Shown here one piece after another: positions 1 to 64,000 of a DNA stretch of 64,000 nucleotides (positions within the stretch are counted from its first letter, which is position 1; each line of letters starts with the position of its first letter). A program made the position numbers and the translations under genes. The DNA comes from Desmonostoc muscorum FACHB-395 (GTDB lineage: Bacteria; Cyanobacteriota; Cyanobacteriia; Cyanobacteriales; Nostocaceae): the NCBI RefSeq assembly GCF_014698035.1, contig NZ_JACJSF010000012.1, positions 1 to 64,000 of the forward strand, given 5' to 3'. Under the pieces are notes generated by a model that saw nothing but the letters and a program-made list of their open reading frames with translations, ran no database searches and was not told where the DNA came from.

Positions 1-39
1 TAAGCGCAAACCTATGATTTAACTGGCTTTTGAGTGTGG

Positions 40-110
40 GAAGTGTGGGGAGAGGGGGGAGTGTGGGGGGTAAGACTTCTTCCCCGTCCTCCCACACCTC
101 CCACACCCTG
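40..110. repeat. Heptad repeat, GTGTGGG family, fold-back type
   Basis: Left arm of GTGTGGG/GGGGAGA heptads, a unique core TAAGACTTCTTCCCC, and a right arm of CCTCCCACA heptads that is roughly the complement of the left arm, so the transcript could fold into a long hairpin. A second copy in inverted orientation lies at 38757-38845 with the same core. Seen directly; classed with the Nostoc short tandem repeats. Confidence 0.85.
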
Positions 111-256
111 CCCTGACGAAGTTTCAGCTTTTCTTAGTGCCATTCGGCCAAGATGTCAACTTTAGAAGTTTTAGGGGCTGTAGAGATAAATTCAGAATGT
201 TCAATGACTGTCAACTTTCGCTAAATTGGAAAAAGGAAAACTCAAGGAAATCTTAA

Positions 257-952
257 ATGTCAGCACAATTGTTACTGGTGGATGATGAACCAGGGATACG
301 GGAAGCCGTGAAAGACTATTTGCAAGAGAGCGGTTTCAGCGTTCAAGTCGCCAGTAACGCCCTTGAAGGTTGGGAATGGATGCAGATGAATACACCTGAT
401 TTAGTGATATCCGATGTCATGATGCCCCAAGTAGATGGCTATCAGTTCCTCAAGCAGCTGCGAGAAGACCCCCGCTTCCAAGCACTGCCGGTAGTATTTT
501 TAACTGCTAAGGGTATGACTGGCGATCGCATTCAAGGCTATCATGCTGGTGTTGATGCCTATTTACCCAAACCCTTCGATCCTGATGAGTTAGTGGCCAT
601 AGTCGAAAATTTACTAGCCCGCCGCGATGCTAAGGCTAAAACTACAGGAGATGACAGTGAAACACCCGATCTTGCTGAACTAGCCAATCAGATTGCCCAA
701 ATTAAAGCATTATTAACCCAAAGAAATGCCATTTCCCAATCGCCAGCCCCTTTTAAAATTGATTTGACTCCCAGAGAACAAAGTGTTTTAAACTTGGTCG
801 CTGAAGGATTGATGAATAAAGAAATCGCCCGTCGTTTGGAAACCAGCGTCCGCAATGTAGAAAAGTACGTCAGCCGTTTGTTTAGTAAAACTGGCACTAA
901 TAGCCGTACAGAGTTAGTTCGTTTTGCTCTAGAACACGGTCTGGCTAAATAG
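257..952 (+). CDS. rre1: NarL/LuxR-type response regulator, Rre1/Ycf29-like
   Basis: Two-component response regulator of 231 residues. Residues 3-120 form a receiver domain: acidic pocket in LLVDDEPG, phospho-acceptor Asp in ISDVMMPQVDGY, conserved Thr in FLTAKG and Lys in YLPKPFDPDE. After a polar linker, residues 170-230 form a LuxR/NarL helix-turn-helix (LTPREQSVLNLVAEGLMNKEIA). The domain order and the GMTGDRIQGY segment match the cyanobacterial/plastid Ycf29 (Rre1) group, whose members act with the Hik2/CSK kinase in stress and redox responses; assignment to that subgroup is from memory of the family. It stands alone, without a neighbouring kinase, as is usual for this group. The ATG follows AAGGAAA at suitable distance. 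Confidence 0.85.
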   Translation: MSAQLLLVDDEPGIREAVKDYLQESGFSVQVASNALEGWEWMQMNTPDLVISDVMMPQVDGYQFLKQLREDPRFQALPVVFLTAKGMTGDRIQGYHAGVDAYLPKPFDPDELVAIVENLLARRDAKAKTTGDDSETPDLAELANQIAQIKALLTQRNAISQSPAPFKIDLTPREQSVLNLVAEGLMNKEIARRLETSVRNVEKYVSRLFSKTGTNSRTELVRFALEHGLAK

Positions 953-954
953 GT

Positions 955-1052
955 ATTGGGCATGGGGCATTGGGCATGGGGCATTGGGCATTGATTATAT
1001 TGTTTTCTCCATCCCCCTCATTCCCCTCTGCTCCCTGCCCTCTGCCTCTGGG
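955..1052. repeat. Heptad repeat, GGGCATT/GGGCATG family
   Basis: Immediately after the response-regulator stop there are about five tandem heptads alternating GGGCATT and GGGCATG, then CCCCTCTGCTCCCTGCC-type units on the far side. The same family is seen inside the gene at 24619-25128 and at 46343-46387. Confidence 0.85.
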
Positions 1053-1516
1053 TAATTAGTAATAGGTAACTGGCTGCTAAACCATAACCTAATACTGGTA
1101 ATAGATAAAACATAAGTATTTCGGCAAATCAGGCACTTAGCTAAAGTAAAAAGCTAAAAGCAAGGTTATTTATGTTTACTTTGGTCTTTTAGGTTTTCAT
1201 TGGATTTGCGCCTGTTGTCCAATTCCCCATCTGTAAAGACACAGGTTTTTTCTTCCTGCAATTTTTTGATAAAAACTCGGTAAAATGCACCCGGTTGAGT
1301 TGACTCTCAGATTCTACCAGTACCCTTTGCTACAAAGTTTTTTAATAGAGGAAACTGTTCCTGGGACTTTGTGCTGCTAAATAAGACTTTCACAAAGTAG
1401 AAATCACAATATTTTGATGAATTCTACTTGCTGCTTAGTTTTTATTGCAACGCGGCTATAGGATCAACATTTGATTTGATGACCAATTCATGCTTCTCAC
1501 TACTTAAATTACACTT
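1053..1516. other. Gene-free stretch with a possible coding remnant
   Basis: No start-to-stop gene seen. On the minus strand at 1166-1306 one frame stays open for 47 codons (reading FYRVFIKKLQEEK near its start) and ends in TAA, but it has no ATG, GTG or good TTG start. It may be the tail of a lost gene or chance. Confidence 0.3.
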
Positions 1517-1801
1517 TTAAGTTTGTGGATTTTCAGCAGCATTACGCAAGCGCATAAGCTGACGGCGCATTTGAGGTGAAGCTTTAAACTCAGACACTTC
1601 CTGCGCTTTAACGGACGCTTGTAGCGTCTCTAGAAAGTCATCAGAACCTTCGGTTAAAGCATCAAGTAGCACTTGTAAGAGTTGTTCGCGATCGCTCAAT
1701 AGACTCTTTTCCTCAATCAACCGGAACTTGAGATGGATTTCGCACTCATAAACACCTACTTCGAGATTATTTATCTGGCGTGGTAATGCTTTGGAGTTCA
1801 T
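1517..1801 (-). CDS. Small conserved-looking hypothetical protein, 94 aa
   Basis: I do not recognise a named family. The protein is hydrophilic, has no signal peptide or membrane segment, and is mostly helical in character with two acidic/leucine-rich stretches (REQLLQVLLDALTEG, DDFLETLQASV) and a basic C-terminal helix (QMRRQLMRLRNAAENP). The ATG at 1801 is preceded by AGGAATCTC, an acceptable ribosome site. The DNA coding for ETLQASVKA (around 1602-1630) resembles the GAGACGCT... dispersed Nostoc repeat, so part of the middle may be repeat-derived. It stands alone between two gene-poor stretches; a regulatory or adaptor role cannot be argued from sequence alone. Confidence 0.6.
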   Translation of the reverse strand: MNSKALPRQINNLEVGVYECEIHLKFRLIEEKSLLSDREQLLQVLLDALTEGSDDFLETLQASVKAQEVSEFKASPQMRRQLMRLRNAAENPQT

Positions 1802-2682
1802 AACTATTGAGATTCCTTTACTTGGTTGTCATGAGGGTAAGGAGGTAGATGTCCAGCAAAAATTCTTTATATCTCTTTTGAATCCAAAGTGCTTGAATTA
1901 AGAATTTTTCTTCATCAATCACTTTTGTAATCCATTTCACTCTCCTGTGTTTTATTTACAAGCTAAATTTTCACTGTCTAGATTTTGATGTTCCTGTGCC
2001 AGATGTAGCTTATGGTAAGCCATAACTATTATTCAGTTTTTAAGATTCTACACAATAAAGTTTCTGTAAGAAGTTGTTCAACCTTTTTAAAGCTTTTTAC
2101 ATCAACTTTATGTGAACGTCAATAACAGTTGGACTTGTTACTTTAATTTTGGTGTTTATACGTAAGTAAAATCGCTTAATTTTTTTGAACTTATTACAGC
2201 CAGAGGTCGATGTAGCACTATTCAGTGAAATTACTTGATGTACGTTTTTTGCAATAGAAAATTCCGAAGAAATTCGTCAGCAGAATTATTAAGGTAAAAA
2301 CTTTTGTTCTCCATAAAAAAATGTACACAGATCAAATTATTCCTTGTGAGTGCTTCACCTTACTGGGTTTTAGGCTTTATAAGTAAGAAAATCCTAGCAG
2401 TAGTTAAGATTCACACACCACTTTGACTTGTTTGTATACCCTAAATGAAAAAGTAATTTTTACAGAAAAATAATTGGACTACTGACAGTACGAGCTGCTA
2501 AATGTGTCTTGAACTCATAACAGAAGGAGTAAGTTAATTCAGTACAGGTGATATTTTTACTTATGCCCATTCAATATACCCTTTTGAAACTGGGTTCAAA
2601 GCTTGTAAATTGAGAGCATTCAAGCTTGAATATAGCGTTTACAATAATTTCAGTGTAATCCACCCAAATCTTACACCCTTTT
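1802..2682. other. Long AT-rich intergenic stretch upstream of ndhM
   Basis: About 880 bases with stop codons in all frames and no repeat array recognised. It presumably holds the ndhM promoter; I see no NtcA box or riboswitch. Confidence 0.6.
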
Positions 2683-3048
2683 ATGGATAACCCGATGCTG
2701 CTCAAGTCCACAACCCGTCATGTCCGCATTTTTGCAGGCGAAATTGACCGGGATGGCGACCTAGTTCCAAGTCAACAGGTCTTAACGTTAGATATTGACC
2801 CAGATAACGAATTTAACTGGAATGAAGACGCGCTGCAAAAAGTTTATCGAAAATTTGATGAACTAGTAGAAGCATCCAGTGGCGCAGACCTCACGGACTA
2901 TAATTTGCGCCGTGTGGGGTCAGACTTAGAGCATTATCTGCGATCGCTCCTGCAAGGCGGCGAAATCAGCTACAATCTGTCTGCGCGCGTTACCAACTAC
3001 AGCATGGGAGTCCCTCAAGTTGCAATTGACGACAAACAAGTAAGCTAA
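2683..3048 (+). CDS. ndhM: NAD(P)H-quinone oxidoreductase subunit M (NdhM)
   Basis: Small peripheral subunit of the cyanobacterial NDH-1 complex in the thylakoid membrane, which drives respiratory and cyclic photosynthetic electron flow and CO2 uptake; NdhM is found only in cyanobacteria and plastids. Nearly the whole length is recognisable: KSTTRHVRIF near the start, then FNWNEDALQKVYRKFDE, DLTDYNLRRVGSDLEHYL, and NLSARVTNYSMG near the end. Length (121 aa) is normal. Two starts are possible, the ATG at 2683 or the one four codons later (2695), where most family members begin (MLLKSTTR). It is monocistronic and followed by a hairpin at 3109-3131. Confidence 0.95.
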   Translation: MDNPMLLKSTTRHVRIFAGEIDRDGDLVPSQQVLTLDIDPDNEFNWNEDALQKVYRKFDELVEASSGADLTDYNLRRVGSDLEHYLRSLLQGGEISYNLSARVTNYSMGVPQVAIDDKQVS

Positions 3049-3108
3049 AAAGTTGCTAAGAGTCTGGCTGAACCCTTCTGACAATTCAAGCAACTCATCA
3101 GCAAGATC

Positions 3109-3131
3109 CCCCTTCCCGACGTAGGAAGGGG
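3109..3131 (+). terminator. Hairpin after ndhM
   Basis: Perfect 8-bp GC-rich stem CCCCTTCC / GGAAGGGG with a 7-base loop, 60 bases past the ndhM stop. The following DNA is not a clean T-run, so it is a plausible but imperfect intrinsic terminator. Confidence 0.45.
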
Positions 3132-3183
3132 AAATTCATCCGGTACTTTTGCCAAAACTATATTTGCTATTCTTAATTCTTAA

Positions 3184-3381
3184 TTTAAAGTTAATTGTTG
3201 CTATCCTACTTATAAACTAAATAAATCCCTATATTCTCTGCCTCTTGATGATGCGATAATTCAGCAAAAGCTTGGGGCGCAGTTATGCTTGGGTTATGCT
3301 TTGTTAACAGGGTTGGAGCTAGTTGCTTTGGCGATTGAGAGTCACAGAGCAATAGAAGCTATGATGAGGCTGGAGGGTTGA
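3184..3381 (+). pseudogene. Possible coding remnant, membrane-like, unknown
   Basis: One plus frame is open for 65 codons between stops (TAA at 3181, TGA at 3379) without any ATG. Its second half reads like a real helix (LGYALLTGLELVALAIESH) and ends cleanly. It has a faint resemblance to small DUF1622-type membrane proteins, but this is a weak guess. Most likely the tail of a decayed gene. Confidence 0.25.
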
Positions 3382-3549
3382 CTTAGGAGCGTGTTTTTTA
3401 GATAAGTTAAGTATTAGCACCTGCTGATATCGCCAGCTAAAATCATCATCTAAAGTCTGGGTATGTCAATTTTAAGAAAGATGAGCGGTCTAGATTGTCC
3501 CTACTAATGCTGTTAAAGAAATTGCCAATCGCTGATCGGTGCGAAAACT

Positions 3550-5835
3550 ATGGAAAATGACGCGGCAACGCTCTACTGTCCAAACGAAAATTGTCAGGCT
3601 GCCAACCCCCTGACTCACAAGTTTTGCCAGCGATGTTCCACGCCCTTACCCAAAAATTATCTCTGGGCTGTGGTAGATGGCCCAAGTGTGGGTAGCCCTG
3701 GAGAAATATTAGCCGATCGCTATTTAGTCGTTGATAAATTTATTCTTTTAGACACGAAGCCTGGTTTCTTAGCGCTAACACCTGAGTTAGAGAATTTACA
3801 GCCTCTAAGAGCTTATCTGAGACTCATTCCCTATCGCTTACACGTACCACAGGTATATGGAGTGATTTTTATAGCTGACGGATCTTCCCATGAAAGAGAA
3901 ATATTACTCTTAGAAAAACCGCCACTATTTAAACCGCCACTATTAGTAGATGACACAATCCAAGTGTATTTGGGCAGCGAGTTAACCACCGCTTGGCGTG
4001 ATGCAACATCGATGCGCCAACTCAATTGGTTATGGCAAATAGCTCATCTGTGGCAACCTCTGGTAAGTGAAGGTGTCGCTTCGAGCTTGCTTGACTCATC
4101 TGTATTACGGGTAGAAGGCTCGTTAGTCCGGTTGTTGGATTTGCGTTTCGACAGCGAAATATCACCAGAATTGCCGCAGTTAGGTGAATTTTGGCAGCAG
4201 TTGGTTAGTGATAGCAAACCAGCCATAACTGAATTTGTTGAGCAGGTTAGCCTTTCTTTAATTCAGGGAGAGATTAACTCAACTGACCAATTGATTACAG
4301 TTTTAGATCAGGGACTGGCACAATTAGGGCGATCGCAAACACCCACGATCAAAATTATCACCAAAACCGACACTGGCCCAAGTCGCCAACGCAACGAAGA
4401 TGCCTGTAGCCCTCCCAGTGGAACTCTGATCAGCAAACCACCCCAGCCAACAGCTTTAGCAATCGTCTGTGATGGCATCGGTGGTCACGAAGGTGGTAAT
4501 GTCGCCTCAAATTTAGCCATTGAAACGATCCAGCAGCAGGTACAGCAATTAACAAAAGTTCCCTACGACCACATAGATCCCTCACTACTGCTGAATGACC
4601 TAGAAAAAGCAGTGGCAATTGCCAATGACAAAATTAGTCAGCGCAATGACAGTGAAAATCGCCAAGGGCGGCAGCGTATGGGCACGACTTTAGTCATGGC
4701 ATTGCCTGTTGCACACGAAATGTACATTACCCATGTAGGTGATAGTCGTGCTTACTGGATTACCCGCCAAGGCTGTTATCAAGTCACCCTTGATGATGAT
4801 GTCGCTTCCCGTGAGGTGCGGCTAGGCTATGCCATTTACCGCGATGCTGTACAACAAAGTTCTGCTGGCTCTCTCGTCCAGGCTTTGGGTATGGGGCCCA
4901 GCACTTCATTGCATCCCACCTCGGCACGGTTTATGCTCGACGAAGATGCGATTTTTCTGCTCACATCCGATGGTTTGAGTGATTTTGATCGGGTGGAGGA
5001 ATATTGGGAAACAGAAATTTTGCCGATTCTACTTGGGGAAGCAAACATCGCCAATGTTGCCGATAGATTAATCGAAATCGCTAATACTAAAAACGGACAC
5101 GATAATGTCACCATCGCTTTAGTCCATTATCAAGTCCAATACTGGGAACCAGAAATTACGATCAAAGCCTTCATTCCAGAGAGTTATTCTGCCAAAACTG
5201 TTGATTTTGCATCCAAGGCAACAGATGCAAGCCTTTTAGGTAGCCCAAACCACAAAACTCAGGTGATTCCCGACACTGAGCCTGCTAAAAATCGCCAATT
5301 ACCTCTACAGTGGATTGTTCCTTTAATATTTGTGGTGATAGCAGGCTCTTTAGGACTGTTCGTGAAGGAATTGCGATCGCCATCAGGCTTATTTCCATTT
5401 CTTCCCAATCCCACAGCAACTCAAAAGCCTACCACCCAAGCAACACCCGTAGCGCGATCGCTTGATAACCTTTCTCCTGGCTGGGTAATTCAAACCACCA
5501 AGGAAATCCCCTTGAGAAATAAACCATCGCTTCCTCCTGGAGCATTTTTACAAGTTATCAACACAAATCCAAATCCCAAACCTGCTTCTGGAAATCTTTC
5601 GGTTTCTATGCGAGTCTGTCCAAGCAAGAACACGCCAACTCCAGCTAATACCAATAAACCAGCAGTAACTTCCTCAGTTCCACCCAATTTGAAAGCTTTA
5701 CCGGAAACAGTATTGCTGGACTTATCCCAACTAAAAAGCTTTGGTGTATCTGTTTTACAATCAGATGTACCAAATCCCTGTCCAACCGTTACGCAACCGC
5801 CAGCTACTCCATCAGCTAGCACCAGTCCAACTTAA
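3550..5835 (+). CDS. Zinc-ribbon PP2C-type Ser/Thr protein phosphatase, membrane-anchored
   Basis: 761-residue phosphatase. Residues 10-29 are a four-cysteine zinc ribbon (C10, C15, C26, C29) ending FCQRCSTPL. Residues about 30-260 are a family-specific region. The PP2C domain runs from about 266 to 525: RNEDA, VCDGIGGHEGG (metal-binding Asp), GDSRAYW, TSDGLSDFD and GHDNVTIAL are all present, so metal-dependent catalysis looks intact. One membrane span follows at about 587-605 (WIVPLIFVVIAGSLGLF), then a Pro/Thr-rich tail, probably outside. The zinc ribbon is closely similar to that of the WD40 kinase at 38885-40921. The next genes downstream encode FHA proteins, so this enzyme may set the phospho-Thr signal they read (inference). 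The segment VASREVRLGYA looks like a repeat at DNA level but is normal for the family. Confidence 0.9.
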   Translation: MENDAATLYCPNENCQAANPLTHKFCQRCSTPLPKNYLWAVVDGPSVGSPGEILADRYLVVDKFILLDTKPGFLALTPELENLQPLRAYLRLIPYRLHVPQVYGVIFIADGSSHEREILLLEKPPLFKPPLLVDDTIQVYLGSELTTAWRDATSMRQLNWLWQIAHLWQPLVSEGVASSLLDSSVLRVEGSLVRLLDLRFDSEISPELPQLGEFWQQLVSDSKPAITEFVEQVSLSLIQGEINSTDQLITVLDQGLAQLGRSQTPTIKIITKTDTGPSRQRNEDACSPPSGTLISKPPQPTALAIVCDGIGGHEGGNVASNLAIETIQQQVQQLTKVPYDHIDPSLLLNDLEKAVAIANDKISQRNDSENRQGRQRMGTTLVMALPVAHEMYITHVGDSRAYWITRQGCYQVTLDDDVASREVRLGYAIYRDAVQQSSAGSLVQALGMGPSTSLHPTSARFMLDEDAIFLLTSDGLSDFDRVEEYWETEILPILLGEANIANVADRLIEIANTKNGHDNVTIALVHYQVQYWEPEITIKAFIPESYSAKTVDFASKATDASLLGSPNHKTQVIPDTEPAKNRQLPLQWIVPLIFVVIAGSLGLFVKELRSPSGLFPFLPNPTATQKPTTQATPVARSLDNLSPGWVIQTTKEIPLRNKPSLPPGAFLQVINTNPNPKPASGNLSVSMRVCPSKNTPTPANTNKPAVTSSVPPNLKALPETVLLDLSQLKSFGVSVLQSDVPNPCPTVTQPPATPSASTSPT

Positions 5836-5960
5836 TCAAATACTCGATAAACTGGTAAAAACCTGGAATAATAACAAGTAACAATCAAAGTAAAAAACTT
5901 ACAAGGTCAAAAAATAGAAAATTTTCACCTTGAAGAATTGTTATTTTAAATTATCAAGAA

Positions 5961-6077
5961 AGGCAGGAGGACGTTCGGCGATCGCTCAGTCGAGCCGCAG
6001 AAGGCAGTTCTTCCTGGAGAAAAACTACCTGATGTTCGTGGACTCGCTTGCCGTCGGCGCTATCCTACCTCCTGCCT
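5961..6077. repeat. Inverted-repeat-flanked intergenic element
   Basis: AGGCAGGAGG at 5961-5970 and its exact complement CCTCCTGCCT at 6068-6077 flank about 100 bases containing a HIP1 site and GC-rich Nostoc repeat sequence. It lies directly before the preferred start of the CHAT-FHA gene and argues against the longer TTG-initiated reading. Confidence 0.6.
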
Positions 6078-6113
6078 CCTTCCATTGTTTTTAGCTTTGA
6101 GTTTTATGAATCC

Positions 6114-7691
6114 ATGCCATCCCTGAATTTGGCGATCGCCCGTCTCTTAAACACTGGCACTGACAACTTCGCCATTTGGGTGGTCAAGGCTCCCTATCCC
6201 AGTGGCTACGTTTTACGTGACTGTGTGTGGCCTGTTGAACTCAATCAAGTCTGGCAAGAATGGCAGCAGATGTTTGCTGGCCATAGTCGGCTAGATATTT
6301 CCCCAAACTCAACATCTCAAAAGTCGCAATTCTCCATAGATTGGATTTCGCCCCCTTCTGGTCAAACCACTGGACCTTACAGCAGTCGTCTGATGCAATA
6401 CTTGGGAATGAATTTATGGCGCTGGGTATTTGACGGGCAAATTCTCGGTAGTCTAGAACGCAGTCGCGGGATTGCTATGGGTCAGCATACACGTTTGCGC
6501 TTTCGGCTAGAAATTCGTGACCCGGATCTCATCGCTCTCCCTTGGGAAATTATGCAGCGTGAGCCTGGTCAATCGGCAATGTCTCTCTCCCAAGATTTGC
6601 TATTTAGTCGTACCAGCAGTGAAGTTGACCCATTACCGTATTTGCGAACTGACCAAGCTTTAAGTATTTTGCTGGTTTTAGGTCATGATGAAAAGCTGCA
6701 ACTAGAACAAGAAGCGGCTATTTTACAGCAAAGTCTTGTAGATACACCTGTGGGTGGTAATTCTCAAAGATATGCACCTTGTATAGTCAATAAACTTATA
6801 CAACCAACTCCACAAGAGTTGATTCAAGAATTAGAAACCAAAGCATACAACGTTTTCTTTTACGCTGGACATGGTTTGCCAGGAGCAGACGGAGGATTAC
6901 TGTTTTTGCGACCAGATATGCCCCTGAATGGGATAGAATTGGCGCAAGTATTGACCCGTACTGGTGTGAAACTAGCACTTTTCAACGCCTGTTGGGGCGC
7001 ACAACCAGCTGCTATTAATCATCAAGCCATACCTGCAAGTAGTTTAGCCGAAGTACTGATTCGTCATGGAGTGCCTGCTGTTTTGGGGATGCGCGATGAA
7101 ATCGCCGATCACGAAAGCCACAGTTTTATTCAAGCGTTTACCGAAGCTTTGCGATCGCACAAACCCATAGATGAAGCCGTATCACTGGCTAGGCAAGAGT
7201 TATTAACACTGTATAAATTTAATCAACCAGCTTGGACTTTGCCTGTTCTCTACCTGCATCCAGATTTTAATGGCGAACTCATTAAAAATCTAGATGAAGG
7301 GATTACCGAACTACCAGACACAGCCATTCCTGATATCGGTTCACCGCTTCCGACTGCTTCGTTGCGATCGCTCACTCCAAAAGGTAAAACCTGGTTGTTG
7401 CGTTATGGAGTCACCCGCATTGGCCGGACGAAAGATAATGATATTATCATCGCCGAACCATCTGTATCCAAACGCCACGCCGAAATCTTCTGCCGTAATA
7501 CTCTTACCGATGCTACATTGGTGCGAACTTATTATTTGCAAGATTTTTCCACATACGGTACAACCTGGTTTTTAGGCCCTAATGGATGGCAACAAATCCT
7601 CCGAGAGGAAGTACCCCTGAAATCGGGAATGCAGTTAAAGTTTGGAAGTGCTAGAGGCGAAACCTGGGAGTTTATTATTGAAGACTCCTAG
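6114..7691 (+). CDS. CHAT-domain (caspase-like) protein with C-terminal FHA domain
   Basis: 525 residues from the ATG at 6114 (MPSLNLAIARLL); an upstream TTG at 6048 lies in repeat DNA and is less likely. The middle holds a CHAT peptidase-type domain: catalytic His in FFYAGHG (about residue 251) and catalytic Cys in ALFNACWG (about 290), followed by the conserved GVPAVLGMRDEI and FTEALRSHKPIDEAVSLAR segments. Residues about 425-520 are a forkhead-associated domain (IGRTKDNDI, SVSKRHAEI), which binds phospho-threonine. CHAT proteins are caspase-family cysteine peptidases or scaffolds. The fusion suggests a peptidase recruited by Thr phosphorylation; the PP2C phosphatase lies just upstream. Substrate unknown. 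No signal peptide, so cytoplasmic. Confidence 0.88.
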   Translation: MPSLNLAIARLLNTGTDNFAIWVVKAPYPSGYVLRDCVWPVELNQVWQEWQQMFAGHSRLDISPNSTSQKSQFSIDWISPPSGQTTGPYSSRLMQYLGMNLWRWVFDGQILGSLERSRGIAMGQHTRLRFRLEIRDPDLIALPWEIMQREPGQSAMSLSQDLLFSRTSSEVDPLPYLRTDQALSILLVLGHDEKLQLEQEAAILQQSLVDTPVGGNSQRYAPCIVNKLIQPTPQELIQELETKAYNVFFYAGHGLPGADGGLLFLRPDMPLNGIELAQVLTRTGVKLALFNACWGAQPAAINHQAIPASSLAEVLIRHGVPAVLGMRDEIADHESHSFIQAFTEALRSHKPIDEAVSLARQELLTLYKFNQPAWTLPVLYLHPDFNGELIKNLDEGITELPDTAIPDIGSPLPTASLRSLTPKGKTWLLRYGVTRIGRTKDNDIIIAEPSVSKRHAEIFCRNTLTDATLVRTYYLQDFSTYGTTWFLGPNGWQQILREEVPLKSGMQLKFGSARGETWEFIIEDS

Positions 7692-7838
7692 TATAGCTAT
7701 TGCAGAAATGAATTTTCATGTTTAACATCAGCTTTTAAAATCTATTTTTTCCAGAGAAAAAATCATCTGTTTTTGCGGAAATCTCTTGTAAGGAATTGTA
7801 GTTGTCAATACCACCAAATAATCGGGAGAAAATAAAAA

Positions 7839-8486
7839 ATGGCTAAAAAAATTAATGGCTCAGACACCTTCTCTTCTTTGCCATCTCAACTGGATTTAGA
7901 TTTATTAGAAGCGCTACTAGAACCAGACGATGCTACCTATCCCTGGAATCCAGCTGATGAAGAATCAGAAGCTTATTTTCAGGAATTAGAACAACAGTTC
8001 GGAATGCAAGATTTACTTGAGGAAGAACTAACGACGCGATCGCAAGATTTTTATAGCAATCTAGACACACTTTGGGCTAATGTCTCCTTTACGTCAAGCT
8101 ATAATGACAATCCCCAACAGTCGCTAGTGCTGAATCTTCAAGAAACACTACGTACTACTTTTGCCGCCTGTGTCCCCCAAACATTGCTCAATACCATCGC
8201 CCAGAAAGCTGCTGAGATTTTTGCTGCCCAGCAATCAATTGGTGAACAACTAGTTGAGTGCGTTCAGACAGTACTGCCAACTTGGGGAACTGAGGATCTT
8301 TTAGTTTTAGCTCGTCCTTTTGCTTACGCTATGCGAAGTAGCGAATCGAAAAACGCGGCATCTGCCATCAGTAATCTTAACAATAGCGAGTGGACAGCTT
8401 TATCAGAAGTAGAGAAAGCAAAGGTCACTTTAGCGATCGCTTCTTATGCTTTTACTCAACTCAACCAGTCTCAGCCTGAACTATAA
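7839..8486 (+). CDS. Acidic hypothetical protein, probable partner of the CHAT-FHA gene
   Basis: 215 residues, not recognised. The N-terminal third is strikingly acidic and rich in aromatic residues (LDLLEALLEPDD, YFQELEQQFG, LLEEELTTR); the rest is helical and Ala/Leu-rich, with LQETLRTTFAACVPQTLLN in its centre. No membrane segment or metal motif. It begins 147 bases after the CHAT-FHA stop, same strand, with GGGAGAAAATAAAAA before the ATG, so co-transcription is likely. An acidic partner next to a CHAT protein could be a regulator, an adaptor or a substrate; none can be chosen from sequence. Confidence 0.65.
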   Translation: MAKKINGSDTFSSLPSQLDLDLLEALLEPDDATYPWNPADEESEAYFQELEQQFGMQDLLEEELTTRSQDFYSNLDTLWANVSFTSSYNDNPQQSLVLNLQETLRTTFAACVPQTLLNTIAQKAAEIFAAQQSIGEQLVECVQTVLPTWGTEDLLVLARPFAYAMRSSESKNAASAISNLNNSEWTALSEVEKAKVTLAIASYAFTQLNQSQPEL

Positions 8487-8830
8487 AATCGGGAATCAGT
8501 GACAGTTGATCGGTAACGGGCAATAGAAAAAGTAGAGAAAGCCAAAATCTTTTCATCATGCGCTGTGTTCGCATAGCCCACGCTTGGTAATCGCTATACG
8601 TTTAGAGTCATCTCTTGCAAAGATGTTGATTTACATTATGCAGAGGCGCAAAAAAAGAGTCGAAAATCAAGACTTTTGCAAGAAGTTAAATGATTTTTAT
8701 TTTTTAGGCATAGTTACCCCAGAGTAAATTTACAGTACGCTTATTTTCTAACTAGGCCATCTATCCAAAGATATAAATATTCAAATTATTCCCTTGCTCC
8801 TCTGCTCCCTAATTCCAGCTTCTTCATCTC
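8487..8830. other. Convergent intergenic region
   Basis: Between convergent genes. Contains a short GC-rich Nostoc repeat fragment (around 8570-8605) and otherwise AT-rich DNA; no gene seen. Confidence 0.55.
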
Positions 8831-10201
8831 TTATTTTGGGCCTAGAAATCGGGTAGCGAAATTTTGCGATCGCGTAGGTGATAGCGCCCGTGCCTTGAGA
8901 ATTGCCGCCATCAAAAAGGCGTAAGATAACACCCCAACAACTACCAACAGCAAGGCATTAATAGATCCTGTAGCATTCCACAGAGCATGGAGCGCAGCAG
9001 CACTAAGATAACCAATAGAAAGAATTTGCCAACTTCTACTGGGCTTGAGAACAGCCAACCCGATAAAATAGCCCAGGTAGCCACTATAAGCCATGTGTCC
9101 TGCTACAGAGCCTAAAATTCTCGGAATTAGCAGTTGTAAACCCGCTAGTTGACCAGCAGCGCCTATGCCTACCTGTTGTGCAATATCGGGCACATATTGT
9201 CCAAGAGTTTCTAATAGAGTGAAACCCACAGCAGAAGCTGTTCCCAGGAGAATACCATCTAGGGGTTCCCAAACGCCAATCCTTTCCCGCCAAGGTGAAG
9301 ATAACATTCTACCGATGGCAAATGCCCCTAACACAGGTAATGCCTTAAGTAATTCCTCCATCAACCCAGCACCAAAAAACATCCGCACCAGTAACTCTGT
9401 GAAGGTGGTAGATTCTTGGGGTGAGGGCAAGTTTCCCGGAAGAATACCGCGAAACACGAAAATAAATACATCCAATAGTGGACTGAGTAAAATCAACGTT
9501 GTACTCAATGCCGCAGCCATTAGCACCCACCAAGGCTTTTGTTTACCGCAAAGTTGGTAAACAAAATAGTAGGCAGCGAAGGCGATATAAGTTGCAACGA
9601 TAATTTGATTAGCTTGGGGCTGACCGACTGTAGCAAACATTAATACTACAAAGATTACGGTCAGTATTCCCGGTACGAGGTAAGCTTTCCGAGTTAAATC
9701 TTTACCAGTGGAAATAATGGGGAAAAGCTGAGTGAAGCTAACAGAATCTGGCTGCTTTAATTGCGTATGGCCGTGGTAATTTGTTGCCGAAGGTAATGGT
9801 GTAACTTGGTTAACTGTTGTGGCCGGAGCTTGATAAGTATATTCGTACTCAAAAACGTATTGCGGGCCATCAGCACCTAGAGAAATGCGATCGCCTGGGT
9901 GCAATTCCTGACATTCATACAAGCGTTGTCCATTCAAATAAGTGCCATTAGCACTATTTAAATCACAAAGCACCCAGCTGAATTTGCTATCTGGCGATAA
10001 AGAGAGGGGACGAACCACCGCATGACGACGAGATACCATCCGGTACATCATGGCATCCAAGACAACTTGGCAGCTGGGGTCGCGTCCAATTACCATCTCT
10101 TTGCTGGGGGGCAGGGAGTAGCGAGATTCTGATCCAGAAGCTGCCCCATTACCAGACACTAGCCGCAGAAATGCATTATGTCTTGCGTTTTTGCCTGTCA
10201 T
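8831..10201 (-). CDS. FHA domain fused to PrsW-family intramembrane protease
   Basis: 456 residues. N-terminal FHA domain at about 30-115 (MVIGRDPSCQV, MVSRRHAVV, LNSANGTYLNGQ), so the cytoplasmic end should bind phospho-threonine. After a linker come about eight membrane spans forming a PrsW/CPBP-type glutamic metalloprotease: EELLK at about 281, FTLLE, GHMAYSG and LHALWNATG supply the expected glutamates and histidines. PrsW cleaves membrane anti-sigma factors in Bacillus; here the substrate is unknown. It is convergent with the CHAT-FHA group and together they form two FHA-guided proteases beside one phosphatase (inference on teamwork). Length and motifs look complete. No unusual base composition. 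Confidence 0.88.
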   Translation of the reverse strand: MTGKNARHNAFLRLVSGNGAASGSESRYSLPPSKEMVIGRDPSCQVVLDAMMYRMVSRRHAVVRPLSLSPDSKFSWVLCDLNSANGTYLNGQRLYECQELHPGDRISLGADGPQYVFEYEYTYQAPATTVNQVTPLPSATNYHGHTQLKQPDSVSFTQLFPIISTGKDLTRKAYLVPGILTVIFVVLMFATVGQPQANQIIVATYIAFAAYYFVYQLCGKQKPWWVLMAAALSTTLILLSPLLDVFIFVFRGILPGNLPSPQESTTFTELLVRMFFGAGLMEELLKALPVLGAFAIGRMLSSPWRERIGVWEPLDGILLGTASAVGFTLLETLGQYVPDIAQQVGIGAAGQLAGLQLLIPRILGSVAGHMAYSGYLGYFIGLAVLKPSRSWQILSIGYLSAAALHALWNATGSINALLLVVVGVLSYAFLMAAILKARALSPTRSQNFATRFLGPK

Positions 10202-10962
10202 CGAGTTAGTGTGCGTTTCTAAACTAATTCTTCTTCATATAATTTGGCAGCAGGACTAACCTTAGCCACATTAACAGCAGCATTGCTAAATCCACTATAG
10301 CTTCACTTACTGCTAAGAAATTTAAAATTCTAGAAGGGAAATTTCAAATTGTTTCACCTAATGTTAATAAGTATTCCATGTACTGAGAGTTTGTCCTAAA
10401 TAAGCTTGTCATGGGGATGAATCAGACTATATGATTTGTCTGCTTTTGACATCCTAGCGGTAAATTTCATCCAAAGCAATTTATCAAAAAACAGTAGTTT
10501 TTACTGCATTTAGTTTCATTTAGAAAATATATAATTTCTGGCGGTCTGTTGCGAGCTAGTATGGTCTTCTTCCAAAGGGAGAGGGCTAGCGCTTTTCCTT
10601 CTCTACGAGAGGCTGCGACCTAAGCGGAAGCTATGCCGCAGGCTTTACGGAACGCTTTGCGAACGCAGAGCGTCTTGCAAAGAAGGGAGTTTCCCCATGA
10701 GTAACTGACGGTAGCAAGTACTCAAGCGTCCGTAGGAGTGCCACCTTAAAGGTCAGCTGTTTTTGCCACAGTCTATTTGAAGCAGGGACTAGGTAAAGAA
10801 ACTGTGTTGTTTATAAAATAAATATTAATTTAGAGTTGAGTCCATTAAGCGTGAGCAGACGCACAAATTTTTGACACATTACAGCACTAACTCTGCGATA
10901 ATGTATCATTTGATGATGGCAAGTTAACAAAGTGTAATGCACTGAACACTTTTATTCTGTAA
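10202..10962. other. Gene-free region with dispersed GC-rich repeat
   Basis: No gene. At about 10560-10690 there is a mosaic of Nostoc repeat pieces (GAGAGGCTGCG, GCTATGCCGCAGGCTTTACG, GAACGCTTTGCG, AGAGCGTCTTGC), the family also found at 34844-34868, 42700-42735 and 62401-62445. The rest is AT-rich. Confidence 0.7.
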
Positions 10963-11415
10963 TTAAAGCAGATTAAATTCTGCGATCGCTATGGGAAAGT
11001 TTTTGCTTTCATGTCCTGGGCGGCTGAGTTTAATTAAGGCAAAACGCTGTAAGGGCGTTAAAGCTTCCCAATGTTGCTGTGTCAGGTTTACACCTATTTC
11101 TTGAGCTTTTTCCTGGAGGCTAGTTGGTACAGTGCTAGAGTCTAGCCATGCAGGATGTAGCTCAATGGGTAATTCTGTAGCTGGTATACCTGTGCGTTGT
11201 AAAATTAATTGTTCGATATGTTCGCGGTAAGACTGAATTTCCGTTTCTGTTGTGCAAGGTAAATCGACTAAAGCTTGACGCTCAGCTGTAGTCATTTGAT
11301 TCCAATCAGACAATTTTAGCTTAATGCCACAAGTATCTAAATTGCAGCGCACCTGCATGGGGATACAACGCAGCGAATCAACAAAGTCTGCTTCAAATTG
11401 AAAAAAATATGTCAT
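10963..11415 (-). CDS. narM: Nitrate reductase-associated protein NarM
   Basis: 150 residues matching the cyanobacterial nitrate-reductase-associated family: FEADFVDSLRCIPMQVR near the N-terminus, LDTCGIKLKLSDWNQ, and the C-terminal LTPLQRFALIKLSRPGHE. NarM is needed for active ferredoxin-nitrate reductase in cyanobacteria, apparently acting in maturation of the enzyme rather than in electron transfer. It lies on the same strand as narB, nrtP and nirA but downstream of the psiE-like gene and separated by more than 250 bases, so it may have its own promoter; I found no GTA-N8-TAC box just upstream. Its place supports the family call. Length is normal. Confidence 0.88.
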   Translation of the reverse strand: MTYFFQFEADFVDSLRCIPMQVRCNLDTCGIKLKLSDWNQMTTAERQALVDLPCTTETEIQSYREHIEQLILQRTGIPATELPIELHPAWLDSSTVPTSLQEKAQEIGVNLTQQHWEALTPLQRFALIKLSRPGHESKNFPIAIAEFNLL

Positions 11416-11666
11416 AGTCTATTATTCAAAATTCGATTATTTAAAATTAACGATTTTAAACCATCGATAATTTTTTAGATTTTCAGTTACAAAAATTGGT
11501 AATTAAAAATAAGACTTAAGTAGCGATCGCACACTAATAATTTATCCAAAATGGAGTTTTGGTTGTTCTTAATTATCCAGTATACTCTATTATTTTTGGG
11601 TAGATTTAGACAAAACCATATCTCACTAAATATTATACCCAAAAACATCTTAATCAAGCTCTATTT

Positions 11667-12125
11667 TTAACGAGTATTTCTGTCATTGCTGAGACGAATT
11701 ATCAAGTAACTAATTGAGAGGGCGAGAATAGCAATTCCTAAACCAATTATATCAATACCTGAAACTTTTTCTAAATCAAGAATGATAATTTTTCTGGCAA
11801 CAGCAATTAAAGAAGTCACAATAACTAATTCAACTTGAAAAACGTGCTTTCGCAAATAAGCTGTGATATTTTCTAAGATTTCTAAAGCAATTAAAACATT
11901 CAAAAACAAGCCAAAAATCTTATATAATGTTGTGTTAAACTTAGCATAAGGGGCTGTCAATAACTCTTTAAAAATAAAAACTGCTAAGTCTCCGATTGCA
12001 ACCAAAATTACAACTACCATAAAAATAGATAGAACTTTAGAAACTAGCACCTCTATATTTTCAATGATGTGCATGAAGTTCTCATCTTTGGTAGCTCCGA
12101 GAATTTGCCTCATTAACTTTTTCAT
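11667..12125 (-). CDS. PsiE-like small membrane protein
   Basis: About 152 residues from the ATG at 12125; a GTG three codons upstream (12134) is possible, but AGGTG sits at normal spacing only for the ATG. Four hydrophobic segments are visible (VSKVLSIFMVVVILVAIGDL; YKIFGLFLNVLIALEILEN; a weaker one near VELVIVTSLIAVARKIII; IIGLGIAILALSISYLII), with the LEILENITAYLRKH motif of the phosphate-starvation-inducible PsiE family. The family's biochemical role is unknown. It lies between narM and narB on the same strand, but nothing in its sequence links it to nitrate. Confidence 0.8.
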   Translation of the reverse strand: MKKLMRQILGATKDENFMHIIENIEVLVSKVLSIFMVVVILVAIGDLAVFIFKELLTAPYAKFNTTLYKIFGLFLNVLIALEILENITAYLRKHVFQVELVIVTSLIAVARKIIILDLEKVSGIDIIGLGIAILALSISYLIIRLSNDRNTR

Positions 12126-12411
12126 TTGCTGCACCTGATTTTTAAATAAAAGAAAATCCCATAGATAAATCTAGAGGATTAAAAAAAAGATGATTTGTAA
12201 GTTTACTATCTGAGTTTTATTCTTTCCCATAGCTTAATCCGGCGCTAGTCAAACCTCTGCTTACTAGCAATTTAGCCTCTTTATATATGGTAATTGCTAT
12301 GAGTCAAGAGTAGAGAGCCATAAAAAATGATAATAACTATTGGTTATTTATTATTGACTAAATTACTTATTAGTGATTGTTAATTATCTCTTGATAGATA
12401 CACTTTGCAGC

Positions 12412-14697
12412 TTACCATTGTGATGACTGGAATTGATAATCTTTGACTGCAACTTCTACAGAAATTGGAATCAGCTGCACAGCACAGGCTTTTAATTCGG
12501 GTTGCAGCGAATCTGGGCAAGATTCTGGATGGGTGAGGGCGTTAGCTTCGGCATTATCAGCCCACAGTGAACCCCAGTGCATGGGGACAAAAACTGTACC
12601 AGGTGCGATCGCTTTTGTAACTTTAGCAGGAAACTGAGCTTTACCCCGACGCGATCGCACTTGTACACACTGATTATCTAAAATACCTAACTTCGCAGCA
12701 TCACGGGGATGAATTTCGATAAACGGTTCGGGGTGCATTTTGCAAATTTTTTCAATGCGACCGGTGCGTGTCTGGGTGTGCCAATGTCCGTAAAGTCTCC
12801 CATTAGTTAGCACAAAAGGATAATCTGGGTCTGGTGGTTCTGCCAATCCCTTTGAGTAATATGCCCCAAATTGAGCGCGTCCATCAGGGGTATGAAAGCG
12901 TAAATCAGTGTAAAGCCGTTTTCCCATTCTGAGCGTATGGTACTTACGCTTCTTCTCAGCTTCTTTGTCAGAAAAAGTTTCTTCTTCTTCTGGCTGAAAA
13001 CTTAAGAGTCCTGTTTCAGTATCGATAAATACTGACTCTTCTTTCTTGGCTGGGTAAGGCCATTGAGTCGGGCCTTGTGTCAATTGCTCATGACTGATAC
13101 CCGTCATATCGCAGGGGCGATTTTGAGTTAATTGGACGAATTCAGCATAAACTTCAGCCGAGTTAGCAAAGGCAAACTCTTTTTCAAAACCTAATCTCCG
13201 TCCAACCTCAGCGAAAATTTCCCAATCTGCTTTAGCTTCTCTTGGTGGTTGGCGAAATGCTTGACACAAAGTTACCACCCGTTCGGAGTTTGTCATCACA
13301 CCAGTTTTTTCACCCCACTGGGCTGCTGGTAGCAAAACGTGAGCATAGGCAGAGGTTTCTGTGGGATAATAAGCATCTTGGTAAATAGTAAAAGGCGATC
13401 GCAACAATGCCTTCTTAGTTCGCTCCAAATCTGGCATACTTACAGCTGGATTAGTAGCCGCAATCCACAATAACCCGACAGCATCATTTTCCAAGCCAGT
13501 AATCATATCCCAAGCAGTCAAACCAGGATTGGGCGAAATCTGTCCTGGCTTGAGTCCCCAAAACTCTTCAACTTCTGCCCGATGCTGGGGATTTTTCACT
13601 ACCCGATAACCCGGTAATAAATGCGCCAAACCTCCGGCTTCCCTTCCTCCCATCGCGTTCGGTTGTCCAGTGAGGGAAAAAGGGCCAGCCCCAGGTTTGC
13701 CGATTTGTCCAGTCATCAGATGCAGGTTGATGATAGTTCTTACCTTGGCCGTCCCTTCTGACGATTGATTCACACCCATTGACCACAAAGACAGTACCCG
13801 CCCAGATTCACCCCAATAGCGTGCTGCTGTTTCTAAATCTTCAATGCTGATTCCACATTGACGGGCCACGACTTCTGGGGGATAGTGGCGAATCACCTCA
13901 GCATAGGCGGGAAAGTTGCTGGTGCAGTCGTCCATGAACATGGTATCGATGTAGTTCCAGCGCATCAATAAGTGGGCGATGCCGTTTAACAAATCGATAT
14001 CTGTACCGGGACGAATGGCTAAATGTAAGTCGGCGGCTTCTGCGGTTGGCGTGCGTCGGGGATCAACCACGATTATTTTGACTTTGCGGTTTTTTTTGTG
14101 ATATTTCTCTAGTCGGTTAAAAACAATGGGATGACATTCGGCTGTATTAGTGCCAATTAAAAATGCACAGTCAGTTAACTCTATGTCTTCGTAGCAACAT
14201 GGCGGGCCATCTGCGCCAAAGCTTTGAATGTAGCCAGCCACAGCACTAGACATACATAAACGTGAGTTGGCATCAAAATTATTAGTACCCAGACAGCCTT
14301 TCATGAGCTTCTGGGCTATGTAGTAGTCTTCGGTTTGAAACTGACCGGAACCATACATACATAACGCTTCTGGCCCTTGGGTGAAGCGGACTGTTTGAAT
14401 GCGCTGTGTGATGAGATTAAAGGCTTCATCCCAACTAACGCGCCGAAACTCTTGATCTAAAGAGTCTCGCACCATTGGGTAATGTAATCTATTTTTATCT
14501 AAAGATTCTGCGATCGTTGCGCCTTTGACACAAACCATTCCTTGGCTAGATGGATGGGCTTTATCACCTCGTACTCGCCAAGTCGGGTTTCCTTGACTAT
14601 CTCGATTAGTTGCTTTGCCAAGTTGGGCTGGAGGTGAAACTTCTAGTCCACAGCCAACACCACAGTAAGGACAAAGAGTTTTGGTAAATTCACTCAT
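12412..14697 (-). CDS. narB: Ferredoxin-nitrate reductase NarB
   Basis: Cytoplasmic molybdenum bis-MGD enzyme reducing nitrate to nitrite with ferredoxin electrons. The N-terminal 4Fe-4S site is present (C9, C12, C16 in CPYCGVGC, and the fourth Cys in GMVCVKG), followed by the Mo-cofactor domains ([42 protein letters not shown]) and the C-terminal dinucleotide-binding domain ([18 protein letters not shown]). At 761 aa it is slightly longer than cyanobacterial NarB I know; a Glu/Lys-rich stretch around residues 565-590 ([16 protein letters not shown]) looks like an extra loop. Third gene of a nirA-nrtP-narB series, 230 bases after nrtP; the gap holds a repeat fragment. Confidence 0.95.
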
Positions 14698-14793
14698 GGC
14701 AGTTGTACCATTTTGTTATTTGGATTGTGCAACCTCAGATTTAGCGACTGTTTGAGATATTTGTGTGTTATGCAAAAAGCTTTTCTTTTTATC

Positions 14794-14832
14794 GAACCGC
14801 AGAGACGCAGAGAGCGCAGAGAAAAGAAAAAG
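14794..14832. repeat. CGCAGAG-type repeat between nrtP and narB
   Basis: Tandem GAACCGCAGAGACGCAGAG-like units. The same repeat in opposite orientation fills the interior of the small element at 43482-43574. Confidence 0.7.
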
Positions 14833-14927
14833 AGATTTTCATGAATTAGGATTGCTATAGAAGGATGAAGTGTAAAGTTCCCTAGTTCAGATTTGATAGT
14901 GAATTTTCTACTTCATCCTTCATCTGT

Positions 14928-16430
14928 TTATTCTTCAGTTAAGAAGATAGGGTTTTTCGTTGCGGTTTCTGGTAATTCACCTTCATAAGCGGCGGCAAAG
15001 GAACCTTTTGGTTCTTTGAGGAAGAAGGCACACATAAAAGCACAGATTAGTGCAGCTATACCCATTGTGCTAAATAGTGTGGGAGCGTCGGTTAAGCTAA
15101 AAATTGTTAGGTAAACCACACCACCAAAATTACCGTAAGCTCCCACATTACCGGCAATTTGTCCAGTGGCTTCCTTCTTAATCATCGGTACGATGCTGTA
15201 GGTTGCACCACAACCAGCTTGAGCAAAGTAAGCGGCAAACATTGTAACTGCGATCGCTACCGGAATCGGCCAGCTACTATTAATAAAATGTGCCATCAAA
15301 TAACTAACACCGATACCAACGCTGATAATTGTCATTGTCCATTTACGTGAGCTAAATTTATCAGAAATTAAGCCACCACTAGGACGAGAAACCAAGTTTA
15401 AGAAGGGATAGGTAGCGGCAATCATTCCAGCGACAACATGCTCTAAACCAAAGGTTTTCTCAAAAAATGCTGGGAGCATAGAAACGGCTGCCAGTTCGCT
15501 GCCAAAGTTAGTTATGTAAGTGAATTCGAGTAAAGCTACTTGACCAAATTGAAAGCGTTCAGATGCAGGGTAAGTTTTCTTGCCAGTGAGAAGTTCTCGG
15601 TTTACCTGCCAAGCTTTATAACTTTGGTAAGCAAACAATCCTGCTAATACCAACCAAGTCAAATACATTTGACTCAAAGTTAGGAAGTGAATGTTCTTTT
15701 GTTCTAAGCGCCAAGCTAATAAACCCAAGGCGAAAATCAAACCAAAGTTCGAGACAATCAGCGCCCAGAAGCTTTTAATACTTGTCACTTCCAGAGAACC
15801 ATTTTTCTTAGGTTTCTTGTAGACTTTGCCTGTGGGCGTATCTTGAACAGTGTTGTAATAAATTACGCCATAGATAGCTGCAATGATACCTGTGAGTGCG
15901 ATCGCTAATCGCCAGTTAGAAGCACCACCAGAGAAAAAGCTAGTAGAAATTGCCAGTATCGGTAAGGCAAACTCTGCGCCAAAAGCCCCGAAGTTGCCCC
16001 AACCGCCATAAATGCCTTGGGCAATTCCCATTTCCTTCGGCTGGAACCATTCTGCCACCATGCGGATACCGACAACAAATCCAGATCCGACAATTCCCAT
16101 CAGCAAACGACTGATGACTAGTTGATTAAAATCTTGCGCTAGCGCTGTTGCTAAACAAGGAACAACCGCAAACATCAGCAAGATTGAGTAGGTGATTCTG
16201 GGGCCAAAACGATCCAGAAGCATCCCAATAATTAGCCGTGCAGGGATTGTAAGGGCGAGGTTACAGATACCCAAAGTTTTGATTTGCTCTGGTGCTAGAT
16301 GTAGTTCTTTGCCAATGGTTGTAGCGAAGGGGGCAAAGTTAAACCAACAAACAAAGGTGAGAAAGAAAGCAAACCAAGTCTGATGTAAGATGCGGTAGCG
16401 ATCGCTAAATGAAAATAAGTTTTTAAGCAT
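14928..16430 (-). CDS. nrtP: Nitrate/nitrite permease NrtP (NNP family, MFS)
   Basis: 500-residue transporter with about twelve membrane spans. Both signatures of the nitrate/nitrite porter family are visible: GIYGGWGNFGAFGAE in the first half and GNVGAYGNFGG in the second, with the MFS loop LLDRFGPR between spans 2 and 3. It imports nitrate and probably nitrite across the plasma membrane. It takes the place of the nrtABCD ABC transporter found in Anabaena 7120. It follows nirA on the same strand after 209 bases that include a 21-bp tandem repeat (16478-16603); expression probably comes from the nirA NtcA promoter (inference). Confidence 0.93.
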   Translation of the reverse strand: MLKNLFSFSDRYRILHQTWFAFFLTFVCWFNFAPFATTIGKELHLAPEQIKTLGICNLALTIPARLIIGMLLDRFGPRITYSILLMFAVVPCLATALAQDFNQLVISRLLMGIVGSGFVVGIRMVAEWFQPKEMGIAQGIYGGWGNFGAFGAEFALPILAISTSFFSGGASNWRLAIALTGIIAAIYGVIYYNTVQDTPTGKVYKKPKKNGSLEVTSIKSFWALIVSNFGLIFALGLLAWRLEQKNIHFLTLSQMYLTWLVLAGLFAYQSYKAWQVNRELLTGKKTYPASERFQFGQVALLEFTYITNFGSELAAVSMLPAFFEKTFGLEHVVAGMIAATYPFLNLVSRPSGGLISDKFSSRKWTMTIISVGIGVSYLMAHFINSSWPIPVAIAVTMFAAYFAQAGCGATYSIVPMIKKEATGQIAGNVGAYGNFGGVVYLTIFSLTDAPTLFSTMGIAALICAFMCAFFLKEPKGSFAAAYEGELPETATKNPIFLTEE

Positions 16431-16477
16431 TCCAATCTTTCTAATTGAATAAACTACGGTGAAGAGGTAGGGGAAGA

Positions 16478-16603
16478 TGAGCCTTTTATCTCGGAGGTTG
16501 AGCCTTTTATCTTGAAGGTTGAGCCTTTTATCTCGGAAGTTGAGCCTTTTATCTCGGAAGTTGCACCTTTTATCTCGGAAGTTGCACCTTTAAGGTTGAA
16601 GTA
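16478..16603. repeat. 21-bp tandem repeat between nirA and nrtP
   Basis: Five full units and one partial of TGAGCCTTTTATCTCGGAAG-like sequence, 21 bases each (starts at 16478, 16499, 16520, 16541, 16562, 16583). Because 21 is a multiple of three, the minus strand stays open through it in the nirA frame. Confidence 0.95.
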
Positions 16604-16639
16604 TGAATTTTGCCCAATGCCGAATACCCCCGATAAGTA

Positions 16640-18229
16640 CTAGCAATTACTAACTAGTAAGGCTTCTTGCTTGAGTTTTGCCCCAAAGTTTTTGATTAGT
16701 AAATCTTGCAATAATGGCTGCAAGTCTTCGCATGGTATGCCTTTGATAACGCAAGTTCCCAAATGGGCATCTTTGCCGACTTTACCGCCCATATATATAT
16801 CAACACCTTCCAAGGTTTTGCCATTTTTACGAGTTTTGGTTCCCATCAAGCCGATGTCTGCAACTTGGGGCTGACCGCAAGAGTTTGGGCAACCTGTCCA
16901 GTGAATTCGGACTGGATTGGTGAAGATTAAGTCTTCTTCTAAGGCTTTAATCATTTCCAGAGAGCGGTTTTTGGTTTCAATGAGAGCGAAGTTGCAAAAT
17001 TGTGCGCCTGTGCAAGATACTAGCGATCGCGTCAACAAACCTGGATCAATAGAAAACCTTTCTAGTAATGGTTCTGTTAAAAATGTTGCTAACCGTGAGT
17101 CAGAAATGTTGGGGATAACGATGTTCTGCTCAATGGTAAAGCGGATTTCACCACTGCCAAAAACTTCCGCTAGACGAGCAATCTCAAACATATCTTCGGC
17201 ATAAAGACGACCGACAGGAATATTTAAACCTGCGTAATTTAGCCCCGCTTGCTTTTGTTTATATACTCCGATGTGGTCGCGTTTTTCCCAGTCGATCTCG
17301 TCTTTTGCGGCTGCGGGTAATAACGATTTACCCAAACGGCTTTCTACTTCTGTCCGAAACTTATCTACACCCCATTCATCAATTAGCCACATCAAGCGGG
17401 ATTTTTGCCGATTAGCACGCGGGCCATGATCACGAAAGACTTCCAAAACTGCTCTACATACAGCTACCACATCTTCTGGAGCCACCCAAGCATTTAGAGG
17501 AATCGCCGCCTCACAACGTTTAGCTGAGAAAAAGCCACCCACAAGGATGTTAAAGCCAAATTCTTGCCCTATCCCCTGTCCCCTATCCCTTGTCCCCTCC
17601 TTAAATGCTGGAACAAAAGCTAAATCGTTAATTTCAGCGTGAACTGAATTGTCTCTTCCACCTGCGATCGCAATGTTAAATTTCCGTGGTAAGTTGCTAA
17701 ACTCTGGGTTTCCTTCACCTTTGTTGGTAAGCATATCTTGAATCTGCTGTATCAACTCTCGTGTGTCATACAACTCATCAGCATCCAACCCCGCCACCGG
17801 ATCGCCTGTAATATTGCGGATGTTATCCATCCCTGATTGGATAGTGGTTAAACCAACTGCGTGAAATCTATTAAAGATATCTGGTAAATCTTCAATTCTG
17901 ATTCCCCGTAATTGGATATTCTGTCTGGTGGTAATATCGGCGCACCCATCATCTCCGTAACGCTGCACCACTTGGGCTAAAACACTCATCTGACTGCTGG
18001 TGAGAATACCATTAGGCATCCGTAACCGCATCATAAACTTGCCTGGGGTAACAGGGCGGAAAAACACGCCTACCCACTTGAGCCGATGATCGCGATCTGT
18101 TTCGTCCATTGCTTCCCAGCCCAAGGCGGCAAATTTCTCTATCTCATCCCTGATGGCGAGTCCATCTTTTTGCGCCTTGAATTTCTCGAATTTATTGAGG
18201 CTGGTAGTCGTAGTTGTTGTGTCTGTCAT
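16640..18229 (-). CDS. nirA: Ferredoxin-nitrite reductase NirA
   Basis: Reduces nitrite to ammonium with six electrons from ferredoxin, using siroheme and a 4Fe-4S cluster. The four cluster cysteines are seen in CTGAQFCNFALIETK and CPNSCGQPQ; TTRQNIQLRGI and the parasitic-domain repeats are also present. I choose the ATG at 18229 (MTDTTTTTTSLNKFEKF), the usual start; an upstream in-frame reading to 18280 is not family-like. At about residues 210-222 the sequence KEGTRDRGQGIGQEFGFN carries a stretch encoded by GGGGACA/AGGGATA heptads, an apparent in-frame repeat insertion. First gene of the nirA-nrtP-narB series, driven by the NtcA promoter at 18484-18525. Confidence 0.95.
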   Translation of the reverse strand: MTDTTTTTTSLNKFEKFKAQKDGLAIRDEIEKFAALGWEAMDETDRDHRLKWVGVFFRPVTPGKFMMRLRMPNGILTSSQMSVLAQVVQRYGDDGCADITTRQNIQLRGIRIEDLPDIFNRFHAVGLTTIQSGMDNIRNITGDPVAGLDADELYDTRELIQQIQDMLTNKGEGNPEFSNLPRKFNIAIAGGRDNSVHAEINDLAFVPAFKEGTRDRGQGIGQEFGFNILVGGFFSAKRCEAAIPLNAWVAPEDVVAVCRAVLEVFRDHGPRANRQKSRLMWLIDEWGVDKFRTEVESRLGKSLLPAAAKDEIDWEKRDHIGVYKQKQAGLNYAGLNIPVGRLYAEDMFEIARLAEVFGSGEIRFTIEQNIVIPNISDSRLATFLTEPLLERFSIDPGLLTRSLVSCTGAQFCNFALIETKNRSLEMIKALEEDLIFTNPVRIHWTGCPNSCGQPQVADIGLMGTKTRKNGKTLEGVDIYMGGKVGKDAHLGTCVIKGIPCEDLQPLLQDLLIKNFGAKLKQEALLVSNC

Positions 18230-18483
18230 GAGGCTGACTCTCGTGAGAATTTGTGCTGCTAATTGCCCTATATAAATCAACCCGTAGTTCCATCAAGTGG
18301 TGTATCTACGAGGGTTAGGGAATAAAAATTTAATATTCGATTACGGCTGATTATTGTTACTCAAAAGTATTCCAACGTGAAACTTCAAAACCGTGGTTAG
18401 TTAAGGAAAACTTGTCTCCATATACATCTTGGAAATTGTCAAGCAGGTTTAGATAATGTTCATGTAACAATTTCGATACTCAT

Positions 18484-18525
18484 AACTTAAGACGAGATTT
18501 CTGTTAAAATCGTATAAATTGTTAC
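18484..18525 (-). promoter_or_regulatory. NtcA-activated promoter of nirA
   Basis: On the minus strand the NtcA box GTAACAATTTATAC (18512-18525, GTA-N8-TAC) is followed after exactly 22 bases by TAAGTT (18484-18489), a TA-N3-T -10 box. This is the canonical class II NtcA promoter layout. The transcript start should fall near 18475-18478, giving a leader of roughly 250 bases before nirA. Confidence 0.92.
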
Positions 18526-18562
18526 GATTTTTTAGTAAAATTGCTGAAAAAGGATACGTAAT

Positions 18563-18577
18563 ATGCATTTTTTGCAT
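18563..18577. promoter_or_regulatory. NtcB-type LysR operator
   Basis: Perfect palindrome ATGCA-N5-TGCAT. TGCA-N5-TGCA is the LysR-type motif known to mediate NtcB-dependent, nitrite-responsive activation upstream of nirA in Synechococcus. It lies 37 bases upstream of the NtcA box relative to nirA, and the ntcB gene itself is 2.2 kb away. Confidence 0.85.
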
Positions 18578-18714
18578 CACAGTCAGCCAATGAGCCACAC
18601 AAACCCCTTGATGAAGAGGGTTTGAGATGACTGAAGGGATTTTGGATTGCCATAGATTAATCCAAAATCTAGGTGGCAGATGTTAGCGAAAACTTAGATA
18701 TTATTTCAGCAACT

Positions 18715-19125
18715 ATGAAACGTCGTGATTTTATTAATTGGGTAGGTTTGGGTTTAATAGTGAGTTCTCTACCAGTAGCGATCGCAGCTTGTTCTTCTCA
18801 AACACCTTCTGCATCTGGAGATTGGCAAACAGTAGGCACTTCGGCAGAATTAGATAAAACTGGTCAATTGCTGGCTAAAAACTCATCGGCTGGGCCTGTG
18901 TTGGTAGTCGGCACATCTAAAGCCGCAATGACAGCTGTTAACCCTACCTGTACTCACGCAGGTTGCACCGTAGCATGGAAAGCTGAGGCAAAAAAATTCG
19001 CTTGTCCCTGTCATGGCTCAGAATTTGGGGTTGATGGTAAGGTGCTAAAAGGCCCAGCGACAGAAGCGCTTAAAACTTACGTCGCCAAAATTGAAGGTAA
19101 TTCAGTTCTAGTCAAGCCAACTTAA
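18715..19125 (+). CDS. Rieske 2Fe-2S protein with Tat-like N-terminus
   Basis: 136 residues from the ATG at 18715; a GTG at 18673 would add 14 residues before an otherwise good signal peptide. The N-terminus MKRRDFINWVGLGLIVSS has the twin-arginine pattern and ends in a Cys (IAACSS), so it is probably exported folded and anchored by a signal or a lipid. The Rieske motifs CTHAGC and CPCHGSEFG are complete, including the two extra cysteines that form the disulfide of high-potential cytochrome bc-type Rieske proteins. It is much shorter than PetC. Divergent from nirA across the NtcA/NtcB region and 20 bases before the HEAT gene, so a role in electron supply to or protection of nitrate assimilation is possible (inference). 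Confidence 0.88.
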   Translation: MKRRDFINWVGLGLIVSSLPVAIAACSSQTPSASGDWQTVGTSAELDKTGQLLAKNSSAGPVLVVGTSKAAMTAVNPTCTHAGCTVAWKAEAKKFACPCHGSEFGVDGKVLKGPATEALKTYVAKIEGNSVLVKPT

Positions 19126-19145
19126 ACAATATAATTCAGGGTATC

Positions 19146-20441
19146 GTGAGTAATATCAACCAGCTTTTGGTGCAAGCCCAGACAGCATATAATGCAGCTG
19201 ATTGGTCATCACTGATTCAATATTTACAACAATTAATTTTAGGGTCAGACTCACAACATCCAGAAGTAGTTAAAAATCGAGAATATCTGCTGACATTAGC
19301 AATTTCAATGTTAGAGATGGGAGATTTTCAACAACGCTGGGAAATCACCAAAGTTTTGACTCACTTGGGAAATATTGCTATCCCACCACTCATTGACATC
19401 TTAGAAGATGAAGATGCAGAGGAAGAATTACGCTGGTATGCAGCGCGAACTTTAGGCGAATTTCAGCACCCAGAAGCGATCGCACCCTTGGTTGAATTAT
19501 TGAAAACTGATGAGGATGAAGAACTCAAAGCGATCGCAGCCACAGCACTAGGGCAAATGGGTACTGTTGCTATTACTTCACTAACTGAACTTCTGTTAGA
19601 GGAAGATACAAGGCTTTTAGCAGTGCGATCGCTTTCCTGTATTCCCCAAGCAGAAACTATCACACCACTATTGAGTGTAGTGCAAGATTCACAAGCCACA
19701 ATCCGCACTGCTGCAATTGAAGCCCTCAGCAGTTTTCATGACGAACGTATACCACCAATCTTGTTAAATGCTTTGGATGATATTGCTGCTAAAGTTAGGC
19801 GTGCAGCAGTGCTTGGTTTAGGTTTTCGCCCCGATTTGCGCGAAGCATTAGATTTGGTGACGAGACTGCAACCCAAGCTTTACGACTTTAATCTTGATGT
19901 TTGTTGTGCAGCCGCAGTTTCCCTTTCTCGGATGGGTGGTAATGACGCTGCAAAACATTTATTTGATTTGTTGATTTCACCTCAGACACCAACAAAGCTG
20001 CAATTAGAAACCATCCGCGCTTTAAGTTGGGTGGGTACACCATCTAATTTGGAATATTTGCAAACAGCATTTAATCAAATCACTTCAGAGACACTTTGGC
20101 AAGAAATTGTCACCGTTTTGGGGCGAGTCCAAAAGCCGCAAACTACACAAGCGGTACAAATATTATTGCAAATATTAGGCTCGCAACATCCAGCCATAGA
20201 GATTGCTAATTTAAAAAGTGCGATCGCCTTGTCTTTAGGACAGTTAGGCGAAATACAGGCAATTGAACCATTGATTTCACTGCTATCTGATTCTAATGTA
20301 TCGGTGAGACTGCACGCGATCGCTGCACTCAAAAATCTGGATGGGGAAGTTGCACATCAAAAACTACAGCAATTAGCCAATAATGCTGCACTCACACTAG
20401 ATTTGCAACAAGGAATAGCGATCGCTTTAGCTGAGTGGTAA
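19146..20441 (+). CDS. HEAT-repeat (PBS-lyase-type) protein in the nitrate cluster
   Basis: 431 residues starting at a GTG (19146) with AGGG just upstream; no earlier in-frame ATG exists. From about residue 70 to the end it is a chain of roughly ten HEAT/PBS-lyase repeats (RWYAARTLGEFQHPEAI, LKAIAATALGQMG, VRRAAVLGLGFRP, VRLHAIAALKNLD). This fold serves in bilin lyases, NblB and many scaffolds. Only 20 bases separate it from the Rieske gene, so they are surely co-transcribed. The position opposite nirA is one where cyanobacteria often keep a helper gene for nitrite reductase; a helper role in NirA maturation or phycobilin/siroheme-related work is a reasonable but unproved guess. Confidence 0.85.
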   Translation: MSNINQLLVQAQTAYNAADWSSLIQYLQQLILGSDSQHPEVVKNREYLLTLAISMLEMGDFQQRWEITKVLTHLGNIAIPPLIDILEDEDAEEELRWYAARTLGEFQHPEAIAPLVELLKTDEDEELKAIAATALGQMGTVAITSLTELLLEEDTRLLAVRSLSCIPQAETITPLLSVVQDSQATIRTAAIEALSSFHDERIPPILLNALDDIAAKVRRAAVLGLGFRPDLREALDLVTRLQPKLYDFNLDVCCAAAVSLSRMGGNDAAKHLFDLLISPQTPTKLQLETIRALSWVGTPSNLEYLQTAFNQITSETLWQEIVTVLGRVQKPQTTQAVQILLQILGSQHPAIEIANLKSAIALSLGQLGEIQAIEPLISLLSDSNVSVRLHAIAALKNLDGEVAHQKLQQLANNAALTLDLQQGIAIALAEW

Positions 20442-20528
20442 TTTCGTCAAATTGGAGATCAGATTCCTCTACTATGAACAAGTGATTGTCCGGCTATGAT
20501 CTAAAGCATATTGCCACTGACCAACTTT

Positions 20529-20693
20529 ATGAAAACCTTTACTGCAATAATTGAGCGAGATTCTGATACTAATCTCTATGTTGGTTATGTGCCTGGATTT
20601 CCCGGAGCGCATTCTCAAGCAGAAACCTTAGATGAGTTACAGGAAAATCTACGCGAAGTGATTGAGATGCTTCTAGAAGATGAAGACGTGTAA
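20529..20693 (+). CDS. Solitary HicB-like protein
   Basis: 54 residues from the ATG at 20529 (MKTFTAIIERD); an in-frame TTG at 20511 lacks support. It shows the HicB fold pattern: a beta-strand FTAIIERDSDTNLYVGYVP, the P-G turn GFPGAHSQAETLDE, and a helix ELQENLREVIEMLLED. HicB proteins are usually antitoxins with an RNase-H-like fold and are paired with a HicA toxin that has a dsRNA-binding fold. No HicA is seen on either side, so this is an orphan, of a type common in cyanobacteria. It lies 88 bases after the HEAT gene and just before the ntcB promoter. Confidence 0.8.
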   Translation: MKTFTAIIERDSDTNLYVGYVPGFPGAHSQAETLDELQENLREVIEMLLEDEDV

Positions 20694-20710
20694 ATTAGAT
20701 AAAAAATACT

Positions 20711-20752
20711 GTAACAAACTATACTAAATTGCTGATAAAAAACCGTTAACTT
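20711..20752 (+). promoter_or_regulatory. NtcA-activated promoter of ntcB
   Basis: GTAACAAACTATAC (20711-20724, GTA-N8-TAC) followed after exactly 22 bases by TAACTT (20747-20752, TA-N3-T). Same layout as the nirA promoter. Start of ntcB is 36 bases beyond the -10 box. Confidence 0.92.
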
Positions 20753-20788
20753 AATGAAACTGATAAATGTAATTCAGGCTACATAAAA

Positions 20789-21736
20789 ATGCGCCTAGAG
20801 CAGTTGCAAGCCTTTCTAGCGATCGCACAAACCGGCAGCTTTCAACAAGCAGCGCGAACATCTGGTGTTACCCAATCGACGATTAGCCGCCAAATCCAGG
20901 CATTAGAAGCAGATTTGGGTGTAGAACTTTTTCATAGAACTACTCACGCCAAATTAACGCTGGGAGGTGAATGTTTACTACCACGTGTCCGTAAAATTTG
21001 CCAAGAATGGGAGACAGCTACACAAGAATTAGCTGATTTAATCGCTGGAAAGCAACCAGAACTTTGCATTGCCGTGATTCACTCATTATGTGGATCTTAC
21101 TTACCACCAGTGTTGCAAAAATTTTGTCATGCATATCCAGATGTGCAATTGCGGGTGACTTCATTAGGAAGCGATCGCGCCCTGAAAGTCCTCAAGGATG
21201 GATTGGTAGATTTAGCAATTGTGATGAATAATCGCTTTTTAACCACTGCTAGAGAAATGGTGGTAGAAGTACTTTATGATGAACCGATAGAAGTTCTCAC
21301 CGCAGCTAATCATCCCCTGGCACAATATGAATGTGTCCCTTGGTCGGAGCTAATTCTTTATCCCCAAGTGGTTTTTAAAGATGGTTATGGGATGCAGCGC
21401 TTAATACAAGATAGATTTGAGCGAATGGAAGCTACACTCCAGGCGGCTTTAGAGGTAAATACCCTAGATGCCTTTCGGGGAGTGGTGCGCCAGGGAGAAT
21501 TAATCGCTTTGCTACCTCAATCAGCATTACTGGAAGCACGTCTTGACCCTACTTTAGCGGTTCGTTCCTTAGAGAACAATAATATTAGTGGTTTAACAGA
21601 TGGTTCAAGTTTGACTCGGCGGGTAGTTATGGTGACAACTCAAGACCGACTACAAATTCCCCCCATTAAGTACTTTTGGCAACTCGTGCGGGAAAATATC
21701 CCATTACAAATTGACCAGCAGCGATCGGCTTCTTGA
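20789..21736 (+). CDS. ntcB: LysR-type activator of nitrate assimilation, NtcB
   Basis: 315-residue LysR regulator. Residues 1-60 are the winged helix-turn-helix (MRLEQLQAFLAIAQTGSF, SGVTQSTISRQIQALE, LGVELFHRT); residues about 90-300 are the periplasmic-binding-like effector domain (FCHAYPDVQLRVTSLGS, GLVDLAIVMNNRF, EVLTAANHPLAQ, GELIALLPQSALLE). NtcB responds to nitrite and enhances transcription of the nir genes. Assignment rests on the LysR fold, the immediate cnaT neighbour (same pair as in Anabaena), its own NtcA promoter and the NtcB palindrome before nirA. A LysR protein elsewhere would have scored lower; here confidence is high. Confidence 0.9.
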   Translation: MRLEQLQAFLAIAQTGSFQQAARTSGVTQSTISRQIQALEADLGVELFHRTTHAKLTLGGECLLPRVRKICQEWETATQELADLIAGKQPELCIAVIHSLCGSYLPPVLQKFCHAYPDVQLRVTSLGSDRALKVLKDGLVDLAIVMNNRFLTTAREMVVEVLYDEPIEVLTAANHPLAQYECVPWSELILYPQVVFKDGYGMQRLIQDRFERMEATLQAALEVNTLDAFRGVVRQGELIALLPQSALLEARLDPTLAVRSLENNNISGLTDGSSLTRRVVMVTTQDRLQIPPIKYFWQLVRENIPLQIDQQRSAS

Positions 21737-21740
21737 GTGT

Positions 21741-21821
21741 CATTAGTTATTAGTCATTGGTCATTAGTCATTTTCAGAAAGGACAATGGACAAATGACAG
21801 TAGACAAAGGACAAAGGACAA
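21741..21821. repeat. Heptad repeats between ntcB and cnaT
   Basis: Units ATTAGTC/ATTGGTC then GGACAAA/TGGACAA run right up to the cnaT start codon; the GGACAAAGGACAAATG stretch supplies the only ribosome-site-like sequence (AAAGGAC). Confidence 0.85.
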
Positions 21822-22895
21822 ATGAGCAATGTATTTAGGGAATTACTGAAAAAAGTAGGTAGCGGAAACCACACAGGCGAAAACTTAACTCGCGCCGAAG
21901 CAGCCAGCGCCACTAAAATGATGCTGCTGGGTGAAGCTACACCAGCCCAAATCGGAGCGTTTTTGATTGCTCATCGAATCAAGCGTCCTACGGGGGAAGA
22001 GTTAGCGGGAATGTTGGATGCTTATGATGAATTGGGGCCAAAGCTGCAACCATTCGACTCTGAACGACCAGCGATCGCTCTTGGCATCCCTTATGATGGC
22101 AGAACCCGCACAGCACCAATTAGCCCGGTAACAGCTTTAATACTCGCCGCAGTTGGACAACCAGTGATCATGCACGGAGGCGATCGCCTGCCAACAAAGT
22201 ACGGCTTACCCCTAATAGATATTTGGCAAGGTTTAGGAGTCGATTGGACTAACCTACCACTGGCAAAAACCCAGCAAGTTTTTGAGCAAACGGGAATCGG
22301 CTTTATTTATTTACCACAGCATTTTCCCTTAACTAACAGTATTTGGGACTACCGCGACCAACTTGGCAAACGCCCACCCTTAGCGACAATGGAGCTAATT
22401 TGGTGTCCTTATGCTGGGAATGCTCATGTCATTGCTGGATTTGTGCATCCGCCGACAGAAGGGATGTTTAAGATAGCTCTAGAGCTGCGGGGTATAACGA
22501 AATTTACATTAGTAAAAGGACTGGAAGGTAGTTGCGACTTACCGCGCGATCGCACTGCAATTATCAGCTTATCTCCATCCCTAGCATCCCAAGAGGTAGA
22601 AAGATTGCACCTCGTACCGCGTGATTACGGGTTTACTACCAAGAACGTATCCCTTGGAACTACTGAAGAATTGGTGGCAGATATTCAGGATGTTTTAGCA
22701 GGTAAACCAGGCGAACTAATGCAAACAGCCTTGTGGAATGGTGGATTTTACTTATGGCGGAGTGGTATTTGTTCAGATATGCCAGAGGGTTTAGCTAAAG
22801 CAGAGGAATTATTAACCAATGGTGCAGTAGCAGCTAAACTCCAAGAACTCAGCCAGTCAGTAAATTCCCTTTCAGCAGCATTTATAACAGTGTAA
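21822..22895 (+). CDS. cnaT: CnaT, anthranilate phosphoribosyltransferase-like nitrate regulator
   Basis: 357 residues of the glycosyl transferase family 3 / TrpD fold: N-terminal helical domain (LTRAEAASATKMMLLGEATPAQIGAFLIA) and catalytic-like domain with GIPYDGRTRTAPIS and VIMHGGDRLPTKYG. In Anabaena, cnaT sits next to ntcB and is needed for expression of the nir operon. The same neighbour, the same strand and departures from true TrpD motifs (the phosphoribosyl-pyrophosphate loop reads IPYDGRTRTA rather than the usual GTGGD type) support CnaT rather than tryptophan synthesis. Starts 85 bases after ntcB, probably in its transcript. Confidence 0.88.
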   Translation: MSNVFRELLKKVGSGNHTGENLTRAEAASATKMMLLGEATPAQIGAFLIAHRIKRPTGEELAGMLDAYDELGPKLQPFDSERPAIALGIPYDGRTRTAPISPVTALILAAVGQPVIMHGGDRLPTKYGLPLIDIWQGLGVDWTNLPLAKTQQVFEQTGIGFIYLPQHFPLTNSIWDYRDQLGKRPPLATMELIWCPYAGNAHVIAGFVHPPTEGMFKIALELRGITKFTLVKGLEGSCDLPRDRTAIISLSPSLASQEVERLHLVPRDYGFTTKNVSLGTTEELVADIQDVLAGKPGELMQTALWNGGFYLWRSGICSDMPEGLAKAEELLTNGAVAAKLQELSQSVNSLSAAFITV

Positions 22896-22913
22896 TTAAT
22901 TACAAATTACGAG

Positions 22914-24344
22914 TTATTTACTCAGCGACTTCTCCAAAATAGATTTTTGTTGTAACCAATCTTGACCTACTTGAATACTGACATCCGAGCCAAGGTTGCC
23001 AGTACTTTCCACACGCACTTCGCCAAATCCCAAAGTTTCACGAATTGATTCGGCGCTGTCACCATCTCCTTGCTGGGCGACAATATGAGTTACCTCTAAA
23101 GGTTCACCCCATGCTTTAGCTATATAAATATTGCGATATCCAGATTTTTCCAAGGCTCTAATTAATGGTTGGAGATTAGAGCGATCGCCACCTGTACTAT
23201 CTTGAATTGCTACACGTAAAGAACGTGGATCGGTTGCCTGCTGTTCCTGTTCTGATTCCAAGCCAAAATGTTGAGCCATCAATTTAGCAATACCATTTTT
23301 ACTGGGCAACCAATAGCTAGCATCAAACTCGCCTTTCTCGCTAAAGCGACCTGGCAACATTAACATTTGCATATTAGAACGATTAGTCCGCACGCCAAAA
23401 CCCATTAGCGCCACTAACTCTTCAACCGTCAAATTGGTATCGATGTGGTCTTTAACTACATCCAGAACTTTAGGTAATTGAGCAACAGTAGCTGGATTGA
23501 GTGTTTGATCCATCAAGGCCCGAATGACCATTTGCTGGCGTTGAATCCGACCAATATCACCGAGTTCGTCATGGCGAAACCGCAGTAATTGCAATGCCTG
23601 CTCACCGTTTAAATGCTGCTTACCCGCCTTCAAATTGATGTACAAATGTTGAGAATCATCTTGATACTTCATATTTTTGGGGACATAAACTGTTACGCCA
23701 CCCAAAGCATCAATTAGCTTGGCAACTCCTAAAACGTTAATTCGGATATAGCGATCAATTCCCGCCCCACCTAAGAGATTACTGACGGTTCTGGCAGTCA
23801 AAGCTGGCCCACCTTCAACATTAGCAGAATTAATTTTTTTCACTCCATACCCCTCTATTTCTGTGCGGGTATCTCTGGGAATGGAGAGCATGATTATTTT
23901 TTTCGTCTCTGGATCAAATTTGAGTAAGAGCATTACATCCGAAAGACCATCAAAGGAGTTTACCTGGGGCAGGTATTTGAGGTTTTTGGTGTCTTGGGGA
24001 GGGTTTTGGATATCCGGGGGAAGTACGCTCATCCCCATAACCAAGAGATTCACTGGGCGAGTTAATTGTGAGAATCGCATCACACCTCCAGAAATGCGAT
24101 CGCCATCAAAGGCTGCCTCCTCCTGTGGACTTAGCTGGGCTTGTTGCAAAGGTGTACTGGTTAAAGACACCGCCAAAAGTGCCCCTGCTGTTGCTGACAC
24201 CATTGCAATCCCACTCATCCCTACCCAAAACCACAGCCAACGCCCAGATTTAGAGTTCTGAGAAATTTTTTTATTGGACTTTGAGGCTTTTCCCGACTGG
24301 TTTTCTTCCGCCGAACTTCTTTGAATGGTCACAGACTTCCTCAC
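22914..24344 (-). CDS. LytR-CpsA-Psr family protein with LytR_C domain
   Basis: 476 residues starting at GTG (24344); no ATG lies near. A basic cytoplasmic tail is followed by one membrane span (about 34-58), then the LCP catalytic domain on the outer face, about 95-310: LLLKFDPETKKIIMLSIPRDTRTEI, KINSANVEGGP, GVTVYVPKNMKY, LLRFRHDELGDIGRIQRQQ carry the conserved Asp and Arg residues that bind pyrophosphate-lipid. A LytR_C domain covers about 385-470 (LRVAIQDSTGG). LCP enzymes transfer glycopolymers from lipid carriers to peptidoglycan; in cyanobacteria this may attach sheath or envelope polysaccharide. Convergent with cnaT. Confidence 0.9.
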   Translation of the reverse strand: MRKSVTIQRSSAEENQSGKASKSNKKISQNSKSGRWLWFWVGMSGIAMVSATAGALLAVSLTSTPLQQAQLSPQEEAAFDGDRISGGVMRFSQLTRPVNLLVMGMSVLPPDIQNPPQDTKNLKYLPQVNSFDGLSDVMLLLKFDPETKKIIMLSIPRDTRTEIEGYGVKKINSANVEGGPALTARTVSNLLGGAGIDRYIRINVLGVAKLIDALGGVTVYVPKNMKYQDDSQHLYINLKAGKQHLNGEQALQLLRFRHDELGDIGRIQRQQMVIRALMDQTLNPATVAQLPKVLDVVKDHIDTNLTVEELVALMGFGVRTNRSNMQMLMLPGRFSEKGEFDASYWLPSKNGIAKLMAQHFGLESEQEQQATDPRSLRVAIQDSTGGDRSNLQPLIRALEKSGYRNIYIAKAWGEPLEVTHIVAQQGDGDSAESIRETLGFGEVRVESTGNLGSDVSIQVGQDWLQQKSILEKSLSK

Positions 24345-24618
24345 ACTTACTCAATAATCAAATTTGGTAAATTTGCAGACTAAAAATATCCAAACAAATC
24401 AACCCATAATAGCTAACTCTTAATTATCAGTGCTAACTTTTTTAATGTAGTGTCAACCACAACACTTATAGCAGCATTTTTCCTTCTTTTGGGCCAACCT
24501 AGAGATGTTTTACTGAAGTATGGCAATAATAAACTGGATTTGACTAGATATATAGAGAAATCAACCATAATTTTTTAGGAAATAAGTAAAATTACTGAAT
24601 AATTCTCATCCTAAAAAA

Positions 24619-25128
24619 TTAAGATAAGTACTTACTAAACACTCGTTCTGCTAAAGTACTAAAGCCTGGTAAACGTCCAGATTTGCCCTGCATTAAGCGC
24701 AACATCAACCAGACACTCACTATAAAATAACCCGACGTGAGAAAACTATTCAGGATAAATAGACGTAGCGAAAAAAAATCTGAAGTTGTGGCTCCGGTAC
24801 TTAATAATAAATATCCCAACAGCCAAGTAAGTGCCAAAGTGATAGACAGACGGCTAACAGCAAGTTGTTCCCCGCTGGCCTGCCCCCGATAGAGAGTCCA
24901 CAAAGATGGAAAAAAGCCGATAATCGGAATCAAATATAAAAGCAACTGGGTTTTGGGGATTGGGCATGGGGCATTGGGGAGGCAGTGCGGTCTTGGGGTT
25001 TCCCCAAGTGGAGCAACTGCCGTCATGGGGCATTGGGCATTATTATTCTCCACCTGCTCCCCTGCTCCCCTGCTCCCCTGCTCCCCTGCTTTCCACTCCC
25101 TGTTCTCTTTTGATTCAAAATTCTCCAT
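24619..25128 (-). CDS. Small membrane protein with a repeat-derived N-terminal insertion
   Basis: About 170 residues from the ATG at 25128 (MENFESKENREWKAG); longer starts at 25173 (ATG) or 25227 (TTG) are possible. The second half has three or four membrane spans (TQLLLYLIPIIGFFPSLWTLYRG, LALTWLLGYLLLSTG, LFILNSFLTSGYFIVSVWLM) and looks like a normal conserved protein of unknown function. The first half, residues about 13-60, is encoded by heptad repeats (AGCAGGG and GGGCATT types, 24953-25090) and reads low-complexity (GEQGSRGAGEQ). The repeats keep the frame open. The function is unknown; 11 bases divergent from the permease start region. Confidence 0.6.
   Translation of the reverse strand: MENFESKENREWKAGEQGSRGAGEQVENNNAQCPMTAVAPLGETPRPHCLPNAPCPIPKTQLLLYLIPIIGFFPSLWTLYRGQASGEQLAVSRLSITLALTWLLGYLLLSTGATTSDFFSLRLFILNSFLTSGYFIVSVWLMLRLMQGKSGRLPGFSTLAERVFSKYLS
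24953..25090. repeat. Heptad arrays inside a coding region
   Basis: GGGCATG/GGGCATT units, a GC-rich linker, then about five CTGCTCC/CCTGCTC units. Same families as at 955-1052 and 49390-49440. Confidence 0.9.
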
Positions 25129-25237
25129 TGGGGTTAGTATAACTCCTAAACTAGAAGGATGAATAAGACTCATATAGTTAGAGATAATAAGCTGTAAAGA
25201 AAGATTTAACTTAGTTCTATCCCGCAATTAGCTCAAA

Positions 25238-26404
25238 ATGCAGACACGCAAGCTACTCGACTGGTGGCAAACATTCACACCAATAGCGCGAATCGGGGCG
25301 ATCGCGTTATTCGTTCCACTGCTAGTTCTAAATGGTTGGGCACTTTCGGTATTTTTCAATTATTTCCATTCTCTCATAGTCATTTTAGTCGGAGCCTCAG
25401 TCTTAGCATTTCTGCTCAACTACCCCGTGAGTTGGATGGAACATCATGGTGCTAAACGAGAGCAAGTTGCTATCCTAGTGTTTCTCTTGGCTTTATCGAT
25501 TTTATTGGCGTTGGGTGTGACGCTTGTTCCGTTAGCCCTTACCCAAGCTCAACAACTGGTGGCTCGGTTGCCAGAGTTGATCGACTCTGGACGCTCTCAG
25601 CTAATGATATTAAACGAAAAAGCGGAGACTTTTGGCTTACCGATTAATCTCGATGCTCTGGTAGTACAAATCAACGATCGCGTCAAGGGACAATTACAAG
25701 CGATCGCTGGGCAAGTTTTAAATCTGGCGGTAGTTACAGTCACTAGTCTGCTAGATATCCTCTTGACGATGGTTTTGACTTTCTACCTTTTACAGCATGG
25801 GAGTGAACTCTGGGAAAGTTTAGTAGAATGGCTACCCTCTAAATTTCGCGCTCCTTTCTCTCAAACAGTCCGCCTAAGCTTTCAAAATTTCTTCATCACC
25901 CAGTTGATTTTATCTACCTGTATGGCCTCAGCTCTCATTCCTACCTTTTTGTGGCTGAAAGTGCCATTTGGACTGCTATTTGGGCTAACTATTGGTCTAA
26001 TGGCTCTCGTCCCCTTTGGTGGTTCTGTGGGCATTGCTCTGACTACACTATTGGTAGCACTGCAAGATTTCTCAATGGGTGTGAGAGTTTTGATAGCAGC
26101 AGTGATCGTACAGCAAATTCTCGAAAACTTAATTGCCCCCCGAATTTTAGGCAGTTTTACGGGTTTAAATCCAGTTTGGATTTTAATTTCAGTTTTAACA
26201 GGGGCAAGAATTGGCGGACTGTTGGGTGTAATTGTGGCAGTACCCACCGCTGTTGTCATTAAAACCGCTTTAAGTGCCTTGCGTCTTGGTGGCGAGACAA
26301 ACGATAGCGGCACGGGGGAAGTAACTGCACCCGTTGCAGCAAACGAGTCCTCGAAAGCAAACGCTAACAACACTCTGAGTATTTCTGAAGCAACATTACC
26401 TTAA
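25238..26404 (+). CDS. AI-2E family (PerM/YhhT-like) membrane permease
   Basis: 388 residues, about seven or eight membrane spans. Family features: two N-terminal spans (IGAIALFVPLLVLNGWAL; IVILVGASVLAFLLNYPVSWME), a soluble hairpin region (residues about 100-150), then LTFYLLQHG, and the C-terminal core with LVPFGGSVGIALTTLLVAL, QQILENLIAPRILGSFTGLNPVWILIS and GGLLGVIVAVPTAVVIK. Members export autoinducer-2 or act as ion antiporters, so the substrate is open. A Ser/Thr/Ala-rich tail follows. Its 3' end meets the serpin gene at a shared hairpin. Confidence 0.88.
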   Translation: MQTRKLLDWWQTFTPIARIGAIALFVPLLVLNGWALSVFFNYFHSLIVILVGASVLAFLLNYPVSWMEHHGAKREQVAILVFLLALSILLALGVTLVPLALTQAQQLVARLPELIDSGRSQLMILNEKAETFGLPINLDALVVQINDRVKGQLQAIAGQVLNLAVVTVTSLLDILLTMVLTFYLLQHGSELWESLVEWLPSKFRAPFSQTVRLSFQNFFITQLILSTCMASALIPTFLWLKVPFGLLFGLTIGLMALVPFGGSVGIALTTLLVALQDFSMGVRVLIAAVIVQQILENLIAPRILGSFTGLNPVWILISVLTGARIGGLLGVIVAVPTAVVIKTALSALRLGGETNDSGTGEVTAPVAANESSKANANNTLSISEATLP

Positions 26405-26429
26405 GGAGGCAGGAGGTTTTCTGCCTCCT
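26404..26429. terminator. Bidirectional hairpin between permease and serpin
   Basis: AGGAGGCAG / CTGCCTCCT, a 9-bp perfect stem with an 8-base loop (GAGGTTTT), starting one base before the end of the permease stop codon and touching the serpin stop. Suits termination from both sides. Confidence 0.6.
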
Positions 26430-27760
26430 CATTGTGGCTCAATGATGGAACCCATAAACAAAACGTTTCCCGTCTGATTATCCCTAATGGCGCAGAAGAA
26501 GGGACGGTCAACAATCATTCGGAATGGTTCTGGTTCATCTCTCAAAGATGTTGCGACTATTCCCACTGAAGTAGTCGCAGCCGCTTCGGTTCCTTCTTCG
26601 TTCACTTCGACAAAAGTTTTATGCTTAACTTGGCTAATGGCAAAATTTTTACCCATGCCAGAAAAATTGGCTTTGTTACTGAAAGCCTCTTCCATGCCTA
26701 AACTTTTCAAGGCATCATTGAGTGTAACTTCATAATCTGTTTTGAAGCGAGGTAGACGAATAAACCCTTTTTGTTTGTTGAACTGAGTCATCCATTTTTC
26801 CCAGTTTTCAACATTCAAGTTCTGATAAAAGGCTTTGAGGTTAGAGTTCTGTTTGGGTAGAAAGATATAAAAACTGATTTTCCCATCTTTACCGTAAGGT
26901 AAACTAACCGCCTGAAATTGTTCGCTTTCATAGTACCTATAGTCACCTTGTTGTGACATCATTGGGTGTTGCTTTCGCTTACCAGATGTAATGTAAAAAG
27001 GGTATTGAGCAGTTTGACTTTTGTCAAATTCGTTACTCCAATTACCTTTAAAATATATGGCATTAATCAGAAACAACACTTGATTTGGTTCAATCGTTTC
27101 AACTATTTTAGTAATTTTGCCCTTAGTATTTTCTTTTACCCAGTTATTTATAATATTAGATGCGGCGGCATCTTTAAAGTTTAAATTGCTGACCTTAGCT
27201 TGATAGAAATCCTGGGTTCTCTTGAGAAAGTCTGGTGCAAAGCTAACATCTTGATTTGCCCAAAGCGAGTTAGCAATACTCAGTTGGACTTTCGCATCTG
27301 GATTTTCTAAAAGCTGCTTTAATACCGCCGCATAAGAAGAGTTGATTTCTGGTAGATTCATTCCCTGTAATTCCAGGGTTTTTGCCATTGCTTGTTGAGT
27401 TGAGCCACTAGCGCCGTTGTAGGTCATGGCTAGAGCGATCGCGACACTCGAAGGTGAGATAAAAATATTATTCTCACCTTTATTATCTTTCAGAACTTCT
27501 GAAAATAGTTTGAAGCCAAACTTATTGCTAGACTCAACTATTCTTGTATCAGTGTTGACTGTTTTTTTTTGCAATGGAGTTTCTGGCTGAGGTAAACTAG
27601 ATTGGGCGAGGGCACTTTTGTTACTCTCGACCTGAGAACAACCTAATACACTGAATAGAACAACACTTGCAGCTGCCAAAGCATAACGTCTGCCCAGACT
27701 CACACCATAACGTCTTTGCAGAAAATTTTCTTTTGCATCACTAAACTTTTGCCGATTCAT
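26429..27760 (-). CDS. Serpin-family protease inhibitor, predicted lipoprotein
   Basis: 443 residues. The N-terminus has a basic stretch, a hydrophobic segment and a lipobox (VLGC-S, Cys about 40), so it is probably anchored in the periplasm or outside. The serpin fold covers about 75-443: NIFISPSSVAIALAMTYNGASG, FLINAIYFKGNWSNEF, MMSQQGDYRYYES, FIRLPRF and DRPFFCAIRDNQTGNVLFMGSI. The reactive loop has an inhibitory hinge (EEGTEAAATT), which marks it as able to trap a protease rather than a non-inhibitory member; counting from the hinge puts P1-P1' at Thr-Ser within VATSL. It lies on the same strand as a subtilisin-like gene 690 bases upstream. Confidence 0.92.
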   Translation of the reverse strand: MNRQKFSDAKENFLQRRYGVSLGRRYALAAASVVLFSVLGCSQVESNKSALAQSSLPQPETPLQKKTVNTDTRIVESSNKFGFKLFSEVLKDNKGENNIFISPSSVAIALAMTYNGASGSTQQAMAKTLELQGMNLPEINSSYAAVLKQLLENPDAKVQLSIANSLWANQDVSFAPDFLKRTQDFYQAKVSNLNFKDAAASNIINNWVKENTKGKITKIVETIEPNQVLFLINAIYFKGNWSNEFDKSQTAQYPFYITSGKRKQHPMMSQQGDYRYYESEQFQAVSLPYGKDGKISFYIFLPKQNSNLKAFYQNLNVENWEKWMTQFNKQKGFIRLPRFKTDYEVTLNDALKSLGMEEAFSNKANFSGMGKNFAISQVKHKTFVEVNEEGTEAAATTSVGIVATSLRDEPEPFRMIVDRPFFCAIRDNQTGNVLFMGSIIEPQ

Positions 27761-28275
27761 TCTGCTACCTCACTTGCCAAAGATTCCCGATCTGTGCTTA
27801 TGGTTGACGCAGACACTGTGTCAATGATTTACTATTGCATTTGATCCAATAGAAAATAAGACTGTTACAGTTTTTGTAACAGCAAGTTAATAGTTCAGAG
27901 GAATAAAACACAACTCATTAAAGCTGCTAATTCTTACTTGAGGCGGCTATGCAGACGAATTATGAAAAATCTCAATTTTGAGGAACTTTTCTATTTATCA
28001 ATAACAGTATTGTAGACTACCTAACATAAAATAACCACTTCTATTGGGTTTTTATAGATATAGGATTTACGCCAAACTACAGGAGTTGGGGGTAATTCAT
28101 CAAATACCCTTAACAGAAAATTTTTCTTTTCGGCTATTGTTTTGCAAGTCCTGAAATAGAATAACATTTTTAGTTGCATGAAATACAGAACTTTCATAGG
28201 GACGCACGTCTATGCGCCCCGATAGGAGAGTGTTGTTCAAATAAATGAAAATGCTGTAAATTGACACAGTTGAAG

Positions 28276-28431
28276 AAGAATTCAGAAGTCAGAATCAAGA
28301 CGCTCAATAGCACAGCATAAAACCTTCTCTTTCAGAGACGCTAACGCGGCATGGCTTTATGCTGTGCTATCCGCCAGTCATACAGAATTCATTCTGAATT
28401 CTGACTTCTGAGTCCTGAATTCTGTTTGATG
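28276..28431. repeat. Fold-back repeat, GAAGTCA/GAATTCT family
   Basis: Left arm GAATTCAGAAGTCAGAA, right arm TTCTGAATTCTGACTTCTGA, enclosing a second inverted pair GCACAGCATAAA...TTTATGCTGTGC and a short GC-rich core. A relative lies at 51443-51625. The rest of the 27761-28450 gap is AT-rich with no gene seen. Confidence 0.85.
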
Positions 28432-28450
28432 AAAATTATACTGACCTATT

Positions 28451-30043
28451 TTAATTGATAGGTACACTCCACCAAGCTAAACTATAGGGTTGAGTTGCTT
28501 CATTAAGCTTTTGACGAAACTGGACGCGGATTTTGTAATTGCCAGTAGCAGGAATGGGGCAGAAAATATGTTCTACACTATCGATTTGGCTGATTGAAGA
28601 GCAAACAGCACCAGCATCTGATTGGGCATCAGCTTTTACTAAGTATAGGTCGAGATTATTCAAACCGCGATCGCGAAAATTTTCGCCCACATCATATTGT
28701 TGATTTGTATTTTTATCGTTGAGTTCTACCAATCGATCCCAACTTAGGGTGACAGCAACAAAGCTCCCCTGCTTTAACGGTTTTGCTAACACATAGTCAA
28801 CAGATGCTCCAACATCCACTTTGCGATAATCCCAACCAATAGCCGGAACCGCAGATGATGGCTGCCATTGACCAGCACTCAATTGCTGATAAGCGCGAAA
28901 TGTATTTAAATGACCCGCTCCCATTTGAGCATCCAAAGGAATTGTGGGATCTTTATAAGCATCAGAATCTAGCCAGTTTTGATTTTGTTTATCAATTAGC
29001 GTCCGGCTCATTCCCAAGCGTAAGCCATCGCCACTATCTTGGATTTTGTCTGCTGAATTCAGCAATACAGCTTTCATTACTTGATGATGCCGAGCATCAA
29101 TGCTCCAGTGGGGTTGTTTTGTGCGTATCTGTCGGTCAGCAAATTCTTGTAATAGAGCAACGGTAGCCGTAACTTGAGGTGCTGCAAAACTAGTACCTGT
29201 AACCTTGTTCAATTTGCCATCTGGATTGAGCAAAGGAATATTATTCCCAGGAGCAACTAAACTAATAGCGCGGCGGCCACCAATATCAAATTCCCTTCCA
29301 GCTAGCCTTCCACTCACTCCTTGGTTAGCACCCGCCAGATTAGCCACATCTACCTTGTTAAAAATTCCCCCTCGGCGGGATGAAAAAGCCACGTTCATTC
29401 CGTTAAAATTATCTGTGGGAATAGGAATACCACCTTTACCTTGATTACCTGCGATCGCATACAAAACATCATGAACACGGCTAGACCAGTCAACACATAA
29501 AGTTAGTAAAGCATTGCCGTCTAAAATAGCCTCTGGTCTAGGGTCACGACTGAGAGGTTCACCAAAGCTAAAATTAATGGCACGGACATCGCCACCATTT
29601 TGTAGCGCTATGTGCTGGGCCGATAAACACTCTTCTGGCTGACCCATGCTTTTAGTAGAACCCACCGCAGACGAATACAATCTCGCTCCCGGAGCAATTC
29701 CCGGCAAAGCTTTGTCTTTACTTACCATTACACCAGCAACATTGTAGGCGTGAGGGTCAACACCGCTATTAGACTTAGCTGGCCCATTGCGTAAGAATAC
29801 TCCCGCTAAAGATATGGCGCGATTTTTAGACACCGCCTTATCCCACCCAAACATTCCCGGCCGACCAATTTCCACTTGACCAATAGCAATCTTACGACCG
29901 ATTAAATTATAAGGAGCTTGGTGCAGCTTCAAAGCATCAATACCGTTAGTTCCCAAAGCAGATTCTAAAGCCGAAGCAATTACCGGCGCACTCAGACAAG
30001 AAGCACTTAATCCCCAAATTATCCAGGTTAGTTTTTTAGTCAT
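28451..30043 (-). CDS. Subtilisin-like (S8) secreted serine protease, atypical Asp motif
   Basis: 530 residues with a signal peptide (MTKKLTWIIWGLSASCLSAPVIASA). The S8 order is kept: where the catalytic Asp motif is expected the sequence reads GQVEIGRPG, i.e. Glu in place of Asp; the His motif is DPHAYNVAGVM, His kept but HGTH changed to HAYN; the oxyanion Asn is in YAIAGNQG; the Ser motif is GTSFAAPQVTATVALL. After residue 380 comes a beta-rich C-terminal domain (VTLSWDRLVEL, NLDLYLVKAD, YKIRVQF) like PPC/P-type domains. It is therefore a divergent subtilase that may have altered activity. The neighbouring serpin is a candidate inhibitor or safeguard (inference). Confidence 0.88.
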   Translation of the reverse strand: MTKKLTWIIWGLSASCLSAPVIASALESALGTNGIDALKLHQAPYNLIGRKIAIGQVEIGRPGMFGWDKAVSKNRAISLAGVFLRNGPAKSNSGVDPHAYNVAGVMVSKDKALPGIAPGARLYSSAVGSTKSMGQPEECLSAQHIALQNGGDVRAINFSFGEPLSRDPRPEAILDGNALLTLCVDWSSRVHDVLYAIAGNQGKGGIPIPTDNFNGMNVAFSSRRGGIFNKVDVANLAGANQGVSGRLAGREFDIGGRRAISLVAPGNNIPLLNPDGKLNKVTGTSFAAPQVTATVALLQEFADRQIRTKQPHWSIDARHHQVMKAVLLNSADKIQDSGDGLRLGMSRTLIDKQNQNWLDSDAYKDPTIPLDAQMGAGHLNTFRAYQQLSAGQWQPSSAVPAIGWDYRKVDVGASVDYVLAKPLKQGSFVAVTLSWDRLVELNDKNTNQQYDVGENFRDRGLNNLDLYLVKADAQSDAGAVCSSISQIDSVEHIFCPIPATGNYKIRVQFRQKLNEATQPYSLAWWSVPIN

Positions 30044-30147
30044 TTGTTATTTGTCATTTGTCATTGGTAATGAAATTAGGGGAGAGGTTACAGGTAGCAG
30101 GTGATAGGGAATCTGTACCCTGTAACCTGTACCCTATTCCCTATCTT
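30043..30147. repeat. Heptad repeats between protease and rpe
   Basis: TTTGTCA units at the protease start codon, then AGGTTAC...GTAACCT and GATAGGG...CCCTATC inverted arms forming a fold-back structure. Confidence 0.75.
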
Positions 30148-30234
30148 CCAAAAAAGCCGGGATCAAAGTTATGAGTCTTGCTCAATGTTTTGTTACAATG
30201 CTTACAGACGAGGACGCTTAAAAACCCACTAGCC

Positions 30235-30942
30235 ATGACCCAAAACCTATCTCAAAAGCCCATTGTAATTTCTCCATCTATCCTATCAGCCGATTTTAGC
30301 CGTCTGGGTGACGAAATTCGCGCCGTAGACGCAGCCGGAGCAGATTGGATTCATGTTGATGTAATGGACGGTCGCTTTGTACCTAATATTACGATAGGCC
30401 CTCTGATTGTGGAGGCGATTCGTCCGGTTACAACCAAGCCCCTGGATGTCCACTTGATGATTGTGGAGCCAGAAAAGTATGTAGAAGGATTCGCTAAAGC
30501 GGGTGCTGATATTATCTCCGTACACTGCGAACATAATGCTTCTCCACATCTGCACCGTACCTTGGGGCAAATTAAAGAGCTTGGTAAGAAAGCTGGAGTT
30601 GTACTTAATCCTGGTAGTCCTCTAGAGTTAATTGAATACGTTCTAGATTTGTGCGATTTAGTACTGATTATGAGCGTCAACCCTGGTTTTGGTGGTCAAA
30701 GCTTTATCCCTGGTGTGTTACCCAAAATCCGCAAGCTGCGTCAAATGTGTGATGAACGCGGTCTTGACCCTTGGATTGAAGTGGATGGAGGGCTGAAGGC
30801 AAATAATACTTGGCAAGTTTTAGAAGCAGGAGCTAATGCAGTTGTCGCCGGTTCAGCTGTATTTAATGCTAAAGATTATGCTGAGGCTATTACATCAATT
30901 CGCAACAGCAAGCGTCCTACCCCAGAATTAGCTAAGGTTTAA
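30235..30942 (+). CDS. rpe: Ribulose-phosphate 3-epimerase
   Basis: 235 residues from the ATG at 30235 ([15 protein letters not shown]); an in-frame TTG further upstream at 30178 is not supported. TIM-barrel enzyme of the Calvin and oxidative pentose-phosphate cycles, interconverting ribulose-5-phosphate and xylulose-5-phosphate in the cytoplasm. Metal and catalytic residues are seen in [54 protein letters not shown] and EVDGGL. Complete and normal in length. Followed 28 bases later by a strong terminator hairpin, so it is monocistronic. Confidence 0.97.
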
Positions 30943-30970
30943 TTCATTGCTGGATTAACCATTCTCTACA

Positions 30971-31005
30971 AAAAATAGGGTGGGCAAATTGCTCACCCTA
31001 TTTTT
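30971..31005 (+). terminator. Rho-independent-type terminator of rpe
   Basis: 15-bp stem AAAAATAGGGTGGGC / GCTCACCCTATTTTT with one G-T pair and a 5-base loop; the 3' arm ends in a T-run. Strong and symmetrical. Confidence 0.9.
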
Positions 31006-31804
31006 ATTTACACATAAAAATACTGAAAGCTCTTCAAGTTTTGAACTTCCAGTATTTAGTATATAAATTGAAAATTTAGAAAGCAGAGATAATCCAGGTT
31101 GGGAGGACTAGGATTAAAATAGTTGAAAGAGAAGCGTATGACCTACTAGTTCCACCAGCCAAGACAACGATTTCACCATAACTTTCCTGTTTCTGTCCCT
31201 GTTATTGGTGTTAAGCGTTTGCTTTATTAAATAAAGCAACACCAATCACAAGATAGAAAGTTTTCTAAGCATTACTCACATCGTCTGCAGTCAATGAAAG
31301 TTGTGTAAAATTTGGATTGGGGGAATCCACCTCCTCAAATTCTTTTCGCTCAGACTTCCTCAGAACAAGAACCACCATTAGCAACGGTTGCATCATTTGC
31401 CTTGGGATAGGAGTTATTTACTCCATGAAATGCTGACTACTTTTGTAATCAGTTTGATTTATTTCATAGTCAGAACTAATCATTGATTTTATGTTTTTAA
31501 ATTAACTTGCTTGCTGCCAATCACCTCTATTGTGGTTGAAATTGCCGTTGTTATTAGTTTACCAATGTCGTCAGTATATATTTGCCATTTTGGCAGATTT
31601 TTGCAAAAAAATATTAAATTAATCACTGCGATAGAAAACCTACCATGCAATCAATTTTAAATTAGCATGGCAGGTTTTCAGATACTCAATCAACTCTAGG
31701 GCAGAATTTCTTGATTCCAAATTATTTTTTAATTGGCTCCACAGCCTTTCAAGGATATATCTTGAGTTAATGGCGATTTCCTTGATTTAATGTTTGTTAA
31801 TTGT
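31006..31804. other. Gene-free region between rpe and the hetP-like gene
   Basis: About 800 bases, AT-rich, no open frame that looks coding. Short inverted pieces only (for example ACCTACCATGCAA / TTAGCATGGCAGGTTTTC near 31640-31680). Confidence 0.55.
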
Positions 31805-32146
31805 TTATCCCAATTTCTGGTCTAAACTAACGCCACGGATTTCTGTTTTTTGCTTTCCAACTACTTCAAGATAAGCAGGTCTTGAATCATTAGAATGTTT
31901 CAGCATTTTTAGATTTTCACTTTGCTGTTGTTTTGTTCTGTTGGTTTGAGAGTTTTCTTTCAGTAATCGGTTGTAGGTACGGTACGGAATGTAATGGAGA
32001 GGATTATAACCAGCAAAACGTAGCATTAAAACACATGCCCAGGAGTACTTTCCAGCAATAATTGCTTCAACTACTTTATCAAATTGTTGAGCCTTTACTG
32101 TTGTATCTAAGTTACTACTAATACCAGCAATGTCTTGATTCATCAT
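31805..32146 (-). CDS. HetP-family heterocyst differentiation protein, short form
   Basis: 113 residues. The block [19 protein letters not shown] through [22 protein letters not shown] is the unmistakable HetP core, and [15 protein letters not shown] matches the distal conserved part. HetP and its homologues control commitment of vegetative cells to heterocysts in filamentous cyanobacteria; some paralogues delay commitment. The protein stops shortly after LDQ, where the longer family members as I recall them continue for about 40 residues, so this is a C-terminally short paralogue; it need not be HetP itself. ATG-ATG start. On the same strand upstream lie a small unknown gene and the remnant of an ABC exporter, echoing the hetC-hetP order. 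Confidence 0.85.
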
Positions 32147-32315
32147 AGTGTTTAATTATTTTGGATGAAGTAAACTAGTTCAGTTTCTGCGATTGTTGTC
32201 GTTTCAATTGAGGTTTACAAACTGCATTAATCTTTTTGCAGTTGTTAAATCGCTTTCGGGAAATTATCAGCAATTTGGCGGTGTTGGATGTTGACGAAGG
32301 CTAAAAATCCATCTA

Positions 32316-32582
32316 TCAACAGATGCGTACATAACTTTCCCAAGCTCTGATTAGCTCCCGCAGCTTTGAGCGGTAAAGATACAGACTGAAAGTTCTCTGC
32401 TGTTTGAGCTTTACCTTGGCGCTATTAAGCAGAGTTTTAGTAATTTTGGCTGATAACTCCCCTAGTAAACTAGTTTGAGCAAGAGCTAGCTTGTAGTAGG
32501 GATACAAATTATATAGATTCATTGCTGAACTGTCCCCTTGGCTTGAGGTTTCGACTGCATTTGACCTGATGATTATTTTCAT
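32316..32582 (-). CDS. Small basic hypothetical protein upstream of hetP-like gene
   Basis: 88 residues from the ATG at 32582, or 68 from the internal ATG (MNLYNLYPYYKLALAQ), which begins the more protein-like part. Not recognised. The 68-residue part is helical and basic: LLGELSAKITKTLLNSAKVKLKQ and LYRSKLRELIRAWESYVRIC, ending in Cys. It lies 169 bases upstream of the hetP-like gene on the same strand. It could be a small regulator of the same locus or part of the decayed region; I cannot choose. Confidence 0.45.
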   Translation of the reverse strand: MKIIIRSNAVETSSQGDSSAMNLYNLYPYYKLALAQTSLLGELSAKITKTLLNSAKVKLKQQRTFSLYLYRSKLRELIRAWESYVRIC

Positions 32583-33660
32583 GAACTAACCTTTGATTAA
32601 AAACAATCAAGTTTTTAAGCAAGTTTGTTGGCTGCTCATTCCTAATTATCCAGATTCCCTCCGATGAATTGAGGAAACTGTAGCTTTTACTTGTTAGTAA
32701 CTGAAAGGTAAAAATTTATCTTTTGTCTTCTCATTTGACTGGTAGGACAAAAGTCTAGGCGTAGCTCTTGGTAGATGCAGTTTTATCCTCTGAAACTTTA
32801 TCGACTTTTAATTCAATCAATTTTCTCTGTTAAAACGCCTGTATTTCTTACTACTGGTTAATTAAGCAATTTCCGGCAAGTTTTCATATTTTTTCGAGTA
32901 GTGGAAAAAATTTATTTATCTTTGAGCTTTAACAACGTTATTCGTATATATACTATTTTTTGTCGTTAATGTCATCTACTGAGTTAGTAGATTTTTAAGT
33001 TAAATTTACTGAATGTATTTCGATACGTACTTGCCTATTGTGCAACTTTTAATTTTGTCCTCCTTTGCTAATTTATGAGGGGTCTGACCCCCCACACAAT
33101 CTCAATTTAAACCCTTTATTATTGTCGAGTCTCTAGAAAATACTACCATTAACTATGATGTAAAACAACTTCTAAAAATAGTAACTGCTAAAGAATAAAA
33201 AACATTCGCAGCCATAGCATTGAGCATATTTTATTAATAAGTTCAATTAGATAATGGTATTTATTCTTCTGATGGTTCTTGATTTACAAGAACTACAAAC
33301 TTAATGTATCTAAATAAAATCGCTGTAAACCAATCGTGAATATTTCATGATTATTAGCTATTAATAACAGCTAGCCTATAGCACCCATATTTTATTTTTG
33401 AAAAACTCTTTCCTATTACTTCTTGCCTAACCATGCAAGGAAATATGACTACGCCATGCTGCGCGAACAAAAATCAAAGCGGATTGCTATAGTTTTAATT
33501 ATTATCAATTGAATAATGCAAAATATCTGTAGTAAGATGCTTTAAATAAAAATATGTATTAGGTTAAATCTGTAAAATATTAGAAAGTATAATATTGTCA
33601 ATTTTATTCAACAGTAACTTCTCTAAGTCTTTATCTTTAAAAAATTTCTCAAGTAGAGAT
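32583..33660. other. AT-rich gene-free region
   Basis: More than 1 kb without a credible open frame on either strand. It lies between the ABC remnant and the small gene and may hold further decayed sequence or a long regulatory region. One dispersed repeat at 33405-33492. Confidence 0.5.
33405..33492. repeat. Dispersed repeat copy A
   Basis: Shares CTTGCCT..CCA.GCAAG.AA.TATG.CTACGC and AAAGCGGATT.CTATA with 43577-43655, same orientation. Confidence 0.75.
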
Positions 33661-33664
33661 TACG

Positions 33665-33792
33665 GATGCTGTGACACTTGGGCTAAATGCTAGTAAAAAC
33701 CATCAATTGCCATGAGTTTGTGATGAGTGCTTTGCTCAACAATAATACCTCGGTCTAGAACAAAGATATAGTCGGCATAGGGTAGTCTAGAG
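33665..33792 (-). pseudogene. ABC-exporter ATPase C-terminus, decayed (HetC-like position)
   Basis: On the minus strand one frame reads ADYIFVLDRGIIVEQ, then STHHKLMAIDGFY, a stop (TAG), then HLAQVSQHP. This is the extreme C-terminus of a peptidase/exporter-type ABC transporter (after the H-loop), with a nonsense codon where the family usually has Trp. The rest of the gene is not found upstream, where repeat elements take over. The strand and the hetP-family gene downstream suggest a lost hetC-type gene, but the fragment is too short to name the subfamily. Confidence 0.7.
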
Positions 33793-33925
33793 TTCTCACT
33801 ACTTCAACTCTTACCATTACTGAAATTTTCCTTTGCTTCCGGAAACAGTCGGAAAATAAAATCACAAATTTAAACTCTGCTTTCTCAGATAAAGACAGGC
33901 TAATCCTGGCAACGTATATACTATA

Positions 33926-34292
33926 GCGGTTCTCAATTGCATCGAATACAGACCTAAGCCCCAGTCCCTTCTCCTTGAAGGGAAGGCAGGGTGGTTTCAT
34001 ACGAAAAAAGAAAAATACATAAGTTTTTATTTCTTGTTTTGTGGCATGGCTTTTTACCCCTCTCCAAACCTCTCCCCGAAACGGAGAGAGGCTTTAAAAT
34101 CCGGTTTTAGTTTTTCTCTGGTTGTATGAAACCACCCTGCTTCTCCTTGAAGGGAAGGGGAGTAAGATTCAAAGCCTCTCTCCTTTTAATAAAGAGGTTT
34201 GGAGAGAGGTCAAAGTATATTGCATCCATAGACGCGTAGCGGCTACTCTTACGAGAACGCTTTCAGCGAACCCGCAGGGTATGAGAACCGTT
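33926..34292. repeat. Nested inverted-repeat region before GH116 gene
   Basis: Outer pair GCGGTTCTCA (about 33928-33937) and TGAGAACCG (about 34280-34290); inner pair CAGGGTGGTTTCATAC (33988-34003) and GTATGAAACCACCCTG (34124-34139). Between and around them are CTTCTCCTTGAAGGGAAGG units and CCTCTCCAAACCTCTCC-type units. Looks like MITE-like elements inserted in one another; no gene. Confidence 0.7.
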
Positions 34293-34303
34293 TTGATAGC
34301 TAA

Positions 34304-36730
34304 TCAATTAATAACTAAGTAAATTCCCCAGATTGCCATTGCCCGTAAGTAGGTGCTAGCGCGGAAAGTACCAGCTGCGGTGATAGCTTCAGGGGTGCGA
34401 AATTGCAGCCCATTTTCATAAATTTGCTCGACTACAGCCTGTGTTAACCTCAACGCTTCATCTTTCATTCCCATTTGCACAAGAAAAGCCGCTAGCCCAA
34501 AGTTTATCCCAGTCCAAACTTCTAGGGGATGAGTAGCTTTAGGGTTTTCTGGTGAACCGTCAGGACGAACACCATTTGCAGCACCAAACTCTCCATTGCA
34601 GAATTTCAAAAAGCACGCATCATAAACAGTTTTTAGGGTAGAAAGGGCGCGATCGCTCGGTACAATATCTGGTAAGTCCAATAGTCGGGCGTAGAATTGT
34701 CCGCACAACTGATCCGCCATCACCACATCGGAACCACTTTCACTATCAAGTTTGTAATATTGTCCATTCCAGAGTTTTTCTTGGTAAATAGGAAGAGATT
34801 GTTGTAACCAAGTTTCATAGATGGATTTTTGAACCGCCAAGCCGCCTTCGCGCAGCGTCTCGCAGAGAAGATCGCCAAGTTTGTGAGTTAATAAAATATC
34901 GCTAATTGCGATCGCAGCCTCTAGCGCTGCTAACCACAACCCGCCACAATAGGCGCTGATACCCTGTAACCGCCAATCATCAAAGGTTTGGTCAGGCGCA
35001 CCAGAATTTTCAGGAATCCCATCACCATCAAGGTCAAAGGTTTTCAGGTAGTCGAGGGTTTGAACGATCGCAGGCCAGCAATCTGCCAAGAATTCTACAT
35101 CGTCAGCACCCGTGAGCAGAAAATCCCGGTATACTTGCAAGACAAAATCACTACCCAAATCTTTCCATAAATTGCAGTCTTGATAGCTTGTGTAGTTGGT
35201 TTTCTGCCAAACGTGTTCATTCGGTGCGCCTAAGTCATGGGGTGTTGCACCGACGACTTTGCGAACTGCAATTGGGCTTTCAGCTTTGATTGTCATGTAA
35301 TAGCCGATGATTCGGGGTGTATCATCACCTTGAGGAATCGCCCGTGCAAATGCCCGCATCACCGACTTCTCCAGTTCGGGAAACAGCATCAGTAGGGCAA
35401 AAGAGCCGTATAACCGCACATCTAGACTTTCATACCAACGATAATCTAGGCACTCCAGCACCGCGAACTGACCGATGGGGTCAAGTTCTGATGCTGCACT
35501 CCAGAGAGTACCGCCGCTAGTGAGGTCATAAAGCTCATTAAATAGAGCCATTTTAAACCAGTTGGGCAAATCTTCCCGGTCGAGAATGGGTTGTTGCCAA
35601 GTTTGAATTTGCGATCGCCAGGTTTGATATTCTTGGAGGGCAGTAGATGCGATCGCCCAAGCATTATTTCCACTTCTATCAAAAAAGTCTGTATATCTGC
35701 GATAATAGTTGACTCCGGCGGCAAATTCTGTAATGGGCAAATCCCAAGCGAGGACAAAGGGGATTTCGAGGGTTTCGCCTGGTTGGAGAGTAAAACGAAG
35801 TGCGATCGCAGCCCCTAACTGTTCACCTTCTCCGATTGGATTAGCATCTATATAATTGGACAAAGAACCATCTTTGGCAAAGCTTTCCCACACCTCATCA
35901 CCAGTTCCTTCAGCATTCCAGCGAGTGTGGTGAAATACTTCCACTTGAGGATGCTTCAGCGTCGCAATACACCAAGTTCCATCACCTTCTTGCAAAGCAT
36001 CACTACCAACCCGACTTAAAAGACAGCCAAACTGTTGTGGATTTTCAACTATTTGGTTATAGTTCCCTTGACTTTCGCCCCAACGTGGTTGGTATTCATA
36101 AACCGGGCTACCATCATCACGCACCCGCACTTCGGGAGATTTGAGGGCATTTGTAAACCAGCCCACCATATTTTGCCAAGTGAGCATAATGCTGAGAGTG
36201 ATTGGTGCATTTGTGGGGTTGTGGGCATTCCAAAGGAATATTGCTACAGGGTAGCTAGTTTCTTGATAATTACCTGCCCAAACTGGGGAAAATTGCTCAC
36301 AAGTCAACTGTGCTTGGAATACATTTTCGTACACAAACCAGCTACGTGGGTATAGGGCGTGATAATTACCCGTCCCCTCAGTACTGGGAAGCGTTGGATA
36401 CCACTGCCAAGCTTTGAGAGTACCATCATCGGGCCCTTGGGTGGATAAAGCGTAGGCTTGGGTAGATGTGCCATTGGATTCAAATACACTAAATTGACAA
36501 GCGGGGACGTTTTTGAAGGTATGCTCACCGCCGTCGATGTGCCACAGGTTAAAATCTCCCCGTGAAGAACGACCGATGCAACCTGCACCAAAGCCACCTA
36601 AAGGCATACCATGCCAAGGGCCATCATCGATATTACTTGCGTAGCGGACAGTATAAGGTTTGTCCCAGCCTAAACCGATGGGACGGCTCCAAGTACAAGA
36701 GGGAATTTTCGGAGAGAGTTGATTTGTCAT
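34304..36730 (-). CDS. GH116 glucosidase (GBA2-type non-lysosomal glucosylceramidase)
   Basis: 808 residues, complete for the family. N-terminal beta-domain (PWHGMPLGGFGAGCIGRSSRGDFNLW, residues about 37-63) and C-terminal alpha/alpha barrel. The catalytic region is recognisable: NELYDLTSGGTLW near residue 400 and FDLDGDGIPENSGAPDQTFDDW near 570, where nucleophile and acid/base carboxylates are expected, plus ATHPLEVWTG and TYLRAMAIWG near the end. Family members cleave beta-glucosides, in animals glucosylceramide; the cyanobacterial substrate is unknown. No signal peptide. The stretch CETLREGG (34844-34868) coincides with a dispersed Nostoc DNA repeat and may be an in-frame insertion. Confidence 0.9.
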   Translation of the reverse strand: MTNQLSPKIPSCTWSRPIGLGWDKPYTVRYASNIDDGPWHGMPLGGFGAGCIGRSSRGDFNLWHIDGGEHTFKNVPACQFSVFESNGTSTQAYALSTQGPDDGTLKAWQWYPTLPSTEGTGNYHALYPRSWFVYENVFQAQLTCEQFSPVWAGNYQETSYPVAIFLWNAHNPTNAPITLSIMLTWQNMVGWFTNALKSPEVRVRDDGSPVYEYQPRWGESQGNYNQIVENPQQFGCLLSRVGSDALQEGDGTWCIATLKHPQVEVFHHTRWNAEGTGDEVWESFAKDGSLSNYIDANPIGEGEQLGAAIALRFTLQPGETLEIPFVLAWDLPITEFAAGVNYYRRYTDFFDRSGNNAWAIASTALQEYQTWRSQIQTWQQPILDREDLPNWFKMALFNELYDLTSGGTLWSAASELDPIGQFAVLECLDYRWYESLDVRLYGSFALLMLFPELEKSVMRAFARAIPQGDDTPRIIGYYMTIKAESPIAVRKVVGATPHDLGAPNEHVWQKTNYTSYQDCNLWKDLGSDFVLQVYRDFLLTGADDVEFLADCWPAIVQTLDYLKTFDLDGDGIPENSGAPDQTFDDWRLQGISAYCGGLWLAALEAAIAISDILLTHKLGDLLCETLREGGLAVQKSIYETWLQQSLPIYQEKLWNGQYYKLDSESGSDVVMADQLCGQFYARLLDLPDIVPSDRALSTLKTVYDACFLKFCNGEFGAANGVRPDGSPENPKATHPLEVWTGINFGLAAFLVQMGMKDEALRLTQAVVEQIYENGLQFRTPEAITAAGTFRASTYLRAMAIWGIYLVIN

Positions 36731-37122
36731 CGCCTAATGTTACAGCGTGCAGTTACGTCCATGAAGACTAGCGCGATGTGCGATTTTTCTCAAGGGGCAC
36801 AAATATCAATACTGGTCGGGTTTTGGGGGAAAGGGAAAAGTTTACAAGGGAAAAACCTTATATATCAACTCTTCCACTAATTTTGCCCACAAATATGCCT
36901 TCTTGATTCAGTAGTCTAAGTAAGTTGGCACAATAAAATCAAACTAGGCTAAAACCCTTATTGCCTATTTCCTTATCCCGCCGATAATTATTTACGCCCA
37001 CTTACTTAGTAGCATCTGGCTCAGTTTAACAAAAATATCTCGGCAAAAATCCGAAAAGCAGCAATTTCAGCTTGTAGCTCAGTATATACTTACAAAATTA
37101 ATATTCACTCTAGTACAGCTGC
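36731..37122. other. Intergenic region upstream of GH116
   Basis: About 390 bases, AT-rich, probably carrying the GH116 promoter; no gene, no recognised motif. Confidence 0.5.
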
Positions 37123-37336
37123 TACCATATCAAACAAGACTTAGAGGATATTTTAAAAGTCCTCTTGTCAGGATCAAAAATTTTAGATCCCCCTAAATCC
37201 CCCTTGAAAAGGGGGACTTTGATTCCGGTTCCCCCCTTTTTAAGGGGGGTTAGGGGGGATCTAAAAGTGCCTAAAGTCACAGCAAAACACTTTTCAAACA
37301 ACCTCTTAGAGCAAAATCCTCTTGTTTGATATGGTA
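37123..37336. mobile_element. MITE-like element, 214 bp
   Basis: Perfect 16-bp terminal inverted repeats TACCATATCAAACAAG (37123-37138) and CTTGTTTGATATGGTA (37321-37336). Inside is a second strong inverted pair around GATCCCCCTAAATCCCCC (37186-37203) and GGGGGGTTAGGGGGGATC. No coding capacity. A decayed inverted copy lies at 41342-41450. Confidence 0.85.
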
Positions 37337-37447
37337 GGCAAACTTCCACCACAGTGTATTATGAGTTTCAATAGGAATATAATTTTTTGACTTCAAATTT
37401 GTCTATCTGTTAAATACGAAATTATCCGCAAAATTAGGAGCGTAATT

Positions 37448-38680
37448 ATGCTACTAGAAACCAAAAACTATCGCCACAAATTAAGCCGCATTTTAATTTG
37501 TTCCTTGGGTAGTAGTTTGTTGATCGCGAGCAATGTGCTACCTATAAATGCTTTGGGTAAACCTCAACATTCTCAAGGCTTCATAATTGCTAAATCACCA
37601 GATGAGAGACAACCAGAAGCAGTAAAAAAAGGAATTGAGCAACTTCCTGCTTCTCAAGCATCAATATCTCCAAGAAAGAAGACATCTTCTGTTGAGTCGC
37701 CAATACAGACTCGTCCGATATCTTCTAATACAGAAACTTCCCAGCCAACCTCGAATGCTTCAAATGATGACTCTACTTCTAGACCATCTAGAAGTAGGAC
37801 TTCTAACTCAAATTCTAATCGTTCCAATAGTAGTGCATCTAGATCGTCTGGAGTCAGGGCTTCTAATTCAAATACCAATCGTTCTAATGCTGGCTCTGAG
37901 AGACGCAAGCCAAGTTCAAATGTAGCTAGAAGTGGCAACCAAAATATCGAGCGTCCGGCAGTTTCTGCACCTGCAACACTTACTTATAAAGAGATTAACT
38001 TTGTAGATGTCGCATTGGGTATTTTGAGTAAGAGTGACTTTCAATCTCAAGGTAGATATTTTCATTTCTATGAGTTTGAAGGTAGAGAAAATCAACTAGT
38101 TCAAATTAGGCTTGTTGGTAGTAAAGATACACGCAGATCAAATAACTTGAGTTTAAATCCTTTGTTATTTCTGCACGATCCTGATGATAATATCATCGTC
38201 AAAAAAGGTACTTTAGAAAAAAGCAGTGATGGCGATGATGCCTTCATTTTTGCGCGGTTGCCTAAGAATGGCATTTACAAAATTGCAGTTACTAGCCGAG
38301 ATACAGGTGAGATCGGTCGCTATAGTTTGGCTTTGAGGAATGACAGAGCTAGCTATACCTTAGATGAAGCAGGACAACTAAGCGCCAATAGCTCAACCTT
38401 GAAACAAAATGGAGGTGCTTACAATGTATCTAATTTCCAAGGAAGAAAAAATCAGCTTGTAAGTATTCGTGTAGATAGTGTTGATGAAGAATTTTCTCCT
38501 TACGTAGCTTTGCTAAATTCAAAAGGACAGACGATCGCTATAGATAAGGATAAAGATAAAGCTGGCACCTACAGCGCTTTAATTGACCGAGCTAGGTTGC
38601 CTGAAGATGACACTTACTATGTAGTTGTCAGTTCCAAAAATCCACAGGAACGCGGTAAATATAGATTGACTCTCTTCTGA
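37448..38680 (+). CDS. Secreted protein with two PPC-type domains
   Basis: 410 residues. N-terminal signal-type segment (ILICSLGSSLLIASNVLPINALG). Residues about 60-170 are a low-complexity Ser/Asn/Arg/Thr linker (SNSNSNRSNSS, SNTNRSNAGS). Two beta-sandwich repeats follow, at about 200-300 and 310-410, each with the pattern FEGRENQLVQIRL / FQGRKNQLVSIRV, LNPLLFLHDPDDNII / FSPYVALLNSKGQTI and a closing GRYSLALR / GKYRLTLF. This is the bacterial pre-peptidase C-terminal (PPC) fold, seen on secreted proteases and surface proteins; there is no catalytic domain here, so it is probably a surface or binding protein. Monocistronic; RBS TAGGAG nearby. Confidence 0.82.
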   Translation: MLLETKNYRHKLSRILICSLGSSLLIASNVLPINALGKPQHSQGFIIAKSPDERQPEAVKKGIEQLPASQASISPRKKTSSVESPIQTRPISSNTETSQPTSNASNDDSTSRPSRSRTSNSNSNRSNSSASRSSGVRASNSNTNRSNAGSERRKPSSNVARSGNQNIERPAVSAPATLTYKEINFVDVALGILSKSDFQSQGRYFHFYEFEGRENQLVQIRLVGSKDTRRSNNLSLNPLLFLHDPDDNIIVKKGTLEKSSDGDDAFIFARLPKNGIYKIAVTSRDTGEIGRYSLALRNDRASYTLDEAGQLSANSSTLKQNGGAYNVSNFQGRKNQLVSIRVDSVDEEFSPYVALLNSKGQTIAIDKDKDKAGTYSALIDRARLPEDDTYYVVVSSKNPQERGKYRLTLF

Positions 38681-38756
38681 TAATTTAGGTTGTATGAAAA
38701 CCTCTGCCTGATTTTAATACGCAAAATCCTTGATTTCTCACTTGTGAGAAATCAAG

Positions 38757-38845
38757 GAGTGTGGGAGGTGTGGGAGGTGTGGGAGGATGGGGAAGAAGTC
38801 TTATCCCCCACACTCCCCACACTCCCCACACTCCTCTTCTCCCTC
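38757..38845. repeat. Heptad repeat, GTGTGGG family, inverted copy
   Basis: Three GGTGTGGGA heptad-like units, core GGGGAAGAAGTCTTA, then three CCCACACTC units. It is the reverse-complement counterpart of 40-110, with the same core. Lies between the PPC gene and the convergent WD40 kinase. Confidence 0.9.
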
Positions 38846-38884
38846 TGCCTAAACTATGCGTGAGAAATCCGGGGGGAGAAATTT

Positions 38885-40921
38885 TTACTGAGACAACCGC
38901 CAAATCTTAATGGTGTTGTCTTCACTACCACTGACAAGGGTTTTACTATCAGGACTGAAGGCTACGGATGTAACGGTGTTGGTATGCCCTGTTAATGTGA
39001 GAATTTCTTCTCCTGTGGCCGAATTCCAGAGTTTGATGGCGCGATCGCGGCTACCACTGGCAATAATTTTACCATCGGCACTGAAGGCTACGGTTGTGAC
39101 TGTGTTGGCGTGTCCCGCCAGTGTGCGAATTTCTTTTCCCGTCAGTAGATCCCAAAGTTTAATGGTGCGATCGCGGCTAGCACTGGCTAAAATTTTCCCA
39201 TCTGGGCTAATAGCTACAGCTGTGACTGTTTGATAATTTCCCTCTAGTGTGCGGATTGAGTACCCTTTTGTCAGATTCCAGATTTTGATCGTCTTGTCAA
39301 AACTGCCACTAGCAAGAATCACGCTATCGGGACTGATGGCTACCGATCGCACCCAAAATGTATGCCCTACCAATGTCCGAATTTGCTCTCCTGTGGCTAA
39401 ATCCCAGATTTTGATGGTGTTGTCATCACTACCACTCACCAGAGTCTCACTATCAGCGCTGATCGCTAGGGCACGAACAGAGTCAGAATGCCCTGTAAGA
39501 GTGCGAATTTGTTTTCCTGTTGCTAAATTCCAAATTTTGATGGTGCTGTCATCACTGGCACTTACCAGAGTTTTCCCATCTGGGCTAATTACTAACGTAT
39601 TTACCTGCTGAGAATAGGCATTGAGTGAAGATATTTCTTTTCCGGTGGCAAGATTCCAAAGTTTGATTGTGCCATCGCCTCCACTGCTGGCAATGGTTTT
39701 ACCATCGGGGCTGATGGCGACGGATAAAACCGAGTTTTCATCTCCTTGGATGGTGTTAGCTAAGGAAACCCTACCCAAAGTAATCTTTGGTGGTTGACCT
39801 AAAAGCAGGTCATCTTTGCCAGAATTATTATGCTGACTCAGCCTAGAAACTAAACTGGTTTGAATCCGACGAAAATGTTTATACCAAGATTCTTGGAATC
39901 CGAACAACAGAATAAAAGCACTTACCAAAATTAAAGTTCTCAGTAAGGGATAACTTTTTGGTAAAGATGGGGCTTGAGTCGCGGGGATTTTTCCAGATGA
40001 CTTACCGGCTGGTGGTAGGGCAAGGAGTTGTTTGGGAGTTAAGTCTTTGAGAACTTCATCGGCTGACTGGTAACGTTCATGGATATCTTTTTTTAAAAGT
40101 TTGTCGATGACAAAATCCAACTCGGTATTTAATGGACTCCGCAAATATTCCCGCCAATTACTCACCCAGGCGTACCCCGATTCCATCCACAACTGAAAGG
40201 GGGAAGTTCCCGTTAGCAGATGAAAGCAGGTAGCGCCTAAACCGAACAAGTCACTGGCAGGGAAAGCTTTACCATCTCTAATTTGTTCTAAGGGAGAATA
40301 ACCATGTGAACCAATGGATGTGCCAGATTTGTGCTGAACTTTGGCGGTGAATTGCTTTGAGGAACCAAAATCAATCAGACTTAATCGCCCATCACTTTTA
40401 TGGCGGATAATATTTTCTGGCTTGATATCCCGATGAATGACTTTGCGATCGTGGATAAATTTCAGGATGGGCAATAAATCTAGCAAAATAGATTGAATAT
40501 CCCTAGCGTTATAACCCTTGCGCTGTTGCAACTCCTTTAACAAATTATCGCCATTGATAAACTGCTGCACTAAATATAGGCAGCCATCTTGCTCAAAGTA
40601 AGCTATTAAAGTCGGAATTTGGGGATGTTCCCCAAGGTCTTGTAGTCGCTGCGCTTCTTCGGCAAACAACTCCATCGCCTTTTTTTGCGACCAAGTTCCT
40701 TGGAACTTTGGAGCTAATTGCTTGATAACACAGCGTTCATTGAGTTTATCGACATCTTCTGATAGATAGGTTCTGCCAAATCCCCCCTCATCTGAAAGGA
40801 CTCGGATGACACGGAAGCGATTTCTTAAAAGTGACACCAACGGGGTGCTACAACTTTGGCAAAACTTCTTTCCATTGGGATTCAGGGGATTTAGGCAATC
40901 GGGATTCAAGCAGCAGATCAT
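38885..40921 (-). CDS. Ser/Thr protein kinase with zinc ribbon, membrane span and WD40 propeller
   Basis: 678 residues from the ATG at 40921; an upstream TTG is less likely. N-terminal zinc ribbon (C4, C9, C21, C24; FCQSCSTPL) closely like that of the PP2C at 3550-5835. Kinase domain about 35-290 with GGFGRTYL, catalytic VIHRDIKPEN, Mg loop LIDFGSSKQF and GTSIGSHGYSPLEQ. One membrane span near 328-348 (LILVSAFILLFGF). The rest is a seven-bladed WD40 propeller (repeats ending TIKLWNLATGKE, TIKIWNLATGKQ and so on). Typical of the large cyanobacterial Pkn2-type group; substrates unknown. The WD40 part would lie outside the cytoplasm if the span is crossed once. Confidence 0.92.
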   Translation of the reverse strand: MICCLNPDCLNPLNPNGKKFCQSCSTPLVSLLRNRFRVIRVLSDEGGFGRTYLSEDVDKLNERCVIKQLAPKFQGTWSQKKAMELFAEEAQRLQDLGEHPQIPTLIAYFEQDGCLYLVQQFINGDNLLKELQQRKGYNARDIQSILLDLLPILKFIHDRKVIHRDIKPENIIRHKSDGRLSLIDFGSSKQFTAKVQHKSGTSIGSHGYSPLEQIRDGKAFPASDLFGLGATCFHLLTGTSPFQLWMESGYAWVSNWREYLRSPLNTELDFVIDKLLKKDIHERYQSADEVLKDLTPKQLLALPPAGKSSGKIPATQAPSLPKSYPLLRTLILVSAFILLFGFQESWYKHFRRIQTSLVSRLSQHNNSGKDDLLLGQPPKITLGRVSLANTIQGDENSVLSVAISPDGKTIASSGGDGTIKLWNLATGKEISSLNAYSQQVNTLVISPDGKTLVSASDDSTIKIWNLATGKQIRTLTGHSDSVRALAISADSETLVSGSDDNTIKIWDLATGEQIRTLVGHTFWVRSVAISPDSVILASGSFDKTIKIWNLTKGYSIRTLEGNYQTVTAVAISPDGKILASASRDRTIKLWDLLTGKEIRTLAGHANTVTTVAFSADGKIIASGSRDRAIKLWNSATGEEILTLTGHTNTVTSVAFSPDSKTLVSGSEDNTIKIWRLSQ

Positions 40922-41341
40922 GATCTGACAGGCGCGACTGCATAACAACTTAGGCTAAGTTTGCCCCGAACTGTCCCTGAAGAAAATTGACTCTCGCTTA
41001 CTTGTGGTAGAAAACCCTGTTCTGGGGATTGGGGAATTACTTAATATAGTTAGCGTTTGTAAATAGTAATCAGTCTTCCTCTTCTGTGGAAAACTACGAG
41101 AGCCATAAAATTAATTATTCTTCCGATTATATAATAATCTGAATAGAAATATTTCTCTGAACTGCTACTCCTAGTAATTGTGCTTGTATATTGACAAGCA
41201 AAAATTGACTAAGTATTAAGTAAAACCCTGATTAATTAACCATCACTGACGATGAAATGTAGTCGCAATGGTTACTAGATTTGTTTTTGATATTTTCAAT
41301 TGCCCATGATAATTGTTAATTTGATACTTTAGGCAATAAAA

Positions 41342-41450
41342 GGTTATTTGAAAAGGATTTTGCTGTGATTTTAAACACTTTCAAATTCCCCTAATCCCCC
41401 TTTTTGATGGAGATTTAGGATAATCTACAATTATTTGATACATCACAAAT
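41342..41450. mobile_element. Decayed copy of the 37-kb MITE
   Basis: TTATTTGAAAAGGATTTTGC and the following bases to CCCCTAATCCCCC match, with about one change in five, the complement of the right half of the element at 37123-37336, and AATTATTTGATA near the end recalls its tip. The rest of the 40922-41478 gap shows no gene. Confidence 0.65.
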
Positions 41451-41478
41451 AACTTTTAACTTAATTTTGCTACCTTGT

Positions 41479-42531
41479 TTACTTAAGTCTCGCTCTCCAT
41501 TTCCGAATAGCATTAGCAGTTCTGGTAACTGGTGGCATGTAGACATCTGGAGTTTCGTTAAAGTTTTCGTATTGTGTAATACTTTTATTATTTAATTTTT
41601 GGGTAGTTAGACAGTTAGCTAAGGTAGGCAAATAGCTTTCATAACTTAAAGCTTTTATTACTTCATCGACATTCTTAAACCGATCGTCTAATGTAATCTT
41701 CACCATTTTGCCTAAAGTTTTGGCGAAACTATCGGTAATATTTACTTCTTTTTGCCAGCATATCTCACCAGTATTTGGGTGGTAATCAAATTCTAAAGGA
41801 CTTTTACCAGTCAACATATAAATACAAGTTACACCCAGTGCATAAATATCACTGGCATAAACTGGGCGAAGAGAATACTGTTCTGGTGGCGCAAATCCCC
41901 TAGTTCCAATAAAGTTGGTATTCACAGCTTGATTGGTAGAGTTTTCACAAGCATCAACTACTTGCTCTTTCACTGCACCAAAATCAATCAGCACTACCCG
42001 CTTGTCATACTCACACCGCAATAAATTCTGGGGCTTAATATCCCGATGAATCACATGATGTTTATGAAGATACTGTAATACTGGTAATAATTCCTGTAAG
42101 AACTGTTTCACCGAGGCTTCACTTTTGGGCCCACCTCGCCGCACTTCTTGGGCTAAAGTCAAACCCGGTACGTATTCTTGAATTAAAAAAAACTCCTCAT
42201 TCGCCTGAAAGTAGTCTAGCAGCATGGGAATTTGCGAATGACTACCAAGTTGACCTAAAGTTCTTGCTTCTTTTTCAAAACGCGCACATGCCTTTTGCCA
42301 ACTTTGGGGACTAGTCACTTTCGGGCAAAGCTGTTTAATGACGCATAGAGGATGCCCAGGTAATACGGCATTTTTGGCTAAAAAAGTGATGCCAAAACCA
42401 CCTTTACCTAGAACTTGCAATATTTGATAGCGATCGCGGAATAGCTTCTTGGAAGCACACATCTGACCAAGTTGAGTTTGCTGTGAAATGCTCTCTTGAG
42501 AATTCGTTATTTTCTGAGAAAAGCGATTCAT
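41479..42531 (-). CDS. Ser/Thr protein kinase, short form
   Basis: 350 residues. Kinase domain from about 33 to 300: glycine loop GKGGFGITFL, Lys in CVIKQL, catalytic HVIHRDIKPQNLL, Mg loop VLIDFGAVKE, activation GTRGFAPPEQYS and YALGVTCIYMLTG. No membrane span, WD40 or other sensor domain; a 50-residue C-terminal tail of no known kind follows. Eukaryote-like kinases of this group are numerous in Nostoc and their substrates are mostly unknown. It lies 557 bases from the WD40 kinase on the same strand, but a decayed MITE lies between, so joint transcription is doubtful. Confidence 0.9.
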   Translation of the reverse strand: MNRFSQKITNSQESISQQTQLGQMCASKKLFRDRYQILQVLGKGGFGITFLAKNAVLPGHPLCVIKQLCPKVTSPQSWQKACARFEKEARTLGQLGSHSQIPMLLDYFQANEEFFLIQEYVPGLTLAQEVRRGGPKSEASVKQFLQELLPVLQYLHKHHVIHRDIKPQNLLRCEYDKRVVLIDFGAVKEQVVDACENSTNQAVNTNFIGTRGFAPPEQYSLRPVYASDIYALGVTCIYMLTGKSPLEFDYHPNTGEICWQKEVNITDSFAKTLGKMVKITLDDRFKNVDEVIKALSYESYLPTLANCLTTQKLNNKSITQYENFNETPDVYMPPVTRTANAIRKWRARLK

Positions 42532-43045
42532 TAGTATAGAATATCTGCTCTGAAATGTCTCTAATCTTACGACAAATATTCCTTGGTAACAGTAATATTA
42601 CTGGAACTTTGCTAAATCATCATTATTCTTCTTAGGACTTACGCAAAAGTACACACGGTATCTACGGTACTCCTCTGGAGAACTCATAGAGAGAGTAGCC
42701 ACTTCTCTACGAGACGCTCCGCGAATGCGTCTACATGAATCCACCTGTATTTCTTGATAGCGATTTATGACCGAAGAAGGCAGGAGGAGAAAGAAAAACT
42801 GCTCCCCCGGCTATCTTCGTTGACGGTCGATATTTTGGGGTTAGTCTTGCGAGTCTTTGTTATGGCTGTTAATGTGGATAAGCGCGTTAGCCTTGCAGCA
42901 GCTAACTAGGGCTTAAATGGGCTAAATAGTCTCAAAAACAAGCAGATATATCATTTGAGAACTATCGCTCCTTTATGGCAAATTTGACGGTCAGCCTTAT
43001 TCCAAAACTCCTAAATTATTTCAATCAAAATAATATTGAAAAAAC
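42532..43045. other. Intergenic region with repeat fragments
   Basis: Contains CTTAGGACTTACGCAAA at 42634-42650 (half of the element at 43482-43574), the GC-rich repeat TCTCTACGAGACGCTCCGCG at about 42702-42721, and AGGCAGGAGG at 42779. No gene. Confidence 0.65.
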
Positions 43046-43390
43046 ATGAAAGTGAGCATAATAGTACTACAATTGTCAGGAATTTTAGATAATGTCAGAG
43101 GTAATGAACTACGTCGTCAAGTTAGTGGACTTATCACAGAAGGAGCCAATACTTTTTTGCTTGATATGAAAGAGATAAAGCTTATTGATAGCTCTGGTTT
43201 AGGTGCTTTAATCTCAGTAATGCAAATAGTGCAAAGTGCTAATGGTAAACTTTTTATCTGTTCTATCAGCGAGCAAGTCAGGATGTTGTTTCAACTTACT
43301 AAAGTAGATAGAATTTTTCAAATCTTTGCCGATCAAGAGGAATTCAATCGCCAAATATTGGCAACCTTGGAGGTGGACAAAAAGGGCTAA
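43046..43390 (+). CDS. STAS-domain anti-sigma-factor-antagonist-like protein
   Basis: 114 residues, entirely one STAS domain. The phosphorylatable Ser is in LIDSSGLGALI (the SpoIIAA signature); the strand FLLDMKEIK before it and the helix LFQLTKVDRIF after it are standard. Such proteins switch anti-sigma kinases by dephosphorylation/phosphorylation; cyanobacteria use them in IcfG/SigG-type partner switches. No switch kinase or PP2C partner is adjacent, the nearest PP2C being the one at 3550. The start ATG has no strong Shine-Dalgarno, as is common here. Confidence 0.9.
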   Translation: MKVSIIVLQLSGILDNVRGNELRRQVSGLITEGANTFLLDMKEIKLIDSSGLGALISVMQIVQSANGKLFICSISEQVRMLFQLTKVDRIFQIFADQEEFNRQILATLEVDKKG

Positions 43391-43481
43391 GATGCAGACA
43401 GAATAGTCAATATATATAAATTCTATTTGATTGCGTGAAAAAACTCCGTACAACTCAAAAAGCCTTCTTTTCTATTGCCTA

Positions 43482-43574
43482 TAGGACTTACGCAAATTAT
43501 CTCTCAAACTCTGATTTCTCCGTGACCTCTGTGCCTCTGCGGTTCGTTATTCTGTAACTCGTGCGTAAGTCCTA
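43482..43574. mobile_element. MITE-like element with TAGGACTTACGCA ends
   Basis: Perfect 13-bp inverted ends TAGGACTTACGCA (43482-43494) and TGCGTAAGTCCTA (43562-43574). The 93-bp element has the CTCTGTGCCTCTGCGG repeat inside, and CTATTGCCT occurs directly on both sides (43472-43480, 43577-43585), which may be a target duplication. Confidence 0.8.
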
Positions 43575-43576
43575 GC

Positions 43577-43655
43577 CTATTGCCTCTTGCCTTCCCACGC
43601 AAGTAAGTATGGCTACGCTCCCGTGAGGGATACAAAAACCAAAGCGGATTCCTAT
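43577..43655. repeat. Dispersed repeat copy B
   Basis: Relative of 33405-33492 (CTTGCCT, GCAAGTAAGTATGGCTACGC, AAAGCGGATTCCTATA). Confidence 0.75.
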
Positions 43656-43710
43656 ATTAGTCCTATAGGGACATAAAAAATAATTAACCATAGATAAAGA
43701 TATATCCTCG

Positions 43711-43736
43711 TAGTGGCGTACATCTGTACGCCACTA
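43711..43736. terminator. Perfect hairpin downstream of the GH57 gene
   Basis: TAGTGGCGTACA / TGTACGCCACTA, 12-bp perfect stem, 2-base loop. It lies between the STAS gene and the convergent GH57 gene, 44 bases past the GH57 stop. It could end either transcript, or be a dispersed palindrome (a related GGGACGCACG...TGCGCCCC is at 28198). Confidence 0.5.
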
Positions 43737-43779
43737 TTCATTCAAATGAGAATGGCTATAAAACCAAGGGTATTGAATT

Positions 43780-46008
43780 CTAAGGCACTTCAATAGGAAT
43801 CAAAGCATTTTCTGGCAAGTAGTTGCAAAAACGCCCTTCATCTGCAAGCACCAAAATCAGACGCAGGGGATAATCTGGCGGAACTTGCAAATCTGCCCAC
43901 GGTACTGCCAACTCTAAACAACTATTTAAAGCTACTTGAGCGCGACTGAAACGGGGCTGCCATTGATAATTGTCTCCAGCTTCCCGAAACTGAATCGATT
44001 GCGTCAGTAAGTTAACTTCTAGAAGATGGTGGAAAAGATAATTAAGCGGGGCTGCATCTGGTACATCTGCCAAAGGAACTGGGCTATTAACCATTGTTTT
44101 TTCTGGGTAAAACCACAGCAAATTCAACTCTGTAGGAAAATCCTTCCCTGGTGCAACGCCACCTTTAAAGTCCAGGCGCACATAGAAATTAAGGTGATCT
44201 ACGCCATACCAAAGTCGCTGGATGACGCTGCTATTGTGCATCGTCCCCCGCGCCCCGCCAATTTCTATGCGTCCAGCTTTGTCCCAATCTTGCTCATCAC
44301 CCTTACCATCGATAACAGGATGGATAAACCCTTGTGGGGTGTGGCTTCCTTGTGCTTCGTGGATTTCCACTGGTTGCTTGAGATAAGGCGGTACAGGTTC
44401 ATTTAATGCCTTGTAAATCCCAAATAGGTGTTCTCGAAATAACTGGTCAAAGATGGCATCTTGATTTGAGGAGTGTCCTGCACCAAACCACCAAAACCAG
44501 TCTGAACCCTCTGCGGCATACAATGCTTCCCATGCTTCTGGATTGTTTTCTTCCGTTGCTTCGGGATGACTTGCGAGCATTTCTCTTGCTTCTGTCAAGT
44601 AATCCCAAGCCCGATTTTTGGCGCGATCGCCGATCCAGGTGGTGAAGCTGCCATCCACCCAAGAACCACTATGTAGTTGGCCTCCGGGAATGGTGGCTGT
44701 AGCAGGAAATTCTTCCAGAAATTCGGAGACGGTGACGAGTTTGAGGTGGGGTTCATCGCTCAAACTTTGATACAAAGCTTCTAAGAAGGGTTTGCCATCT
44801 TCGGGATAAAATTCCCAGCAATTCTCCCCATCCAAGGCAATGGTAACTAGCCAAGGTTGCTCACTTTGACTATCTCTTTGCATTTTAGCGATCGCTTGCA
44901 AATGTCCCACTAAGTCTGCTGCTGCCTTTTTCGCAGGCATCGCACTGTAGGTAAAGCCAATCAAATCTGATAATCTGTGGTCACGAAACACAATTGACAA
45001 ATCACCCTCTGCGGTTTGCAGCCGATAGGGTCGGTACAACAGTTCTGGTTGCTGCACATTCCCCGCCCCATCCCGATGAAAAAAGTGTTTCAGCGTCCAT
45101 CCCAAGACAGCTTCATCTGAGCATATCCACTTAAATCCTTGGTTAATAATATGTGGAAGTGTTGCCGGACTGACTGACTGTTCCGAAGGCCACAAACCAC
45201 GAGGTATTTGTCCAAAGCGGTCTTTATAAAAGTTCCAAGCTTTCCGTAAGTGACGAGGAATATCTTCTTCCCACTGAAAGCGCTGCTTAGGTAGTGTCAT
45301 ATTGGGCACAGCTACCCGACCGGAGTTAGTATCAGCGAGTAAGGGTAAAATCGGGTGAGTGTAGGGCGTAGTGGTAATTTCTAGCTGCCCAGCCTCCTGC
45401 ATTTTGCGATGTTGGGGGATGATGCGGCTGAGGATTTCTCGTTGTTTGGAATAAATGCGCTGGCGATCGCTTAAAGTAAAATTCCGACCCTGTTTTAACC
45501 AAGTAGCAATTTCCGGGTCATCCCAAAACAGTGGATCGATCCAAGCTAAATTGTGCCAAGCTAGCAAATCACCATAATCAGGCAATTCCCAATTTGCTAA
45601 ACACCAGGCTTGCCCCTTCTCCTGCCTTTGCTGATACAACTCGCTATAGCGGGGATGTGGGTCAATCAACGTATGGTGATTGGCATCAAAAAAGTGTTGG
45701 ATAATGAATTCCCTCTGTTCCTGGCTGAGTTGTTCATCTGGTGTCAAGCAGGCTGTGAGGTAAGGGTCAAAAGCAGTCCCAGCAATATAATCTTCAAGTT
45801 GTAATATCAGCGATGGAACTAAATTCACCGTTTGGTGCAACTTAGGATACCGCTCTAAGAGCAATACCAAATCCAAATAATCTTTAGTCCCATGTAAACG
45901 TACCCAAGGTAGGCGGTACTGCTGACTGGGAGATAGGGCACTACCAGGAGATTTGTACAGAGGCTGATGTTGATGCCAGATAAAAGCGATGTAGAGAGGA
46001 TGGGACAT
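43780..46008 (-). CDS. Glycoside hydrolase family 57 (alpha-amylase/alpha-glucan enzyme type)
   Basis: 742 residues. The family 57 barrel fills about 1-440: FIWHQHQPLYK at the N-terminus (metal/substrate His motif), HHTLIDPHPRYSELY, the signature PRGLWPSEQSVSP, SDEAVLGW, and ALDGENCWEFYPEDGKPFLEALY. A C-terminal domain of about 200 residues (from IHEAQGSHTPQGFI) has a beta-sandwich look, perhaps carbohydrate-binding. GH57 enzymes act on alpha-glucans such as glycogen; the specificity (amylase, pullulanase, branching) is uncertain. Cytoplasmic, no signal peptide. Suited to glycogen turnover in a phototroph. Confidence 0.88.
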   Translation of the reverse strand: MSHPLYIAFIWHQHQPLYKSPGSALSPSQQYRLPWVRLHGTKDYLDLVLLLERYPKLHQTVNLVPSLILQLEDYIAGTAFDPYLTACLTPDEQLSQEQREFIIQHFFDANHHTLIDPHPRYSELYQQRQEKGQAWCLANWELPDYGDLLAWHNLAWIDPLFWDDPEIATWLKQGRNFTLSDRQRIYSKQREILSRIIPQHRKMQEAGQLEITTTPYTHPILPLLADTNSGRVAVPNMTLPKQRFQWEEDIPRHLRKAWNFYKDRFGQIPRGLWPSEQSVSPATLPHIINQGFKWICSDEAVLGWTLKHFFHRDGAGNVQQPELLYRPYRLQTAEGDLSIVFRDHRLSDLIGFTYSAMPAKKAAADLVGHLQAIAKMQRDSQSEQPWLVTIALDGENCWEFYPEDGKPFLEALYQSLSDEPHLKLVTVSEFLEEFPATATIPGGQLHSGSWVDGSFTTWIGDRAKNRAWDYLTEAREMLASHPEATEENNPEAWEALYAAEGSDWFWWFGAGHSSNQDAIFDQLFREHLFGIYKALNEPVPPYLKQPVEIHEAQGSHTPQGFIHPVIDGKGDEQDWDKAGRIEIGGARGTMHNSSVIQRLWYGVDHLNFYVRLDFKGGVAPGKDFPTELNLLWFYPEKTMVNSPVPLADVPDAAPLNYLFHHLLEVNLLTQSIQFREAGDNYQWQPRFSRAQVALNSCLELAVPWADLQVPPDYPLRLILVLADEGRFCNYLPENALIPIEVP

Positions 46009-46086
46009 AGGAATAGTTAGGAGTTAAGAATGAGGAGTTAGGAGTTGATTCAAAACTCATAACTCCTAACTCCTAACTCCTAACTT
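46009..46086. repeat. Heptad repeat, GGAGTTA/TAACTCC fold-back
   Basis: Left arm TAGGAGTTAAGAATGAGGAGTT, right arm ACTCCTAACTCCTAACTCC; complementary, so a long hairpin between GH57 and nfu. Confidence 0.85.
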
Positions 46087-46317
46087 TTACACCACTTGTT
46101 CAATTTCCGCAATTTCAGGAATCATTTCTTTTAGGCGGCGCTCAATACCCATTCTCAGGGTCATTGCAGAACTGGGACAAGAACCACAAGCACCTTGCAG
46201 GCGCAGCTTTACAACAGGCCCATCGAGTTCTACAAGTTCCACATTGCCGCCATCAGACATGAGATAAGGGCGCATTTCATCTAAGACTGTTTCAACGTTG
46301 TCAATTGTGAGTTCCAT
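46087..46317 (-). CDS. nfuA: Nfu-type iron-sulfur cluster scaffold
   Basis: 76 residues, the size of the free-standing cyanobacterial NifU C-terminal-domain protein. The metal site CGSCPSS (two Cys) and the flanking [32 protein letters not shown] and [16 protein letters not shown] are typical. It assembles and passes on 2Fe-2S/4Fe-4S clusters, in cyanobacteria notably for photosystem I. Complete, monocistronic, with a heptad-repeat hairpin behind it. Confidence 0.93.
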
Positions 46318-46813
46318 AGTTTTAGACCTGCTAAGTTAATGGTGGGCATTGGGAATGGGGCATGGGGCATGTGGCATGGGACATTGAATAATAATGATTC
46401 CTGTGCCAGATGCGCTATTACTCGTTAACTATTATCCAAAATCTTATTTTCCATGTTGTCTGAACAAAGTTTTCGTGTGAGCCTCCTACTTTACTTTAGC
46501 TTTTAGGTTCTGCTTTGCAGTCAGACGGAAGACAGGATTTAATTCTCCAAGTACACGTCACCGTAAAAAGGAGTCAAAAATCTATTTTTTGTAAATTTTG
46601 AGTAAAGCGGAGCAAAAGTCAACATTTAGGCGTTTGTTGTGTTCTGTTCTTCAACCCAGCCCATAATTATACAATTTTGTGGTCTAGAGACGGAATTATT
46701 TCCAATCTTCCATGCCCAATTTTGTTATTTATTGAATAATAATTACTAAGAAAATTTAAATTATAAAACTTCAAACCCAGTATTGGTAATGTTCCACATG
46801 ACCAATGACAAAC
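46318..46813. other. Intergenic region with GGGCATG repeats
   Basis: Starts with GGGCATTGGGAATGGGGCAT-type heptads (46343-46387) upstream of nfuA; the rest is AT-rich, no gene seen. Confidence 0.6.
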
Positions 46814-48601
46814 TCATAACGGGCTAAATGCCCCGCTATCGCTAACAGCGCTGTCTGTTGAATCGCTATCAGTAGACGAAACCATGACTGGCTGTTGATA
46901 TAGTGGCACTGTAAATGTCACTGTTGAACCAAGTCCTTCACCCAGACTATAAAAATGTACCTCGCCGCCCATTGCTTCCACTAGCTTCTGAGATATTGCC
47001 AGTCCTAAACCTGTGCCACCATACTGGCGAGTGCGTGAGCCATCCACCTGAGAGAATAATTGAAACAGTTTATCTTGTTTGTCTAGGGAAACACCGATGC
47101 CTGTGTCTGCCACACGGACTCTTACCATGCCAGGAAATTGCTGGCCTTGAAGCTTCGATTTTTTGAGTACTAAATCGGCGCTGACGGTGACACCGCCTTC
47201 ATGAGTAAATTTGATGGCATTACCTAGCAAATTGAGCATCACTTGGAGCAAGCGTTGATAGTTGCTTTGGACAATGATTTCATCCGAGGTAGCAGGCATT
47301 TGCATCCGAAAGCTGAGGTTTCTCATTTCTGCTTGGGGACGCATGAAACTTTCTACATCACTAAATAGCTCATTTAGCTTGACTGGAGCGTAAGCTAGCT
47401 CCATTTTACCAGCTTCGATTTTGGCAATGTCCAAAATGTCGTTGATGATATTTAGTAGATGTATCGATAAGTTGTGAGCTTCTGCCAAAAATTGGTTTTG
47501 TTCTTCTGGGTCATCTGCCATCCCTTCCAAAATTAGCTTTAAGAAGCCAATCATGCCATTGAGGGGGGTACGAATTTCATGGGATACATTAGCCAGAAAC
47601 TCGCTTTTGAGACGGGAAGCTTCTTCGGCTTTTTGACGCGCTACTTCTAATTCTTTATATAAAGTAGCATGTGCGATCGCAGTTCCCAATTGATCTGCTG
47701 CTTCTTTTGCTAGCTCTAATTCCGATTCTGTTAATGTGTAGCATTCATCCTGCCAATTCAAGGCAACCAATCCATTGGCTTGGTCTTGATAGCAAGTCGC
47801 AACCACCAAAGTTTTCTGCCGCCCAGACTCTGTGCATCCAGGCACTTCCATCACAACTGGTTCTAGGGTTGTCAAAGCCTGAGCAAAGGCAGGCTCAGAA
47901 GCTACATCTATTTCTGAGCCTAGCATTGATCTGAGTTCTGGCTGGCGATACTCAGCCTTCACTTTTACTTTTGAGCTAGAGGGCTGATAAGGACAAATAA
48001 TACAGCGCTCTAGCCGCAGTGCTTTTCCTAAACTGTCAACTGTTTGCTGCCAAATAATATCTAAATCCAATGTCCGACGAATATTTCTGGTAATCCGATT
48101 TACCAGTTTTTGATGTTGCTGTGAACGTAAAGCCAACTCTATTTGTGTGGGCGTTTTGGATGCCACACGCGCTTGTTTTTTGTTGAGTGTCGCTTGCACT
48201 AAGCGTCCCATAACTAAAACTGTAGTGGCAGTTGTTCCCAGACTCGGCATAATCGGACTAATCACTAAGTCCAACTCAAATAATTCCTGATGGTAGCTAA
48301 ACCAACACTGAAACCTTTCTGGCACCAAACTTGTCAAAATTCGGTGCAATCGTTCCACATAATTAACCTTATCCACAGGGGCAAAGGTTTGCGTCTGGTT
48401 CAGCTCGTCAACTATTTTTTCGGTATTTAACCCCAGGAGTTCGCTGTGCTGCCAATGAAAGGTCAGATAGCGCCCTGCCCCATCTTGTGTATACACCAAC
48501 TCGGCTCCTAGAGTTGGTAATGAGCCATCAGTTTTACTGGCAATAGATTCCAGATTTTGGGAAAATACATTCGGCAATTGGGAATTGGCAGTAATAGTCA
48601 T
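46814..48601 (-). CDS. GAF-domain sensor histidine kinase
   Basis: 595 residues, no membrane span, so cytoplasmic. N-terminal ~150 residues have a PAS-like look (YLTFHWQHSELLGLNTEKIVDEL); a GAF domain covers about 170-330 (LDLDIIWQQTVDSLGKALRLERCII); a coiled stretch (LYKELEVARQKAEEASRLKSEF) leads to HisKA with the phosphorylated His in ANVSHEIRTPLNGMIGF (about 340); the ATPase domain has LGNAIKFTHEGG, VADTGIGVSLDKQ and GGTGLGLAISQKLVEAMGG. It is an orphan kinase without adjacent regulator. GAF may bind a bilin or small ligand; the Cys positions do not allow a firm phytochrome call. Confidence 0.9.
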   Translation of the reverse strand: MTITANSQLPNVFSQNLESIASKTDGSLPTLGAELVYTQDGAGRYLTFHWQHSELLGLNTEKIVDELNQTQTFAPVDKVNYVERLHRILTSLVPERFQCWFSYHQELFELDLVISPIMPSLGTTATTVLVMGRLVQATLNKKQARVASKTPTQIELALRSQQHQKLVNRITRNIRRTLDLDIIWQQTVDSLGKALRLERCIICPYQPSSSKVKVKAEYRQPELRSMLGSEIDVASEPAFAQALTTLEPVVMEVPGCTESGRQKTLVVATCYQDQANGLVALNWQDECYTLTESELELAKEAADQLGTAIAHATLYKELEVARQKAEEASRLKSEFLANVSHEIRTPLNGMIGFLKLILEGMADDPEEQNQFLAEAHNLSIHLLNIINDILDIAKIEAGKMELAYAPVKLNELFSDVESFMRPQAEMRNLSFRMQMPATSDEIIVQSNYQRLLQVMLNLLGNAIKFTHEGGVTVSADLVLKKSKLQGQQFPGMVRVRVADTGIGVSLDKQDKLFQLFSQVDGSRTRQYGGTGLGLAISQKLVEAMGGEVHFYSLGEGLGSTVTFTVPLYQQPVMVSSTDSDSTDSAVSDSGAFSPL

Positions 48602-48773
48602 TAATTGAGTTGGATAGACAAAGGATATCCGACCGTAATTTTACTAAAGCTGCTAAAATTTATACATAAATTTTTACAGCTTTTTTGCTTTTATTGGGTA
48701 TTTCTTGGTGTTCTGAAATCCAGCTTGACAAACTTCACCTTTTTTAACTTGCATTAACAGATGACTGATGGCA

Positions 48774-49010
48774 TTAATCGTTCCATTCACCGCGAGGAGG
48801 GACGGGGGTACGCACAGGGGTGCGCGTCAGTTCGTCATCTCTGAGGATTTCACCACGCAACCACTGGCGAATTGCTACCTCAATCACTTTACTTGGGTCA
48901 TTGGTGAGATGCTGAATTTGCTCTAGTAACTCGGAGTCCAGGCGGACGGCAATTTCTACCTTATCGGCTCGTGTGTTTTCCGCTTCGGTAGTTTTCTCTT
49001 GCATATTCAT
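48774..49010 (-). CDS. Small protein with ribbon-helix-helix-like centre
   Basis: 78 residues. The middle (KVEIAVRLDSELLEQIQHL, then DPSKVIEVAIRQWLRGE) resembles ribbon-helix-helix DNA-binding proteins such as antitoxins, with one beta strand and two helices. The tail is Pro/Arg-rich (TRTPVRTPVPPRGEWND). No toxin gene is next to it. It lies upstream of lepA, divergently. Function unknown; a repressor is possible. Confidence 0.65.
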   Translation of the reverse strand: MNMQEKTTEAENTRADKVEIAVRLDSELLEQIQHLTNDPSKVIEVAIRQWLRGEILRDDELTRTPVRTPVPPRGEWND

Positions 49011-49627
49011 AGGTTTGATATACTCTGAATTGGTTTTGTCTAAAGCTTTGTAAAGTAGTTATATTCATCATTTGGGCTAATTCACTGAAAAATCTTCAAG
49101 GGGACATTTACATAGTTCCCCGAAATAGCACCAAAGTAACAGCTTTAAGTTTCAAATCGCATTTTTCATATAACTGACTAGACAATGGCTCTAGAAGTTT
49201 TGCCGATAAATCAGTGATTATGAGTAATTACGGGTCGTAATTGCCCAAGATCACTACATGATCCCTACATGTACTTATTTACATTTATTGTACGCTCCTA
49301 GCTGTTGAATACTAGCAGCGACAAATAGACTTTCATAATATTCTTAAAAGTCCACCTATTTAGATCGAAAGTTAAAGATGGGGTGAAGAGAGCAGGGGAG
49401 CAGGGGGCAGGGGAGCAGGGGAGCAGGGGAGCAGGGGAAGAATAATAACTCCTAACTTTTAACTCTTAACTTTTGACTCCTAACTAAGCACGGGCTAAAC
49501 CCTAGCTATCCGCTAACAGCACTTGGAACTCAGCACTAAAAACGGAGCGTCTTGGCTAAGAAAGCATTAAAATACATTAAGTAAATTGCTCTTTTAACTT
49601 TGGTTGCTGCTAAGGCAAAGATAGTAT
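49011..49627. other. Intergenic region upstream of lepA
   Basis: Holds an AGCAGGG heptad array (49390-49440, about six units) and TAACTCC/TAACTTT units just after it (49446-49484). Otherwise AT-rich with no gene. Confidence 0.75.
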
Positions 49628-51439
49628 ATGACTGACGTTCCCGCAGTTCGCATTCGCAATTTTTGTATTATTGCTCACATCGACCACGGGAAATCAACCC
49701 TCGCCGATCGCTTGCTACAAGCAACTGGCACTGTTGAAGACCGAAAGATGAAGGAACAGTTTCTCGACAACATGGATCTGGAACGGGAGCGCGGCATTAC
49801 GATTAAGCTGCAAGCTGCCCGGATGAACTACACAGCTAAGGATGGTCAGCAGTATGTGCTGAACTTAATTGATACTCCTGGACACGTGGATTTTTCTTAT
49901 GAAGTCTCCCGCTCTCTTGTTGCTTGTGAAGGAGCGCTATTAGTAGTGGATGCTTCCCAAGGTGTGGAGGCGCAAACTTTGGCAAATGTCTATTTAGCCT
50001 TAGAGAATAACCTGGAAATTATTCCGGTTTTGAATAAAATTGATTTGCCTGGGGCAGAACCAGAACGGGTAATTGGCGAAATTGAAGAAATTATCGGTCT
50101 AGATTGCAGTGGTGCGATTCTGGCTTCTGCTAAAGAAGGACTTGGTATTGATGAGATTTTAGAAGCAGTTGTCGAGCGGATACCGCCACCGCCCAATACC
50201 ATAAATGAACGGTTACGAGCGTTAATATTTGATAGCTATTACGACAGTTACCGAGGAGTAATTGTGTATTTCCGGGTGATGGATGGCACTGTCAGAAAAG
50301 GCGATCGCATTCATTTAATGGCATCCGGTAAAGAATTTGAAATTGATGAGTTAGGTGTGCTTTCTCCCACTCAAAAGCAAGTTGAAGAACTCCACGCTGG
50401 GGAAGTAGGCTATTTGGGAGCGGCAATTAGAGCAGTAGCTGATGCACGGGTGGGTGACACAATTACCCTTAGTAAGGCAAAAGCTGAGTCACCCTTACCA
50501 GGTTATGCAGAAGCGAACCCAATGGTTTATTGTGGGATGTTCCCCATTGATGCTGACCAATTTGAAGACTTGCGGGAAGCATTAGAAAAGCTGGAACTTA
50601 ACGACGCAGCCCTGCATTACGAACCAGAAACTTCGAGCGCGATGGGGTTTGGCTTCCGTTGCGGGTTTTTAGGCTTGCTGCACATGGAAATCGTCCAGGA
50701 ACGCCTAGAGCGGGAGTATAATCTCGATTTAATCATTACAGCCCCCTCGGTGGTTTATAAAGTGATTACTCTCAAAGGAGAGGAACTGTACATCGATAAT
50801 CCTAGCCGTTTGCCTTCTCCCAACGATCGCCAAAGAATTGAAGAACCATACGTCCAAGTAGAGATGATTACGCCGGAAACTTATGTCGGCAGCTTGATGG
50901 AGTTGTCACAAAATCGCCGAGGCATCTTCAAAGATATGAAATATCTCGCCCAAGGACGAACCACCCTGACTTACGAACTCCCCTTGGCGGAAGTTGTAAC
51001 TGACTTTTTCGATCAGATGAAATCGCGATCGCGCGGTTATGCTAGTATGGAATATCACCTCATTGGCTACCGTGAGAACCCTCTGGTGAAGCTGGATATC
51101 ATGATTAACGGCGATCCTGTGGATTCCTTGGCGATGATTGTGCATCGAGACAAAGCTTATAACGTTGGGCGGGCAATGGCAGAAAAACTCAAAGAATTAA
51201 TTCCCCGCCATCAATTCAAAGTCCCAATTCAGGCATCTATTGGCAGTAAAGTTATTGCCAGCGAACATATCCCCGCCTTGCGGAAAGATGTGCTAGCCAA
51301 ATGCTACGGTGGTGACATCAGCCGGAAGAAGAAACTCTTACAGAAGCAAGCAAAAGGTAAAAAGCGGATGAAATCTGTAGGTACTGTAGATGTACCGCAG
51401 GAAGCTTTTATGGCAGTACTGCGCTTGGATCAAAGCTAA
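49628..51439 (+). CDS. lepA: Elongation factor 4 (LepA), ribosome back-translocase GTPase
   Basis: 603 residues, complete. GTPase motifs: AHIDHGKST (P-loop), [23 protein letters not shown]. Domain II, III and V follow, then the LepA-only C-terminal domain with [27 protein letters not shown] and [19 protein letters not shown], which separates it from EF-G. It binds ribosomes and helps under ionic or temperature stress. Housekeeping gene with clean coding sequence; ATG after a purine-rich AAGGCAAAGATAGT stretch. Confidence 0.97.
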
Positions 51440-51442
51440 TAG

Positions 51443-51625
51443 AATTCAGGAGTCAGGAGTCAGAAGTCAGAAGTCAGAATGAATTTGAGTCCTAATGGCG
51501 GATATCGCTACGCAAAGCGAGTCCGCATACTCCTGCAAAGCAGCAAGCTAGCAAAAGTGTCTGAATCTACTATTTTCAGTCCCCCACCAAAATTTTTTAT
51601 TCTGAATTCTGAATTCTGAATTCTT
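51443..51625. repeat. Fold-back repeat, GAAGTCA/GAATTCT family
   Basis: Left arm of AGGAGTC/AGAAGTC units, right arm of TTCTGAA units (51598-51625), enclosing a GC-rich core with ATCGCTACGCAAAGCG. Relative of 28276-28431. The rest of the lepA-diguanylate cyclase gap carries GCAGCC/GGCTGC-type hairpins but no gene. Confidence 0.85.
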
Positions 51626-51822
51626 TTTCAATATCTGTTAATTTTAATTACAAAGGCTGTCAACAGCAGCCTCAAGCGTAAGAGTTTCAGCCTGCTGCTG
51701 GTAGGTTTAGCTTTCAGAAAGCCAGAGACTAACTAGCCATTGGCTCAAAAATCCTTGAGCGTGCCTCTAATGCAGGATTTCTAACAGCAAAATATATATT
51801 TATTGTAGAAATTCAAAACATC

Positions 51823-54489
51823 ATGAGTCGCAAGCAGGCCCAAGAAGAACTCTCTGAGGCAGAGCAAAAATACCGCACTCTGGTAGAACAAATTCCGGGC
51901 GTTGTTTATATTTTACCGATTAATAGCACTGCTCAAGAAGCTTATATTAGTCCGCAACTGCAACAATTGTTAGGCATTGCTCCCGAAGATTGGCATCACG
52001 GTTTTTTTAACAGTTGGTTAAATTACACTCATCCAGACGATCGCGATCGCTATTGGCAAGCTGTAAACACGACAATCACCACCGGAGAGCCTTTGAGGGT
52101 CGAGTATCGAATGATGAGGCGCGATGGTATAACAATTTGGGTGCGGGATCAAGCTAATCTTGTTCTCTGTGCGGATGGACAAACTCAGGTACTTCAGGGT
52201 TTAGTGTTCGATATTAGCGAACGCAAACAGGCAGAAGCCGCATTGCAAGAGAGCGAAGCGCGTTATCGTGCCATCCTCGAAGATCAAACGGAACTGATTG
52301 CTAGAGGCTCACCAGATGGTATTGTTACCTTTGTTAATGAAGCTTTCTGTCGATTTTTTGGGCTGAAGCGAGAAGAGATTATTGCCCAACACTACGAACC
52401 TGTTGTGTTTGAGGAAGACCGGGAACGTGTGTTTAGTCTGGTAAATTCCATTAGTTCCGAAAATCCCGTGATTGCCATTGAAAATCGGGCCATAGCAAGC
52501 CTTGGCGTGCGGTGGACGCATTGGATTATTCGAGGCATATTTGATGATCAGGGTACTCTTGTAGAACTTCAATCTGTTGGGCGAGATATTACTGACCGCA
52601 AACAGGTAGAAGAAGCATTAAGTGAAAATGAGCAAAAATTCCGAGCGATTTTCAATCAAACCAATCAGTTTATCGGATTGCTTCAGCCCAATGGAATTGT
52701 ATTAGAGGCTAACCAAACAGCACTGGACTTTGCTGGGATTAGTCGAGAAGAAGTAGTCGGTAAGCCATTTTGGGAAGCAAAATGGTGGACAATTTCTTCA
52801 GAGACACAAGCACAATTAAAAACTGCGATCGCAGCAGCAGCTAATGGTGAATCTATTCGCTATGAAGTTGAGGTTTTGGATCGAGACGATGGAGCGATCG
52901 CGATTGATTTTTCACTACGTCCCATATTCGATGAAACAGGGTGTGTAACATTACTTATTTCTGAGGGACGAGATATTAGTGAATATCAAGCCGCGCTGCG
53001 CGAACGTCAAAAAGCTGAAGAGGCATTGCGCTCAAGTCAAGACTTTCTCCAAAAGGTTGCTAATGCCGTACCGCATATTTTGTATTTATTTGACTTCTTA
53101 AAAGGAACAAGCATTTATCTTAACCAAAAAAGTCTTAGCATTTTAGGCTACTCTCCAGAGGAATTTTGTAACGCAGATCCGCAGTGGTTCCTAAATTGCT
53201 TTCATCCAGACGACCAACACCTCTGCTATGACGTACCAAGTCGCTTCGTCAACCTTAGCGACAACGAAGTTCTTTCCACCGAATACCGATTCCGACACAA
53301 AAATGGGGAGTGGCTTTGGCTGAATACACGAGAAGTCGTATTTGCCAGAGATGCTAGCGGCACTCCAATACAGATTCTTGGCTCGGTAGAAGACATTAGC
53401 ACTCGCAAACAAGCTGAAAAATTGCTGCGACAACAGGCAGAGGGGGAACGGCTAATTACTGAAGTAACTCAACAGATTCGGCAATCACTGAATTTGGAGG
53501 AGGTTCTAAATACAACAGTCAACAGTATTCGAGAGTGTTTGGGTTCAGATTCCGTCGCTATCTACCAGTTGGAATCTGACGGAAGTGGCTATTTTGCGGC
53601 AGAATCGCTGAGTGATGACTACCCGCAGAGATTAGAGCAGACACTGCACCCATTTTCGAGAACACGAGATTTTAGCTACTATTACCAGGGATTACCCACA
53701 GTCCTGCATAATATTCAGGAGTCTGATCTTTCAGCCGATGTTTTTGAGTTATTACAACTCTATCAAATCAAGGCTGCGATGGTAGTACCGATTTTGAATG
53801 GGGAGCATCTGTGGGGTTTACTCATTGCCCATCAGTGTAGCGCACCTCGTTACTGGCAAGCATTTGAAGTTAATTTGTTGCAGCAGTTAGCCAGTCAGGT
53901 AGCGATCGCTATTCATCAATCAGTACTCTACCAGCAATTACAAGCTGCCAATGAAGAACTGCAAAGATTGGCCACTTTAGATGGCTTGACTCAAATAGCC
54001 AATCGTCGCCGATTCGATCAGTATCTTGAGAATGAGTGGCATCGACTCAAACGCGAGCAAATGCCGTTGTCTTTAATCTTGTTCGATGTCGATTTTTTTA
54101 AACGCTACAACGATACTTACGGGCATTTAGCAGGAGATGATTGTTTGCGGCAATTGGGGAGTGCGCTTAAAAGTGTTATTAAGCGTCCAGCCGATTTAGT
54201 AGCTCGTTATGGCGGCGAAGAATTTGCTGTGATTCTGCCTAATACAGAGATTGAAGGAGCAATTTCTGTAGCTCAAACTATTCGACAAGCAGTCTATGAC
54301 TTGACCATTCCCCATGCTCAATCTAGTGTGTGCGATCGCGTTACTGTCAGTCTAGGTGTTGCCAGCATTGTGCCAAATTGCGAAACTTCATCGCAAGACT
54401 TGATTAATGCTGCGGACAAATCACTCTATATAGCCAAACAGCAAGGACGCGATCGAGTTCATACTGTTTGCGTCGTTACCCCTTCTTAA
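51823..54489 (+). CDS. PAS4-GAF-GGDEF diguanylate cyclase
   Basis: 888 residues, cytoplasmic. Four PAS domains with PAC ends: about 18-135 (ISERKQAEAAL linker), 146-265 (ITDRKQVEEAL), 275-395 (ISEYQAALRER) and 405-530 (ISTRKQAEKLL). GAF at about 545-705 (LNLEEVLNTTVNSIRECL to LLQQLASQVAIAI). GGDEF at about 715-885 with LDGLTQIANRRRFD, LFDVDFFKRYNDTYGH, and the active site GGEEF (YGGEEFAVILP). All residues for cyclic-di-GMP synthesis look present; the inhibitory RxxD site is not evident. No EAL domain. Five stacked sensor domains suggest integration of light, redox or ligand cues; ligands cannot be predicted. Confidence 0.93.
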   Translation: MSRKQAQEELSEAEQKYRTLVEQIPGVVYILPINSTAQEAYISPQLQQLLGIAPEDWHHGFFNSWLNYTHPDDRDRYWQAVNTTITTGEPLRVEYRMMRRDGITIWVRDQANLVLCADGQTQVLQGLVFDISERKQAEAALQESEARYRAILEDQTELIARGSPDGIVTFVNEAFCRFFGLKREEIIAQHYEPVVFEEDRERVFSLVNSISSENPVIAIENRAIASLGVRWTHWIIRGIFDDQGTLVELQSVGRDITDRKQVEEALSENEQKFRAIFNQTNQFIGLLQPNGIVLEANQTALDFAGISREEVVGKPFWEAKWWTISSETQAQLKTAIAAAANGESIRYEVEVLDRDDGAIAIDFSLRPIFDETGCVTLLISEGRDISEYQAALRERQKAEEALRSSQDFLQKVANAVPHILYLFDFLKGTSIYLNQKSLSILGYSPEEFCNADPQWFLNCFHPDDQHLCYDVPSRFVNLSDNEVLSTEYRFRHKNGEWLWLNTREVVFARDASGTPIQILGSVEDISTRKQAEKLLRQQAEGERLITEVTQQIRQSLNLEEVLNTTVNSIRECLGSDSVAIYQLESDGSGYFAAESLSDDYPQRLEQTLHPFSRTRDFSYYYQGLPTVLHNIQESDLSADVFELLQLYQIKAAMVVPILNGEHLWGLLIAHQCSAPRYWQAFEVNLLQQLASQVAIAIHQSVLYQQLQAANEELQRLATLDGLTQIANRRRFDQYLENEWHRLKREQMPLSLILFDVDFFKRYNDTYGHLAGDDCLRQLGSALKSVIKRPADLVARYGGEEFAVILPNTEIEGAISVAQTIRQAVYDLTIPHAQSSVCDRVTVSLGVASIVPNCETSSQDLINAADKSLYIAKQQGRDRVHTVCVVTPS

Positions 54490-54713
54490 AGGCTGAGTTA
54501 CAAAACGAGTACTCAATTGTCTTAAATTAAGAATTTGTATTATACCTTGCTTCTTATCGATAGCATACAGTTGATAACCTTTGATAAGCTTTAACAAAAT
54601 AACTGTTAAAAAATCTAAAAATCTAGTAAAAGTACTCACTACATTCGCCAGACTTGTATTTTTAGGTAAATGTAGTTGTTTAGATATTTGTAAAGTGTCG
54701 GGGAGTCTAGCAG

Positions 54714-55901
54714 ATGAAGATATTGGTATTGAGTTGGGAGTTTCCACCAAGGATTGTTGGGGGAATTGCGAGGCATGTAGCGGAGTTGTACCCGGAACTG
54801 GTAAAGCTAGGACATGAAGTCCACCTGATTACGGCGGAGTTTGGTCACGCATCGATGTATGAGGTGGTTGAAGGAGTAAAGGTACATCGGGTGCCAGTGG
54901 CACATAGTAACGACTTTTTCCACTGGGTAGTGAATCTCAACTTGAGTATGGGAGATCACGGTGGTAAGTTGATCTTGGAGGAAGGGCCCTTTGATTTAAT
55001 TCATGCCCACGATTGGTTAGTTGGAGATGCTGCGATCGCTCTCAAGCATAATTTTAAAATACCACTAATTGCCACAATTCATGCTACAGAATACGGACGC
55101 TATAACGGTATTCACACAGAGATCCAAGGCTATATAAATGGCAAAGAAACCTTGCTGGCTTATAATGCTTGGCGGATTATTGTTTGTAGCGACTATATGC
55201 GCCAAGAGGTAGAACGAGCACTATACAGTCCTTGGGACAAAATCGATGTTATCTATAACGGTATCAGAGCCGAAAAGAAACAGCATCACGTAGATTTTCA
55301 TGCGCTAGATTTTCGCCGCCAATTTGCTACAGACAATGAGAAAATCGTTTACTACCTCGGTCGCATGACATACGAAAAAGGTGTACCTATATTACTTAAT
55401 GCTGCACCAAAAATCCTTTCGGAAATGGGAGGTAACGTTAAATTTGTCATCGTTGGTGGCGGCAATACTGACCATCTCAAGCGCCAAACCTGGGATTTGG
55501 GAATTTGGCATCATTGCTATTTTACAGGTTTTCTCTCTGATGATTACTTAGATAAATTCCAGACTGTTGCTGACTGTGCCGTTTTTCCTAGCCTTTACGA
55601 ACCATTTGGAATTGTAGCTTTAGAAAGCTTTGCTTCTCGCGTGCCTGTAGTGGTTTCTGATACAGGTGGTTTTCCCGAAGTGGTGCAACATACTAAAACA
55701 GGCATTGTTACTTGGGTGAACAATTCCGACTCTTTAGCTTGGGGAATTTTGGAAGTGTTGAAAAATCCAGGTTATCGACAATGGTTGGTGGATAACGCTT
55801 ATGAGGATTTAGAGCGGCGCTTTAGCTGGCCGAAATTAGCTAGGCAAACTCAAGAAGTATATCAGCGAGTTGTGCAAGAGCGATCGCAAATTTCCTGGTA
55901 A
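54714..55901 (+). CDS. Family 4 glycosyltransferase
   Basis: 395 residues of GT-B fold. N-terminal Rossmann domain starts MKILVLSWEFPPRIVGGIARH with the Gly-rich substrate loop; LIHAHDWLVG and IPLIATIHATEYGRY follow; the C-terminal nucleotide-sugar domain has YLGRMTYEKGVPILLNAAP, and the E-x7-E motif EPFGIVALE. The pattern is close to glycogen-synthase-like and group 1 transferases of archaeal/cyanobacterial type; the product (glycogen, glycolipid or exopolysaccharide) is unclear. Near no other sugar gene except those at 43.8 and 58.5 kb. Complete; the region 54490-54713 before it is AT-rich. Confidence 0.9.
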   Translation: MKILVLSWEFPPRIVGGIARHVAELYPELVKLGHEVHLITAEFGHASMYEVVEGVKVHRVPVAHSNDFFHWVVNLNLSMGDHGGKLILEEGPFDLIHAHDWLVGDAAIALKHNFKIPLIATIHATEYGRYNGIHTEIQGYINGKETLLAYNAWRIIVCSDYMRQEVERALYSPWDKIDVIYNGIRAEKKQHHVDFHALDFRRQFATDNEKIVYYLGRMTYEKGVPILLNAAPKILSEMGGNVKFVIVGGGNTDHLKRQTWDLGIWHHCYFTGFLSDDYLDKFQTVADCAVFPSLYEPFGIVALESFASRVPVVVSDTGGFPEVVQHTKTGIVTWVNNSDSLAWGILEVLKNPGYRQWLVDNAYEDLERRFSWPKLARQTQEVYQRVVQERSQISW

Positions 55902-56103
55902 GAGACTTTTCACAGAGGCGATTTCTTCAAGAAGTAAGGCTTACGCCCAATAGAGCCCCAAACCCTTTGTAAAGGGGAGGGAACCAGATTTTTCATTTGC
56001 CTTTATTACTGCTCACGTCGCTTATATCTCAGTACTGAAGTGACTGAGCTTTACCCTTACTGAAAACCTTGTAATAATCAACACAATTACCTTTTGTGGC
56101 TAA

Positions 56104-56910
56104 CTAATCGTGCTTTGAAGCGTCAGGCATAATTGCCTCCTGAAGATTTACGCCACTGAGGTTAGCTCCCCTCATGTCGGCTCCTCTCAGGTTGGCTCCT
56201 CTGAGATTTGCCCCTGCCAAATTCGCGTCTCTCAGGTTAGTCCAACTCAAGTCAGCTTGACTCAAGTCAGCTTCACTTAAGTTAGCCCGCAACAGGTAAG
56301 CACCACTGAAGCGAGCCTTATTCAAATTAGCTTTGTATAAGTCAGTTTTATAAAGATAAGCCCCCAATACTTCCGCTTCATACAAACTTGCTTCGCTGAG
56401 GTCAGCCTCAATCAAGTTAGCTTCAATCAGGTTGGCAAAAGATAGATTTGCCCGTATCAACTTCGCTGCACCTAAATCGGCATCTCTCAAGTTAGCGCCT
56501 CTTAGGTCAGTTCCAATTAGATTAGCATGAGCGATCGCAGCGCCTCTCAAATTCGCCTCACTCAAGTCGGCTCCAATCAAATTAGCCTGGCTCAAATCTG
56601 CCTGCGTAAGTATAGCACCACTCAAGTTAGCAACACTCAAGCTAGCATCACTCAAGTTAGCTTCAATGAGAAACGCTTTGCTGAGGTTGGCACTACTGAG
56701 GTCAGCACCACTGAGGTTTGCTCGCACCAGTAAAGCATTACCTAAATCTACCTTTCTCAAATTTACCCCTTGGAGGTTTGCGCCTCTGAGGTTATGCCCT
56801 TGCAGATTTGCAGCACTGAGGTCTGGTTCAATCTGAGGATTTTTCTTTCTCCATTCAATCCATGTCACTGCACCTGCTTTGAGTAAAGCTAGATGCTCTC
56901 GATTTGCCAT
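56104..56910 (-). CDS. Pentapeptide-repeat protein
   Basis: 268 residues from the ATG at 56910 (MANREHLALLKAG), which has AAAGGAAAG just upstream; the longer reading to 56937 overlaps ccmP and is less likely. After a 45-residue helical leader (AVTWIEWRKKNP), almost all of the rest is A(D/N)LxX repeats, about 40 units (ANLSGADLSSANLSKAFLIEAN). Such proteins fold as a right-handed square beta-helix. Function unknown in most cyanobacterial cases. It begins 11 bases downstream of the ccmP stop in the same direction, so they form one transcript; a link to carboxysomes is possible but unproved. Confidence 0.9.
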   Translation of the reverse strand: MANREHLALLKAGAVTWIEWRKKNPQIEPDLSAANLQGHNLRGANLQGVNLRKVDLGNALLVRANLSGADLSSANLSKAFLIEANLSDASLSVANLSGAILTQADLSQANLIGADLSEANLRGAAIAHANLIGTDLRGANLRDADLGAAKLIRANLSFANLIEANLIEADLSEASLYEAEVLGAYLYKTDLYKANLNKARFSGAYLLRANLSEADLSQADLSWTNLRDANLAGANLRGANLRGADMRGANLSGVNLQEAIMPDASKHD

Positions 56911-56920
56911 TTTCTTTCCT

Positions 56921-57562
56921 TTACTCCTGACGACCACCTAGAGGATTTGCTCGGCCAGCTACACTTTCAATGGCCGTTAAAGCTCCCGCCGCACCTGCTA
57001 GAATATCCTGTTCTTGCCCACCTAAGTAAAGTCGTCCAAAGCTACCTACAGCTTGAACTTCAAGAATGTTAATCCTCGCTGCTTTCTCCGCTTCATTGGC
57101 AGCCAGTGCGGCGTAAGCAGCAGGTTCCACTTCTAATACATATAGTGTTTGTCCTGCTAGTAGTAGCTGTCCCCGGCGCGTGCGATTAATCAGTTGTGTT
57201 TGATAAGCATCGATGTTGCGGATAATCTGACTAGAAATAACACGCGGTTTCAGACATTCCTCTCTTTTGACTCCTAGTGCCGCCAAAATTGCTTGACCAG
57301 CAGCTCGCGTTTCACCTTGGGAGCTAGAATGAACTTCCAATAGTCCGTATAGTCGTTCAACTACCTGTACTCCCGGACGGACAGAGGCAGATTTCAGGGC
57401 TATATCCGTAATTTTATTAATTTCGATACCAGGAGAGATTTCAATCCACAGTGATGTATCCCCTGGTAATGGTAAGAAGCCTTGGGCTACTGTTCCCATA
57501 TATGCTGCATGTTGAGGTTGCAGGTTGTCGAGAAATACGAAACTGCGTAGTTCTATTCCCAA
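56921..57562 (-). CDS. ccmP: Carboxysome shell protein CcmP (tandem BMC-T)
   Basis: 213 residues, exactly the family length. Two circularly permuted BMC domains in tandem (about 1-100 and 105-205). Recognisable: [101 protein letters not shown] and [19 protein letters not shown]. CcmP trimers stack in the beta-carboxysome facet and form a gated pore thought to pass larger metabolites such as RuBP or PGA. The start is TTG at 57562, backed by conservation of GIELRS right after it and by GGAGAG upstream. A satellite locus apart from the main ccm genes is normal. Confidence 0.94.
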
Positions 57563-57846
57563 GATTTTGCTCTCCAGTCATAAGGGTAAAAGTTATCTAT
57601 TGCAAGATATGAGTGCCTAACTTGGGTAATTTTTGCCACAAGTGAAGCATGAAAAAATACAAAGTAGAAAAATTTTGCTGTCGATAAATTTTACACCTGA
57701 GAAGTATTCTGGCAGTAAAAACCGCCTTGATAATTGTACAAGCTTTATTACGCACAAATCGCTGCCTGCAATGTCTAAATCGGGCAATGCTTGTTTTGAT
57801 TTACCGATCGAGTTAATGTGACAAAAAAAGTCTTTAGCTAAACTGA

Positions 57847-57877
57847 AGCGGGAAAAGTTCACTAAACTTTTCCCGCT
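57847..57877. repeat. Perfect hairpin upstream of ccmP
   Basis: AGCGGGAAAAGTT / AACTTTTCCCGCT, 13-bp stem, 5-base loop, without a T-run on either side; more likely a structured repeat or operator than a terminator. Confidence 0.6.
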
Positions 57878-57929
57878 ATCTTCAAAATACTGCCAAAACC
57901 GCAGCCAATTAAATTGACAATGCTACTAC

Positions 57930-58045
57930 TTGTCTATCGCATTAGTTATGAGTTGTAAATACGTTTGTAGTGAGGACTTTAGTCCTCAAATATTCAAGCA
58001 CTAAAGTGCTTACTACAAACCTATCAAAACTTTTGCGATAGACAA
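57930..58045. mobile_element. Small palindromic (MITE-like) element
   Basis: Ends TTGTCTATCGCA (57930-57941) and TGCGATAGACAA (58034-58045) are perfect complements. Inside is a nested inverted pair GTTTGTAGTGAGGAC / TGCTTACTACAAAC with small palindromes GAGGACTTTAGTCCTC and GCACTAAAGTGC-like, a pattern repeated in many Nostoc genomes. Confidence 0.8.
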
Positions 58046-58047
58046 CT

Positions 58048-58084
58048 AGATTTGTTTTTCTGCGTTTAATAGAAAAACAAATCT
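58048..58084. terminator. Hairpin following the small gene at 58173-58370
   Basis: AGATTTGTTTTTCT / AGAAAAACAAATCT, 14-bp perfect stem, 9-base loop, 89 bases past the stop of the small minus-strand gene. AT-rich, so termination is plausible but not certain. Confidence 0.5.
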
Positions 58085-58172
58085 ATTTGTTTAGGGACTT
58101 CCAAAAAATAAATTATCCCAAATTATTTGTATGTACGCACAGTTGTGCTATTCGGAGATGGGATGTTTTCCC

Positions 58173-58370
58173 TTATTCTGCTTCTGCCAGTATCCATCTG
58201 GAGTAAGCATCTTCGAGAAATCTGCTTTGACGACGAGTTCCTTTATGCTTGCTCACTCTGACTTTGAGGGTGGTTATGTACACTCCATCCATTACCTCAT
58301 GCCCATAACCGAAAACTTGACCAATTTGCCCTGTTCTTTGATGCAAAGCATAATCCCCGATATGCAACAT
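58173..58370 (-). CDS. Small conserved-looking hypothetical protein, 65 aa
   Basis: Starts at ATG 58370 with AGGAAG at good spacing. Sequence is balanced and protein-like: HIGDYALHQRTGQIGQVFGYG, VYITTLKVRVSKHKGTRR, FLEDAYSRWILAEAE. The first part suggests a small beta-barrel (SH3-like or KOW-type turn G-D-Y...G-Q-I-G-Q-V-x-G-Y-G), then a short basic strand and an amphipathic helix; nucleic-acid or protein binding is imaginable. Not recognised. It lies just downstream of the GT gene on the same strand (104 bases), so might share the riboswitch-led transcript. Confidence 0.65.
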   Translation of the reverse strand: MLHIGDYALHQRTGQIGQVFGYGHEVMDGVYITTLKVRVSKHKGTRRQSRFLEDAYSRWILAEAE

Positions 58371-58474
58371 AATTCTGACTTCCTAATTAACTAGGTTGAG
58401 TAGTTTGTCGTTGGCTATTTGGGCGCGGCAAAATCACTTTGATGATATTAGTTCCGCGCACAAAGCTGTAAAAA

Positions 58475-59746
58475 TTAAGCTGCAATTCGGAGTTGGGTAT
58501 TGGGTGCAGTTTGAGCCAACAAACGAGTGTAAAGCTGAGTCAGTCGGAATCCGACACTGTACCAACTAAAGGCGATTTCTGTCCGTTGTCGAGCCGCTTC
58601 ACCTAATTGGTCTCGCCAAGCTGGGTTGACAAGAATGCGGTCTATAGCAGCAGCAAAAGCTACTTCATCTTTAGGAGGCACAAGTAATCCTGTTACTTCT
58701 GGTACAACAGTAAACTGTAGCCCGCCAACATCACTAGCTACGACTGGTGTCTGACTAGCCATTGCCTCAATAGCAACTAAACCAAAAGGTTCATAGTGGC
58801 TAGGGACTACGCAGACATCAGCGGCGGCGTAGTAGAAGGGGAGGGCGGTTTCATCTAGGCGACCAGCAAAGGTTGTACAATTTTCTAATCCGAGTTCAGT
58901 CACAATGCTAGCAATGCGATCGCGTTCTATTCCATCACTCTGACCGGGACGGCTACCACCACCAATTACTAACTGAAAGTTAGCTTCACCTCTTAAACTA
59001 GACTTGGCAACGGCTCTTACCAAGGTTTCAATTCCTTTACGGCGGTCAAAGCGACCAACATAGAGAACCATTTTGGCATCTGGGGCAATTCCCAACTTTT
59101 CCCGCGCCGCAGTTCGCTGAATTCCCCCAAATTTGTCAGTATCAGTGCCACAGGGAATCATTTCAATGTTCCCTTTGCTAGAAACGAGTACCCGCATGTG
59201 TTTCTGTTCTTGTGGACTGGTTGCAACTACACAGTCTATAGTTTCCAAGCAGGCTTTTTCTACAGCTAATCGCTGGGCTGCAATTACGGGAACATCACCA
59301 ATACTTCTGTATTTAACGGCTCCTAAAGAGTGGTAAGTGTGTACCTGAATCAGGGGTTGGTGCTTTTTCAATTCCATACCCACCCAAGATGATAACCAGT
59401 AGTTGGTATGAATGAGGGAGTAATGGAACCCTTGGCGCTGCTGGAATTGCTGAAATTCTTCTATGAATTCAGGTAGATGCTGGAACAAGTTATCTCGCCC
59501 GATAAACTCAGCTGGGCCAGCTTTTAACCGAATAGTACGACAGTTTGGGCTATGTTGAGCGATCGCAGCTTGTTCAGGATTACTACGACGAGTGAACATA
59601 TCCACTTGCCAACCTTGCTGGGCTAAGGCATAACCTACTTGACGCACATAAACATTTTGACCTCCAGCCTCTTCTTGACCAATTTCAACCGCCGGGTCGC
59701 CATCAATAGAAATTAGGGCAATGCGATGTTTCTTATTCTGGAACAT
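58475..59746 (-). CDS. Sucrose-phosphate-synthase-like family 4 glycosyltransferase
   Basis: 423 residues, GT-B fold. The N-terminus ALISIDGDPAVEIGQEEAGGQNVYVRQVG is the sucrose synthase / sucrose-phosphate synthase type of opening with a GGQ acceptor loop; CRTIRLKAGP, SLIHTNYWLSSWVG and VHTYHSLGAVK follow. The donor domain has YVGRFDRRKGIETLV, the phosphate-binding motif and the E-x7-E motif EPFGLVAIE. Cyanobacterial SPS proteins of this size make sucrose-6-phosphate, a compatible solute; related transferases make glucosylglycerate or glycolipids, so the product is a guess. The ATG (59746) is preceded by TTGAGGTG. The leader of about 300 bases holds what I identify as a cyclic-di-AMP riboswitch. 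Confidence 0.82.
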   Translation of the reverse strand: MFQNKKHRIALISIDGDPAVEIGQEEAGGQNVYVRQVGYALAQQGWQVDMFTRRSNPEQAAIAQHSPNCRTIRLKAGPAEFIGRDNLFQHLPEFIEEFQQFQQRQGFHYSLIHTNYWLSSWVGMELKKHQPLIQVHTYHSLGAVKYRSIGDVPVIAAQRLAVEKACLETIDCVVATSPQEQKHMRVLVSSKGNIEMIPCGTDTDKFGGIQRTAAREKLGIAPDAKMVLYVGRFDRRKGIETLVRAVAKSSLRGEANFQLVIGGGSRPGQSDGIERDRIASIVTELGLENCTTFAGRLDETALPFYYAAADVCVVPSHYEPFGLVAIEAMASQTPVVASDVGGLQFTVVPEVTGLLVPPKDEVAFAAAIDRILVNPAWRDQLGEAARQRTEIAFSWYSVGFRLTQLYTRLLAQTAPNTQLRIAA

Positions 59747-59789
59747 AGCTGATTTTCACCTCAAGGCAAATAATCCTGCCTCAAACGCC

Positions 59790-59912
59790 AGAAATCAAGA
59801 TATTATTATCCTCTCTCAAGGCCGAGGGCAGGTACAACGAACCGCAAAGTTACCAGCCAAAGGACACTGACGAGAACAAGGCATTACTTGTTAAGAATGC
59901 TGCTCGTTCAGT
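59790..59912 (-). promoter_or_regulatory. Possible expression platform of the riboswitch
   Basis: Between the riboswitch core and the GT start: stem ACTGACGAG (59866-59874) with CTCGTTCAGT (59903-59912), and inside it two hairpins that exclude each other, GCATT/AATGC (59881-59885 with 59896-59900) and AACAAG/CTTGTT (59875-59880 with 59887-59892). The GACTGA part can also pair back into the riboswitch (TCAGTC on the sense strand, 59951-59956). Read from sequence; function inferred. Confidence 0.45.
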
Positions 59913-60085
59913 CTCTTCTCAATGCCGACGAAGTTAGCTGACGGGCTAGGACTGAGAGATGTCCTTCTTAAGAAAGTTATGAGTTATGAGTTTAGTAACT
60001 TTTAACTCCTCACTATTAACCATTAACTTTCTTCAAAATACGCCCCAGATTTGGTTCCTCCGCTCCGGTTTACCCTTTACAAATG
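59905..60085 (-). ncRNA. Cyclic-di-AMP riboswitch (ydaO/yuaA type)
   Basis: On the minus strand two conserved blocks appear in the right order. The 5' block CGGAGCGGAGGAACCAAA followed by TCTGGGGCGTATTTTGAAG (60031-60068) corresponds to the GGGGGACCCAA...GGGGUGAAUCC part of the ydaO consensus; the 3' block AGCCCGTCAGCTAACTTCG then TCGGC (59924-59947) corresponds to CCCGUCAGCUAACCUCGUAGGC. Between them a variable arm, enlarged by heptad repeats, closes with AAGAAAGTTA / TAACTTTCTT. The element precedes the SPS-like transferase by about 160 bases. ydaO RNAs bind cyclic-di-AMP and usually turn genes for osmolyte, potassium or wall functions off. Consensus recalled, not searched. Confidence 0.78.
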
Positions 60086-60367
60086 TTTGTTGGGAATTTA
60101 GTGGATTAGGCAGACTGATTTATTTTTCTTAAAGTTTTATAACCTTTAGTCATCAACTATGTCAAGAGTATGAACAAAAAAATGGTGATGCTAATCACTT
60201 CAAAGCGCGTTGTAACTAGCTTTGAAGAATCAGACTGTAGGGGAAAGTTGGAGTTGTTGAGAAGCTCTCAAGAAGAAACTTACTGATGTTGATTGCTACA
60301 TTTTCTTTAGTTTCTGAGAATGAAATAATCTTGAAAGTTTCAAAGAGTTAAATATACCAATGGCGTA
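60086..60367. other. Gene-free region upstream of the riboswitch
   Basis: About 280 bases, AT-rich; should contain the promoter for the riboswitch transcript. No gene or repeat seen. Confidence 0.5.
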
Positions 60368-60812
60368 CTATTTTGCTAAACCAAGTGTCCGACCAGGAAA
60401 ACCAGCAACGTCAAAATATCGAGTTGAGCCAACAGTTTGATACTTCAAGATCGTTTTTAATCCATTAGTACTTGGTTGGGATGTCAAAGTATTAGATTTA
60501 AAAGTAACTTTTTTGAATCCTCTGACTAAAGATTTAAGTAATTACCATCAAAGTGTTGGCTAGTTTTCCCCAAAACAGCATTATTTTCTAAAAAAGGAAC
60601 TGGGCTGTTACTGGCACTTTTGACAGGAAAGCCAACATTAATTGTATTGATCTGGTATCACCAAGATAATGTCCCGTTGCGATCGCAGAAGCATTAGTGG
60701 TAGTAAAAGTAGGAAACAACGAATGACTGTTGATAAAACTTACACCCTGTTGGCGAATTTCATAAAGATTAGGGGTTTCAATCAGCATTAACTTTACTAG
60801 GTCGCAATCCAT
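60368..60812 (-). pseudogene. Alkaline phosphatase / type I phosphodiesterase family pseudogene
   Basis: Starts at ATG 60812 and reads TPNLYEIRQQGVSFINSH, LFPTFTTTNASAIATGHYLGDT: the metal-binding opening of alkaline-phosphatase-superfamily phosphodiesterases (Thr nucleophile in TTTNAS). Near 60640 the reading must shift frame to continue as NVGFPVKSASNSPVPFLENNAV and QHFDGNYLNL; then a stop. Another frame carries a C-terminal-like piece, VTFKSNTLTSQPSTNGLKTI and GSTRYFDVAGFPGRTLGLAK, ending TAG at 60368. So only the first ~75 and perhaps last ~55 residues remain of a gene normally of several hundred codons; frameshift plus internal deletion. Confidence 0.8.
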
Positions 60813-60985
60813 TAGTAATAAAAATTATTATATTGTATTGAGGTCTTGTCTTAGCAAACCCTGAAACTGTCAATACAGTAACAAGTGTCACTGTATTTAT
60901 TATCAGAAAAGTCTTATATATGCTTAAGTAAAACCATCTAATTATATCTCCAAATACAGGTATTTTCGGCTTTTTTGGGATTTAG

Positions 60986-61153
60986 TATTTAATTAAACAA
61001 TGTATAAAATTTTATAGTGTTTTAACTAGAATACCAATTTTTCCATACCAAAATAAATTTGGATGGCTGTTTGACCTTCAGTCAATTGAATTTGGCAATA
61101 TCAATATTTATACTGGCTATGAAGATATCAACTTCTTGAAGTCCTATAAGTAA
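60986..61153 (+). pseudogene. Possible coding remnant, unknown family
   Basis: 55 codons open between stops, without a start codon, reading FPYQNKFGWLFDLQSIEFG, NINIYTGYEDINFLKSYK then TAA. The aromatic/Gly pattern is protein-like. It lies between the phosphatase pseudogene and the DUF1350 gene and is probably the tail of a lost gene. Confidence 0.35.
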
Positions 61154-61338
61154 AGTTTATTGAATAATCGGAATATCTCTCTTTCATAAATGGTTTGAGA
61201 GCTAGAAACTTTTACTATGTTATTGAGTCGAGTATCTCAGTTTTGGGAAAATATCTTTTAAAGAATCCGAAAAGCAGCAACATCAGTTTGGAGATTAAGT
61301 ATACACCTACCAAAATGAGATGAACTCGTTGCTAAGTC

Positions 61339-62337
61339 ATGGTTAATACAAATTTAAAACTGAGATTTAAACCCGTTTCTCACAGTTGGGTTGCTCTGCA
61401 TCCACAGCCTAAAGGAGTAATTCAATTTATTGCAGGAGCTTTCTTTGGTACATTTGACCCCATGCTTTTTTATCGCTATCTACTTCAGTCTTTATTTAAT
61501 CAGGGATACACGATTATTCTTCTGCCGTTTAATTTTACTTTTAACCATTATGTAGAAGCTGGTTTTTTGATGAGAGAGCAGTATGAGATTTTGCCAGAGC
61601 TTGTAAGGATGGCAAGTGTTGAGGGATATGATTATGAAGCCTATCTAGATGATAAAAACTTTTCTTGGATTGGACATAGCCTTGGCTGTAAATATATTTC
61701 CCTGTTAGAAGGATTTACTGCTCTGCCAGATGATATTCAAAAAAGAGAAACTTTTATTCGGAATCTGCTATCTCATACGTCGAATAAGTACCAAATAGAA
61801 AGTGTAATTAAAGATATTAACATTCTTGTTGAGGAACTTAAACGAAAAATTATAGAAGATCAGAAACTAATTTATAGTTACGTAGGTCGGGAAATTAAAA
61901 TTAATAGTGTCTTTATTAGAGGGCAAGTTTCTATCCTCTTAGCTCCTGATATTAGCGATACAGCCAGCGCAATTCGCCCTCAATTTTTAGCCGATATCAT
62001 CGATAATCTTGGTTGGGGTGTGAAACCAAACCCTGAAGAAACCAAGAATTTAATCAAGGATAGTGGATTATTTAATATCATGGGTTTAGTCTGTTTTAAG
62101 TCTGATAAGATTGCTAAATTAACCTGTGAATGGTTTACTGATATTTTGAAAAGACCGCCTCAAGAATTTATTGAAAATTTAGACGGTGGGCATTTAAAAC
62201 CTTTAGGTATTCAATTAGGTAATACTGTCATTAATCTTTTTGACAAACCTTTAATTGAGTCAGTTCAAGATAGAAATAGAGGCTTTGAACATCATGTAAT
62301 TGAATTACTTGAGGAACTGAAAAAATTATCAAACTAA
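61339..62337 (+). CDS. DUF1350 alpha/beta-hydrolase-like protein
   Basis: 332 residues. Opening FKPVSHSWVALHPQPKGVIQFIAGAFFGTFDPMLFYRYLLQ and the motif WIGHSLGCKYISLLEG (G-H-S-L-G nucleophile elbow) identify the DUF1350 family of cyanobacteria and plants, related to alpha/beta hydrolases; the catalytic Ser is present. The late GGHLKPLG may hold the catalytic His. Function unproved. It is longer than some members, with a charged helical insert (VEELKRKIIEDQKLIYSY). The ATG is preceded by no clear Shine-Dalgarno. No operon partners: argC is convergent. Confidence 0.85.
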   Translation: MVNTNLKLRFKPVSHSWVALHPQPKGVIQFIAGAFFGTFDPMLFYRYLLQSLFNQGYTIILLPFNFTFNHYVEAGFLMREQYEILPELVRMASVEGYDYEAYLDDKNFSWIGHSLGCKYISLLEGFTALPDDIQKRETFIRNLLSHTSNKYQIESVIKDINILVEELKRKIIEDQKLIYSYVGREIKINSVFIRGQVSILLAPDISDTASAIRPQFLADIIDNLGWGVKPNPEETKNLIKDSGLFNIMGLVCFKSDKIAKLTCEWFTDILKRPPQEFIENLDGGHLKPLGIQLGNTVINLFDKPLIESVQDRNRGFEHHVIELLEELKKLSN

Positions 62338-62339
62338 TG

Positions 62340-62465
62340 AGCATTGGGCATTGGGTAAAAGTTTTAATTCCCAATTCCCAATACTTCGACTTCTCCTAAC
62401 GGAGACGCTGCGCGTTAAGCGAAGCTATGCCGTAGGCTTTACGCTCAGTACAAGTTCCCAATTTT
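62340..62465. repeat. Heptad and GC-rich repeats between DUF1350 and argC
   Basis: GAGCATTGGGCATTGGG then CCCAATTCCCAAT, followed by GACGCTGCGCGTTAAGCGAAG and GCTATGCCGTAGGCTTTACG, the dispersed GC-rich family seen at 10605-10690. Confidence 0.75.
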
Positions 62466-62466
62466 T

Positions 62467-63441
62467 TTATAACAATCCCAATTCTTCTGGAAAGCCCAGC
62501 ATGATGTTTAGGTTTTGGATTGCGGCTCCTGATGCGCCTTTGCCCAAGTTGTCGAGACGAGCAACTAGCAATGCTTCTTTGGTGGTGTCATTGGCGAATA
62601 CAAAAACCTGAACAATATTAGTGCCGTTCACTGCAATCGCATCCAAAAATATTCCGTCTCGCAGCAGAGTAGAATCTTGGAATGGAGCAACCTGCACAAA
62701 TTTTTCACCTTGGTAGTAATCAGCGATCGCTTCATAGATTACCTCACCTGATGGTGGATTATCCAAAGTTCCTAACGGCAAAGGCACTTGAACTAGCATC
62801 CCTTGCTCAAAATCCCCTACTGAAGGGACAAATAGTGGCGGCGATGCTAACCCTGAATAATAATGCATTTCCTTGACGTGCTTATGTCCAAACTGCAAAC
62901 CGTAGATTCCATAAGGATATAGTGACTCACCCCCGGCTTGCTGTTCATGGAAGGTATGGTATTGTTTGATAAGATTCTTTCCGCCACCTGAGTAACCTGA
63001 TACTGCATTCACGGTGATGGGAAAATTATTTTTTAAAAGTCCCTTAGCAATCAACGGACGGATACAGGCTAAAAATCCTGTGGGATAACAACCTGGATTG
63101 CTGACAAACTGAGCGCTGGCGATTTTCTCTCGCTGTCCTGGATTGAGTTCGGGGAACCCATATATCCAGCCATTAGCTGTCCGATGGGCACTACTAGCAT
63201 CAAGGATTTTAACCGTAGTACTACTTACTAAGCTAACAGCTTCGCGGGCTGCATCATCAGGTAGGCAGAGAATAATAACATCAACGGCATTGATTAGTTT
63301 AGCTCGCTCATTTGCATCTTTACGTTTAGATGTCTCAATGCTAACTAACTCGATATCATCCCGTTGATTAAGACGTGAATAAATTTGTAAGCCTGTGGTT
63401 CCTGATTCGCCATCAATGAAAATCTTAGGTTTAGTAATCAT
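62467..63441 (-). CDS. argC: N-acetyl-gamma-glutamyl-phosphate reductase, short type
   Basis: 324 residues from the ATG at 63441 (MITKPKIFIDGESGTTG); an upstream reading to 63495 is not needed. Third enzyme of arginine synthesis, reducing acetylglutamyl phosphate to the semialdehyde with NADPH. Rossmann motif GESGTTGLQIYSRL, catalytic Cys in FVSNPGCYPTGFLA, and GYSGGGKNLIKQY, GHKHVKEM are present. Length and motifs point to the shorter (ArgC type 2) branch rather than the usual 350-residue form; many cyanobacteria keep both. Arginine synthesis feeds cyanophycin in heterocystous strains. Complete. Confidence 0.94.
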   Translation of the reverse strand: MITKPKIFIDGESGTTGLQIYSRLNQRDDIELVSIETSKRKDANERAKLINAVDVIILCLPDDAAREAVSLVSSTTVKILDASSAHRTANGWIYGFPELNPGQREKIASAQFVSNPGCYPTGFLACIRPLIAKGLLKNNFPITVNAVSGYSGGGKNLIKQYHTFHEQQAGGESLYPYGIYGLQFGHKHVKEMHYYSGLASPPLFVPSVGDFEQGMLVQVPLPLGTLDNPPSGEVIYEAIADYYQGEKFVQVAPFQDSTLLRDGIFLDAIAVNGTNIVQVFVFANDTTKEALLVARLDNLGKGASGAAIQNLNIMLGFPEELGLL

Positions 63442-64000
63442 GCGGGGAGTATCCTTAGATGTCAGTAGTATTTTAAAACAGCTATTAGTTATCAAAGTTT
63501 AAGATGGGAATTTACACCCCAAATCAAACTTACCACGCAATAGTTCTGGGGAACTCTGACTCGCAACTGTTTACTCTGCACTTTCTGAAGGATCTTCAAA
63601 AAGGCTTTAAATGTCTCTTCTCCTATGCAGAAAACGGATGGTTTCAATCCTTTAATTTATAAAGTGGTAAAAAATTAGATAATTACCGACTGAAAAACTC
63701 CGCAGACTTGGCATTAAGAAGTCACACTTTCTTCCCATACTTGGGCTTTACACCAGTATTTTATCGCTTTCTATCTTTTGCGATCGCACGTATGAGTACC
63801 ACCTCAACTTGGCGTATTCTTCATCTTCACCAGGAATAATTTCCCAAAAGCCTTGTTAATGCAAGGCTTTCAGCTTACCAAGCGTGCCATTCAACCCTTT
63901 GATGATCTGTTTCCAAGTTCTACTTTGCCCTCATCCTACTGCTAAATACACCTGGACAATACCTGACTTATTCTCCCCATCTCTCAGTACAATCGCGGTT
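63442..64000. other. Region upstream of argC to window end
   Basis: No complete gene. On the minus strand at about 63760-63865 a frame reads GFWEIIPGEDEEYAKLRWYS and onward to a stop, without start, and an adjacent frame reads IIKGLNGTLGKLKALH; these look like broken coding sequence, perhaps of a lost gene crossing the window edge. A single GTTTCAATCC at 63647 recalls CRISPR repeats but is not repeated. Confidence 0.35.

Follow-up and report, generated by a model that had tools for sequence, protein, structure and literature searches.

A c-di-AMP riboswitch ahead of a dedicated sucrose-phosphate synthase gene of Desmonostoc muscorum: a probable translational switch, either ON or OFF

A sucrose-phosphate synthase (SPS)-like gene of Desmonostoc muscorum FACHB-395 is preceded by a complete riboswitch aptamer of the ydaO/yuaA class (Rfam family RF00379), which responds to cyclic di-AMP (c-di-AMP). 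This observation, made on a window consisting of the first 64,000 nucleotides of contig NZ_JACJSF010000012.1, is confirmed, and sequence comparison indicates that sensor and gene very probably form a real control switch. We consider it probable that this ydaO-class element stands in the leader of a dedicated SPS paralogue and acts as a translational switch by means of an anti-aptamer strand, either ON or OFF. The comparative case for the pair is unusually clean. Through RNA, the pair would tie a second messenger precisely to a key enzyme of sucrose synthesis, a connection that is conserved and apparently confined to one SPS paralogue. The sensing of osmotic stress in cyanobacteria and the induction of their compatible-solute genes are described as not well understood (PMC6753628).

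The RF00379 model matched the minus strand at 59908-60122 with 67.1 bits (E = 2.2e-13), 29 bits over its gathering cut-off of 38 bits, and was covered end to end (positions 1-134 of 134). The alignment contained no non-standard model pair and showed both conserved cores in order, the 5' core GGAGCGGAGGAACCAAATCTGGGGCG at 60041-60066 and the 3' core GCCCGTCAGCTAACTTCG at 59929-59946, placed by the Rfam match together with the motifs. In the 64-kb window GCCCGTCAGCTAAC occurred a single time, both strands counted, and no Rfam family besides RF00379 reached its gathering level. The class had been proposed in an earlier note on this DNA from two conserved blocks on the minus strand, and the Rfam search bears it out, which excludes the refuting case named there of no match above threshold; the blocks lie in the order claimed, with GGAG..GGAGGAACCAAA..TGGGGCG within 60066-60041 and GCCCGTCAGCTAACTTCG at 59946-59929. 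The interval that the note had drawn around the element, 59905-60085, misses 37 nt at the 5' end of the aptamer, including the 5' strand of P1. A second aptamer in the spacer was also considered and rejected: when 59650-60250 was searched against Rfam at permissive settings, RF00379 was accompanied by a single weak match (21.3 of 56 bits, E = 0.88). In its variable part the aptamer carries an AT-rich insert (59963-60034, minus strand) made of a short repeat that is dispersed in the genome. This insert had 12 genome matches, itself included, and ACTCATAACTCATAAC, taken from it, was present in 7 exact genome copies including its own, versus 0 for the reversed control.

The gene behind the aptamer (58475-59746, minus strand) encodes a product of 423 aa. 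Among proteins of solved structure it is closest to Tll1590 from Thermosynechococcus (T. elongatus; TeSPS, 6kih; 457.8 bits), reported as an active and crystallised sucrose-phosphate synthase (PMC7264703). The two proteins share 54.1% identity (216 of 399 aligned residues), and all six TeSPS active-site residues tested, R105, H158, R178, R249, R253 and E331, are kept as R84, H139, R159, R232, R236 and E319 of the window protein. In TeSPS the substitutions H158A and E331A are reported to abolish activity and mutants of the four arginines to be less active (PMC7264703). Pfam recognised only domains of the glycosyltransferase group 1 or family 4 type, and the product resembles TeSPS and the Anabaena SPS-A and SPS-B in having a single glycosyltransferase domain. 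It fell short of the NCBIfam SPS model TIGR02472 (123.3 of 576 bits) and scored higher with the MshA model TIGR03449 (276.9 bits), itself below its own cut-off of 462.5 bits. Because the curated cut-offs for SPS and MshA were both missed, the name SPS rests on homology to TeSPS and on the conserved residues. On these grounds the SPS-like glycosyltransferase of the earlier note can be called a sucrose-phosphate synthase of minimal GT4 form, and it is predicted to convert UDP-glucose and fructose-6-phosphate to sucrose-6-phosphate.

The association of aptamer and gene was then followed across genomes. A search of 53 genomes of the genus with the window protein (E up to 1e-60) returned 88 matches, 19 with at least 83% identity (one of them partial) and 69 with 54-70%. 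RF00379 lay on the same strand before 19 of the 19 close orthologues, with coordinate differences of 161-167, and within 3 kb of none of the 69 other SPS-like matches, 124 RF00379 matches having been checked. Genomes of the genus with the switched SPS carried 3 or 4 riboswitches versus 1 or 2 in those without it. The pairing of aptamer and SPS is far beyond chance, and the link that the earlier note had drawn from one locus holds for a whole set of orthologues and for one clade of switched paralogues. At the level of the order, RF00379 was found in 114 and an SPS match in 125 of 195 genomes. Their intersection gave at least 5 linked pairs in 4 genomes, that of the window included; this is a lower bound because it used 151 riboswitch rows and just 125 of the SPS rows. 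Among the 20 best-scoring SPS regions taken from the order, the 3' motif was present in 11 and absent in 9. Looking beyond the genus, we also examined 48 named loci, some from genomes that overlap with those of the genus search. As the window protein served as the query for these loci, they are biased towards the clade of the window SPS. Both motifs lay upstream of SPS in 36 of them, Rfam added L101, and nine were without the motif, four of these (L090, L091, L092 and L099) having been checked by Rfam as well.

Shared synteny as a trivial cause of this linkage was rejected. The leader aligned to that of the window in 37 of the 48 named loci (blastn, E up to 1e-8), and the upstream flank aligned in only 6 of these 37, some loci holding little upstream DNA. 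An alignment of some kind was found downstream in 18 of the 37, mostly over 200-350 nt. Three loci had long downstream alignments and the 15 others only about 200-350 nt, perhaps a small ORF near 58173-58370.

The phylogeny of the enzyme was drawn from 66 SPS rows, chosen for their resemblance to the window protein. Regions L035, L041, L042, L045 and L052 were not entered, and L096, L101, L121 and L127 were left out for having more than 2 stops in translation. All 45 rows labelled as carrying the riboswitch fell in one clade of 48 (support 99/84), together with the unlabelled L044, L090 and L092. The label required 3 changes on the tree versus a mean of 18.1 after shuffling, and none of 500 shuffles was as low. 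Both other SPS-like genes of the window genome fell outside this clade. The window SPS differs from TeSPS in belonging to a riboswitch-carrying paralogue clade, in which Anabaena SPS-A or SPS-B may also lie. Two labels, those of L087 and L095 (Leptolyngbyaceae SM1_4_3 and FACHB-471), are doubtful, having been given on a partial motif with two mismatches. The aptamers of both loci score below the Rfam cut-off, with 19.2 and 17.2 of 38 bits. Their leaders (L087:3477-3641 and L095:4664-4827) are diverged, c-di-AMP-riboswitch-like elements before SPS, in which the core has changed to GGGUUUAA and GUCAACUAGC and the anti-aptamer strand has changed to match; they may be variants of altered ligand specificity, or decaying.

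The aptamer ends 161 nt before the ATG at 59746, in agreement with the gap of about 160 bases given in the earlier note, and lies in a predicted 5' leader with a promoter-like site upstream. This putative promoter (60136-60165, minus strand) consists of TTGACA (60165-60160), an 18-nt spacer and TATAAA (60141-60136), and stops 13 nt short of the aptamer. A site in this position makes it less likely that the transcript begins below the aptamer, the second case that the earlier note had named as refuting. Of 45 leaders, 12 could not be placed; among the 33 that were scored, 12 had both hexamers exact, most of these being close relatives, and several distant leaders were without a good match. Between the aptamer and the ATG no terminator-like (intrinsic) site was found, and termination of that kind was set aside as a mode of action. 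Broken frames further upstream, at about 60360-60790 on the minus strand, look by eye like the remains of a phosphatase-type gene.

The spacer was compared in an alignment of 32 leaders running from the 3' core of the aptamer through the ATG. Mean column identity was 62%, 29 columns were invariant, and conservation extended up to the ribosome-binding site. Following P1, a hairpin H1 (AGAGACTGAACGAG / CTCGTCAGTGTCC, 59861-59916) had 87.8% of its cells paired, and 5 of its 12 pairs were changed on both sides. Next comes the candidate anti-aptamer strand TTGGCTG (59854-59860), the complement of CAGCTAA in the 3' core (59940-59934); here 97.8% of cells were paired and 2 of 7 pairs showed compensated double changes. 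This strand overlaps a second hairpin, H2 (GGCTGGTAAC / GTTGTACCTGCC, 59827-59858; 82.5% of cells paired, 2 of 9 doubles), which is exclusive with the anti-aptamer helix. A further possible helix, exclusive with H2, would join CCTGCCCTC (59832-59824) to GAGGCAGG (59782-59775), with 90.3% of cells paired across 59775-59832; written as RNA, CCUGCCCUC / GAGGCAGG, it had 3 of 8 pairs changed on both sides. A pairing of AGGCA with UGCCU is also possible in the spacer (78.9% of cells paired, 1 of 5 pairs doubly changed). Finally, a hairpin at 59757-59770 includes GAGGTG at 59762-59757, the presumed ribosome-binding site, with 76.3% of cells paired and 0 of 6 doubles. All of these elements lie on the minus strand, and slid controls paired 31-53% of cells.

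Covariation support for these helices is modest. In the two shuffle controls, of 500 shuffles each, 3 and 25 reached the observed covariation score, 2 and 16 had as many cells with double changes as observed, 66 and 60 as many doubly changed pairs, and 294 and 322 as many further pair types. In the anti-aptamer helix, the compensated doubles, CAACUAG in the core against CUGGUUG, were restricted to L087 and L095, which are one lineage, and five other SPS leaders retain just 5 of its 7 pairs. RNAalifold recovered H1 and H2 in a non-redundant set of 18 leaders that precede other genes, most often that of an ABC transporter permease; all had been preselected for the ACTGA-like motif that is the 5' strand of H1. 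From this recurrence, other cyanobacterial c-di-AMP switches seem to share the platform.

Control of translation is the likeliest mode for the window leader according to this model of its helices. Transcription would start at the promoter-like site beside the aptamer, and binding of c-di-AMP would lock the GUCAGCUAAC core in the aptamer. The locked core would free the downstream strand UUGGCUG, which could otherwise pair with it; the freed strand could form H2, the choice among the overlapping helices nearer the ribosome-binding site would shift, and translation would change. In this way the potassium and osmotic second messenger c-di-AMP would set the amount of sucrose-6-phosphate made. A count along the mutually exclusive helices, taken as a chain, favours an ON switch with c-di-AMP, to which we grant an even chance or slightly better. 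The complete ON scheme is proposed tentatively, at clearly under an even chance: high c-di-AMP would keep the core off UUGGCUG, H2 would form, the ribosome site would be exposed and a dedicated stress SPS paralogue would be turned on, sucrose replacing ions, and the diverged L087 and L095 leaders could be a variant of altered ligand specificity.

In order to obtain the direction from folding energies, leaders were folded with the aptamer locked or with the anti-aptamer helix forced, and the accessibility of the ribosome site was read out. The rise in accessibility with the aptamer locked that the model expects appeared in just 16 of 32 SPS leaders. Among leaders of other genes it was predicted in 1 of 3, 7 of the 10 candidates having been dropped for want of an acceptable start codon. 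Such inconsistent changes led us to reject this approach as a guide to direction. In the lowest-energy folds of the window leader, the ribosome site was paired in both states.

The reverse direction, in which c-di-AMP turns SPS OFF, is the strongest alternative, and we rate it a little short of an even chance. Here the freed UUGGCUGGU and the AACUUU loop of H2 would base-pair to the ribosome-binding site and to the nucleotides preceding the start codon. That pairing does appear when the window leader is folded to lowest energy with its aptamer locked, but the pre-start bases that it uses, AUCAGCU, are by eye unconserved in most leaders. Of the 3 leaders that belong to other genes, 2 are predicted to have a less accessible site on locking, against the 16 of 32 SPS leaders in which locking does the opposite. 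Two relatives described in print are OFF switches, namely the kdp riboswitch (PMC6488665) and, at the level of translation, that of nlpC (PMC9960051); physiology argues the other way, c-di-AMP being reported to rise with salt in Anabaena (PMC5986932) when sucrose synthesis also rises (PMC4390843). In that report, 24 h of salt left more c-di-AMP in Anabaena and less in Fremyella, and sorbitol raised it in Synechocystis and Fremyella and not in Anabaena (PMC5986932). Because these responses to salt and sorbitol differ by species, physiology does not decide between ON and OFF.

Instead of a translational switch of either direction built from the spacer helices, the aptamer could regulate in a different way, for instance through mRNA stability, through Rho-dependent termination or through an antisense RNA. 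The lack of an intrinsic terminator in the spacer and the absence of a clear change at the ribosome site on folding would both fit, but the conservation of the spacer up to the ribosome-binding site and the overlap of the anti-aptamer strand with H2 speak for translation, and we regard such a route as unlikely. A decaying, functionless relic or a chance match, which the dispersed repeat in the variable part and the two relatives below the cut-off might suggest, was rejected on the complete linkage in the genus (19/19) and is very improbable given also the score 29 bits over the cut-off, the two intact cores and a leader that is kept where upstream flanks mostly are not.

Returning to the probable translational switch, the window element resembles the RF00379 family in matching the whole model well above the cut-off, in the order of its cores and in its predicted position in the leader of an osmotic-stress gene; it differs in its long conserved spacer with an anti-aptamer strand and in its target, SPS. 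The kdp riboswitch of B. thuringiensis is reported to act by termination (PMC6488665), in contrast to the window leader, where no terminator was found. The nlpC riboswitch of C. glutamicum is closer in that it too is described as lacking a canonical terminator and translational control was concluded, but its target is a cell-wall peptidase and its reported direction OFF (PMC9960051). If the direction before SPS were ON, it would be a departure from these described members of the class. In cyanobacteria, c-di-AMP riboswitches had already been proposed ahead of osmoprotectant genes in 2013 (Nelson 2013, as cited in PMC5986932 and PMC4284465), and slr0753 of Synechocystis has one upstream that is reported as verified (PMC10117731), likewise cyanobacterial and differing from the window element in target gene and spacer. 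The earlier note had expected in this locus, should the transferase be SPS, a clear cyanobacterial target of c-di-AMP; SPS would not be the first, the osmoprotectant genes and slr0753 having come earlier. Among titles and the beginnings of abstracts we recognised no report of SPS under a c-di-AMP riboswitch, and Nelson 2013, Ehira 2014 and Mantovani 2022 may mention one. A riboswitch on one paralogue may explain why heterocyst formers hold several SPS genes, and it could offer a natural handle on sucrose production.

The genome as a whole has a single diadenylate cyclase domain (PF02457, 129 bits) and, elsewhere than at this locus, one strong match to the sucrose-6-phosphatase family (308.2 bits) plus three weak ones. 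There are two further SPS-like matches, one of them a domain within an open frame of 1282 aa with long extra parts on both sides (L134:172-4020, G000:C200). The two other RF00379 riboswitches of the genome lie 3.6 kb apart (L132:4362-10460, G000:C229). One precedes an ABC transporter with a permease, an NMT1-like binding protein and an ATPase, and the other precedes a universal stress protein together with a permease of the CitMHS/ArsB type, which may be of the slr0753 type. Such proximity recurs in the genus, with 51 genome-wise pairs of RF00379 matches within 6 kb among the 52 genomes that have matches, and at L004, L005 and L009 the same ABC transporter permease is preceded by tandem c-di-AMP riboswitch motifs at a distance of about 0.5 kb from each other.
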